A program made the translations under genes and the position numbers. Shown piece after piece: positions 1-36,570 of a stretch of 36,570 nucleotides of DNA. The notes under the pieces were generated by a model. It searched no databases and was not told where the DNA came from. It was given only the letters and a program-made list of their open reading frames with translations. Source of the stretch: Bacteroidota bacterium (lineage in GTDB: Bacteria; Bacteroidota; Bacteroidia; B-17B0; Aurantibacillaceae); NCBI GenBank assembly GCA_025363015.1, contig JANYEQ010000064.1, forward strand, positions 1-36,570, given 5' to 3'. Position 1 is the first letter of the stretch. Each line of letters opens with the position of its first letter.

Positions 1-1
1 T

Positions 2-706
2 GGAAGAGGCGCTGATAAAGTAAACATTAAAAAACTAAACGCACAATTTGGTTATACTATGGATGGCGAAACACTGGGGCATATAGAAAACGAAACCTTT
101 AGTGCTGATGCTGTAAGTATTGTAATTAAAGGCTTTTCAACACACCCTGGTTTTGCAAAAAATAAAATGGAACACGCTATTAAAATTGCCGCACAAATTA
201 TTAATAAAATTCCTACTACTAAAACACCCGAAACTACCGAAGACAAACAGCCTTTTATTCATCCAACAGCTATTAATGGAGGATTAGAACAGGTAGAACT
301 AAAATTTATTATTAGAGCCTTTGATACCCCTACACTTTTTGCTTTAGAAGAAGAACTACGCCAAATAACAATTGCTGTATTATCCAACTTTCAAAAATGC
401 AGTTACGAATTTAATGTAACAGAGCAGTATCGTAATATGAGAGAGGTTTTAGACGCTTATCCGCATGTTGTAAATTATGCTATGGAAGCAGTAAAACGAA
501 CCGGTGTAATACCTGTATTATCAAGCATCAGAGGAGGTACCGATGGCTCACGCTTATCGTTTATGGGATTGCCTTGTCCTAATATATATGCAGGGGAACA
601 TGCTTTTCATAGCAAGCAAGAGTGGGTAAGTGTGCAAGATATGCAGAAAGCTGTTGAAACGATTGTGCATTTAGCAGGCATTTGGGAAGAAAATGCGACA
701 ATTTGA
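2..706 (+). CDS. pepT: Peptidase T (tripeptide aminopeptidase), C-terminal part
   Basis: Cytosolic zinc exopeptidase of the M20 family that removes the N-terminal residue of tripeptides. The frame is already open at the left edge (reading GRGADKV), so the N-terminus and the first metal ligands lie outside the window. What remains aligns well with my memory of E. coli PepT: the YTMDGE metal-ligand segment (YTVDGG in E. coli), the internal dimerisation domain, NMRE, then IRGGTDGSRLSFMGLPCPN and AFHSKQEW, where the His is the last zinc ligand. It ends at TGA 704-706. The gap before the next gene is 132 bp, so it is probably transcribed separately from it. The family call is secure; only the 5' end is missing. 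Confidence 0.95.
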   Translation, partial: GRGADKVNIKKLNAQFGYTMDGETLGHIENETFSADAVSIVIKGFSTHPGFAKNKMEHAIKIAAQIINKIPTTKTPETTEDKQPFIHPTAINGGLEQVELKFIIRAFDTPTLFALEEELRQITIAVLSNFQKCSYEFNVTEQYRNMREVLDAYPHVVNYAMEAVKRTGVIPVLSSIRGGTDGSRLSFMGLPCPNIYAGEHAFHSKQEWVSVQDMQKAVETIVHLAGIWEENATI

Positions 707-775
707 GATCAGTTAATTTAGCTAGTAAAGGGGTTAAAAAAAATATAAACGTTGGCTAATTACAAAATTATAATG

Positions 776-809
776 TTGTTAAAGTTGCACCCTTAAATAC
801 GTACATTTA
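776..809 (+). promoter_or_regulatory. Weak candidate Bacteroidota promoter for the LysE-crp pair
   Basis: TTG at 776-778, 23 bases, then TACATTTA at 802-809, which resembles the TTG / TAnnTTTG consensus with A for the last G. The element ends 29 bases before the ATG at 839. The spacing is at the long limit, so this is only suggestive. Confidence 0.3.
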
Positions 810-838
810 AATTTTTGATTATATTTATTGTAATCAAC

Positions 839-1468
839 ATGCACTCAATACTTATTTTTTTAGCCGCAAGTTTAGCGAGCTTTGTAGGTTCTTTACAATT
901 AGGGCCTGTAAATTTATTTGTAATAGATACTGTTTTAACTAGGGGCAAAAAAAATGCTTTTTTGGTTTGTGTTGGCGGTAGTTTACCTGAGTTTATTTAT
1001 TGTGGTTTAGCTGTTTATTCGGGTAATTATTTTTTAATGCACCCACGTATTTTATTTATATTTAAAATTATATTAATTAGTGTTTTAATTATAGTTAGTA
1101 TTATATATTTATTTAAAAAACATAAAGTAATAATAGTACCATCTAATTTAAAAAGTACAAATAAAAGTAATACAACTAGTTTTTTAAAAGGATTTACACT
1201 TGCTATTTTAAATCCTCAGTTATTACCTTTTTGGATGTTTGTAATGGTATATTTTAATTCCATCAGCGTTTTTATGCTAAAAACTAAATTTGATAATTTA
1301 GCGTATATATTTGGAGCAGGTTTGGGCGCTTTTTTATTACTCATTACAATTACGCTAACACTAACTAAATTTAAAATTATAAATTATTTAAACAATAAAT
1401 ATTATAACAAAGCAATGGCAATTTTATTTTTTATAATTGCAATGCAACAGTTTTTTACACTATTATGA
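839..1468 (+). CDS. LysE/RhtB-family amino-acid exporter
   Basis: Predicted inner-membrane protein of 209 residues with about six hydrophobic helices. The N-terminal helix carries GPVN (residues 22-25), matching the PGP-type motif at the start of LysE/RhtB exporters, which expel amino acids or related metabolites by proton exchange. A TTG at 815 would add eight residues, but ATG 839 places the first helix normally. The last codons overlap the next gene by 4 bp (ATGA, 1465-1468), which indicates translational coupling to the Crp-family regulator. The substrate cannot be read from sequence. Sequence similarity in this family is low, so the call rests on length, topology and the GPVN motif. Confidence 0.75.
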   Translation: MHSILIFLAASLASFVGSLQLGPVNLFVIDTVLTRGKKNAFLVCVGGSLPEFIYCGLAVYSGNYFLMHPRILFIFKIILISVLIIVSIIYLFKKHKVIIVPSNLKSTNKSNTTSFLKGFTLAILNPQLLPFWMFVMVYFNSISVFMLKTKFDNLAYIFGAGLGAFLLLITITLTLTKFKIINYLNNKYYNKAMAILFFIIAMQQFFTLL

Positions 1469-2142
1469 TAGAGGAAAACAAATATTGGTATATTAAAAAT
1501 CATAAGTTATTTGAGCAACTTACAGATAGTGAAGTTGGCGAACTTTGTATAATTTCAAATATGAAAAATGCAATTAAAAACGATCTTATATTTTTTTCAG
1601 AATCAGAGATAAAAAAAGTTTATATTTTAAAACTAGGAACTATTAAAATTTGTAGAGAAGATGCTAAAGGAAGAGAAATTATTTCTGAAATTTTGACCGA
1701 AGGCGATATTTTTGGACATATTAATTCGGATAGCAACAATAAAATGGAATACGCTAAAGTTATTAGCGATAACGTTAAACTTTGTTTTTTTGAGCAAATA
1801 AATTTTTTAAAAGTACTCAAAAGTAATCCAAACTTATCCTTAAAATATTCTGATACAGTTAACGAAAAATTATTATCCTTTAAACAAAAGTATGAAGATT
1901 TAATTTTTAAGGATGTAAACACACGCGTTACAGATTTTTTTAAACGCTATGCCAGTTATCATGCTAAAAAAGTTAATAATGCATTAGAAATGGAAATGAT
2001 GCTTACACATCAAGAAATTGCAGACTACACGGCTGCTTCTCGCCAATCGGTTACTACTATTATAAATAAGTTAATTGAAGATGGTAAGCTAATTTATGAA
2101 GGGCGTAAAAAAGTAATAATACCAAATGTAAATAGCCTGTAA
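1465..2142 (+). CDS. Crp/Fnr-family transcriptional regulator
   Basis: Cytosolic DNA-binding protein of 225 residues. It has an N-terminal cyclic-nucleotide-binding-type beta-roll (about 15-120, including EGDIFGH), a dimerisation helix (about 125-150), and a C-terminal winged helix (about 176-205) reading LTHQEIADYTAASRQSVT, a typical Crp recognition helix. The phosphate-binding cassette lacks the Arg-Ser/Thr pair used by cAMP-responsive Crp (the region reads SNNKMEYAKV). There is no N-terminal cysteine set for an Fnr iron-sulfur cluster. The ligand is therefore unknown and may be absent. The 4-bp overlap with the upstream exporter suggests it controls that gene or its neighbours. Confidence 0.88.
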   Translation: MIEENKYWYIKNHKLFEQLTDSEVGELCIISNMKNAIKNDLIFFSESEIKKVYILKLGTIKICREDAKGREIISEILTEGDIFGHINSDSNNKMEYAKVISDNVKLCFFEQINFLKVLKSNPNLSLKYSDTVNEKLLSFKQKYEDLIFKDVNTRVTDFFKRYASYHAKKVNNALEMEMMLTHQEIADYTAASRQSVTTIINKLIEDGKLIYEGRKKVIIPNVNSL

Positions 2143-2160
2143 TTGTCTCTTCCCCGACAG

Positions 2161-2188
2161 TTTGATAATAAAACAACTTTTATCTTTA
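2161..2188 (+). promoter_or_regulatory. Candidate promoter for the DM13-DoxX pair
   Basis: TTTG at 2161-2164, 16 bases, then TATCTTTA at 2181-2188, close to the Bacteroidota TTTG / TAnnTTTG consensus. The -7 element ends 10 bases before the ATG at 2199, so the leader would be only a few bases long. Confidence 0.45.
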
Positions 2189-2198
2189 ATTAAAAAGT

Positions 2199-2612
2199 AT
2201 GAAGATTTTTTTAGGCACAATACTATTGTTATTATTTAGCTTTTGTAAGAAAAAAGATACGAAACCTAAACCTTTAAACGAACTTTTTGATGCCTCTCAA
2301 TCCACATTAATAAAGCAAGGTAGCTTAAATTCAAATGCTCATAGCGTATCAGGTACTATAAAATTATATAAAACAGGAGGCTTGAAAACATTATCTTTTG
2401 AGAACTTTAGTTCTGAAAGTGGTCCAGATTTAAAAGTGTATTTATCAACTTCTACAGGTAATAACGACGTAAAAGAACTAGGAGCATTAAAAGCAAATGC
2501 AGGTAATTTTTATTATCAATTTGATTCTTCAATAAAAACAACCACGTATAATTATGTGCTTGTTTGGTGTAAGCAATATTCGGTTTTATTTGGGAATACT
2601 AAATTACAGTAA
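2199..2612 (+). CDS. DM13-domain lipoprotein or secreted protein
   Basis: Exported protein of 137 residues. It begins with a short hydrophobic signal ending LFSFC-KKK; Cys16 could be lipidated, although Phe just before it is atypical for a lipobox. Residues about 30-137 form a DM13 domain (SVSGTIKLY, SFENFSSESGPDLKVYLS, YNYVLVWCKQYSVLFG). This domain occurs in animal and bacterial extracellular proteins and has been proposed to take part in redox or electron transfer through a conserved Cys, here in VWCKQYS. The stop codon directly abuts the ATG of the DoxX gene (TAA then ATG at 2613), so the two are surely co-transcribed. Confidence 0.82.
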   Translation: MKIFLGTILLLLFSFCKKKDTKPKPLNELFDASQSTLIKQGSLNSNAHSVSGTIKLYKTGGLKTLSFENFSSESGPDLKVYLSTSTGNNDVKELGALKANAGNFYYQFDSSIKTTTYNYVLVWCKQYSVLFGNTKLQ

Positions 2613-3014
2613 ATGAATACTAAAAAAATAATTTCATGGATAACAGCCATAATTGCAGCACTAATAATGTTACAAACATTATATTTTAAATTTAGTGCAG
2701 CACCCGAAAGTGTTTATATTTTTACAGCCTTGGGTATGGAGCCTTATGGTAGAATTGGTAGTGGCATTGTAGAACTTATTGCAAGCATATTAATTTTAAT
2801 TCCAACAACACGTTGGTTAGGCGCAGTATTGGGCATGGGCATAATATCAGGAGCAATTTTTGCACACTTTACAAAATTAGGTATAGCTGTAAATGCTGAT
2901 GGAGGATATCTTTTCATACTAGCAGTAGCAGTTTTTGTAAGTTGTGGAATATGTGTATATCTTGAAAAATATAAATTAAAATCGATGTATATTCGGTTTT
3001 TTTCTACACATTAA
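2613..3014 (+). CDS. DoxX-family membrane protein
   Basis: Inner-membrane protein of 133 residues with four predicted helices (about 7-27, 48-68, 72-90, 100-120). The pattern of FKFSAAPESVYIF, GRIGSGIVELIASILIL and NADGGYLFILA matches DoxX-like proteins. Some relatives are linked to sulfur or thiol oxidation or to quinone-dependent redox stress handling; most are uncharacterised. It starts at the base after the DM13 stop codon, so it is the second gene of a two-gene unit. A 159-bp gap follows before the next gene. Confidence 0.75.
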   Translation: MNTKKIISWITAIIAALIMLQTLYFKFSAAPESVYIFTALGMEPYGRIGSGIVELIASILILIPTTRWLGAVLGMGIISGAIFAHFTKLGIAVNADGGYLFILAVAVFVSCGICVYLEKYKLKSMYIRFFSTH

Positions 3015-3173
3015 AAATCCAAAAAAATTCTACTACAACTATTTTAGTTATTGTAAAGCCAATTTATTTATTTGCATAAGTGAAATAAGGGAGTTAAATT
3101 AAGATTTTAAAATTATGGAGTTTAATTTTAATAATTATTAAATTGAGTATAAAAACATTAATTGTATTAAAAT

Positions 3174-3833
3174 ATGGAGGCAAAATTTATAGCGTATAAC
3201 AAACAATCTTATTCCGAAACTGAAACTATTGATAGAAGCATTGAGCATTTAGCGTATATGGATAGACGAAGAACGGTTAGAGAATTTTCTTCAAGGCCAA
3301 TTCCTATAGAGGTATTAGAAAACATTATTATGAGCGCTTCTACAGCTCCATCTGGTGCTCATAAGCAACCATGGACGTTTTGTATTATAACAAATAACGA
3401 CTATAAAACAAAAATAAAAGAAGCAGCTGAAAAAGAAGAGTTTGAAAGCTATAATGGGCGTATGCCAGAAGAGTGGTTAGAAGATTTAAGTTATTTAGGA
3501 ACCGATTGGCATAAACCCTTTTTAGAAACTGCTCCTGCATTAATTATTGTTTTTAAAAAATCGTATGATATAATAGATAATAAAAAAAGAAATAATTATT
3601 ATGTAACCGAATCTGTTGGTTTAGCCTGTGGTTTTTTATTAGAGGCCATTCATTATTGCGGCTTAGTAGCTTTAACACATACACCAAGCCCTATGAATTT
3701 TTTAACTAAACTTTTAAATAGACCAGAAAACGAAAAGCCTTTTTTATTAATACCCGTAGGTTATCCTGCTGATAATACAATAGTACCCGATTTACAAAGA
3801 AAAAATAAAAACGATATTATTAATTATTATTAA
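3174..3833 (+). CDS. Nitroreductase-fold flavoprotein, iodotyrosine deiodinase-like
   Basis: FMN enzyme of 219 residues. FMN-binding features are RRRTVR (31-36), APSGAHKQPW (58-67), the THTP turn (168-171) and the C-terminal PVGYP...VPDLQRK. Along its whole length it tracks human iodotyrosine deiodinase as I remember it. The residues equivalent to human Glu157, Tyr161 and Lys182, which clamp the amino acid part of halotyrosine and close the active-site lid, are Glu89, Tyr93 and Lys114 with identical spacing. Dehalogenation of halotyrosines or another reduction on a tyrosine-like substrate is therefore plausible. The first 29 residues precede the conserved fold. The 3' end overlaps the convergent Omp28-like gene by 14 bp. 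Confidence 0.85.
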   Translation: MEAKFIAYNKQSYSETETIDRSIEHLAYMDRRRTVREFSSRPIPIEVLENIIMSASTAPSGAHKQPWTFCIITNNDYKTKIKEAAEKEEFESYNGRMPEEWLEDLSYLGTDWHKPFLETAPALIIVFKKSYDIIDNKKRNNYYVTESVGLACGFLLEAIHYCGLVALTHTPSPMNFLTKLLNRPENEKPFLLIPVGYPADNTIVPDLQRKNKNDIINYY

Positions 3834-4842
3834 TTATTATTTTTCCTGTTTTAATTATTGAACTGTTCAATTTAATAGAGTATAAATAAACACCTTGTGT
3901 TAAATGAGATGTGTTTATTGTTTCCTTCTCACTATCAATTGTTTTAGTAATTAAACTCCTGCCTAATACATCATTCAATATAAAAATTGCATTATCTATT
4001 TTTTTAATTTGATTTATAATGATGTTATTTTCATAATTATATATAGAAATTAGAGTGTTTGATACAGATTGATTATCTAAGCCTGTGGGTGTTGGAATAA
4101 CATAATTTGAGTTAGCGGGTACAGATTCTGATTGCACTACTGACTTTGAAGTTCCATCTTGTAATATAGCAATTGTTTGTATTCTTGAAAAAACCCAAGC
4201 AGCATTTGAAGGCGATGATTTAGTATAAACTACTGAATCGCCAATATTTGAAGGTAAAGTTATAGCAACACCCGAAGTGCCAGTATATGATTTACGGAAA
4301 ACATTAAAGTGTTTTGGTTCGCCATTAGTACCTGTGTAAAAAATAGTATCTTCGGCTAAAGCCACAAATAATTTTAAATTAGTTAAGGTATGTGAAGCCA
4401 TAGTTTTAATGATGATGGTTGAACGAATAGAATCTATATTAAATTTTGTTTGACGGATAGTAATTTTTGCCGGTGACATTTGCCCCAAAAAGGGCGTGAA
4501 GATAGATGACATACTATAATCTGCAGAATTTGAAATAACAGCTCCTTGTATAACCAAACGAGGTGTACCCCCATAAATACTATAATAATTTGTTCTACCA
4601 TCATTTTCTGTAGGGTTGTGCATACTTAATACACAGGCAGCATAAGGAGAGCTGGGATGAATAGCTAAATGTATAACCCCACTTTGCGCATTTAGATTAC
4701 TATAAAAACCAGGATTTCTTGACGCACAAATACTACATTTTGTATTTGTAAAATGTTCAACAACTACTTTTTTTGGCACTTGAGCAGTGGCAAACTGATT
4801 AAACACAACTAAAGCTGCTAAGACTGAAAATAATTTTTTCAT
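3820..4842 (-). CDS. Omp28-like secreted protein with T9SS type A sorting domain
   Basis: Secreted protein of 340 residues. ATG at 4842 gives a clean signal peptide (MKKLFSVLAALVVFNQFATA-Q); an in-frame TTG at 4869 would put nine extra residues in front and is less likely. Just after the signal is a thioredoxin-like start, EHFTNTKCSIC, with a CxxC at 36-39, typical of Omp28-related Bacteroidota proteins. The last roughly 75 residues (IYNYENNIIINQI ... DVLGRSL ... LTQGVYLYSIKL ... KTGKIII) form a type A T9SS C-terminal signal. The protein should therefore cross the outer membrane and be released or surface-anchored. Its function is unknown; the CxxC suggests disulfide or redox chemistry. Confidence 0.85.
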   Translation of the reverse strand: MKKLFSVLAALVVFNQFATAQVPKKVVVEHFTNTKCSICASRNPGFYSNLNAQSGVIHLAIHPSSPYAACVLSMHNPTENDGRTNYYSIYGGTPRLVIQGAVISNSADYSMSSIFTPFLGQMSPAKITIRQTKFNIDSIRSTIIIKTMASHTLTNLKLFVALAEDTIFYTGTNGEPKHFNVFRKSYTGTSGVAITLPSNIGDSVVYTKSSPSNAAWVFSRIQTIAILQDGTSKSVVQSESVPANSNYVIPTPTGLDNQSVSNTLISIYNYENNIIINQIKKIDNAIFILNDVLGRSLITKTIDSEKETINTSHLTQGVYLYSIKLNSSIIKTGKIIINNN

Positions 4843-4866
4843 AAGTTCTAATATTAAATTATAATA

Positions 4867-4874
4867 CAAACATA
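4867..4874 (-). promoter_or_regulatory. -7 promoter element for the Omp28-like gene
   Basis: Reads TATGTTTG on the minus strand, an exact TAnnTTTG match, ending 24 bases before the ATG at 4842. No TTG lies at the normal distance upstream, so only half of the promoter is recognisable. Confidence 0.45.
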
Positions 4875-4964
4875 GTTGAAATAAAATATATAAAAAGTCA
4901 TATAGATGACAATTACTTGAATTTTTTAAAATTAGTTTTGATAAATATTTAAATTTATAAAATC

Positions 4965-5549
4965 ATGAAAAAGCTATTCTATTTACTAATAGTATTAATA
5001 AATGTAAATTCATTTGATGCTCAAACTTCTCCTACGGGTCTTTTTGTAAATGATGTTGCCCCTGATTTTTCAGCTATTAATCAAAGTGGAAAATCAATAA
5101 ACTTAAAAGAACAATTAAAAACTGGAAATGTTGTTTTGATATTTTATCGTGGCGAATGGTGCGGCTATTGTAACAAACAATTAAAAAATTTAGAAGATTC
5201 GTTAGCGCAAATAACTAAAAAAGGTGCGACTGTTTTAGCAATAACACCCGAAAAAACTGAAAACGTTACTAAAACTATTGAAAAAACAAAAGTTACATTT
5301 TCAATACTATCCGACGATAATTTAAAGATAATGAATGCTTATAAAGTAACGTTTAGCTTAGATGAAAAAACAACTAAAAAGTATAAAGGGTACGGAATTG
5401 ATTTAATTGAATCTAATGGCAAAAATGGAAATAACCTTCCGGTGCCAGCCGTTTATATAATTAATAAAGAAGGTAAAATTATTTATCGTTATTTTGATGA
5501 AAAGTATAGTAATAGAGTGAGTGTAAATGAAATTTTATCACATTTATAA
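4965..5549 (+). CDS. Exported peroxiredoxin-like (AhpC/TSA) protein
   Basis: Protein of 194 residues with a signal peptide (about 1-20, ending FDAQ), so it probably acts in the periplasm. It has a thioredoxin fold: APDFSAINQSGKSINL, then FYRGEWCGYCNKQL with Cys66 and Cys69, then LAITPEKTEN and VPAVYIINKEGKIIYRYFD. The CxxC suits a thiol-disulfide reductase or a peroxiredoxin whose resolving Cys lies three residues after the peroxidatic one. The classic PxxxTxxC peroxidatic motif is replaced by YRGEWC, as in the peroxiredoxin-like subgroup. The Omp85-like gene starts 5 bp after its stop codon, suggesting one transcript. Confidence 0.85.
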   Translation: MKKLFYLLIVLINVNSFDAQTSPTGLFVNDVAPDFSAINQSGKSINLKEQLKTGNVVLIFYRGEWCGYCNKQLKNLEDSLAQITKKGATVLAITPEKTENVTKTIEKTKVTFSILSDDNLKIMNAYKVTFSLDEKTTKKYKGYGIDLIESNGKNGNNLPVPAVYIINKEGKIIYRYFDEKYSNRVSVNEILSHL

Positions 5550-5554
5550 ATTAA

Positions 5555-6643
5555 ATGTCCCGCTCTACTTTAATATATTTACTAATTATTATTTTCTTTT
5601 TTAGTATACACCAAAAATATTTTGGTTTTTTTTCTGATACAACAAAAATTAAAATAGGCATTTTACCTTCTGCATTTTATACACCTGAAACACGTTTGGG
5701 GTTCGGAGCATTGGCTTACACTTATTTTAATAGTACAAAAAAAGATACGCTTACTAAAAAATCAAATACACAAAGCTATTTGTCTTATACTTTAAATAAA
5801 CAATTTTCGTTTGAAAACGATTACCAAATTTGGACTAAAAAAAACGCATACTATTTTACTGGAGCTATTGATTATAGTCGCTTTCCTGAATTGTTTTTTG
5901 GTATAGGAAACGACACAAAACCAAGTGAAAACATTATGATTTCTTTTGATATTGTAAAAATACAAGCAAAAAATTTATCACGCGTATCTAAAAATATATA
6001 CGGAGGAATTTATTATCAATATCAAAATTTATTTAATCAAAATACAAAATTAGAATATAACACAATGTGCGAAAGTATTTCGGGAGGTTCTGGATATGAG
6101 GCAAGTGGTATTGGCCCTATTTTTATTTTTGATAAACGCGATAATCCCCTCAATCCAGAAAAAGGTGAATACATCGAAACATCTTTTCAATATTTTGATA
6201 AGCAAACGGGTAGCCAATATAAATTTAATACGTTTGTTTTAGATGTTAGAAAATACAACACCTTTTTTAAAAAATTAATTTGGAATGCTAATGCTTATAT
6301 TTATGTAAATAATGGCACAGTACCATACAGAATGTTAGCTACTATTGGTGGTGCAAGGTTTTTAAGAGGTTATTATCGCGGAAGGTTTAGAGATAATAAC
6401 ATGATTGTTTTGCAACAAGAATTTAGAATGCCAATTTATAAACGTATTGGCGTAGCGGCTTTTGGTGGAGTTGCTACTGTTGCAAATGCATTAACTGATT
6501 TTTATAAAAATGAAATACATTACAATTATGGGGTAGGATTAAGAATAAAAGTAAACAAAAAAGAAAATACAAATTTGCGTATAGATTATGGTTTTACAAA
6601 AGATTCACAAGGCTTATATGTGGTGTTTGCAGAAGCATTTTAA
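5555..6643 (+). CDS. BamA/TamA-family (Omp85) outer-membrane barrel without POTRA domains
   Basis: Outer-membrane protein of 362 residues. After an N-terminal hydrophobic segment (6-25), the whole chain is a beta-barrel of the D15/Omp85 type: IGPIFIFDKRDNPLNPEKGEYIETSF, then ARFLRGYYRGRFRDNN, the counterpart of the VRGF loop that inserts into the barrel, then LQQEFRMPIYKRIGVAAFGG and a terminal FAEAF. There is no room for POTRA repeats, so it is not BamA or TamA itself. It resembles the barrel-only group, sometimes linked to lipid or protein export. The downstream metalloprotease gene overlaps it by 26 bp. Confidence 0.85.
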   Translation: MSRSTLIYLLIIIFFFSIHQKYFGFFSDTTKIKIGILPSAFYTPETRLGFGALAYTYFNSTKKDTLTKKSNTQSYLSYTLNKQFSFENDYQIWTKKNAYYFTGAIDYSRFPELFFGIGNDTKPSENIMISFDIVKIQAKNLSRVSKNIYGGIYYQYQNLFNQNTKLEYNTMCESISGGSGYEASGIGPIFIFDKRDNPLNPEKGEYIETSFQYFDKQTGSQYKFNTFVLDVRKYNTFFKKLIWNANAYIYVNNGTVPYRMLATIGGARFLRGYYRGRFRDNNMIVLQQEFRMPIYKRIGVAAFGGVATVANALTDFYKNEIHYNYGVGLRIKVNKKENTNLRIDYGFTKDSQGLYVVFAEAF

Positions 6644-7316
6644 AATAATTGTACTAATAATAAGTATACTAGCAATAAATAATAGTATTTATTCGCAAAC
6701 CATTATAAAACAATTTAAAAAAGATTCTATTCGTTTTTATTTTAAGGATACGTTAACGGTTAGTAATAAAAAAATTCCACCAGAATATAATAATAGTATT
6801 AAAATAGCCTTAATCTATTATCCCGAATTATGTTCTACTAAAATAAAATTTAAAATAAAATCACAAGTATCACCTTTATCAGCACGCCCATCGTTATTTA
6901 GTATATTTCAAAAAGCAAAAAACCGAAAATATATTATTTGCATTAGTACTAAAACAATGCAAAGGTTTGATGCTATACTTTTAAAAAATTTAGCATTTAA
7001 TTCTCAAGTAGGGGTAATTGGTCACGAGTTAAGTCATATCGTTTTTTACAATAAACAGTATGGTATTTATTTTATTAAATTGTTTTTTATGCATTTAAAT
7101 AAAAATGCAATTGATAAATTTGAATACAATACAGATATACGTTGTATAGAACACGGCTTGGGCTATCAACTTTTATCGTGGAGTAAAGAAGTGCGATTGA
7201 AACTAAACCTAACCCAATGGAAGGGTATAAATGAAAATGACACTAATGGAAGAGAACGCTATATGAATCCTGAGAGCATTATTAAAATGATGCAAGAACT
7301 AAAAATGTATCAATAA
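6618..7316 (+). CDS. Exported HExxH zinc-metalloprotease-like protein
   Basis: Protein of 232 residues. ATG 6618 gives a signal peptide (about 1-27, ending NNSIYSQ); the ATG at 6588 would add ten residues and spoil it. GHELSHIV carries an HExxH zinc motif at 136-140, and EYNTD at 169-173 supplies the downstream Glu and Asp expected of a gluzincin, as in M48-like peptidases. A metal-dependent peptidase in the periplasm or on the outer membrane is likely. No close family is recognised. It starts inside the last codons of the Omp85-like gene, so translation is probably coupled, hinting that the two proteins act together at the outer membrane. Confidence 0.7.
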   Translation: MWCLQKHFKIIVLIISILAINNSIYSQTIIKQFKKDSIRFYFKDTLTVSNKKIPPEYNNSIKIALIYYPELCSTKIKFKIKSQVSPLSARPSLFSIFQKAKNRKYIICISTKTMQRFDAILLKNLAFNSQVGVIGHELSHIVFYNKQYGIYFIKLFFMHLNKNAIDKFEYNTDIRCIEHGLGYQLLSWSKEVRLKLNLTQWKGINENDTNGRERYMNPESIIKMMQELKMYQ

Positions 7317-7353
7317 CGTCGTTAAACCGACAATTTAATTTTTAACAATAAAT

Positions 7354-7361
7354 TAAATTTG
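7354..7361 (+). promoter_or_regulatory. -7 promoter element before the small barrel gene
   Basis: TAAATTTG matches TAnnTTTG exactly and ends 14 bases before the ATG at 7376. No good -33 element is visible. If real, it also drives the YceI-to-ATP-grasp genes. Confidence 0.4.
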
Positions 7362-7375
7362 GATAATAAAAAATT

Positions 7376-8119
7376 ATGAAAAAAAATTCAGCTCTACATT
7401 TATTTCTAATTCTTTTCTCTACATTTATAATAAATGCACAAGATACTTTGACCCATAGAAAAAATTATAAATACAATAATAATTTTGATGTAGCGCTTTC
7501 AGCATCTGCTAACCAGCAAATGGGAGCCTTATCTTGGGTACATTTTCATTCCGTAACAAAAAAACAGAGATTTAAAATTGGTTATGGTATTCGTTTTAAT
7601 TCGCAATTTGGTAAAAACTTAACCTACGTTACCGCTCCTGCAAGTATTACTTCAAAAAGAAACGATCCGGGCGTATTGTTTTCAAAAATTTATTACGAAA
7701 ATATTGATACTTTTTTTGTCGCTAAATCACAAAATAATTCACTAAATCTTAGTATTAATTTACAGTACACCATTAAACAAAAATTAGATATTGGTTTTAA
7801 TATTGATGCTATTGGCTTTTCGTTTGGTGCAAACACTACAGGTAAATACATTTCATCACAATCATCAGAAAGTGGGTCAACTAAAAGCGCCAAGCCAACT
7901 GCATTTAATTTATTATTAGTAAGCGATAACGATATTGGTTTTTTAAATTCAGAATTATATGCTAGGTATTGGTTTAATAAAAATTGGGGAGTTAAAGCGG
8001 GCGCTTCATTTATTTTTACTGAATATACTACCGATAATAAATTGCGTTTAGATAATAACCGTTGGCGGAACAAGGCTTTAATAGGTATGATAGGAATTAC
8101 ATATTCACCATTTAAATAA
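7376..8119 (+). CDS. Predicted small outer-membrane beta-barrel protein, unknown function
   Basis: Protein of 247 residues with a signal peptide (MKKNSALHLF... ending NAQ, about 1-21). The mature part alternates polar and hydrophobic residues in strand-length stretches (FDVALSASANQQ, RFKIGYGIRFNSQ, LSINLQYTIKQKLDIGFNIDAIGFSFGA, WGVKAGASFIFTEYT) and closes with IGMIGITYSPFK, as expected for an 8-10-stranded barrel. I do not recognise a named family. Only 9 bp separate it from the YceI gene, so it probably heads that operon and could be its outer-membrane component. A stretch about 155-170 rich in Ser/Gly/Thr looks like an extracellular loop. Confidence 0.7.
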   Translation: MKKNSALHLFLILFSTFIINAQDTLTHRKNYKYNNNFDVALSASANQQMGALSWVHFHSVTKKQRFKIGYGIRFNSQFGKNLTYVTAPASITSKRNDPGVLFSKIYYENIDTFFVAKSQNNSLNLSINLQYTIKQKLDIGFNIDAIGFSFGANTTGKYISSQSSESGSTKSAKPTAFNLLLVSDNDIGFLNSELYARYWFNKNWGVKAGASFIFTEYTTDNKLRLDNNRWRNKALIGMIGITYSPFK

Positions 8120-8128
8120 ATTTATAAA

Positions 8129-8680
8129 ATGAAGAAAATTAAATTTTTATGTTTGAGTATTAGCTTATTTTTTTTAGGTTTTAAAACTGCTATTGCTCAA
8201 AATACGGAATGGAGTGTTGTAACTTCAACGGTTACATTCAAAATAAAAAATGCTGGTTTTACAGTAGATGGCACTTTTGGAGGATTAAAAGCAAAAATTA
8301 TGTTTGATGCATCCAAATCATTTAGTAATACAATAGAGGCTTCAGTTGAAGCGAAAACGCTTAATACAGGAAGTACAGGCAGAGATAACCACTTAAAAAA
8401 AGAAGAGTATTTTGGAGTGGATAAACACCCTACAATTTTGTTAACCGCTTCAACATTTGCTAAACAACCTGATGGAAGTTTTAAAGGCTATTTTAAACTT
8501 ACGGTTAAAAATACAACTAAAGATGTTCTTATTCCATTTACATTCACTGAAAAAGATGGTAAAGGAAAATTTTTAGGAAAATTTACAATCGATAGGCGAG
8601 ACTATGGTGTTGGTGAATCGAGTATGATTTTATCAGACAATGTAACTATTTTAATAGATGCAAACGTTATAAAAAAATAA
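8129..8680 (+). CDS. YceI-family periplasmic protein
   Basis: Protein of 183 residues with a signal peptide (1-24, ending TAIAQ). It has a YceI domain: WSVVTSTVTFKIKNAGFTVDGTFGG, then GRDNHLKKEEYFGVDKHPTI, FKGYFKLTVKNTTKDV and FTIDRRDYGVG. The family forms a lipocalin-like barrel that binds isoprenoid or other long lipids in the periplasm. The stop codon is one base before the DinB start, so the two are translated together. YceI proteins are often stress-induced, but no regulator site is visible here. The family call is firm; the ligand is unknown. Confidence 0.92.
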   Translation: MKKIKFLCLSISLFFLGFKTAIAQNTEWSVVTSTVTFKIKNAGFTVDGTFGGLKAKIMFDASKSFSNTIEASVEAKTLNTGSTGRDNHLKKEEYFGVDKHPTILLTASTFAKQPDGSFKGYFKLTVKNTTKDVLIPFTFTEKDGKGKFLGKFTIDRRDYGVGESSMILSDNVTILIDANVIKK

Positions 8681-8681
8681 A

Positions 8682-9185
8682 ATGCTAAAACAAATTTCAA
8701 TAAAACAATTAGTGCAGCTAAAATCTATTCTCAATCAAATAGATGATTTAGATTATGCTAAGCCCTTATCTGTTATAGAAAACTCAACTATTGGTAAGCA
8801 TGTTAGGCATATTTTAGAATTTTACGAATGCCTTTTTAATGCATTAAACAAAAACGAAGTATGCTACGATGATAGAAAAAGAAATTTAATCCTAGAAGAA
8901 AGTATACGTTTTGCTAACGAATGTATAACAGGTGTTATTGAAAAAATTAATTTAATAGATATAAATAAACGTATTCTTTTAAAATCAAAATATGGGATGG
9001 ATGAACTATTTGTCGAAAGTTCTCTTTATCGTGAAATCACTTATAATATTGAGCACACAGTTCATCATTTAGCAATCATTCGTATTGCCGTCTCTAATCA
9101 ATTAAAATATATTAGTATAGATGAGGGCTTTGGCTATGCAGATTCTACTATTAATTATTTACAAACACAAAAAATTGCAAGCTAA
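8682..9185 (+). CDS. DinB/YfiT-like four-helix-bundle protein
   Basis: Cytosolic protein of 167 residues. It is largely helical with a metal-site pattern of the DinB superfamily: His40 in IGKHVRHILEF, and His125 and His129 in EHTVHHLAIIRIA. Members include metal-dependent thiol-S-transferases (bacillithiol and mycothiol) and enzymes of unknown role. Sequence alone does not tell which thiol, if any, is used. It lies 1 bp after the YceI gene and 4 bp before the NRDE gene, inside a tightly packed operon. Confidence 0.82.
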   Translation: MLKQISIKQLVQLKSILNQIDDLDYAKPLSVIENSTIGKHVRHILEFYECLFNALNKNEVCYDDRKRNLILEESIRFANECITGVIEKINLIDINKRILLKSKYGMDELFVESSLYREITYNIEHTVHHLAIIRIAVSNQLKYISIDEGFGYADSTINYLQTQKIAS

Positions 9186-9189
9186 ATAA

Positions 9190-9915
9190 ATGTGTACCGT
9201 TACTTATCTTCCACAAAGTGGTAACGCTTTTATTTTAACATCTAATAGAGATGAAGATATAACCCGACACGTTGCTTTACCAGTAAATAAATACCAAATA
9301 AATAATGTAGAAGTGTATTATCCTAAAGACCCCAAGGCAGGAGGCACATGGATGGCACATGGGTCTAACGGGTTTACAGTATGCTTATTAAATGGCGCAT
9401 TTACAGCGCATAACCCAACAGGTAATTATAAAAAAAGTAGAGGGTTAGTAGTGCTTGATTTTTTTATTTATAAAAATCAATATGATTTTATTGCTCGATA
9501 CGATTTTGCAAATATTGAACCCTTTACTTTAATTTTTGTAAAGCACTCTTCAGAAACTGTAACTGTTTGTGAGTTAAAATGGGATGGTATAAAAACGTAT
9601 CATACAAATTACGACGCATCTTTGCCACATATCTGGTCATCAGTTACACTTTATACCAACGATGTAATTAAACAGCGCGAAAATTGGTTTAGTGAATGGG
9701 CTAAGAATAATGAACTATTTTCAAAAGATAGTATTTTAATGTTTCATCATTTTGGTGGAAATGGAGACAATCAAAATGATTTAGTGATAAATAGAGATAC
9801 AAAAAAAACGGTAAGTATTTGTTGTATTAATAAATTAAATACTATCCTAACAGAAATAGTTTATGAAGATGTTATTAATAAAAAAATTTACTCCAATAAA
9901 ATAATTTCAGCTTAA
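9190..9915 (+). CDS. NRDE (TANGO2)-family protein
   Basis: Protein of 241 residues with no signal peptide. The family signature NRDE is at 19-22 (TSNRDED), and the chain begins MCT, with Cys2 placed as the possible N-terminal nucleophile of an Ntn-hydrolase-like fold. GGTWMAHG and VCLLNGAF also fit the family. The human homologue TANGO2 is linked to lipid and haem metabolism; bacterial members are mostly uncharacterised, and some are thought to be amidohydrolase-like. It lies 7 bp before the ATP-grasp gene; a ligase and an amidohydrolase-like protein side by side suggests making and cutting of an amide bond. Confidence 0.87.
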   Translation: MCTVTYLPQSGNAFILTSNRDEDITRHVALPVNKYQINNVEVYYPKDPKAGGTWMAHGSNGFTVCLLNGAFTAHNPTGNYKKSRGLVVLDFFIYKNQYDFIARYDFANIEPFTLIFVKHSSETVTVCELKWDGIKTYHTNYDASLPHIWSSVTLYTNDVIKQRENWFSEWAKNNELFSKDSILMFHHFGGNGDNQNDLVINRDTKKTVSICCINKLNTILTEIVYEDVINKKIYSNKIISA

Positions 9916-9922
9916 TTTATTA

Positions 9923-10948
9923 ATGCGCTTACCGCTTTTATATTATAAATTTTTTAGGTATGAGTATTGGCCAATGTTACTTTTTTACATTCCTATTTTG
10001 CCTTATTGGTTGTATTTAGCTATAAAAAACAAGTCGTTTGCTTATTTTAGTGTTGCTAATCCCGGTATTGAGTTGGGTGGCTTTTTTGGCGAAAGTAAAT
10101 CTGAAATTTTAGCGTTAATTGATCAGCACTATTTACCCAAAAGTATTAAAGTTAAAAATAAAACAGATTTTAATTTAATAATTAATCAATTAAAACTAAA
10201 TCAAATAAATTTCCCACTAATAGCAAAGCCCGATGTTGGAGAACGTGGCGATAGGGTGAGTAAAATTAATAACGAAGCTGAATTAATAACTTACCACTTA
10301 AATGCAAACTTAAATTATATTATTCAAGAATTTATTGATTATGAATTTGAGTTTGGCATATTGTATAGCCGCTTACCCAACTCACAAACGGGCGAAGTAA
10401 GTTCTGTTACTTTAAAAGAATTTTTAACAGTTATTGGTGATGGAACATCTACTATTCTTCAATTAATGCAACAAAATACAAGAGCACGTTTTCAAATTAA
10501 ACGATTAAAAATGCAAATGGGAAATGAAATTAACCGTACACCGCTCTTACATGAAAAAGTACTACTCGAACCCATTGGCAATCATTGTAGAGGCACACGT
10601 TTTATTAATTATAACCACATAATTAATCAAAAGCTACATCAAACTTTTGATAAAATTAGTTTGCCAATTAATGGATTTTATTACGGACGTTACGACTTAA
10701 AAGTAAAAACTATTGAAGATTTAATGTTGGGCGAAACCATAAAAATTATGGAATTAAATGGTGCAAGTTCCGAACCTGGACATATTTACGATACTTCTTT
10801 TACGTTATTTAAAGCCTACAAAGATATGCGTTACCATTGGAAACGATTGGCAGATATTTCTGCAATACATATTAAAAAGGGCTTAAAGCCAGTTTCATTT
10901 TCTGTTATTATTAAAACGTATTGTAAGTTTGTTTTATTAAAAAAATAA
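9923..10948 (+). CDS. Membrane-anchored ATP-grasp ligase (D-Ala-D-Ala ligase-like)
   Basis: Protein of 341 residues. One hydrophobic segment lies near the N-terminus (about 12-33). An ATP-grasp fold follows: LIAKPDVGERGDRV (nucleotide-binding loop), YIIQEFIDYEFEFGI, and the metal-binding end IMELNGASSEPGHIYD. ATP-grasp enzymes join a carboxylate to an amine or thiol through an acyl-phosphate. The sequence is too far from Ddl to call it a peptidoglycan ligase, and the N-terminal membrane segment argues for a membrane-associated or lipid-linked substrate. It is the last gene of the YceI-DinB-NRDE unit; the 135 bp after it contain no clear hairpin terminator. Confidence 0.82.
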   Translation: MRLPLLYYKFFRYEYWPMLLFYIPILPYWLYLAIKNKSFAYFSVANPGIELGGFFGESKSEILALIDQHYLPKSIKVKNKTDFNLIINQLKLNQINFPLIAKPDVGERGDRVSKINNEAELITYHLNANLNYIIQEFIDYEFEFGILYSRLPNSQTGEVSSVTLKEFLTVIGDGTSTILQLMQQNTRARFQIKRLKMQMGNEINRTPLLHEKVLLEPIGNHCRGTRFINYNHIINQKLHQTFDKISLPINGFYYGRYDLKVKTIEDLMLGETIKIMELNGASSEPGHIYDTSFTLFKAYKDMRYHWKRLADISAIHIKKGLKPVSFSVIIKTYCKFVLLKK

Positions 10949-11067
10949 ATAAGGAATTTGTTATACTTACGGTGGCTGTCATCCATTAAACATATTATAC
11001 AAATTAGCAAACAACAATTATTTTATAAAACTCATCATTAAAACCTGTTTTATATCTTATAAAAAAT

Positions 11068-11075
11068 TACATTTG
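11068..11075 (+). promoter_or_regulatory. -7 promoter element of the SET-domain gene
   Basis: TACATTTG, an exact TAnnTTTG match, lies only 8 bases before ATG 11084. Transcription would start about 3 bases before the start codon, giving an almost leaderless message. No clear -33 element is visible. Confidence 0.45.
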
Positions 11076-11083
11076 CAACCTCT

Positions 11084-11503
11084 ATGGCATTAATTGTAAA
11101 AACATCTCAACTACCAAACGCAGGCAAAGGCTTGTTTACTACTACTCCTATAAAAAAAGGCGAACAGGTAATAGAATACGAAGGCGAAATTATTGATTGG
11201 GCCGAGTACGAAAAACGTGTATTAGAAGATAAAGATGGTTATTTATTTTTTATAAATAAAAAACGTTGTATTGATGCTTTTGCAACCCCACAACACAAAG
11301 CTCGTTACGCCAATGACGCAGCAGGCCTAAGCCGAGTAAAAGGCTTAAAAAACAATTGTAAGTACGAAGTAAAAAAAAATAAATGCTATATAGTAGCCGA
11401 AAAAAATATTAAAGCAAATGAAGAAATTTTTGTAACCTACACCAAAGAATATTGGGATTGCATTCGCTACAACATAAAAAACAAATTGTATAAAACTAAA
11501 TAA
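11084..11503 (+). CDS. SET-domain protein methyltransferase
   Basis: Compact SET protein of 139 residues without pre- or post-SET cysteine clusters. Visible motifs are NAGKGLFTTTPIKKGEQVIEYEGE (the opening GxGxF region), RYANDAAG (74-81, counterpart of RFxNHSC, with Asn77 contacting AdoMet) and EEIFVTYTKEYW (113-124), with Tyr119 as the likely catalytic Tyr. SET enzymes transfer methyl from AdoMet to lysine; bacterial substrates are rarely known. Here the usual His of NHS is Asp, an odd change in the cofactor pocket. It stands alone between the ATP-grasp operon and ilvE, with its own promoter-like element. Confidence 0.88.
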   Translation: MALIVKTSQLPNAGKGLFTTTPIKKGEQVIEYEGEIIDWAEYEKRVLEDKDGYLFFINKKRCIDAFATPQHKARYANDAAGLSRVKGLKNNCKYEVKKNKCYIVAEKNIKANEEIFVTYTKEYWDCIRYNIKNKLYKTK

Positions 11504-11596
11504 TTAAGTTCACCTTAATTTAACATTTATATTCCTTCTTTATTTATTTGCTTGTTTAAATAATAATTTGTTATTTGGTGCAATAGATAAAACGTT

Positions 11597-12664
11597 ATGA
11601 CTGGCACCTTTGATATTACCATAAACAAAATTCAAACATCGCGTGTAAGCGAGTACGATATTAATAATGTACCTTTTGGTAAATGCTTTAGCGACCACAT
11701 GTTGGTGGCTGAGTATAGCGATGGTAAATGGCACAAGCCAGTTATTATGCCCTATGCCGATGTGCCCATGAGCTACTCTATGAGTGCATTGCACTACGGG
11801 CAAGCTATTTTTGAAGGGATGAAAGCCTACAAAAATGATAAAGGAGAGGTATCTTTATTTCGCCCTACCGAAAATTTTATACGCTTAAACAAAAGCGCAA
11901 TACGCATGGCTATGCCCGAAGTGCCCGAAGAAATTTTTATGGGTGGCTTAACCGAACTATTAAAATTAGATAGCGCTTGGGTTCCTAACAGCGAAACGGG
12001 TAGTTTATACATTCGTCCGTTTTTAGTGGCTACCGACCAAGCCATTGGTGTTAAAGCCAGCGAAACTTATAAATTTGTAATTATTACCTGCCCTGCTGGT
12101 AAATACTATAGCGATCCGATTAAAGTATTAGTTGAAACAAATTATTTTAGAGCCGTGCACGGTGGAGTAGGCTTTGTAAAAGCCGCAGGTAACTATGGCC
12201 GTAGTTTGTACCCCACAAAATTAGCACAACAAAAAGGGTATCAACAAGTAATTTGGACAGATAGCACCACACACCAATACGTTGAAGAGAGTGGAACAAT
12301 GAACCTTATGTTTGTTATTGGCGATACCGTTTTAACACCTGCCTTGGGCGATACCATTTTATCTGGTATTACGCGCAAATCTGTATTGGCATTAGCACAT
12401 GAGTGGGGCTTTAAAGTTGAAGAACGAAAAATATCTATTCCCGAAATATTAACAGCACACGCTAATGGCACCTTGCAAGAATGCTTTGGCTGCGGAACTG
12501 CTGCTACTATTGCACAAATAGTAACCATTGGCCACGATGGTAAAGATTATGACTTACCCGCTGTTGAAACTCGTAAGTTTTCAACTAGAGTAGATGAAAC
12601 CCTACGTAACATTCGTAAAGGCAAAGTTGCTGATACTATGAATTGGATGTTTAAAATTTCTTAA
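11597..12664 (+). CDS. ilvE: Branched-chain amino acid aminotransferase
   Basis: PLP enzyme of 355 residues that interconverts Leu/Ile/Val and their 2-oxo acids, the last step of synthesis and first of breakdown. It belongs to the longer class (mitochondrial BCAT-like) judging by length and by HYGQAIFEGMKAY, LYIRPF and VKAAGNYGRSL, where Lys195 should hold PLP. VEESGTMNLMFV and LSGITRKSV follow and bind substrate and cofactor phosphate. The start at 11597 precedes TFDITI and gives the usual length. It is monocistronic by context: a hairpin lies 42 bp after the stop and the next gene is 137 bp away. Confidence 0.95.
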   Translation: MTGTFDITINKIQTSRVSEYDINNVPFGKCFSDHMLVAEYSDGKWHKPVIMPYADVPMSYSMSALHYGQAIFEGMKAYKNDKGEVSLFRPTENFIRLNKSAIRMAMPEVPEEIFMGGLTELLKLDSAWVPNSETGSLYIRPFLVATDQAIGVKASETYKFVIITCPAGKYYSDPIKVLVETNYFRAVHGGVGFVKAAGNYGRSLYPTKLAQQKGYQQVIWTDSTTHQYVEESGTMNLMFVIGDTVLTPALGDTILSGITRKSVLALAHEWGFKVEERKISIPEILTAHANGTLQECFGCGTAATIAQIVTIGHDGKDYDLPAVETRKFSTRVDETLRNIRKGKVADTMNWMFKIS

Positions 12665-12705
12665 TAACATTATATTTTAAAAAATTAATACACGAAACAT
12701 AGTTT

Positions 12706-12726
12706 AATTGAAGCAAAGCTTCAATT
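12706..12726 (+). terminator. Hairpin after ilvE, possible terminator
   Basis: A perfect 9-bp stem, AATTGAAGC / GCTTCAATT, around AAA, followed by CTTT. The T-tract is short, so termination may be weak. It closely resembles the hairpin at 13685-13704 after the next gene. Confidence 0.5.
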
Positions 12727-12801
12727 CTTTGCAAACTTTAAGCTATATAATTCAGTCTTTAAATCTACGTGCCCATGTGTTTAAAATAATACTATTTTAT
12801 A

Positions 12802-13611
12802 ATGATTGTTGCTATAGAAAACCTTTTACCACAAGTTATTTTAATTGCTAAAACGGTTGGTCAATTTATTAGAACTGAAAAACAAAATTTTTCAACAGAT
12901 AAAGTCGAAATAAAAGGATTAAATGATTTAGTAAGCTATGTTGATAAAACATCTGAACAAAAAATTGTAGTGGCTTTAAGCACCCTACTCCCTCAAGCTG
13001 GTTTTATAGTTGAAGAAAACACACGTTCGGATATAAAGGAGTACAATTGGATTGTAGACCCACTAGATGGCACCACAAATTTTATTCACGGCATACCAAG
13101 TTATGCCATAAGTATTGCTTTAGAGTATAAAGGCGAAATTATATTAGGCGTAGTTTATGAAGTAAGTAAAGATGAGTGCTTTTATGCTATTAAAAATGGC
13201 GGTGCTTTTTTAAACGATAAACCTATTAACGTTACCAAAACCACTTTACTAAAAGATAGTTTAATTGCCACTGGCTTTCCGGTTTATAATTTTGAAAGAA
13301 TTGTGCCTTTTTTAAAAACATTAGAATATTTAATGCGACACACGCATGGTGTAAGACGTATTGGCGCGGCGGCGGTAGATTTGTGTTACGTGGCCTGTGG
13401 CAGAGTAGATGCTTTTTTTGAGTACAATTTAAATAGTTGGGATGTAGCGGCGGGTAGCTTAATTGTAACCGAAGCGGGTGGCAAAGTAGCCGATTTTAGG
13501 GGTAATAATTCGTGGTTATTTGGTAAAGAAATTGTGGCTACGAATACAGCCATTTATATAAATTTTGCTCCAATTATTAAAGCTAATTTTACTGAATATC
13601 AACTTAATTAG
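12802..13611 (+). CDS. suhB: Inositol monophosphatase-family phosphatase
   Basis: Mg2+-dependent sugar or inositol phosphatase of 269 residues. Metal-site motifs are Glu71 in IVEENT, then WIVDPLDGTTNFIHG (Asp86 and Asp89) and SWDVAAGSLIVTEAGG (Asp214). In bacteria this family dephosphorylates inositol-1-phosphate and related compounds and, as SuhB, also affects rRNA transcription and processing. The closely related CysQ branch acts on 3'-phosphoadenosine phosphates; the FIHGIPSYAISIAL segment suits the SuhB/IMPase side better. It sits alone between two hairpins. Confidence 0.88.
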   Translation: MIVAIENLLPQVILIAKTVGQFIRTEKQNFSTDKVEIKGLNDLVSYVDKTSEQKIVVALSTLLPQAGFIVEENTRSDIKEYNWIVDPLDGTTNFIHGIPSYAISIALEYKGEIILGVVYEVSKDECFYAIKNGGAFLNDKPINVTKTTLLKDSLIATGFPVYNFERIVPFLKTLEYLMRHTHGVRRIGAAAVDLCYVACGRVDAFFEYNLNSWDVAAGSLIVTEAGGKVADFRGNNSWLFGKEIVATNTAIYINFAPIIKANFTEYQLN

Positions 13612-13684
13612 TCCTAATTTTTTGAAATCACATAGGACTTATTTAAAAAAAATAGACATAAAAATTAACCAAAAAATTAATTGT

Positions 13685-13708
13685 ATTGAAGCGAAACTTC
13701 AATTTTTT
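13685..13708 (+). terminator. Rho-independent terminator after the suhB-like gene
   Basis: A stem ATTGAAG / CTTCAAT (7 bp) with loop CGAAA, followed by a run of T, 73 bp after the stop codon. Same hairpin family as 12706-12726. Confidence 0.7.
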
Positions 13709-13793
13709 ACGTGTTCTATTATTTATTTTTATACAAACGGTACTATTTTATAAATGTGTTAAGTATAGCAGTAGTACTCAATTTGTTTTAATA

Positions 13794-13839
13794 AAATGAG
13801 AAAAGGCTTAATTTTATGTTTTAGTTAAGCCTCTTATTT
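13794..13839. repeat. Long imperfect inverted repeat
   Basis: Arms 13804-13811 and 13825-13832 (AGGCTTAA / TTAAGCCT) pair perfectly. After a 3-base AAA bulge at 13801-13803 the pairing continues for seven more pairs (13794-13800 with 13833-13839, one G-U). The loop is 13 bases. No T-run follows directly; one of about seven T begins near 13855. It could be a back-up terminator, the fold of a small RNA, or the remains of a mobile hairpin element. Confidence 0.5.
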
Positions 13840-13903
13840 AACTATATGGTTTAATTTTTTTGTATTTAATTAACTAAGCTAAAAGGAGATAATTAAATAA
13901 AAA

Positions 13904-13931
13904 ACCCGTTTTAGTGTAAACCAAAACGGGT
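13904..13931 (-). terminator. Rho-independent terminator of the RRM gene
   Basis: A perfect 9-bp stem ACCCGTTTT / AAAACGGGT with a 10-base loop. On the minus strand it is followed by TTTTTTATTT. It begins 22 bp past the RRM stop codon. Confidence 0.85.
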
Positions 13932-13952
13932 AGTAAATAGTGTTAGTTAAAA

Positions 13953-14225
13953 TTATTCTCCTGCTGAACTTTCAGAATGTTCTTTTTTACCTTTTGCTTC
14001 GGCTACAACAATATTGCGTTCGTAATGCTCTGTGCCGTTTAAAGCATTTATGGCGGCATTGCCTTCGTTATCATTTGCCATTTCCACAAAACCATAACCT
14101 TTGCTGCGGCGCGATTCTTTATCCTTAATAATGCGCACACTGGTAACCTCGCCATATTGTGCAAATAAGTCGCTTAACGTTTGTTCTTTAACTTTAAAGC
14201 TAATGTTGCTGATAAAAATGTTCAT
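13953..14225 (-). CDS. RRM-type RNA-binding protein
   Basis: Single RNA-recognition motif of 90 residues. RNP2 is IFISNI (3-8) and RNP1 is KGYGFVEM (42-49), both with the aromatic residues that stack on RNA bases. A short Lys/Ser/Glu-rich tail (about 80-90) follows. Small RRM proteins of this layout occur in cyanobacteria, where they are cold-induced, and across Bacteroidota; in the latter they are post-transcriptional regulators of mostly unknown targets. It has its own promoter-like element and a strong terminator, so it is a separate transcript. Confidence 0.93.
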   Translation of the reverse strand: MNIFISNISFKVKEQTLSDLFAQYGEVTSVRIIKDKESRRSKGYGFVEMANDNEGNAAINALNGTEHYERNIVVAEAKGKKEHSESSAGE

Positions 14226-14246
14226 ATACTAATTTTAGTGTTTATA

Positions 14247-14277
14247 TAAAGGTAAACAATAAAACTAATTTACCAAA
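14247..14277 (-). promoter_or_regulatory. Candidate promoter of the RRM gene
   Basis: On the minus strand, TTTG (14274-14277), 19 bases, then TACCTTTA (14247-14254), a near match to TTTG / TAnnTTTG. It ends 21 bases before the ATG, giving a leader of roughly 15 bases. Confidence 0.5.
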
Positions 14278-14309
14278 TTTTAACGATTGTTTTTTTTGTA
14301 AAAAATTAC

Positions 14310-14690
14310 CTAAAATAATTTAGCTTCAACACTTATTTCAACATTTGCATCTTTTGGCAGGCGTGCAGCTTGTATGGTAGCCCGTGCCGGAAAATCTTTT
14401 GTAAAGTACGAGGCATATACCTCGTTTACATGTACAAAATTATTCATATCGTTTAAAAAAATAGTTGTTTTAACCACATTATCGTAAGTACAGCCACCAG
14501 CTTTTAAAATTTCGCCAAGGTAATCCATTACCATTTTAGTTTCTTCTTTAATGGGGCATTTTACCAATTGCTTGCTTTGTAAATCCATCGCAATAGTGCC
14601 ACTAATGTACATACAATCACCTACAATGATGGCTTGGTTATAAGGGCCAATTGGTGCGGGTGCATTTGGGGTATTTATTATTTTTTTCAT
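14310..14690 (-). CDS. ridA: RidA-family enamine/imine deaminase
   Basis: Cytosolic protein of 126 residues. RidA speeds the hydrolysis of reactive enamine/imine intermediates released by PLP enzymes such as threonine dehydratase, and so protects PLP enzymes including IlvE. Seen here: APAPIGPYNQAI, MYISGTIAMD, then ARATIQAARLPKDANVEISVEA with Arg103 (Arg105 in E. coli) and Glu118, the substrate-binding and catalytic residues. The length is normal. AAAAGG lies directly before the ATG. It may be read as the last gene after the exonuclease or from its own -7 element at 14718-14725. Confidence 0.95.
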   Translation of the reverse strand: MKKIINTPNAPAPIGPYNQAIIVGDCMYISGTIAMDLQSKQLVKCPIKEETKMVMDYLGEILKAGGCTYDNVVKTTIFLNDMNNFVHVNEVYASYFTKDFPARATIQAARLPKDANVEISVEAKLF

Positions 14691-14717
14691 CCTTTTAATT
14701 TTAGTTTGTTAGCTAAA

Positions 14718-14725
14718 CAAATATA
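14718..14725 (-). promoter_or_regulatory. -7 promoter element of ridA
   Basis: TATATTTG on the minus strand, an exact TAnnTTTG, 27 bases before the ATG at 14690. It lies between the exonuclease stop codon and ridA. No -33 TTG is visible at the right distance. Confidence 0.4.
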
Positions 14726-14733
14726 ATTGTTTT

Positions 14734-15534
14734 TTATTTCATTTTTAATCTAATTTGCGTTAACACCTTTTTTGTGTAAAGCGGAAAATCGCCCTTCATC
14801 ATCCACCCATAATAGCCTGGTTCGGCTATTAATACTTCGGTTACGGGTTTATCTTTATGTTTGCCAAAATTAAAAACTTCAATACCTTTTTCGTTAAAAA
14901 CAATTCGGCCAGCTAAATCAGCATTTTTTGTTTTAGAGCTAAGTTCGCTAAGTTTAGCAATATCGTTTACAATGGGTATTGTTTTATTGCCTTTTTCATC
15001 CTCTACTTCGGTAGTTTTATAATAGTGTAATTGCGCTTTAAAAATTTCGTAAGTAGCAACCGTATCGGCCTCGGCAGTATGGGCATTTACTAATGTTTTG
15101 CCACAATAAAATTTGTAGGCTGCACTTAGGTTACGAGGTTCCATAAAATGAAAAATATTGCCCACATCTACTAACTTACGTCCAGCTAAATCAAAATCTA
15201 TTTCTACACGCAATAACTCTTCTACCAATAAAGGAATATCAAATTTATTAGAGTTATAGCCTGCAAAATCGGCATTACCTATAAATTGAATAAGTTCGGG
15301 AGCTACTTGTTTAAAGGTGGGCGCATCCACAATATCTTTATCATAAATGCCATGTATTTTTGATACCTTATCGGGTATTGGCATTTCGGGGTTTATTTTT
15401 AAAGTTTTTATTTGGGTGCTGTTATCAATGTTTACTTTTAGTAAACTTATTTCTACAATTCTATCTAAGCCTATTACTAAGCCTGTGGTTTCAAGATCGA
15501 TAAAAATTAAAGGTTTTGTTAAATTAATAGTCAT
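14734..15534 (-). CDS. DnaQ-type DEDDh 3'-5' exonuclease with C-terminal extension
   Basis: Protein of 266 residues. The N-terminal exonuclease domain shows all DEDDh residues: Asp13 and Glu15 in FIDLETTG, an Asp in GYNSNKFDIPLL, and His and Asp in NAHTAEADTVATYEIF. About residues 215-266 add a small domain (FNFGKHKDKPVTEVLIAEPGYYGWMM) like the one after the exonuclease domain in ExoX-like and quorum-sensing-linked proteins. It has no polymerase part, so it is a free-standing proofreading or repair nuclease rather than part of PolC. It starts 3 bp after the ispH stop, so the two form one transcription unit. Confidence 0.88.
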   Translation of the reverse strand: MTINLTKPLIFIDLETTGLVIGLDRIVEISLLKVNIDNSTQIKTLKINPEMPIPDKVSKIHGIYDKDIVDAPTFKQVAPELIQFIGNADFAGYNSNKFDIPLLVEELLRVEIDFDLAGRKLVDVGNIFHFMEPRNLSAAYKFYCGKTLVNAHTAEADTVATYEIFKAQLHYYKTTEVEDEKGNKTIPIVNDIAKLSELSSKTKNADLAGRIVFNEKGIEVFNFGKHKDKPVTEVLIAEPGYYGWMMKGDFPLYTKKVLTQIRLKMK

Positions 15535-15537
15535 TTT

Positions 15538-16782
15538 TTATAAAATAGGTTTTGTGTAAGGTTGTAAATTTTTTAATACTTGCTTGGTAGGTTGTGTATT
15601 TTTTATAAACGCGTTTAATTTATGAATTACGGCATCTAATACCGAATCGGGGCAACTGGCACCACTGGTAATAATTATTTTTAAAAATTGTTTTTTAGGT
15701 AAAAAATTATGTGTTGTTTTTAATGTTTTAGTAGCGTAATCAAAATGATGAATGGTAAATTCATTTTCAATTTCTTTTTCGGAAGAAATAAAATAGGTTT
15801 TAAATTTCCGTTCGCACAACTCTACTAAATGAGATGTGTTACTACTATTGTAACCGCCAATAACGAGGGCTAAATCGGCATCGGTTTCTAGTAGTCCGTA
15901 TGTTGCATCTTGGTTTTCGTTAGTAGCATAACATAAAGTATCGTGTGTTTCGGCAAAATGCTTAGTAATGTTTTCTACTCCAAACTTTTCTACCATTACC
16001 GATTTTAAAAATTCGGTAATTTCAGCCGTTTCGGTGGCTAACATGGTGGTTTGGTTAATGACGCCCAGTTTATTAAAGTGTGTGCCAATGTGTAAACCGT
16101 TAGTATGTTTATTTTTAAATTCTACTTCAAATTGTTGTTGCGATTGTTTACCTAAAATATAATTGGCTAATTGTTTTGCTTCGGCTAAATCTTTTATAAC
16201 CACAACGGCTTCGCTATCCAAGGCACTGCGCGAAAAGGTTGAGCGGGTTTCTTCGTGATTGTATTTACCATGAATAATAATGGTGTGATTTGTTTTACCA
16301 ATTTGTTCCGATTTTTTCCAAACACGTTCTACAAAAGGGCAGGTAGTATTGTATTTTTCAGTTTTAATACCGTTTTGTTCTAACACGGCAATTAACTCTA
16401 AAGGGGCACCAAATGCGGGTATCATCACAATATCATTAGGTGTTAACACTTCAAAGGGTATTAATTGCTTGCCATAGGTGTCTTGTAAAAATTTTACGCC
16501 ACGTTGTGTTAAATCCTTATTCACCTCGGGGTTATGAATCATTTCACTTAATAAGTAAATAGTTTTATGAGGGTTTTCATCTAAAGCTTTAAAGGCAATT
16601 TCAATGGCATTTTCTACCCCAAAACAAAAACCAAAATGGCGGGCAATGTAGTAGTTAACAGGCCCAAAATTTAAAACAGTTGGGCTATTATCTTTTTTGC
16701 GAGGGTCGTGCAACTTACGGTATTGCTTTACTTGCGAGATGATAGGGCTTCGGTAAAATTCGGGTATGGTAAAGGTTTTCAT
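15538..16782 (-). CDS. ispH: 4-hydroxy-3-methylbut-2-enyl diphosphate reductase, long form
   Basis: Last enzyme of the MEP pathway; a [4Fe-4S] protein that reduces HMBPP to IPP and DMAPP. It has 414 residues, near the 400-residue plant and cyanobacterial type rather than the roughly 315 of E. coli. The three cluster cysteines are visible: Cys53 in HFGFCFGVENA, Cys148 in NTTCPFVERVWK and Cys377 in SGASCPDS. An extra N-terminal segment (1-45) precedes the cluster domain. It shows that this organism makes isoprenoids by the MEP route. It is 25 bp after xerD, with a -7 element in the gap. Confidence 0.95.
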   Translation of the reverse strand: MKTFTIPEFYRSPIISQVKQYRKLHDPRKKDNSPTVLNFGPVNYYIARHFGFCFGVENAIEIAFKALDENPHKTIYLLSEMIHNPEVNKDLTQRGVKFLQDTYGKQLIPFEVLTPNDIVMIPAFGAPLELIAVLEQNGIKTEKYNTTCPFVERVWKKSEQIGKTNHTIIIHGKYNHEETRSTFSRSALDSEAVVVIKDLAEAKQLANYILGKQSQQQFEVEFKNKHTNGLHIGTHFNKLGVINQTTMLATETAEITEFLKSVMVEKFGVENITKHFAETHDTLCYATNENQDATYGLLETDADLALVIGGYNSSNTSHLVELCERKFKTYFISSEKEIENEFTIHHFDYATKTLKTTHNFLPKKQFLKIIITSGASCPDSVLDAVIHKLNAFIKNTQPTKQVLKNLQPYTKPIL

Positions 16783-16798
16783 TTTAATAATTCAAAAA

Positions 16799-16806
16799 CA
16801 AATTTA
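16799..16806 (-). promoter_or_regulatory. -7 promoter element of ispH
   Basis: TAAATTTG on the minus strand, an exact TAnnTTTG, fills most of the 25-bp gap between xerD and ispH and ends 16 bases before the ATG. No -33 TTG is visible in the end of xerD. Confidence 0.4.
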
Positions 16807-16807
16807 G

Positions 16808-17722
16808 TTATTTTTTATTGCGTGGATGGTAACTTAAAATATTTTCTCGCAAAAAATGTTTATCTAAATGTGTATAAATTTCGGTGGTGGTAATGCTTTG
16901 ATGGCCTAACATTTCTTGCACGGCTCGTAAATCGGCGCCGCCTTCTACTAAGTGTGTAGCAAACGAATGCCTAAAGGTGTGCGGACTTAACTCTTTTTTA
17001 ATACCTGCTTTTTGTGCTAAATCTTTTATAATATAAAATACCATTACACGCGATAGGCCTGCGCCTCTGCGGTTTAAATATAAAATATCTTCACTACCTT
17101 TTTTAATGTTAATGTGGTTACGGTGGTTTAATATGTAATTTGTAATGAGTTGTTTAGCCAATTTACCAATGGGTATAAGCCTTTCTTTATTACCTTTACC
17201 TGTAACTTTTATATAATCTTCGGGTAGGTGTAAATCGCTTATTTTTAAAGCAGTTAATTCACTAACGCGTAAGCCGCAACTGTAAAGGGTTTCTATTATG
17301 CTATAATTGCGTTCGGCTTCGGGTAAACTTTTATCTATACAACTTAGTAGAACATCAATTTCTTCAATACTTAAATAAATGGGTAGTTTGCGTGTAATTT
17401 TTGGAGTTTCTAATAAATTGGCAGGGCTATTTTGTATATCGTTTTCTAATACTAAAAATGTATAAAATGTTTTTATACCACTTACAATGCGGGCTTGTGT
17501 GCTGGGTACAAAGCCAAGTTGAGCAATCCACTCAATAAATTTTTGTAATTGCGTATAGGTAAATTTTGTAGGGGCTTGGTAGTTACAAAATGTTTCAGAG
17601 TAGGTTTCTAATTTTTTTAAATCATCGGCATAGGCCTCAATACTATTTTTAGAAAGAGATTTTTCTAATTGCAAATATTGCTTAAAACGAATGTAATAGG
17701 TTGGCCAACTATTGCTGTTCAT
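16808..17722 (-). CDS. xerD: Tyrosine recombinase XerC/XerD
   Basis: Site-specific recombinase of 304 residues that resolves chromosome dimers at dif with its Xer partner and FtsK. An N-terminal SAM-like core-binding domain (about 5-95) and a catalytic domain (about 115-300) with the full set Arg152 (CGLRVSEL), Lys176 (GKGNKERLIP), His248 and Arg251 (SPHTFRHSFATHL), His274 (LGHQSITTTEIYTH) and Tyr283 are visible. XerD is favoured over XerC by resemblance, but this is not certain. No integrase-type neighbours or att-like repeats were seen, so it is a housekeeping gene. Its start overlaps the META gene by 14 bp. Confidence 0.9.
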   Translation of the reverse strand: MNSNSWPTYYIRFKQYLQLEKSLSKNSIEAYADDLKKLETYSETFCNYQAPTKFTYTQLQKFIEWIAQLGFVPSTQARIVSGIKTFYTFLVLENDIQNSPANLLETPKITRKLPIYLSIEEIDVLLSCIDKSLPEAERNYSIIETLYSCGLRVSELTALKISDLHLPEDYIKVTGKGNKERLIPIGKLAKQLITNYILNHRNHINIKKGSEDILYLNRRGAGLSRVMVFYIIKDLAQKAGIKKELSPHTFRHSFATHLVEGGADLRAVQEMLGHQSITTTEIYTHLDKHFLRENILSYHPRNKK

Positions 17723-18125
17723 TAAATATTAATAAAGTATCGGTAGTATTAAAAAAAATTAATTGCGTATTTATTAGTTTATAGGTATTAATTTTTGGTA
17801 AATTTTGTTTTAAATCTTCTTCTATGCCCAATAAATGGTCGGGGCAAGGCGGTTGTTTAGTTGTATTTATAAAAGTAAACTTAAAATTAGTTTTTTTATT
17901 TTTGTATTTAAGGTCAATAAAATTACAACCCGTAAAACATTTGGCCAATTTTGTTTTTGTATTAAAACTTAAGCTGGCTTTATTAGCAGCTAAAGTGTTT
18001 TTTTGTTTGGCTGTAAAAATGGCGGTTAACGTATAAACGTTACCGCTTTTAAGTTTTGGTACTTGTGCGTAATATAAATTGTGGGTAACACTAAAAATAA
18101 TTAAAAAAATAAACCTTATTTTCAT
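17709..18125 (-). CDS. Exported META-domain (HslJ-like) protein
   Basis: Protein of 138 residues with a signal peptide (about 1-20, ending LYYAQ). Mature part matches the META pattern: a first strand LSFNTKTKLAKCFTGCNF with the GCN turn, then TTKQPPCPDHL carrying the conserved paired Cys, and LINTQLIFFNTTDTLLIF at the end. META proteins such as HslJ are small beta-rich periplasmic or secreted proteins of unclear role, some tied to heat or antibiotic tolerance. It overlaps xerD by 14 bp and its start is 3 bp from the divergent aroQ start, so its promoter must lie inside aroQ. Confidence 0.75.
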   Translation of the reverse strand: MKIRFIFLIIFSVTHNLYYAQVPKLKSGNVYTLTAIFTAKQKNTLAANKASLSFNTKTKLAKCFTGCNFIDLKYKNKKTNFKFTFINTTKQPPCPDHLLGIEEDLKQNLPKINTYKLINTQLIFFNTTDTLLIFNEQQ

Positions 18126-18128
18126 ACA

Positions 18129-18542
18129 ATGAAATTAGCAATAATTAACGGACCAAACTTAAATCTTTTAGGGCAAAGAGAAAAAGATATTTACGGACAA
18201 ATGAGTTTTGATGATTTTTTTAACGCCTTAAAAAATAAATTTAAAAATATTGAGTTTGCCTATTACCAAAGCAATGTAGAGGGGGAATTGATAAATAAAA
18301 TACAACAATTTGGGTTTACTTATGATGGTATTATTTTAAATGCTGGAGCTTATACACACACATCTATTGCTATTGCCGATGCCGTTGCCGCTATTACCAC
18401 ACCCGTAATTGAAGTACATATTAGTAATATTTTTGCACGAGAAGATTACCGCCACACCTCCTTTTTAGGCGCTAAATGTAAAGGTAGCATTAGTGGCTTT
18501 GGTTTACAAAGTTACGAATTGGCTGTAAATAGTTTTTTGTAA
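18129..18542 (+). CDS. aroQ: 3-dehydroquinate dehydratase, type II
   Basis: Third step of the shikimate pathway: dehydrates 3-dehydroquinate to 3-dehydroshikimate. It is a dodecameric flavodoxin-like enzyme of 137 residues. Motifs are INGPNLNLLGQRE (with Asn10 and Arg17), Tyr22 (the catalytic base) in DIYGQ, LNAGAYTHTS, and EVHISN with His97. The length is typical for the family (about 140-150). It starts 3 bp from the META gene on the other strand, so neither gene has its own untranslated upstream region. Its TAA ends one base before the stop codon of the convergent stress protein gene. Confidence 0.95.
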   Translation: MKLAIINGPNLNLLGQREKDIYGQMSFDDFFNALKNKFKNIEFAYYQSNVEGELINKIQQFGFTYDGIILNAGAYTHTSIAIADAVAAITTPVIEVHISNIFAREDYRHTSFLGAKCKGSISGFGLQSYELAVNSFL

Positions 18543-18543
18543 T

Positions 18544-19365
18544 TTAATACGAAAGCGGCATACTAGCACGCTTCATGGGGTTAATGGTTAGTACGGGTAT
18601 ATTACTAATATCTACCATTTTTTGACTCATAGTGCCACTAAACATTTCGCCAAAGCTTAAATCTTTTTTATTCATTTGCACAATAATATCGCAATCGTTT
18701 TTATTTGCGTAACTAACAATGGCTTCAGCTACATCTTCTGCTGCAATTGATTTATTTGTACAGTTTACGTTTTTTTGTTTAATGTATTTTTTTACTTGGT
18801 TTAAGTAAGGCAATAATTTATTTTCGTAATTTGCGTCTTTAGGGTCAAATACCGAAACCACTTTAATATCGGCACCATAATACTGTGCTAATTGTATTAC
18901 CGTAGGTACTTTTTCGCGCGATTCGGGGCTTAAGTCAAAAGCCATTAAAATATTTTTACAATGTGGTGTGTGTGTGGTGGAGCGGATGGTTAAAACAGGG
19001 CAAGGCGCATTTTTAATAAATTTACTAGCCGTGCTTTTACCCATAAAGCTTCTAAATTTTGCGTGCGCATCTAGGCCTACAACAATTAAACTAGAGTTCA
19101 TTTTTTCAGCCATTTTATCGGTTTCTAAATAAATATCACCTTTAAGCGACATAAATTTACATTCCATTCCACATTCGGCAGATGTATCTTGGGCTAGTTT
19201 TTTTAATTCGTCGTTGCTATGCACTTGCTTGTCAGCATAAACATACATTAATTGTAGGGTAGATTTTGTGTAACGTGCCAAGTTATACGAGTGTTTAATA
19301 GCATTTATAGATTGCTTTGAAAAATCAATTGGAATTAATATGGTACCATTTTCGTTAATATGCAT
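18544..19365 (-). CDS. Tandem universal stress protein (two UspA domains)
   Basis: Cytosolic protein of 273 residues with two Usp domains (about 7-147 and 153-265). Each ends with an ATP-binding loop: VVGLDAHAKFRSFMGKSTASK in the first and NKKDLSFGEMFSGTMSQK in the second, both near the G-2x-G-9x-G(S/T) pattern, though the second lacks the first Gly. Tandem Usp proteins are common in Bacteroidota and are induced by starvation or redox stress. It is monocistronic: convergent with aroQ and 143 bp from the next gene. A palindrome lies 42 bp upstream of the start codon and may be an operator. Confidence 0.92.
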   Translation of the reverse strand: MHINENGTILIPIDFSKQSINAIKHSYNLARYTKSTLQLMYVYADKQVHSNDELKKLAQDTSAECGMECKFMSLKGDIYLETDKMAEKMNSSLIVVGLDAHAKFRSFMGKSTASKFIKNAPCPVLTIRSTTHTPHCKNILMAFDLSPESREKVPTVIQLAQYYGADIKVVSVFDPKDANYENKLLPYLNQVKKYIKQKNVNCTNKSIAAEDVAEAIVSYANKNDCDIIVQMNKKDLSFGEMFSGTMSQKMVDISNIPVLTINPMKRASMPLSY

Positions 19366-19385
19366 GGTTTTTTGTTTTAGTTATA

Positions 19386-19427
19386 TAAAAATAAACTATT
19401 ATTTTTTACAAAAGCAATTGTTTTGTA
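19386..19427 (-). promoter_or_regulatory. Candidate uspA promoter with an overlapping dyad
   Basis: On the minus strand TATTTTTA (19386-19393) is preceded after 15 bases by TTTG (19409-19412) or after 21 bases by a TTG. A perfect dyad TACAAAA / TTTTGTA (19407-19413, 19421-19427) with a 7-base centre covers the -33 site. It could bind a repressor, or simply be a hairpin; the promoter match is only approximate. Confidence 0.35.
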
Positions 19428-19508
19428 GTAACTTTTTAACTTTTATATGTTTTTAACTTAAAATTAAGTGGTTTTGTCGATAAAAAATACAGTTTAATAG
19501 TAAAAAAA

Positions 19509-22241
19509 TTACCGTATTAAAGTTACATGCCCCACATATTGTTTTGGTTTACCTGTATTTTGTATAACACTAATTTTATACACATACACATCTTGAGGCA
19601 CAGTATCGCCACCTTTTTTGCTTTTACCGTCCCATCCTTTTTCAATATCACTGGTACTGAATAAAATTTGTCCCCAACGGTCAAAAATATCCATGTGGTA
19701 TTTTTTAACGCCTACTGCCTTTGGTGTAAAAACATCGTTACTTCCATCGCCATTTGGGGTAAAACTGTTTGGTACAAAAAATGTAACATCTTCAACCACG
19801 GTTAGTTTTTTAATAATACTATCTATACAGCCATGGTTGCTTTTTACTTTTAAATACACAAAATAATTACCCACGTTTGGAAAATTATAAGTAGGATTTT
19901 GTTTTATAGAAGTATCAATACCATTACTATAAAAATCCCAAAACCAATTTTGCACAGTGGCGCCTTTAGTAACATCTGTAAAACTTACAACAAAATCATT
20001 GTCGTTGGGGGCATTGGGGCTGTATTCAAAATCGGCTTGTGGTATAGGGTAAACTTCAATAGAAGTGGTAATAGCACTTTTACACCCTCTGGCATCTGCT
20101 AAATTAATAGCTACCGTTTGTGTGCCAGCAATGTTAAAGCATTGTGTAACTTTTGATGAATCGATATAACTATTGCCGTTACTAAAATTCCAATCCACAG
20201 AGGTAATGTTGGTAGATGATTTTGTTAAATTAAACGTGGTACAAAAGGGAGCACAACCTCCTGTTTTTTGTGGCAGCACAAATGCAGAGGGTAATGCCAA
20301 TATTATGGGCGAAATGACCACTTTTGCTATACAACCATTGGCATCGGCACCAACAAGGGTGTAGCTTGTTTGTATATTTGGAGAGATAGAAGAAACAGAG
20401 TAAGTATCTTGTAACGATAAAACGCCATACATGGTTAGCCATTTATAATTTAATGCACCCGTACCACTAAAAGTAAAAGTACCGCCTCTACAAATCTCGG
20501 TAGCACCTGTAAAACCTACCGTAGGTGCTGGGTAAATATCGCAATAAGCAGTTACGGCACTTGCTGTACAACCTCCTGCAGCTGTTACAACAACACTATA
20601 AACGCCCGCACTATTAAAATTTACGCCATTGATGATAGGGTTTTGTTGGGTAGATGTAAAGCCATTTGGCCCCATCCATTGGTATGATAGAGCTTGGTTT
20701 ACGTTAAGTGTTAAATAATCGTTTAAACAAGCATTAGAGCCAAAGGCTATTGGCGTTGGTAAGGCAAACACTATTTGATTTAAGGTAGCGGTATTTACAC
20801 AACCATTCGCATTGGTACCAGTTACAGTGTAATTACCATTTAAATTCATTTGAGCCGATGGAAATGTGTTTATGGCTTGGGTTGATGAGTAATTAATAGG
20901 CCCAGCCCAAACATACGTTATACCACCACCTGCACTTAAAGTTACTGGTTGGTTTTGGCACACATTACCGCTTGATGTGGCGGTAATATTAGGTAATGCA
21001 TTTATAGTGACAGGGGTTGTAACCGTTGCCGTACAGCCATTTGTGGTACCCAATACGGTATAAGTGCCGCTATTGGCTAAGGTGTTATTGGTTAATACTG
21101 GGTTTTGAGAGTTTGATGCAAAAGCATTGGGCCCCACCCACGAATAAGACGTTGAGCCATTGGCCGAGAGCGTAAAACTTTGTGCAAAACAATAATTACC
21201 ACTACTGGTGGCGGTTACAACGGGATTAGCATTTACTACTACGGTTCCATTTGCTGTAGCTGTACAGCCCGCTGTTGATACTAAAACAGTATAAACGCCA
21301 CTATTTGGTAATTGAGCATTAGGTATAGATGGTGCAACGAGGTTAGATACAAAGCCCGAAGGCCCACTCCAAGCATAGGTACTTGTAGCACTGCCACCAG
21401 CTACACTTATGTTGGCTGTTGCATTGGCGCATATAGTAGTGCTTGTAACGATAGGTGTAGGCGTTGGTGCCACTGTAACAGTTCTTGTAACAGCACAGGT
21501 ATTTGTGGCAGGGTTTGTGCCAGTAGTAGTGGCTATACAGGTGTAAACCCCACTGGCTGCTACGGCAATGTTTGGTAAACTAGTATTACCAGTGGCAGCA
21601 TTAAAGCCATTGGGCCCTTGCCATGCTACACTTGTAATGTTAGTGGTGGTAGTAACGCCAAATGTAGCGGTTTGGGTAGAACATAAGCTAACGGTAGCTG
21701 CAGCCGTAAACGTACATAAAATACCGCAGTTAGTTGTACCAGCGCCTGGATTATTAGAATTTGTTTGACTAAATGTAATAGGCTGATTAATATTAGAAAA
21801 ATTAGTTACCAATAAAATATAATTTTGTCCTGGTATTGCGTTTGCTATCACTAATGTTTCTGTGGCTGAACCTGAATAACTACAGCCGTTATTACCACCC
21901 GTATTTGGAACAATATTACCAGCCGTTAAATTACCACAATTTCCTGCTAGGGTAGGAAAAGGACCCCAACAAACAAAATCAATATCGTTACCAGCAGACA
22001 TTGTAATTACCAAAGGCCCTGCCGTTGCTATTTGTAACGAAAACCAAGCTGGATTGGGTTGAGAGCCCAAACAACCATAACTTGGCCCTGCTTGGGCATT
22101 ACCAGTATTAACACCTGCTGGATAATTTACTGTGTTACCTGTACAAAAAGGCTGTGCATTAGCACAGGTGCCATTACCTTGGCTATATATTGAGTGGGAG
22201 AATAGTAGAAAAGATACAATTATTAAAAATAGGTACTTCAT
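19509..22241 (-). CDS. Large secreted protein with Ig-like repeats, PKD and T9SS type B signal
   Basis: Surface or secreted protein of 910 residues. A signal peptide (1-20, ending SIYSQ) is followed by a region on about 25-170 with paired Cys. Then come about six Ig-like units of some 78 residues, each marked by W-x-GP-x-x-F or a variant near residues 205, 288, 365, 442, 518 and 597 (the last degenerate, KWLTMYG). A PKD-like domain (about 735-815, NWFWDFYSNGIDTS) comes next, then the gliding-motility-associated type B T9SS C-terminal domain (FVPNSFTPNGDGSNDVF ... IFDRWGQILF ... GWDGKSKKG ... YVYKI). The N-terminal unit lacks a catalytic motif, so adhesion or a surface structural role is most likely. 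Confidence 0.88.
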   Translation of the reverse strand: MKYLFLIIVSFLLFSHSIYSQGNGTCANAQPFCTGNTVNYPAGVNTGNAQAGPSYGCLGSQPNPAWFSLQIATAGPLVITMSAGNDIDFVCWGPFPTLAGNCGNLTAGNIVPNTGGNNGCSYSGSATETLVIANAIPGQNYILLVTNFSNINQPITFSQTNSNNPGAGTTNCGILCTFTAAATVSLCSTQTATFGVTTTTNITSVAWQGPNGFNAATGNTSLPNIAVAASGVYTCIATTTGTNPATNTCAVTRTVTVAPTPTPIVTSTTICANATANISVAGGSATSTYAWSGPSGFVSNLVAPSIPNAQLPNSGVYTVLVSTAGCTATANGTVVVNANPVVTATSSGNYCFAQSFTLSANGSTSYSWVGPNAFASNSQNPVLTNNTLANSGTYTVLGTTNGCTATVTTPVTINALPNITATSSGNVCQNQPVTLSAGGGITYVWAGPINYSSTQAINTFPSAQMNLNGNYTVTGTNANGCVNTATLNQIVFALPTPIAFGSNACLNDYLTLNVNQALSYQWMGPNGFTSTQQNPIINGVNFNSAGVYSVVVTAAGGCTASAVTAYCDIYPAPTVGFTGATEICRGGTFTFSGTGALNYKWLTMYGVLSLQDTYSVSSISPNIQTSYTLVGADANGCIAKVVISPIILALPSAFVLPQKTGGCAPFCTTFNLTKSSTNITSVDWNFSNGNSYIDSSKVTQCFNIAGTQTVAINLADARGCKSAITTSIEVYPIPQADFEYSPNAPNDNDFVVSFTDVTKGATVQNWFWDFYSNGIDTSIKQNPTYNFPNVGNYFVYLKVKSNHGCIDSIIKKLTVVEDVTFFVPNSFTPNGDGSNDVFTPKAVGVKKYHMDIFDRWGQILFSTSDIEKGWDGKSKKGGDTVPQDVYVYKISVIQNTGKPKQYVGHVTLIR

Positions 22242-22245
22242 ATTA

Positions 22246-22278
22246 CAAATATATAGCTATATATTTTAAATTTAACAA
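22246..22278 (-). promoter_or_regulatory. Bacteroidota promoter of the 910-residue surface protein
   Basis: On the minus strand TTG (22276-22278), 22 bases, then TATATTTG (22246-22253), an exact consensus. Only 4 bases separate the -7 element from the ATG at 22241, so transcription should begin at or next to the start codon: a leaderless mRNA. Confidence 0.55.
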
Positions 22279-22386
22279 TCGTTTAATAAGTAATACACCC
22301 GTTTAAGTGTTTAAAACAAGGGCTTTACTCATTATTAACCTTTTTACAGAGTTTTGGGCGCTACAGTTGCCAATTTACTAAACTAT

Positions 22387-23001
22387 TTAGTCTTTTTCAT
22401 CTTTAAATCGCCAAATATATAGGCAAGCCAAGGTACAATAGGGTTGCCATTTTTTTGAAATTTCTTGCATTTCTTTTAATAGTTCTTTTTTTTCAGAAGT
22501 TAAAGCATATAATTTTTTAATGCCATTTTGTATGCCTAAATCATCTACCGGAAAAACATCTTCGCGAGCAAGGCTAAACATTAATAACATTTCAACTGTC
22601 CATTGCCCTACACCTTTAATTTTTACTAAATGTTCAATTAATTCTTTATTATTTTTTTGTTTTAAAATTTCGTAATCCAATCCTTGGGTTAAACTGTATT
22701 GCGCAATATTTTTAATGTAACCACATTTTTGGTAGGATAAGCCAACGGCACGCATTTTCTCATCACTTAATTTTAAAATTATTTTTGCTTCGGGGTACCC
22801 ATTCTTAAATAAGGCAATAAAGCGATTGTAAATGGTTTGGGCTGCTTTAACTGACAATTGTTGGCCAACAATAGCACGTATTAATGCGCCATACAAATCG
22901 GTATTGGGTTTATTAAGGGATAAAGGGCCAACGTGTTCAATTACTTTTTTTAGTTTTTTATCTTTTTTTAAATGTAAAAGTTGGATTTCTATTTTTGTCA
23001 T
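22387..23001 (-). CDS. DNA-3-methyladenine glycosylase, AlkA-like (HhH-GPD)
   Basis: Base-excision repair enzyme of 204 residues that removes alkylated purines. The helix-hairpin-helix-GPD signature is at about 126-154: VKIKGVGQWTVEMLL (with Trp134) followed by EDVFPVDDLGIQNG, where one Asp of the DD pair (153-154) is the catalytic residue. IVGQQLSVKAAQTIYNRF (45-61) fits the first part of the fold. It lacks the roughly 80-residue N-terminal domain of E. coli AlkA, so it is the short type. There is no iron-sulfur cluster motif, which excludes Nth/MutY. It lies 58 bp downstream of the sensor gene and may share its transcript. Confidence 0.9.
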   Translation of the reverse strand: MTKIEIQLLHLKKDKKLKKVIEHVGPLSLNKPNTDLYGALIRAIVGQQLSVKAAQTIYNRFIALFKNGYPEAKIILKLSDEKMRAVGLSYQKCGYIKNIAQYSLTQGLDYEILKQKNNKELIEHLVKIKGVGQWTVEMLLMFSLAREDVFPVDDLGIQNGIKKLYALTSEKKELLKEMQEISKKWQPYCTLACLYIWRFKDEKD

Positions 23002-23059
23002 AGTAGAAGGATTTTTTTTAATAAGATTTTCGATAATTTATTTTTTTAATACAGAGGTA

Positions 23060-26000
23060 TTAAAATTTAAATCCAATTACCATAATATCATCGGTTTGTG
23101 GGCTGGTGCCACTCCAAATATTTAAAGTGTCTGAAATAAAATCAGATTGTTTTTCAAAAGGTAAATCGGCTGCTTGAAAAATAGTTTGTTTAAAGCGCGC
23201 CGCAGAAAACTTTTTTTGACGATTACCGCCAAATTGATCTTTAAAGCCATCACTAAATAAATAAAATAATTTATTTGGTTCGTAGGGTATAAAGGTTGTT
23301 TTAAATTCGGCATTATCGTTTTCTCCAATAGAGTAGCGGTGGGCTTTTAAATCAATAAGCGAATTATTTACAATATAGTAAGCATCGTTTTTAGCACCCG
23401 AGTAATAGGCATTGTTGTTTACTAAGTTTAGTGTTATTACGCTAGCATCCATCCCATCTCTAATATTATCGGCTTTTAAATTTAGTTGATGATAAAATAA
23501 ATGATTTAAGCGTGTTAAAATTTCACCTGGTAAATACACATTTTCTTCGTACACAATTTTATTAAGCAACGAGGTACCAACAATACTTAGCATTGCCCCT
23601 GGCACACCATGCCCTGTACAATCGCCAGCAAATATGATTAATAAATCTTTATGTTTACCCACCCAAAAAAAATCGCCACTCACTTTATCTTTTGGCTTAT
23701 AATAAATAAAACTATTTGTAATACTGGCTTTTAGGGTATCTTGTCCAACAAAAATAGCACGTTGTATACGTTCTGCATAAGTAATGCTATCCATTAATTC
23801 TGCACGCTGTTGTTGTATTTCGGCGGTACGTTGTTCAATAATTTCTTCTAACCTAATTCTGTTTAATCGCGCAGATTTTACCCTTAAATAAAAAACTAAT
23901 AGTATTATTAAAACAACTACTATTATTATTAAATAATAAAACCACTTTGCTTTATAAAAGGGCGGTATTACTTTTATGGTTAGGCTAAATGGTTCGGCGC
24001 ACCATATTTGATCGGCATTTGCACCCATTACTTCTAATTGATACGTGCCAGGCTGTAAATCATTATAAATTACAAAGTTTGCACCAAGGGGTTTTTGCCA
24101 TTCAGTTTCGTATGGTAAAAACCTAAATTTAAAACTGTTTTTTTCAGGAAAATTAAAGTCTAAGATTGTAAAATCTATTTTAAATGAATTTTGATTTTCG
24201 GTTAACTCTATTTGCTGCCCATTACTTAAATTTTTTAATGAGAACCCATTTCCTAAACCTTCAAATTTTGTAACATCTATTTTTGGCAAATTAAAATGAG
24301 AAACTTGAAAATCTGGATTAAAAATTGCTAAGCCTGATTGGGTGGCAATGTAAAAGTAGCCATCTAAAAAATCGAGCTGGTGTATGGTCTCAGAAGGTAA
24401 TCCATCATCGGTTGTAATTTCGGTAATATCGTTAGTTGTATAATTCCATTTTACTAAACCATTATCGGTGGCCATCCACACGTAGTTTTTATAAATAATA
24501 CTACTTTTTATTTCAGGAAAATAATCGGTTTTATTTTTATATACGATGGTATATTTATTAGTTTTCGGATAAAATTTTAATAAACCTAAATATTTTGAGG
24601 AGAGTAATACTATACTATCGTTTAAAACCATAGCATTTGTAATTTCGCCAACATCGGGTAATTCAATTTTTTCGGACTTATAAGTAGTAGGGTTTAATTT
24701 TAATAAGCCATTGGTATAAGAAAAATATATGGCATTTTTAAATGTAAAATTAGTGTAAAAAATATTTTTTATACTTAAAGGTTGCGTTATAAAAGTAGAA
24801 GTTTCGGTTGCTTTATCAAATACAATTATTTCGCCAATACCGCCAAGTACCAAGTGTTTTTGGTTTATGGGGTTGGTAAGCATATTGGCAATATAATGTT
24901 CTTGAAACTTAAAATAACTTTTAGAGGTAAAGCTATTATTTTGGTTATTAAAGGAAAGTTTTTGAAATAAATTTTGCCCACCAACATACACATTTCCGCT
25001 ATCATCTTCAATAAATTGATTTACAAAACGCTCAGCGTTTTTAATTTGTGCATTGGGTCCAAAATTTATGGTTTTTTTATTTAATTGGTTGTACACCGAA
25101 AATCCTTCACCATCGAGCCCAGCATAAATTAAATGATTGTGTTTTTTACTGGCTAAAACCGAAATGGTAATGTTATTTAAAAATGAGTTTTGTAAATCTT
25201 GATAATTGCGTTTTATAATTTGCAAATCTGGTTTTCGACTGGTTAATTTTTGCAAACCTACATCGCAACCTATCCATAAAATATCGTTTTCATCTTTACA
25301 TAACGCCCAACATTTATTACTCATTAATGATTTTGGGTTATCTGGGTCATTTTGATAAATTTTAAATTCTTTTTTATCAATATCAAATGCTGTTAAACCA
25401 AAACTCCAATAGCACTGCCAAATGGTATTATCTTTGGTATCTGTAAAGGTTATGTTTGAATAAAAATTATTAGGCGCTTTGTATTTTGTTTGTTTATAGT
25501 TGGTGGGGTTAATGGATATTAAACCATCATCAACACTTACCCAAATATTACCCAAATAATCTTCAGAAATACCCGAAAAACCTGATAAACCTCCCTCTAA
25601 AGGGGTAAGTTCTTCAACTTTTAACTTATTAATATTGCATTTAAAAACGCGCGAAGTAGGGGTATTATTTACTATTTTTTTTACGCCTAACCACAAATTA
25701 TTTAATCTATCAAAGCACATACTTTGTATTGCCCAGCCTTCAAATAAATGTAATTTGCCATATTTTAATTCTTGTAAACTATTTTTTTGTTCGTTAAATA
25801 AATAAATGCCATCACCTGTGCCTATTATTTTTTCGCCTTTAGTATTATTAGCAATGCAGGTTATATTATTTTTTCGTTTATAATTTTTTTGTGTAGTATC
25901 TATTTTTATGCGTGTAAATAAATTTGTACTGTAATTGTAAATGTTTAAACCTTTGCGTGTACCAATTAAAATTTTATTTATATCTAGTTGGTTAAAGCAA

Positions 26001-26263
26001 GTAATTACGGGGTTACTAAGACTGTTGGTATCGTTTTGAAAGCTTCGGTATTTTTCAAATTCGTAGCCATTGTATTTATTTAAACCTGCTAAAGTACCTA
26101 CCCATAGGTAACCTTTTTGATCTTGAAATAAGGTGCTAACAAATGAATTACTTAGGTTACGAGAATCAATTTTATCAAAAACGGCGTTTTGCGAGTTTTG
26201 AGATTGTTGTTTAAAAAACAAAAACACATAAATAATAAATAACAATTTTTTATTTAAACGCAT
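23060..26263 (-). CDS. Reg_prop/Y_Y_Y periplasmic sensor fused to a SpoIIE-type phosphatase
   Basis: Membrane signalling protein of 1067 residues. ATG at 26263 gives a good signal anchor (MRLNKKLLFIIYVFLFF); the TTG at 26281 is less likely. About 25-690 is a two-propeller region of Reg_prop blades (DQKGYLWVGTLAGLNKYNG and many variants). Then a Y_Y_Y domain (about 694-760, FRFLPYETEW ... LQPGTYQLEV), a transmembrane helix (about 774-795), a short coiled coil, and a PP2C/SpoIIE serine phosphatase (about 854-1067) with KDKVSGDFFW, AGDCTGHGVPGAM, RDGMDASV, FSDGFKDQF and TDDIMVIGF metal and catalytic motifs. There is no histidine kinase or DNA-binding domain, so the output is probably dephosphorylation of an anti-sigma-antagonist-like target. 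Confidence 0.92.
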   Translation of the reverse strand: MRLNKKLLFIIYVFLFFKQQSQNSQNAVFDKIDSRNLSNSFVSTLFQDQKGYLWVGTLAGLNKYNGYEFEKYRSFQNDTNSLSNPVITCFNQLDINKILIGTRKGLNIYNYSTNLFTRIKIDTTQKNYKRKNNITCIANNTKGEKIIGTGDGIYLFNEQKNSLQELKYGKLHLFEGWAIQSMCFDRLNNLWLGVKKIVNNTPTSRVFKCNINKLKVEELTPLEGGLSGFSGISEDYLGNIWVSVDDGLISINPTNYKQTKYKAPNNFYSNITFTDTKDNTIWQCYWSFGLTAFDIDKKEFKIYQNDPDNPKSLMSNKCWALCKDENDILWIGCDVGLQKLTSRKPDLQIIKRNYQDLQNSFLNNITISVLASKKHNHLIYAGLDGEGFSVYNQLNKKTINFGPNAQIKNAERFVNQFIEDDSGNVYVGGQNLFQKLSFNNQNNSFTSKSYFKFQEHYIANMLTNPINQKHLVLGGIGEIIVFDKATETSTFITQPLSIKNIFYTNFTFKNAIYFSYTNGLLKLNPTTYKSEKIELPDVGEITNAMVLNDSIVLLSSKYLGLLKFYPKTNKYTIVYKNKTDYFPEIKSSIIYKNYVWMATDNGLVKWNYTTNDITEITTDDGLPSETIHQLDFLDGYFYIATQSGLAIFNPDFQVSHFNLPKIDVTKFEGLGNGFSLKNLSNGQQIELTENQNSFKIDFTILDFNFPEKNSFKFRFLPYETEWQKPLGANFVIYNDLQPGTYQLEVMGANADQIWCAEPFSLTIKVIPPFYKAKWFYYLIIIVVVLIILLVFYLRVKSARLNRIRLEEIIEQRTAEIQQQRAELMDSITYAERIQRAIFVGQDTLKASITNSFIYYKPKDKVSGDFFWVGKHKDLLIIFAGDCTGHGVPGAMLSIVGTSLLNKIVYEENVYLPGEILTRLNHLFYHQLNLKADNIRDGMDASVITLNLVNNNAYYSGAKNDAYYIVNNSLIDLKAHRYSIGENDNAEFKTTFIPYEPNKLFYLFSDGFKDQFGGNRQKKFSAARFKQTIFQAADLPFEKQSDFISDTLNIWSGTSPQTDDIMVIGFKF

Positions 26264-26305
26264 AGAAATCACTAATTTCAAAGTTACTAAATATTTTAGA
26301 TTAAG

Positions 26306-27583
26306 CTAAAGTAATTCACTTAATACGCTACCAAATCGATAAACATCTAAAAAAGAGTTATAAAGTGGTACTGGTGCACAACGAATAACGTTTGGTTCTC
26401 TCCAATCTGGTATTACTCCGTTTGCAATGAGCTTATTGTAAAGCTCTTTTCCGTATCCGTTTGCTACAATTGAAATTTGGCAGCCTCTGTTTTGAAGTGG
26501 GGTAATTATTTGTAAGCAATTATTTTTTTGTTTGTTTATTTCGTCAATTACAAATTGTAAATAATCGGTTAATTGTTTACTTTTTTTATTTAAATTTTCC
26601 ATCCCTACTTCGTTAAAAATAGTTAGGCTAGCATGGCAAGCGGCCATACTCAGTATGGGTGCGTTGCTTAATTGCCAACGTTCGGCACTTTCAATGGGTA
26701 CAAATGTTTTATCCATTAAAAAGCGTGTTTTTTTATCATGTCCCCACCAACCTGCAAACAAAGGTAAGTTAGTACTTTTGTGATGAGTTTCGTGAACAAA
26801 AGCGCCAGCAACGCTTCCGGGCCCACTGTTTAAATATTTATAACTGCACCAAGCGGCAAAATCAACCTTCCAATCATGTAATTGTAAATCTAAATTTCCG
26901 GCAGCGTGTGCTAAATCAAATCCAACAACCGCCCCTGCTTTATGCCCAGCCTCTGTTATGGCTTTCATATCAAATACTTGGCCGCTAAAATAATTTACGC
27001 CACCTATCATTATTAGAGCTAATTCATCTTTATATTTTTCAATTGCTTCAAAAATATCGACTTCGTTAATACAGTGTTCTCCTTCACGGGGTGTAATCTC
27101 TATGATTGCATCTTCAACATTAAAATTATGAAATTTAACTTGCGATTGAAGGGCGTATTGGTCGCTAGGAAAAGCTTTTGCTTCACATAAAATTTTATAA
27201 CGTTGAGGTGTAGGACGATAAAAACTTACCATTAGTAAATGTAAATTAACGGTAAGTTGGTTCATCATTACTGTTTCACTGGGCAAAGCACCTACTACTT
27301 TTGCCATTTTATGAGTTAATAATTCATGGTAGGATAGCCAAGGATTTTGCGCTAAAAAATGCCCTTCTACACCATATTTTGCCCAATCGTTTAATTCTTG
27401 TTCAATATAACTTTTTGTAATTTTTGGCTGAAGTCCTAACGAATTACCAGTAAAATAAACCATATCATTACCATTGTGTTGTGGTATATAAAATTGGTTT
27501 CGATAATTTTTTAGGTCATCAATATCATCTAACTGTTTTGCAAATGCGGCTGTGTTTTGAAATAAGGTAGTAGTGTTAGGCAT
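26306..27583 (-). CDS. kynU: Kynureninase
   Basis: PLP-dependent hydrolase of 425 residues that cleaves kynurenine or 3-hydroxykynurenine to anthranilate or 3-hydroxyanthranilate plus alanine, in tryptophan breakdown or NAD synthesis. Family signs are YFTGNSLGLQP (43-53), DLAHAAGN (223-230), WCSYKYLNSGPGS with the PLP lysine at 249, GWWGHDKKTRF, and RCAPVPLYNSFLDVYRF near the end. The length matches typical kynureninases. No other kynurenine gene (tdo, kmo, haao) is in the window. It sits between the sensor and the large outer-membrane protein gene. Confidence 0.95.
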   Translation of the reverse strand: MPNTTTLFQNTAAFAKQLDDIDDLKNYRNQFYIPQHNGNDMVYFTGNSLGLQPKITKSYIEQELNDWAKYGVEGHFLAQNPWLSYHELLTHKMAKVVGALPSETVMMNQLTVNLHLLMVSFYRPTPQRYKILCEAKAFPSDQYALQSQVKFHNFNVEDAIIEITPREGEHCINEVDIFEAIEKYKDELALIMIGGVNYFSGQVFDMKAITEAGHKAGAVVGFDLAHAAGNLDLQLHDWKVDFAAWCSYKYLNSGPGSVAGAFVHETHHKSTNLPLFAGWWGHDKKTRFLMDKTFVPIESAERWQLSNAPILSMAACHASLTIFNEVGMENLNKKSKQLTDYLQFVIDEINKQKNNCLQIITPLQNRGCQISIVANGYGKELYNKLIANGVIPDWREPNVIRCAPVPLYNSFLDVYRFGSVLSELL

Positions 27584-27651
27584 ATTAGTTTATAGAGATG
27601 CTAATGTAATATTTTTTTAAATAGTATAAAGAATACTCAATTAAATTATTT

Positions 27652-30600
27652 TTAAAAATAGGCTCTAATTTGTGCGCCACCCAAATGCACTGTATTTGTA
27701 TTGGGGCTTTTGCGGGCATTGTAATTAATACTTATTTGTATGTTGCTACTTAAGTTACGTTGGTAATTTATTTCCCAGGTAAAATTTTGTCCAATATTTA
27801 AAGCGTTTAGCATTTCATAAGCTAAGGGCGAGTTTTGTAAATCGTTAAAAGATATATTTATATAATCGGCTCGAGCTGTTAAACTTCCTTTTTCGGTTTG
27901 ATTATATTTTAACTCTAAAGCATAAGTATTTAAATTAGCTTTTTGAAAGCCACCCTCTATTTTATTTTGTTTTTGATTGTATTTATAAATGGCACTTATT
28001 CTAAAATAAGTATTGGGTTGAAATACTAATTTTTGCTCCGTTTCAAGCCCATAAATAAAAAAATTACGGTTGCTAAAAAATTGCGATTTATTTCCTTTTT
28101 CGATGATTGAATTATTACTATTGATGGCCCAAGCTTTTAAAAAATTTAGTCGCCATTTTATTTCGTGCGATTCTAAATTTCTACTCTCAATACCATTGGT
28201 TAATAATTGCCGCGACTGATTTTTAATGTAAGTATAATCAGCGCCAAATACCGCACTTGTTTGATTAAAAAAAACACTGCCTCGCAAATTATTATTTTTG
28301 GATAATAGCAAACTATCTATGGCATTAAAAAAGGGATTGTAATTATTTGCATCGTTATTATTAGATGTTTTATTATCTTTTCTAAATACCGTTTGTAATA
28401 CAAACCGATTTACAAATTTACCCAAATTGTTTTTTGGCAGTTTTAATAACGACGATGGGCGGATGGTGGTAGAAATACTTACTTGATTTTGTAATACTTT
28501 TACGTATTGATTGGTAGGAGTATAAATTCTAATAAAGCGTGCTTGATCTGTAAATTGTGCAATTTCAAATTCGTTTAATTCTTTAATTGTATTGTTGTTA
28601 TAATCTTTCCATGCGTATTGGCCTTGCCCAGGAGCAACTTCTAAATAATAAAATTCACGTTTATTTTCAACGCCATAGCCGGTTTCGTAAAAAATACTAG
28701 CAGTAATTAATCCTTTAAAGTAACGTGGATTATATTCTACTCGGTTTAGCAACGTATTATCTGGTTTTAAAAAAGTGCCCACTACATTTTTTAACTCTAA
28801 TTTACGATAGGTTACTAACACCGTTATAGGATTGTTTTTTATGGAGTAAATGCTGCTTTGTAAACCAATATTTTGAGCATAGGTACTATCTTTTAATTGG
28901 TTGCCATAATTTAATTTATCTCTTCGTTCTTTATAAAATAATTTAATGCCATTTTTACTACTATCGGCATTACTAATACTACCCTCCCATTCCCAAAACT
29001 GGTAGGCACGTGGCAATAATACTTTATCAAAACTTTTTTTAAATAAATTGTTTTCAAATTCATCACTGTATGTAAGTTTTATTTTATTTATTTTTTGAGA
29101 GAGTATGGTTTTATGTCTGTAAAATTCGGTAAGCTGAAAGTTTAAATTATCTTGGGTGGTTAAATAACTACCATTATAAGATGCTACTGATTTTTTTGTA
29201 ACGTATTTTGCAAATACATTGTTGCGTACGCCTTGGTAATTATTACCTTCGTTAAACACATGCACATTGTAGGTGATGGCATTACCATTGGTTTTTGCTA
29301 GGCCTACTTCAGCATTAGCAATGTGTTGGTCGTTAAGTAAAATAGCAGTTAAGGGGCGATTCCAATCTCTATCAAATTCAATACTTCTAAACCGTTCAAT
29401 TTGATTAAATTGTTTTTGTACAAATTCGTAATTTACATTGTAAATAAATTTAGTACTAACGGTTTGTAACTGTTTACTAACGGTATCTACCTTTGACTTT
29501 AAGATAATTTGATTTTTGCTTATTACTTTTACGCCACTGCCCTCATCGTTACCTTTATTTTCGGTACTAAATTTATTAATATCATTTTTTGTATAAACGC
29601 CCTCTACGTTTACAAAATTATTTTGGGTAATGGAATAGTTTATACCACTTGTTAGCATTTGAGTTTGTTTGGGTGTTACCAAAGGTATAACGGGTTCATA
29701 ACTGCCTTGGGGTATACCTAAAATGGGAGCAGTCCATTTATATACGCGTCCGTTTGCTGTGGAACTTATTTGGTTGTAATTACCTTTATTGGCACCCATA
29801 TTACTAAATTTTAAACGGTATTTTGCGCTATCGGGGTTTTGGCTATATACATAAATAGAGGTGTAGGTTACGCTATTTAGGGTACTGTCTTTTTTCCAAT
29901 AAAAGACATCGCTATTGTTAAAAGCAGCAATTTCTGCACCGCTATACACGGCTTTATCTAATGTATCGCCTACAGCAATTAATACGTTTTTTTGTGCTTG
30001 TGTTAAGGTTTGTTGTAAGGGCCTGTTTTTATTATCTTGTTCGCTAAAAAAATTAAAATAGCAGGTTACTTTTTTGCTTTGAACCTCCTCGCTAAACATA
30101 AATAAGGAGCGGGCATAATTACGTTCGGCGTATTGAAATTCGGCTACAATACGTTTATCTTTTGTAATTAATTGGCGGGCAGTAAAGGTTAATTCGCCTG
30201 TATTATAATCAATTATATAATCGTTTTCTTGCCCACGTTGTAATAATTTTCCATCAATGTAAATTTTTTCGGTACCACTTAAAATAATTATAAAAGGTTC
30301 ATTATTGGCGCCACGCAAGCGGTAGGGACCTTGATTGTTTTCTGTGCCAAAAAATACTTGGCGACTAAATTTGCCACGCGAAACAGCCCCTGCAATTTGA
30401 GTTTTAAAAACAAGTGGTTTTTTACTGGTACTATCTTTATAAACGTTTTCTAAAAAAGCTCCTTGTGCGCGTTTGTAAAAATTCATAAAGTATCCGTTTG
30501 TAGGTTTGCTTAATTGATAATCGCCTACTACTAATTTTGTAGAGGTATTATTTAATTGAATAAATACTTTATCAAATTCTTGTAATTGCGCTGTTGTTCC

Positions 30601-31164
30601 ATCGGCCTGAAAAGGAATGTTGTTGTCAGTAGCAGCCAATACCATGTCTATTTCGGGGGTTAGTTTACCACTTACTTGTAGGTTTAGATTAGAATTTACA
30701 ACCACATCTTGATTGTTACCAAAACTTATACCTCTACTAATATTTCCATTTTTTGTTAAGCCATCGTTTACAAATAAATCGTTTTGTTTTGTAGATGAAT
30801 TGTAGTTAATGGTGTAAGGGTTGTTAGGGCGAGATAAATCGGTATATAAATTAGCAGCATTTTTATGAAAGAAATTATATTCAAAGTTATATGGAAAACG
30901 TTTATACGAAACGATAATGCTATCGGGTTTTTTAGTAAAAATTAAAGCATGTAATTTATAATTTATTGTTGGTGCTAATAAACTATCATTAGAGGGAAAT
31001 ACTTTATAAGTTATACTTCCGGGCATTAAACTTAAACTATCTAACACCAACGTATCAGTTGGAGTTTTAAATAATTTTTGTTTGTTAGTTTGAAATACTT
31101 GTGCGTTTCCTTTTAAATAAAAAAAGAAAATAACAATGAGTATAAATATGCGTTTAATTAACAC
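27652..31164 (-). CDS. Very large predicted outer-membrane protein, uncharacterised Bacteroidota family
   Basis: Protein of 1170 residues. The start is GTG at 31164: an in-frame stop lies five codons upstream and no earlier ATG exists. A signal peptide (1-21, ending KGNAQ) is followed by a conserved-looking block (about 138-235): GNISRGISFGNNQDVVVNS, then LAATDNNIPFQADG, EFDKVFIQL, VVGDYQLSKP, GYFMNFYKRAQGA. The rest is beta-rich, ending in AQIRAYF with a terminal Phe as in outer-membrane barrels. This conserved block recalls a repeat seen in SprA-like T9SS channel proteins, but it is less than half the SprA length, so I do not call it SprA. Its function is unknown. Confidence 0.6.
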   Translation of the reverse strand: MLIKRIFILIVIFFFYLKGNAQVFQTNKQKLFKTPTDTLVLDSLSLMPGSITYKVFPSNDSLLAPTINYKLHALIFTKKPDSIIVSYKRFPYNFEYNFFHKNAANLYTDLSRPNNPYTINYNSSTKQNDLFVNDGLTKNGNISRGISFGNNQDVVVNSNLNLQVSGKLTPEIDMVLAATDNNIPFQADGTTAQLQEFDKVFIQLNNTSTKLVVGDYQLSKPTNGYFMNFYKRAQGAFLENVYKDSTSKKPLVFKTQIAGAVSRGKFSRQVFFGTENNQGPYRLRGANNEPFIIILSGTEKIYIDGKLLQRGQENDYIIDYNTGELTFTARQLITKDKRIVAEFQYAERNYARSLFMFSEEVQSKKVTCYFNFFSEQDNKNRPLQQTLTQAQKNVLIAVGDTLDKAVYSGAEIAAFNNSDVFYWKKDSTLNSVTYTSIYVYSQNPDSAKYRLKFSNMGANKGNYNQISSTANGRVYKWTAPILGIPQGSYEPVIPLVTPKQTQMLTSGINYSITQNNFVNVEGVYTKNDINKFSTENKGNDEGSGVKVISKNQIILKSKVDTVSKQLQTVSTKFIYNVNYEFVQKQFNQIERFRSIEFDRDWNRPLTAILLNDQHIANAEVGLAKTNGNAITYNVHVFNEGNNYQGVRNNVFAKYVTKKSVASYNGSYLTTQDNLNFQLTEFYRHKTILSQKINKIKLTYSDEFENNLFKKSFDKVLLPRAYQFWEWEGSISNADSSKNGIKLFYKERRDKLNYGNQLKDSTYAQNIGLQSSIYSIKNNPITVLVTYRKLELKNVVGTFLKPDNTLLNRVEYNPRYFKGLITASIFYETGYGVENKREFYYLEVAPGQGQYAWKDYNNNTIKELNEFEIAQFTDQARFIRIYTPTNQYVKVLQNQVSISTTIRPSSLLKLPKNNLGKFVNRFVLQTVFRKDNKTSNNNDANNYNPFFNAIDSLLLSKNNNLRGSVFFNQTSAVFGADYTYIKNQSRQLLTNGIESRNLESHEIKWRLNFLKAWAINSNNSIIEKGNKSQFFSNRNFFIYGLETEQKLVFQPNTYFRISAIYKYNQKQNKIEGGFQKANLNTYALELKYNQTEKGSLTARADYINISFNDLQNSPLAYEMLNALNIGQNFTWEINYQRNLSSNIQISINYNARKSPNTNTVHLGGAQIRAYF

Positions 31165-31295
31165 TATAGGATAACGTTATTAAAGGTAATAAATTGTGGC
31201 AAATGTGATAAAAATGCAATATTGGCTTTAATTAATTGAGCCATAAAAAAAGAAAATAAAAAGTTTAAATAGGCTCTAAGCGTATCCATTTTAAA

Positions 31296-33359
31296 TTAAA
31301 TGGTCATGTATCTTTTTCTAATAAACCATTCGGCACTTAAAAGCGCAAGGAGTATAAAAATTAGCCATTTTAATTCGATTAATGGATTTGTAGTAGTTTG
31401 CGAGTAAGTAATTGGTTTTATTAATTGGTTATTTAAAATTTGAGTTTCTAAATTAGTTAAAGCATTTGGGTAAACTAATTTGCCACCCGTTTTAGTTGCT
31501 AATTGAAATAATAAATTGTGATTAGCAACCGTATTTATTTTTTCGGAAATAAGTTCTTTTACAACTATACTGCCTTGTTTTATAAGCATTTCATTATTTA
31601 CTTTTGTTTTGGCTTCATATTTATACTCTCCTGCTGAAAGCAAACCTATATTGAGTTTGTAAGCGTTTTGGCTTTTGCTAAATGTGTAATTAAATTTCTT
31701 TTTATCGCTATTTGTAAGTGTTAAAATAACATCAGGCTCAGTAACTAATTCGTAACTTTTATTGTAAACTTCGGCACTTAATTCAACGGTTTCATTTTCG
31801 CTACAAATTTTTGGCGCTGTAATTCTAAAAAAACTTTTATCACTTTTTACAGATAAGTATTGAATAGATTTGCTTATTAATTCGTTAAATAAGTTAGTGT
31901 TAGTATGCTCAGCAAAATCGCGCAATTTCCAACGCCATAAACCATCGCCAATAAAAATGGCATTTTTTAATCCGTTTATTTCGTTAAAAATTAATAGTGG
32001 GTTTTCAGTTTCTATTGAGCCAATACGTTGGTTAATGAGGCTACTGGCACCATTACTTAAACTGTAATTTCCAAAAAAAGTTTTTAAGGGAGGTAATTCT
32101 TTCATTAATTTTTTAAGCTCATCGCTTACCATAAATAAGCCAAATGTTTTATTAATACTGGGCTCAGCATCGTTAAATTTATTTAGCGATGTACTAATTT
32201 TTAATCCATTTAAGTTATCGGTGGTGGTTGGGTTTACAATCCATACCGGCACATTATTTAGTTTACAATCGTTAATTAACGTTTGATTTGAAGCATTAAA
32301 ACCATGAATAATCACTAAACTATAAGGCTTTATTGTTTTTTTAAAATCAGCTGCTAAGTCATAATCAACGTCGTAAGTAGTACTATTTAAAATGGCATCT
32401 TTTATGGCAGCTACATCGGGGTGAGGGGCATTGGCTAGCACTACTATTTTTTCGCGATTATCAATTACTTCAATAATAAATTGTTGTGAATTGTTTAAAC
32501 TATTTTTTTCTCCCTCTAAAACAGTGGTCGTTACAAAATAGCGTTGCACGCCCGAAACGCCAGCATTGATGGTAAAATTACAGGTACTTAAATAATTATT
32601 GGCATTTATTTTAATAGTTTGCTGTGCAATTTTTTGTGCATTATGCAAAACAGAAACGGTAACTTCTTTCCCAATAAAATTTTTAGCAGATACTAAAACT
32701 TCTACCGGAAAATTATTGCCTAAATAGGCTATTTGATTGTAATTTATTTTTTGAATGGCCACATCTTTAATTTCGTTGGTATCGCCCATGGCTATTGTAT
32801 ATACAGGGTAACCTAATTTTTCGATGACGAAAAGTGGGTTTGCCCCTTTGTTGTAAATACCATCGCTTGCAATAATTAAAGCGCCAATATTTTGATTACT
32901 ATAATTATTTTCAACATCATTAATTAAATTTTCAATATCGGTTTCTTTTTCGTTAAACTCAGGCGTTTTTGCCACTTGCGTTTTGCTACCAAATAAAATA
33001 GTTTTTACAGTAAACGTTTTACTAATAGTTTTGTTAAACGCGTTTAACTTTTTTAAAAATTCATTTTTTACAAAACTACTATCGGCTAATGCTACCATTG
33101 ACGATGAGTTATCAATAGCTAATAAAATAGTAGGGTTTTGGGTTTGATTTTTTACTTGTTTTAAAAAAATATTTAACAGCAAAAAAGCAACACAACTCAC
33201 AGTTAAAAATCTTAGTACTAATGAGGTGCTGTTTATTTTTTTGGGGACATCAACATTTTTTTTATTTTTAAAATAAAGAAGTAAGGTAAAACCAAATCCC
33301 AGCAAGGGGCATATTACAAAGTAATACCAAGGAGAATTATATATTATTTGAGAGAACAA
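31296..33359 (-). CDS. Membrane-anchored VWA-domain protein
   Basis: Protein of 687 residues. The start is TTG at 33359, since a TAA lies two codons upstream and no internal ATG precedes the conserved parts. Two N-terminal helices (about 10-30 and 48-66) are followed by a von Willebrand A-type domain with a MIDAS start AIDNSSSM (Asp83-x-Ser85-x-Ser87), an ASDGIYNKG metal-site segment (about 165), and beta-sandwich regions up to about 650. A C-terminal helix (about 660-680, LIFILLALLSAEWFI) follows. This layout, with both ends membrane-bound, resembles large BatA-like or chloride-channel-like VWA membrane proteins. Its partner is unknown; no MoxR ATPase is nearby. Confidence 0.8.
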   Translation of the reverse strand: MFSQIIYNSPWYYFVICPLLGFGFTLLLYFKNKKNVDVPKKINSTSLVLRFLTVSCVAFLLLNIFLKQVKNQTQNPTILLAIDNSSSMVALADSSFVKNEFLKKLNAFNKTISKTFTVKTILFGSKTQVAKTPEFNEKETDIENLINDVENNYSNQNIGALIIASDGIYNKGANPLFVIEKLGYPVYTIAMGDTNEIKDVAIQKINYNQIAYLGNNFPVEVLVSAKNFIGKEVTVSVLHNAQKIAQQTIKINANNYLSTCNFTINAGVSGVQRYFVTTTVLEGEKNSLNNSQQFIIEVIDNREKIVVLANAPHPDVAAIKDAILNSTTYDVDYDLAADFKKTIKPYSLVIIHGFNASNQTLINDCKLNNVPVWIVNPTTTDNLNGLKISTSLNKFNDAEPSINKTFGLFMVSDELKKLMKELPPLKTFFGNYSLSNGASSLINQRIGSIETENPLLIFNEINGLKNAIFIGDGLWRWKLRDFAEHTNTNLFNELISKSIQYLSVKSDKSFFRITAPKICSENETVELSAEVYNKSYELVTEPDVILTLTNSDKKKFNYTFSKSQNAYKLNIGLLSAGEYKYEAKTKVNNEMLIKQGSIVVKELISEKINTVANHNLLFQLATKTGGKLVYPNALTNLETQILNNQLIKPITYSQTTTNPLIELKWLIFILLALLSAEWFIRKRYMTI

Positions 33360-33375
33360 TTTTTATTTTTTACAG

Positions 33376-33415
33376 CTAATTGTCAAATAGTCTAATCGTC
33401 AAATTGACTAATTAG
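33376..33415. repeat. 16-bp tandem repeat, about 2.5 copies
   Basis: CTAATTGTCAAATAGT (33376-33391), CTAATCGTCAAATTGA (33392-33407) and a half copy CTAATTAG (33408-33415) overlapping the fabG stop codon. Copy 2 also contains the dyad GTCAAATTGAC. It fills most of the gap between fabG and the VWA gene start. Confidence 0.6.
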
Positions 33416-34158
33416 GTTAGCATACCACCACACACATTAATGCATTGCCCTGTAATATATGTGCTTAAATCACTTGCTAAGAATAAGGTTAAGTTAGCCA
33501 CATCATCGCTTGTGCCCCCACGTTTTAGAGGGATAGTATCGCGCCATTGTTGTACCACTTTTTCATCTAAAGCAGCTGTCATCTCGGTTTCAATAAAGCC
33601 TGGGGCAATGGCGTTGCAGCGAATGTTACGAGAACCTAACTCAATAGCAATAGATTTTGTAAAACCAATAATACCTGCTTTACTCGCCGCATAATTGCTT
33701 TGGCCAGCATTGCCTTTTACACCCACCACCGAACTCATATTAATAATAGAACCTTTTTTGGCCTTTAACATGGGGCGTTGTACGGCTTTAGTGAGGTTAA
33801 ATACCGATTTTAAGTTGGCATTTATTACCTCATCCCACTGTTGTTCGCTCATGCGCATTAACAAAGTATCGCGGGTAATGCCAGCATTATTTACTAAAAC
33901 ATCTATGGTTCCAAATTCTGTTACAACGGCACTTATTAAATCATCAGCCGCCTTAAAATCACCAGCATCGCTTTTATAAGCTTTGGCTTTTATGCCATAG
34001 GCTTGTAATTCAAGCTCTAGGGCTTTGGCTTTTTCGTCGCTACTAACATAAGTAAATGCTACGTTTGCACCATTTTTAGCAAATTGTACGGCAATACCTT
34101 TACCTATACCTCGTGTTGCACCTGTAATTAAGGCTACTTTATTTTGTAATAATTGCAT
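33412..34158 (-). CDS. fabG: 3-oxoacyl-[acyl-carrier-protein] reductase
   Basis: NADPH-dependent short-chain dehydrogenase of 248 residues that reduces 3-oxoacyl-ACP in fatty acid elongation. Rossmann motif TGATRGIG (12-19), NNAG (90-93), Ser142/Ser143, and the catalytic Tyr156 and Lys160 in YAASKAG are all present. C-terminal AIAPGFIETEMTAAL and GQCINVCGGML fit FabG best among the very broad SDR family; a specialised relative is possible. It is separated from the VWA gene by 52 bp of tandem repeats and is divergent from the large secreted protein. Confidence 0.9.
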   Translation of the reverse strand: MQLLQNKVALITGATRGIGKGIAVQFAKNGANVAFTYVSSDEKAKALELELQAYGIKAKAYKSDAGDFKAADDLISAVVTEFGTIDVLVNNAGITRDTLLMRMSEQQWDEVINANLKSVFNLTKAVQRPMLKAKKGSIINMSSVVGVKGNAGQSNYAASKAGIIGFTKSIAIELGSRNIRCNAIAPGFIETEMTAALDEKVVQQWRDTIPLKRGGTSDDVANLTLFLASDLSTYITGQCINVCGGMLT

Positions 34159-34183
34159 AATTGCTTACTATTTTGAAGAATAT

Positions 34184-34191
34184 CAAAAGTA
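34184..34191 (-). promoter_or_regulatory. -7 promoter element of fabG
   Basis: TACTTTTG on the minus strand, an exact TAnnTTTG, 25 bases before the ATG at 34158. No -33 TTG is visible. Confidence 0.4.
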
Positions 34192-34262
34192 ATATAAAAA
34201 TAACACCTAAAAAAGGTTGCTTTTTTAACAAATTTTAATTTGTGGCACAATATTTGTAAAAG

Positions 34263-34293
34263 TTTGTTAAATAAAAAGTTTAGTATATATTTA
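34263..34293 (+). promoter_or_regulatory. Promoter of the large secreted protein at the right edge
   Basis: TTTG (34263-34266), 19 bases, then TATATTTA (34286-34293), one base from consensus. It ends 21 bases before ATG 34315. Confidence 0.55.
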
Positions 34294-34314
34294 CACACCA
34301 AAACAAAAAATAAC

Positions 34315-36570
34315 ATGAAACAAACAAAAAAACTATTCACATTAATGCTATTTATTGCATTACTTGCTTTTAATACAGGCAAGGCACAAAACTCCTTAAC
34401 TCGGTCTTTTGTAAATTATTCCTTTAATGCCGATTCTTTAAGCGGTTTTGAAGAAGAAGCTGCAAAAGCATCTGCTATATCTGAAGGTTTTTTAGGAGTA
34501 GAATTTCCGGTAAGGATGTTTCAATTAAAAAGATCATATATTAATGCTAAATATCATATTAAACCATCATATACTCACAACTTCAGCGCTGTTCAAAGAG
34601 TAACTAACGTTGTGCCTGCTTGTGTAAACGAAGATTTTGAAGCTTCAGCAGCTGGCCCTATTACAACTTCGGGGCAAGTTAGTGGCTGGACGGTAACTGG
34701 TGGTAGTAATAGTGGTATTACAGGTTCTAACTGTACTTTATTGGGTTGTTGCCCAAGCCCTCCTGCTCAATCAGCTATTCAACAATGTAATACCGCAACT
34801 GGTTTTGTTGACCCTGTAATTGGTGCTACATATCCAATTTATTCAGTTTTTGGAACGGCAACGGGTACAAACAATGGCACTTCGGTAAATCCATCTATAC
34901 CAACTATGTATGGTACAAACGTTATTAGAATAAATAACGAAACACCTGATTATAGTATTGAAAAATTATCAAAAACATTTGCTGTTACAGCAAGCAACGC
35001 TTTATTTCAATTTGCATTTATGTCGGTATTTTACACAGGTCACCCATGTTGTGATGCTGGTTCGTTTCAAATTAAATTAACCAATGCTACTGCAGGTACT
35101 GTAATTACTTGCCCAAGTTACTCAATAGCTGCACCAAGTAGCCAATGTACTGGTACAACAGGTGTGCCTTATTTTAATACAGGTACTGGTACTCCAGCAT
35201 CACCTTCATCTACTTTTATTTTTAGTAAATGGAATGTTAACTCTTTAGATTTAACAGCTTATATTGGTCAAAATATTACCATTGATATTATTGTAACGGA
35301 TTGTACAGGTGGCGCACACTATGGTTGTGTTTATTTTGATGCACAATGTTCGCCAATGAGTATAATTGGTAATGGTACAAGTTTCCCTGCAGGTACTAGT
35401 AGTATTACATTGCCTACTTGTGGTGCAACAGGTGCAACTATTACTTTACCAAGCGGTTTAGGGCCCTATACATGGAGTAGCCCAGCGCCAGGCTCTTACC
35501 AAACGCCAAGTTATGCTAACCAAACATTGGTTACAAACTTATCGGCTGTGTTTACTGTTACCATGAATCCTCCTGGATCTTGTCAACCAATTATTCGTAA
35601 CATTACAACTACAATTACTACCGCGCCAAGTATATTGGCCAATGTAGTGCAACCTACCTGTTCATCTACGGTTACAGCTATAAATATTTCGGCAAGTAGC
35701 GGGGTCAGTCCGTACACGTTTAGTTGTACCTCAGGTGTAACAAGTGCTACATCACCAACAGCCAACGTTACTACGCCAGCTGTGGGTGTAAATACGGTAT
35801 CGTTAGTTGATGCGGTAGGTTGCGTAGCCTCTACAACAGTAAATGTACAAGCTACCCCAGTAGCACCCACCTTTACACTTAACCCAGCTCCACTTTATAT
35901 TTTAGATTGTACTACTCCTAATATAGCTATGCAGGTTAACGTTACCGCTGCTAATACTTACTCTGTATTATGGAGTAGCATTTGCCAGCCAACAGCTACA
36001 GGTAATAATTATAACGTTACGCAGCCATGTACTTACTCGGTTACAGTAACTGATGTTGTAAGTAATTGTGTGGCAGGTTCGGCATTTACGGTTACACAAA
36101 ATGCTTCGGTACCAACTGTAAGTACTAGTGTAAATAGCTTAAACTTAACGTGTGCTGCAAACACAGCAACCATGTCTGGTTCATCTAACACTAATACAAA
36201 CGTACTTTTTGAATGGATTGACCCTTCAGGAACTGCAACAACTGGTAGTTTAGTTTCAGTAGGTGCAGGCGGTGTGTATTGCTTTAAGGTTACTAATTTA
36301 TTAAACGGTTGTAACGCCACTAAGTGTGTTACGGTAACGGTTGGTGTTGGTTTCCCTACATTTACAACCAGTAGCCCAACAAGCTATAGCTTAAGCTGTA
36401 CCACTTTAACTACACAAATTTGTGTACCAATTGTAGTAACAAGCCCAACACTAGGCTCAACTATTAATTATTCAATAGTGCCTGCAGTGGTAAGTGGTAC
36501 TCCTACAGCATTTAATGCTATTAGTTGTTCAACAATTATTAACACACCTGGTGCGTATGTAGTATATGTA
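34315..36570 (+). CDS. Very large secreted surface protein, N-terminal part
   Basis: Open for 752 codons to the window edge with no stop. A signal peptide (1-24, ending NTGKAQ) leads a Cys-poor pro-region (about 25-98), then a Cys-rich jelly-roll-like domain (about 100-345) resembling lectin/MAM-like modules of Bacteroidota surface proteins (CVNEDFEASA ... LDLTAYIGQNITIDIIVTDC ... YGCVYFDAQC). Beyond it are Ser/Thr/Cys-rich beta-sandwich repeats (PTCG, QPTCSS, LNLTCAAN, YSLSCTTL). The missing C-terminus most likely carries a T9SS signal. The role is probably adhesion; composition (Thr, Ser, Gly, few charged residues) is unlike the cytosolic genes beside it. Confidence 0.85.
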   Translation, partial: MKQTKKLFTLMLFIALLAFNTGKAQNSLTRSFVNYSFNADSLSGFEEEAAKASAISEGFLGVEFPVRMFQLKRSYINAKYHIKPSYTHNFSAVQRVTNVVPACVNEDFEASAAGPITTSGQVSGWTVTGGSNSGITGSNCTLLGCCPSPPAQSAIQQCNTATGFVDPVIGATYPIYSVFGTATGTNNGTSVNPSIPTMYGTNVIRINNETPDYSIEKLSKTFAVTASNALFQFAFMSVFYTGHPCCDAGSFQIKLTNATAGTVITCPSYSIAAPSSQCTGTTGVPYFNTGTGTPASPSSTFIFSKWNVNSLDLTAYIGQNITIDIIVTDCTGGAHYGCVYFDAQCSPMSIIGNGTSFPAGTSSITLPTCGATGATITLPSGLGPYTWSSPAPGSYQTPSYANQTLVTNLSAVFTVTMNPPGSCQPIIRNITTTITTAPSILANVVQPTCSSTVTAINISASSGVSPYTFSCTSGVTSATSPTANVTTPAVGVNTVSLVDAVGCVASTTVNVQATPVAPTFTLNPAPLYILDCTTPNIAMQVNVTAANTYSVLWSSICQPTATGNNYNVTQPCTYSVTVTDVVSNCVAGSAFTVTQNASVPTVSTSVNSLNLTCAANTATMSGSSNTNTNVLFEWIDPSGTATTGSLVSVGAGGVYCFKVTNLLNGCNATKCVTVTVGVGFPTFTTSSPTSYSLSCTTLTTQICVPIVVTSPTLGSTINYSIVPAVVSGTPTAFNAISCSTIINTPGAYVVYV

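Follow-up and report, generated by a model that had tools for sequence, protein, structure and literature searches.

A conserved DinB-NRDE-ATP-grasp gene module of Bacteroidota with a predicted membrane-bound amide ligase

What might be made by four genes of different folds, for a YceI-like, a DinB-like, an NRDE/TANGO2-family and an ATP-grasp protein, that stand packed together on a 36,570-nucleotide stretch of Bacteroidota DNA (contig JANYEQ010000064.1; hereafter the window)? We find that DinB, NRDE and ATP-grasp form a conserved functional unit across many Bacteroidota, and that this three-gene core probably builds and exports an amino-acid-containing, possibly lipid-linked molecule. The reading we prefer, to which we assign a probability of roughly 40%, is that of an amide ligase bound to the membrane and coupled with export, whose substrate is most likely an amino acid lipid. 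Full-text literature searches returned no description of a DinB-NRDE-ATP-grasp module.

Gene order and conservation of the core

The four ORFs are consecutive on the + strand (8129-10948), separated by 1 bp (YceI/DinB), 4 bp (DinB/NRDE) and 7 bp (NRDE/ATP-grasp), and a barrel gene (7376-8119) ends 9 bp ahead of the YceI start; the original prediction had this arrangement exactly right when ORF coordinates were checked. They close a tight + strand run of eight genes (4965-10948; gaps of 5, -56, 59, 9, 1, 4 and 7 bp). The features referred to below are as follows, with fractions of 96 counting the ATP-grasp loci defined further on.

2199..2612, + strand: DM13-domain gene adjoining DoxX, a separate unit in the window (PF10517)
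2613..3014, + strand: DoxX-like membrane protein, a separate unit in the window (profile of the recurring DoxX family)
4965..5549, + strand: AhpC/TSA-TlpA-like thiol redox protein, genus-level partner (PF00578)
5555..6643, + strand: Omp85-superfamily outer membrane barrel, genus-level partner (PF01103)
6588..7316, + strand: HELSH-containing protein (HExxH by eye), genus-level partner (13/96 loci)
7376..8119, + strand: secreted barrel-like protein, lineage-specific partner (26/96 loci)
8129..8680, + strand: YceI-like protein with a signal-peptide-like start, lineage-specific partner (PF04264)
8682..9185, + strand: DinB/YfiT-fold four-helix protein, core (AF2 fold, conserved His)
9190..9915, + strand: NRDE/TANGO2-family protein of a divergent subfamily, N-terminal Met-Cys, core (PF05742)
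9923..10948, + strand: predicted ATP-grasp carboxylate-amine ligase, 341 aa, core (AF2 fold, conserved residues)

Promoter and terminator scans of the window gave nothing exceeding shuffled sequence, and we therefore infer co-transcription of the operon solely from spacing and conservation. Sigma-70-like and TANNTTTG sites occur in the window at chance-level frequency; TANNTTTG is found at 4933 and 7354, preceding the AhpC/TSA and barrel genes, respectively. Chance packing of the four genes can be ruled out, because their order is kept in relatives; moreover, none of 20 arbitrary 20-kb control loci from 16 genomes carries LysE, YHS, DoxX, YceI, DinB or NRDE (a sigma54-regulator match was found in 5 of these loci and Omp28 in 1). 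Searches with PADLOC models against six operon proteins matched no family at E ≤ 0.01, and a role in phage defence was rejected.

The original prediction proposed a survey of gene neighbourhoods across Bacteroidota, and this survey reveals co-conservation of DinB, NRDE and ATP-grasp; the lack of co-conservation that would have refuted the prediction was not seen for these three. Strong matches to any ATP-grasp and to DinB occur together in 59 of 394 other Bacteroidota genomes, with ATP-grasp alone in 11, DinB alone in 3 and neither in 321; by genus, these counts are 31, 4, 2 and 133. For the stand-alone ATP-grasp and NRDE, both are found in 33 genomes, only ATP-grasp in 7, only NRDE in 4 and neither in 350 (16, 6, 4 and 144 by genus). 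Fisher tests on such tables ignore tree relatedness, an effect that the genus-level version lessens and does not abolish. Strong matches alone were counted, which retains 71 of 132 genomes for ATP-grasp (own genome included; G384, at 2.7e-34, and 60 weak matches dropped), 38 of 93 for NRDE (own genome included; 55 weaker matches dropped) and 63 of 64 for DinB (G244 dropped), and a few kept matches run through stop codons (NRDE in G376, G345, G087 and G368; DinB in G095 and G144). NRDE lies ≤10 kb from the stand-alone ATP-grasp in 27 of the 33 co-occurring genomes and outside that range in 6, and DinB lies ≤10 kb from ATP-grasp in 29/35 cases for stand-alone enzymes and 22/24 for those fused to a membrane domain (see below). 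Same-strand adjacent pairs number 48 for NRDE-ATP-grasp (median gap -7), 41 for DinB-NRDE (median gap 2) and 41 for ATP-grasp-LysE (median gap -4). NRDE is fused to the ATP-grasp N-terminus in two fetched loci (L140 and L141), and a LysE-ATP-grasp fusion protein is encoded in L142. The module occurs in strains of Emticicia, Spirosoma and Larkinella, and in Fulvivirga as the form with no NRDE nearby.

The partners of this core vary. Neighbours were counted in 96 loci, i.e., 99 fetched loci minus three without ATP-grasp (L046-L048); three of the 96 (L050, L051 and L063) duplicate L035, L034 and L036, and without them (n = 93) the counts are DinB 77, NRDE 54, LysE 50, YHS 46, DoxX 28, YceI 24 and barrel 23. 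The quick tree and the residue-conservation counts leave out L049 along with these duplicates. The named loci represent the best 80 of 583 and so favour relatives of the window, and most of the 40 neighbour families listed for the 96 loci lack annotation. YceI belongs to its family by sequence (PF04264, E 7.3e-26, 91.8 bits, cut-off 23.7), and the barrel protein has no Pfam or NCBIfam match, with 35 invariant columns in a 12-row family alignment. YceI is near ATP-grasp in 27/96 loci and the barrel in 26/96; both are traits of a single lineage of the module, so of the four genes first proposed as a unit, three stand and YceI falls outside the core. Recurring partners further include YHS (46/96), DoxX (28/96, adjoining the core), Crp/Fnr regulators (12/96), DM13 and the Omp85-superfamily barrel (11/96 each; barrel PF01103 37.6 bits, cut-off 24) and AhpC/TSA (7/96; PF00578 E 3.6e-29); the HELSH protein has no Pfam match. 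In the window, the DoxX-like protein scores 191.7 bits against the recurring-family profile (PF13564 E 1.8e-4, below cut-off), and the DM13 gene scores 131.4 bits against its own recurring profile and 61.4 bits against PF10517 (cut-off 25). Against the small 20-locus control, YceI, DoxX and the barrel show modest enrichment only (Fisher 0.003-0.006), and HExxH, DM13 and Crp show no significant enrichment. RecX (20/96) and NadC (14/96), named by eye, were judged to reflect synteny within a single lineage. In a single locus, L040, a HemJ-family gene (PF03653) overlaps ATP-grasp.

The variable mix of Crp/Fnr, YHS, DoxX and YceI would suit a stress regulon in which the genes share regulation alone and no common pathway. 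We give this a slim chance, since NRDE-ATP-grasp and LysE-ATP-grasp fusions, together with co-occurrence across genomes even beyond 10 kb (6/33 for NRDE), argue against it.

Three core proteins

Searched by sequence against the PDB one at a time, the operon proteins gave no useful match. The AF2 model of the ATP-grasp protein (pLDDT 95.6) places it in the ATP-grasp superfamily by fold, with VIA neighbours that include cyanophycin synthetase CphA1 (7wae_A, Z 17.4, rmsd 4.0, 272 aligned aa), the bifunctional glutathione synthetase 3ln6 (Z 14.6) and 5k2m_H (Z 14.4); its profile matches 8fxh (E 1.4e-6). The nearest solved structures are thus CphA1 and the GshF/LysX/RimK ligases, which have the fold in common with the window enzyme, whereas the hydrophobic N-terminal segment and the other gene neighbours set the latter apart. 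It is not a cyanophycin synthetase, a multi-domain protein of ~870 aa, as it has 341 aa against 877, is 16% identical and matches residues 163-480 of the 877. By sequence it falls under every Pfam cut-off (RimK PF08443, 14.1 bits, cut-off 21), and some homologs from the fused branch exceed that of RimK (e.g., L136, 33.2 bits). K102, E143, K165, R256, D258, E277 and N279 are conserved in 130/130 homologs; from the roles known for D-Ala ligase, we take K102 and K165 to be the nucleotide lysines and R-x-D ... E-x-N to be metal/catalytic residues. The model and these residues suggest that the protein is probably an amide-bond-forming carboxylate-amine ligase. Its most hydrophobic 19-residue stretch begins at residue 16 and is only mildly hydrophobic (mean 1.5), and the N-terminal segment carries the motif YEYWP in the window and WEYWP in the consensus. 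Fold model, PF05742 match and hydrophobic stretch are in line with the original pairing of an ATP-grasp ligase, carrying a putative N-terminal membrane segment, with an Ntn-like Cys2 NRDE protein.

The NRDE protein scores 55.3 bits against PF05742 (the family of the human disease protein TANGO2; cut-off 22.6) and, like TANGO2 and the bacterial homolog HtpA, has the Met-Cys start and the NRDE motif, with M1, C2, R20 and D21 in 66/66 homologs and E22 in 65/66. It differs from them in standing in an operon with ATP-grasp and in being divergent, as its match covers PF05742 positions 1-180 of 257 rather than the full length, and operon copies in 14 genomes score 39.9-58.1 bits, while canonical copies, which match to position 255 or 256, reach 222-263 bits in five relatives. 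Human TANGO2 was reached in the PDB by the NRDE profile only at E 0.09. HtpA is described as binding heme and helping cytochrome c maturation (PMC10470608), which invites a reading of the locus as a stress module concerned with heme, metals or redox, in which the TANGO2-like protein would traffic heme or some thiol compound, YHS, DM13, DoxX, YceI and AhpC/TSA would serve periplasmic redox or metal handling, and ATP-grasp would yield a chelator or cofactor. The frequent YHS, DoxX and DM13 neighbours and the HemJ-family gene of L040 fit, but HemJ occurs in that one locus only, the operon NRDE is divergent, no cytochrome maturation gene was recognised among the identified neighbours (most of the 40 families being unannotated), and human TANGO2 is reported to bind acyl-CoA instead (PMC11867700). 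We regard this reading as quite unlikely.

The DinB protein has the DinB/YfiT four-helix fold in its AF2 model (pLDDT 96.9), with a best VIA match to DR0053 (6iz2_B, Z 15.4); ranks 1-35 are mostly DinB/YfiT, thiol S-transferase or EgtB/OvsA/OvoA chains, and rank 36 has Z 5.5. Plain Foldseek reached DinB chains at E 6e-3 at best, above the 0.001 threshold, and by sequence PF05163 is matched at E ≤ 0.01 by 23/52 members of the family, the window protein matching no Pfam family. H40 and H43 are conserved in 110/110 rows, and H125, H128 and H129 in 109/110, the remaining row being a gap. Fold and clustered histidines are in common with BstA (5wk0, Z 11.6), mycothiol S-transferase (8f5v, 11.5), OvsA (12.1) and the N-terminal domain of EgtB (4x8b, 10.8), although a Z under ~13 for helical bundles may mean mere common arrangement; identity to BstA, mycothiol S-transferase and EgtB is 7-16%, and the window protein has its own motif, GxHxRH ... 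EHxxHH. These likenesses, and that of the ligase to 3ln6, would fit a low-molecular-weight thiol pathway in which ATP-grasp would act like GshF in making a thiol peptide, with DinB as a BstA-like thiol S-transferase. However, family members of uncharacterised function stand at the top of the DinB matches, and among the identified neighbours we noticed no gene for thiol synthesis; we consider such a pathway very unlikely. The thiol-containing product of the original prediction has the DinB fold alone in its favour.

Export, lipid context and predicted product

A LysE-type gene directly follows ATP-grasp in 41 loci (PF01810 in 14/15 members scanned) and is absent beside the window operon. Beyond the class of the window, ATP-grasp carries a fused VTT/DedA membrane domain, which exceeds the VTT cut-off in 9/9 proteins scanned. 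The proposed synthesis and export therefore fit, as an amide-forming enzyme adjoins a Cys2 protein and LysE or VTT/DedA recurs with ATP-grasp, and the fused branch speaks for the lipid link, as OlsB- and OlsA-like genes there lie directly upstream of DinB or the fused ATP-grasp. Each is present in 28 of 29 fused loci and both in 27 (L133, OlsB-like only; L189, OlsA-like only), the 29 leaving out G133, a thirtieth fused genome; an unlisted 266 aa ORF stands at the OlsB position of L189. The profiles were built from six confirmed loci, and each gene is matched in 22/23 fused loci unused in that building. By best NCBIfam name, these neighbours are ornithine N-acyltransferase or lyso-ornithine lipid O-acyltransferase, with every score below the curated equivalog cut-offs. 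The fused branch thus has the gene arrangement of OlsBA aminolipid operons, which lends the lipid link independent support. The window operon lacks this arrangement, unlike OlsB/OlsA and GlsB/GlsA pathways, as acyltransferase genes are absent beside its ATP-grasp; the same profiles find no OlsB-like gene and one weak, distant OlsA match (L101) in stand-alone loci L030-L128, and an OlsB-like query found no match in the own genome, which shows little by itself.

A possible, if somewhat unlikely, alternative is that the product is no lipid but a soluble amino acid or peptide amide, metallophore- or antibiotic-like, which ATP-grasp forms by joining two amino acids and LysE exports. Amino acid ligases provide the closest folds, the LysE-type gene comes right after ATP-grasp and is fused to it in L142, and in a third context ATP-grasp has YqcI/YcgG and DUF1989 neighbours, which suggest arginine N-hydroxylation, the function described for the YqcI/YcgG family (PMC12866846), and, for some members, a substrate of soluble arginine type. 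The OlsB/OlsA context speaks for a lipid instead, and the N-terminal segment is kept even in VTT-fused enzymes (E14 in 25/29, W16 in 29/29).

In the preferred reading of a membrane-bound ligase, the conserved hydrophobic segment would hold ATP-grasp at the inner membrane, where the enzyme would activate a carboxylate as acyl phosphate and join it to an amine, as in cyanophycin synthetase and D-Ala ligase; the carboxylate would most likely be that of a lipid-borne amino acid. The LysE-type exporter or the fused VTT/DedA domain may then move the product across the membrane, with secreted partners handling it in the periplasm or outer membrane (YceI and the barrel in the window; YHS, DM13 and other barrels elsewhere), and DinB and the Cys2 NRDE protein may carry out tailoring or editing steps.

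Against this reading count the lack of LysE beside the window operon, the stand-alone loci without adjacent Ols-like genes, the third context, the mild hydrophobicity of the segment and the distribution of the GlsB-type N-acyltransferase. The GlsB glycine lipid is weakened as a general substrate. The own genome has a GlsB above its cut-off, located elsewhere than the operon, and in the genus of the window GlsB is found in 10/10 tested genomes with the ATP-grasp family and, equally, in 17/17 without a strong match, so that there it does not track ATP-grasp and is no sign of a link. Outside this genus, 40 genomes with the stand-alone enzyme comprise 16 without a GlsB-family match and 24 with one (23 of these below cut-off, in frames of 543-626 aa), and GlsB is absent from 2 of 4 further such genomes (G047 and G049); class genomes without a strong ATP-grasp match have GlsB in 16/20 and lack it in 4/20. 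Ten fused-branch genomes gave 6 weak matches and 4 with none.

Tentatively, and with the expectation that it is unlikely to hold, we propose that the ATP-grasp family supplies the missing headgroup ligase, independent of tRNA, for the amino acid lipids of Bacteroidota. On this view the enzyme would extend an N-acyl amino acid lipid with an amino acid at its free carboxylate, a step required for glycine-serine (flavolipin) or glycine-serine-ornithine lipids; NRDE would be a Cys2 Ntn-type enzyme editing or recycling the same amide. The VTT/DedA-fused form would be a one-protein ligase and flippase of MprF-like design. MprF is a tRNA-dependent lysyl-phosphatidylglycerol synthase domain fused to a flippase, and the fused-branch protein likewise joins bond-forming and lipid-transporter-like domains; it is not MprF, however, as ATP-grasp replaces the tRNA-dependent synthase and VTT/DedA the flippase, and the window enzyme is stand-alone. 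As reviewed, glycine lipid synthesis stops at the acyloxyacyl amino acid, whereas in the fused branch ATP-grasp and DinB follow the acyltransferases; the same 2023 review calls the exact glycine-serine lipid (flavolipin) pathway unknown, with serine supposedly added to glycine lipid (PMC10191378). Glycine-serine lipids are reported from Porphyromonas and Bacteroides. Flavolipin interacts with TLR2, according to a review (PMC11631085).

The VTT/DedA-fused ATP-grasp behind OlsB- and OlsA-like genes is thus a concrete candidate for a flavolipin-type step, at least in the fused branch. Through its NRDE subunit, the module links one member of the TANGO2 family, for which heme binding is reported by some and acyl-CoA binding by others, to a defined enzyme partner in bacteria amenable to culture and gene deletion.

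Genes and proteins of the window operon

We find that the four open reading frames of the original prediction lie exactly where it had placed them, all on the forward strand and separated by 1, 4 and 7 bp, and that the barrel gene indeed ends 9 bp ahead of the YceI gene.

Features of the operon and its surroundings
2199-3014: DM13 gene and DoxX gene, apart from the operon
4965-7316, forward strand: interval holding AhpC/TSA protein, Omp85-type barrel and HExxH protein, upstream of the operon
7376-8119: barrel gene
8129-8680, forward strand: YceI
8682-9185, forward strand: DinB
9190-9915, forward strand: NRDE
9923-10948, forward strand: ATP-grasp

The YceI protein matches PF04264 (91.8 bits) and the NRDE protein is of the TANGO2 family (PF05742, 55.3 bits versus a cut-off of 22.6); no Pfam model scores above cut-off for the ATP-grasp and DinB proteins. 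Structures predicted from alignments of 46 (ATP-grasp) and 52 (DinB) rows have pLDDT values of 95.6 and 96.9, respectively. The ATP-grasp model superposes on cyanophycin synthetase over 272 residues (VIA Z 17.4, rmsd 4.0) and on other ATP-grasp ligases, and the DinB model aligns best with chains titled DinB/YfiT (VIA Z 15.4), which would place it in that superfamily; VIA ranks 1-35 are mostly DinB/YfiT, with rank 36 down to 5.5, and the best Foldseek E-value is only 6e-3. A short SET-domain protein (11084-11503; PF00856, 59.2 bits) lies downstream of the operon. The window's DM13 and DoxX genes abut at 2612/2613, and each belongs to a family found repeatedly next to the core module elsewhere.

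Across 130 ATP-grasps (101 stand-alone or fused to NRDE or LysE, 29 VTT-fused), K102, E143, K165, R256, D258, E277 and N279 are invariant, as is W16 of the N-terminal segment, where E14 and P24 are found in 126 and 128 proteins, respectively. Since this segment is kept even beside a fused multi-span membrane domain, its conservation suggests a function beyond anchoring. M1, C2, R20 and D21 of NRDE are present in 66/66 proteins and H40, R42 and H43 of DinB in 110/110, with H125, H128 and H129 in 109/110 and a gap in the last row; the roles of all these residues we take to be those of better-known family members.

Conservation and co-occurrence of the core module

The order of the genes is genuine and is kept in relatives. 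ATP-grasp matches occur in 19/60 genomes, including the window's own, two of them weak (E 6e-4) and inside long frames. The complete order AhpC/TSA-Omp85-HExxH-barrel-YceI-DinB-NRDE-ATP-grasp is present in four loci of the same genus (L030, L032, L034 and L035), and what remains outside the window's family is DinB-NRDE-ATP-grasp or DinB-ATP-grasp. Together, the earlier loci and 80 named ones (the best 80 of 583 relatives) give 96 loci with ATP-grasp; those of the named loci that the tree includes all carry a Bacteroidota label. Within about nine genes of ATP-grasp, with three duplicate loci included, we find DinB in 80, NRDE in 57, a LysE-type exporter in 51 (PF01810 in 14/15 members scanned), a YHS-domain secreted protein in 46 (NF041384, 147.9 bits in one member, from L140), DoxX in 28, YceI in 27, the barrel in 26, HExxH in 13, Crp/Fnr in 12 and DM13 in 11. 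These families are absent from 20 arbitrarily placed 20-kb control loci from 16 genomes with ATP-grasp; five of these control loci hold a sigma54-regulator match and one holds Omp28. The core of the conserved unit consists of DinB, NRDE and ATP-grasp, not of all four genes originally named; YceI is near ATP-grasp in 27/96 loci.

Profiles of the three core proteins, searched against 395 genomes spread over the Bacteroidota, give, with the own genome left out, strong matches to stand-alone ATP-grasp in 40 genomes, the long fused form in 30, operon-type NRDE in 37 and operon-type DinB in 62; NRDE of this type is found in 0/30 genomes with fused ATP-grasp.

Co-occurrence by strong matches, own genome left out (both; first only; second only; neither)
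ATP-grasp and DinB, genomes: 59; 11; 3; 321
ATP-grasp and DinB, genera: 31; 4; 2; 133
Stand-alone ATP-grasp and NRDE, genomes: 33; 7; 4; 350
Stand-alone ATP-grasp and NRDE, genera: 16; 6; 4; 144

A HemJ-family gene (UPF0093, PF03653; L040:8948-9589) overlaps the ATP-grasp gene end by 4 bases, and a single NRDE gene lies between two ATP-grasp paralogs at G348:C1:2451324-2454174. Differing secreted barrel-like proteins, judged by eye, fill operon slots in different lineages (L094:8530-9207, L043:7888-8727, L069:7762-8715); in one such family the three displayed members begin, behind their signal peptide, with a QGCSDAGxC motif.

Fusions and the acyltransferase branch

In L140 and L141, NRDE is joined to the ATP-grasp N-terminus, which leaves its Met-Cys start free, and L142 encodes a LysE-ATP-grasp fusion. 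Outside the window's class, in families f45, f51, f63 and f66, ATP-grasp forms the C-terminal region of a larger protein, 807-905 aa long. A VTT domain scores above cut-off in 9/9 such proteins scanned (54.9-68.7 bits) and an N-terminal alpha/beta hydrolase domain in five (L131, L132, L133, L135, L139); the latter falls slightly below cut-off in L136 and is not recognisable in L129, L130 and L134. The NCBIfam model nearest to the L131 VTT part, the undecaprenyl phosphate transporter UptA, scores 66.4, far below its cut-off of 250. VTT-fused forms make a single clade in a quick tree (nine rows, SH-aLRT 100).

Directly upstream, OlsB-like and OlsA-like genes each occur in 28/29 fused-branch loci, both in 27, and each in 22/23 loci outside profile building; operon-type DinB lies upstream on the same strand in 21/29. 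In the seven loci named with NCBIfam (L129, L131-L136), where all scores are below curated cut-offs, the OlsB-like genes are called ornithine N-acyltransferase (best E 1.8e-44) and the OlsA-like genes lyso-ornithine lipid O-acyltransferase (best E 1.1e-45), except in L133, whose outermost upstream gene has no match at E <= 1e-10. The operon of L129-L136, L139 and L170-L189 reads OlsB-like, OlsA-like, (DinB), VTT + ATP-grasp.

The ATP-grasp family also appears in a distinct pathway context, once LysE-fused (L042:2318-4631, L045:1129-3525, L142:4923-7926), with YqcI/YcgG in all three loci scanned and DUF1989 in L042 and L142; in L045 a neighbour resembles DUF1989 by eye. YqcI/YcgG is the heme guanidine N-hydroxylase family.

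Candidate substrate and mechanism

In the open full-text literature of PMC we find no description of the module among the matches listed; subscription literature may hold an earlier mention. ATP-grasp and ornithine lipid meet there in one paper, with ATP-grasp in a reference title. ATP-grasp amidoligases were reportedly surveyed in 2009. Review PMC10191378 terms the flavolipin pathway unknown, PMC12493201 describes a further route to N-acyl amino acids via the GH3-like OlsH (almost 90% of BLAST hits in Bacteroidota), and PMC8433624 reports glycine-serine and glycine-serine-ornithine lipids from Chitinophaga and Olivibacter.

The window's own genome encodes GlsB (461.8 bits, cut-off 300), yet the GlsB lipid is unlikely as a general substrate, because GlsB does not follow ATP-grasp: it occurs in 10/10 genomes of the genus with ATP-grasp and 17/17 without, and outside the genus a GlsB-family match is found in 24/40 stand-alone-type genomes (23 of the 24 below cut-off) versus 16/20 comparison genomes of the class lacking a strong ATP-grasp match.

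The simplest common reading would be a carboxylate-amine ligase facing the membrane and coupled to a transporter, with YceI as putative lipid carrier, LysE as candidate exporter of the ligase product and DinB and NRDE as possible tailoring enzymes. Genomic context lends support to the general form of the proposed synthesis and export of a small molecule; for its lipid version the contextual support is good in the OlsB/OlsA branch and mixed in the window's branch. In the fused branch, the OlsB/OlsA context points to an acyloxyacyl amino acid carrying a free carboxylate as the probable substrate.
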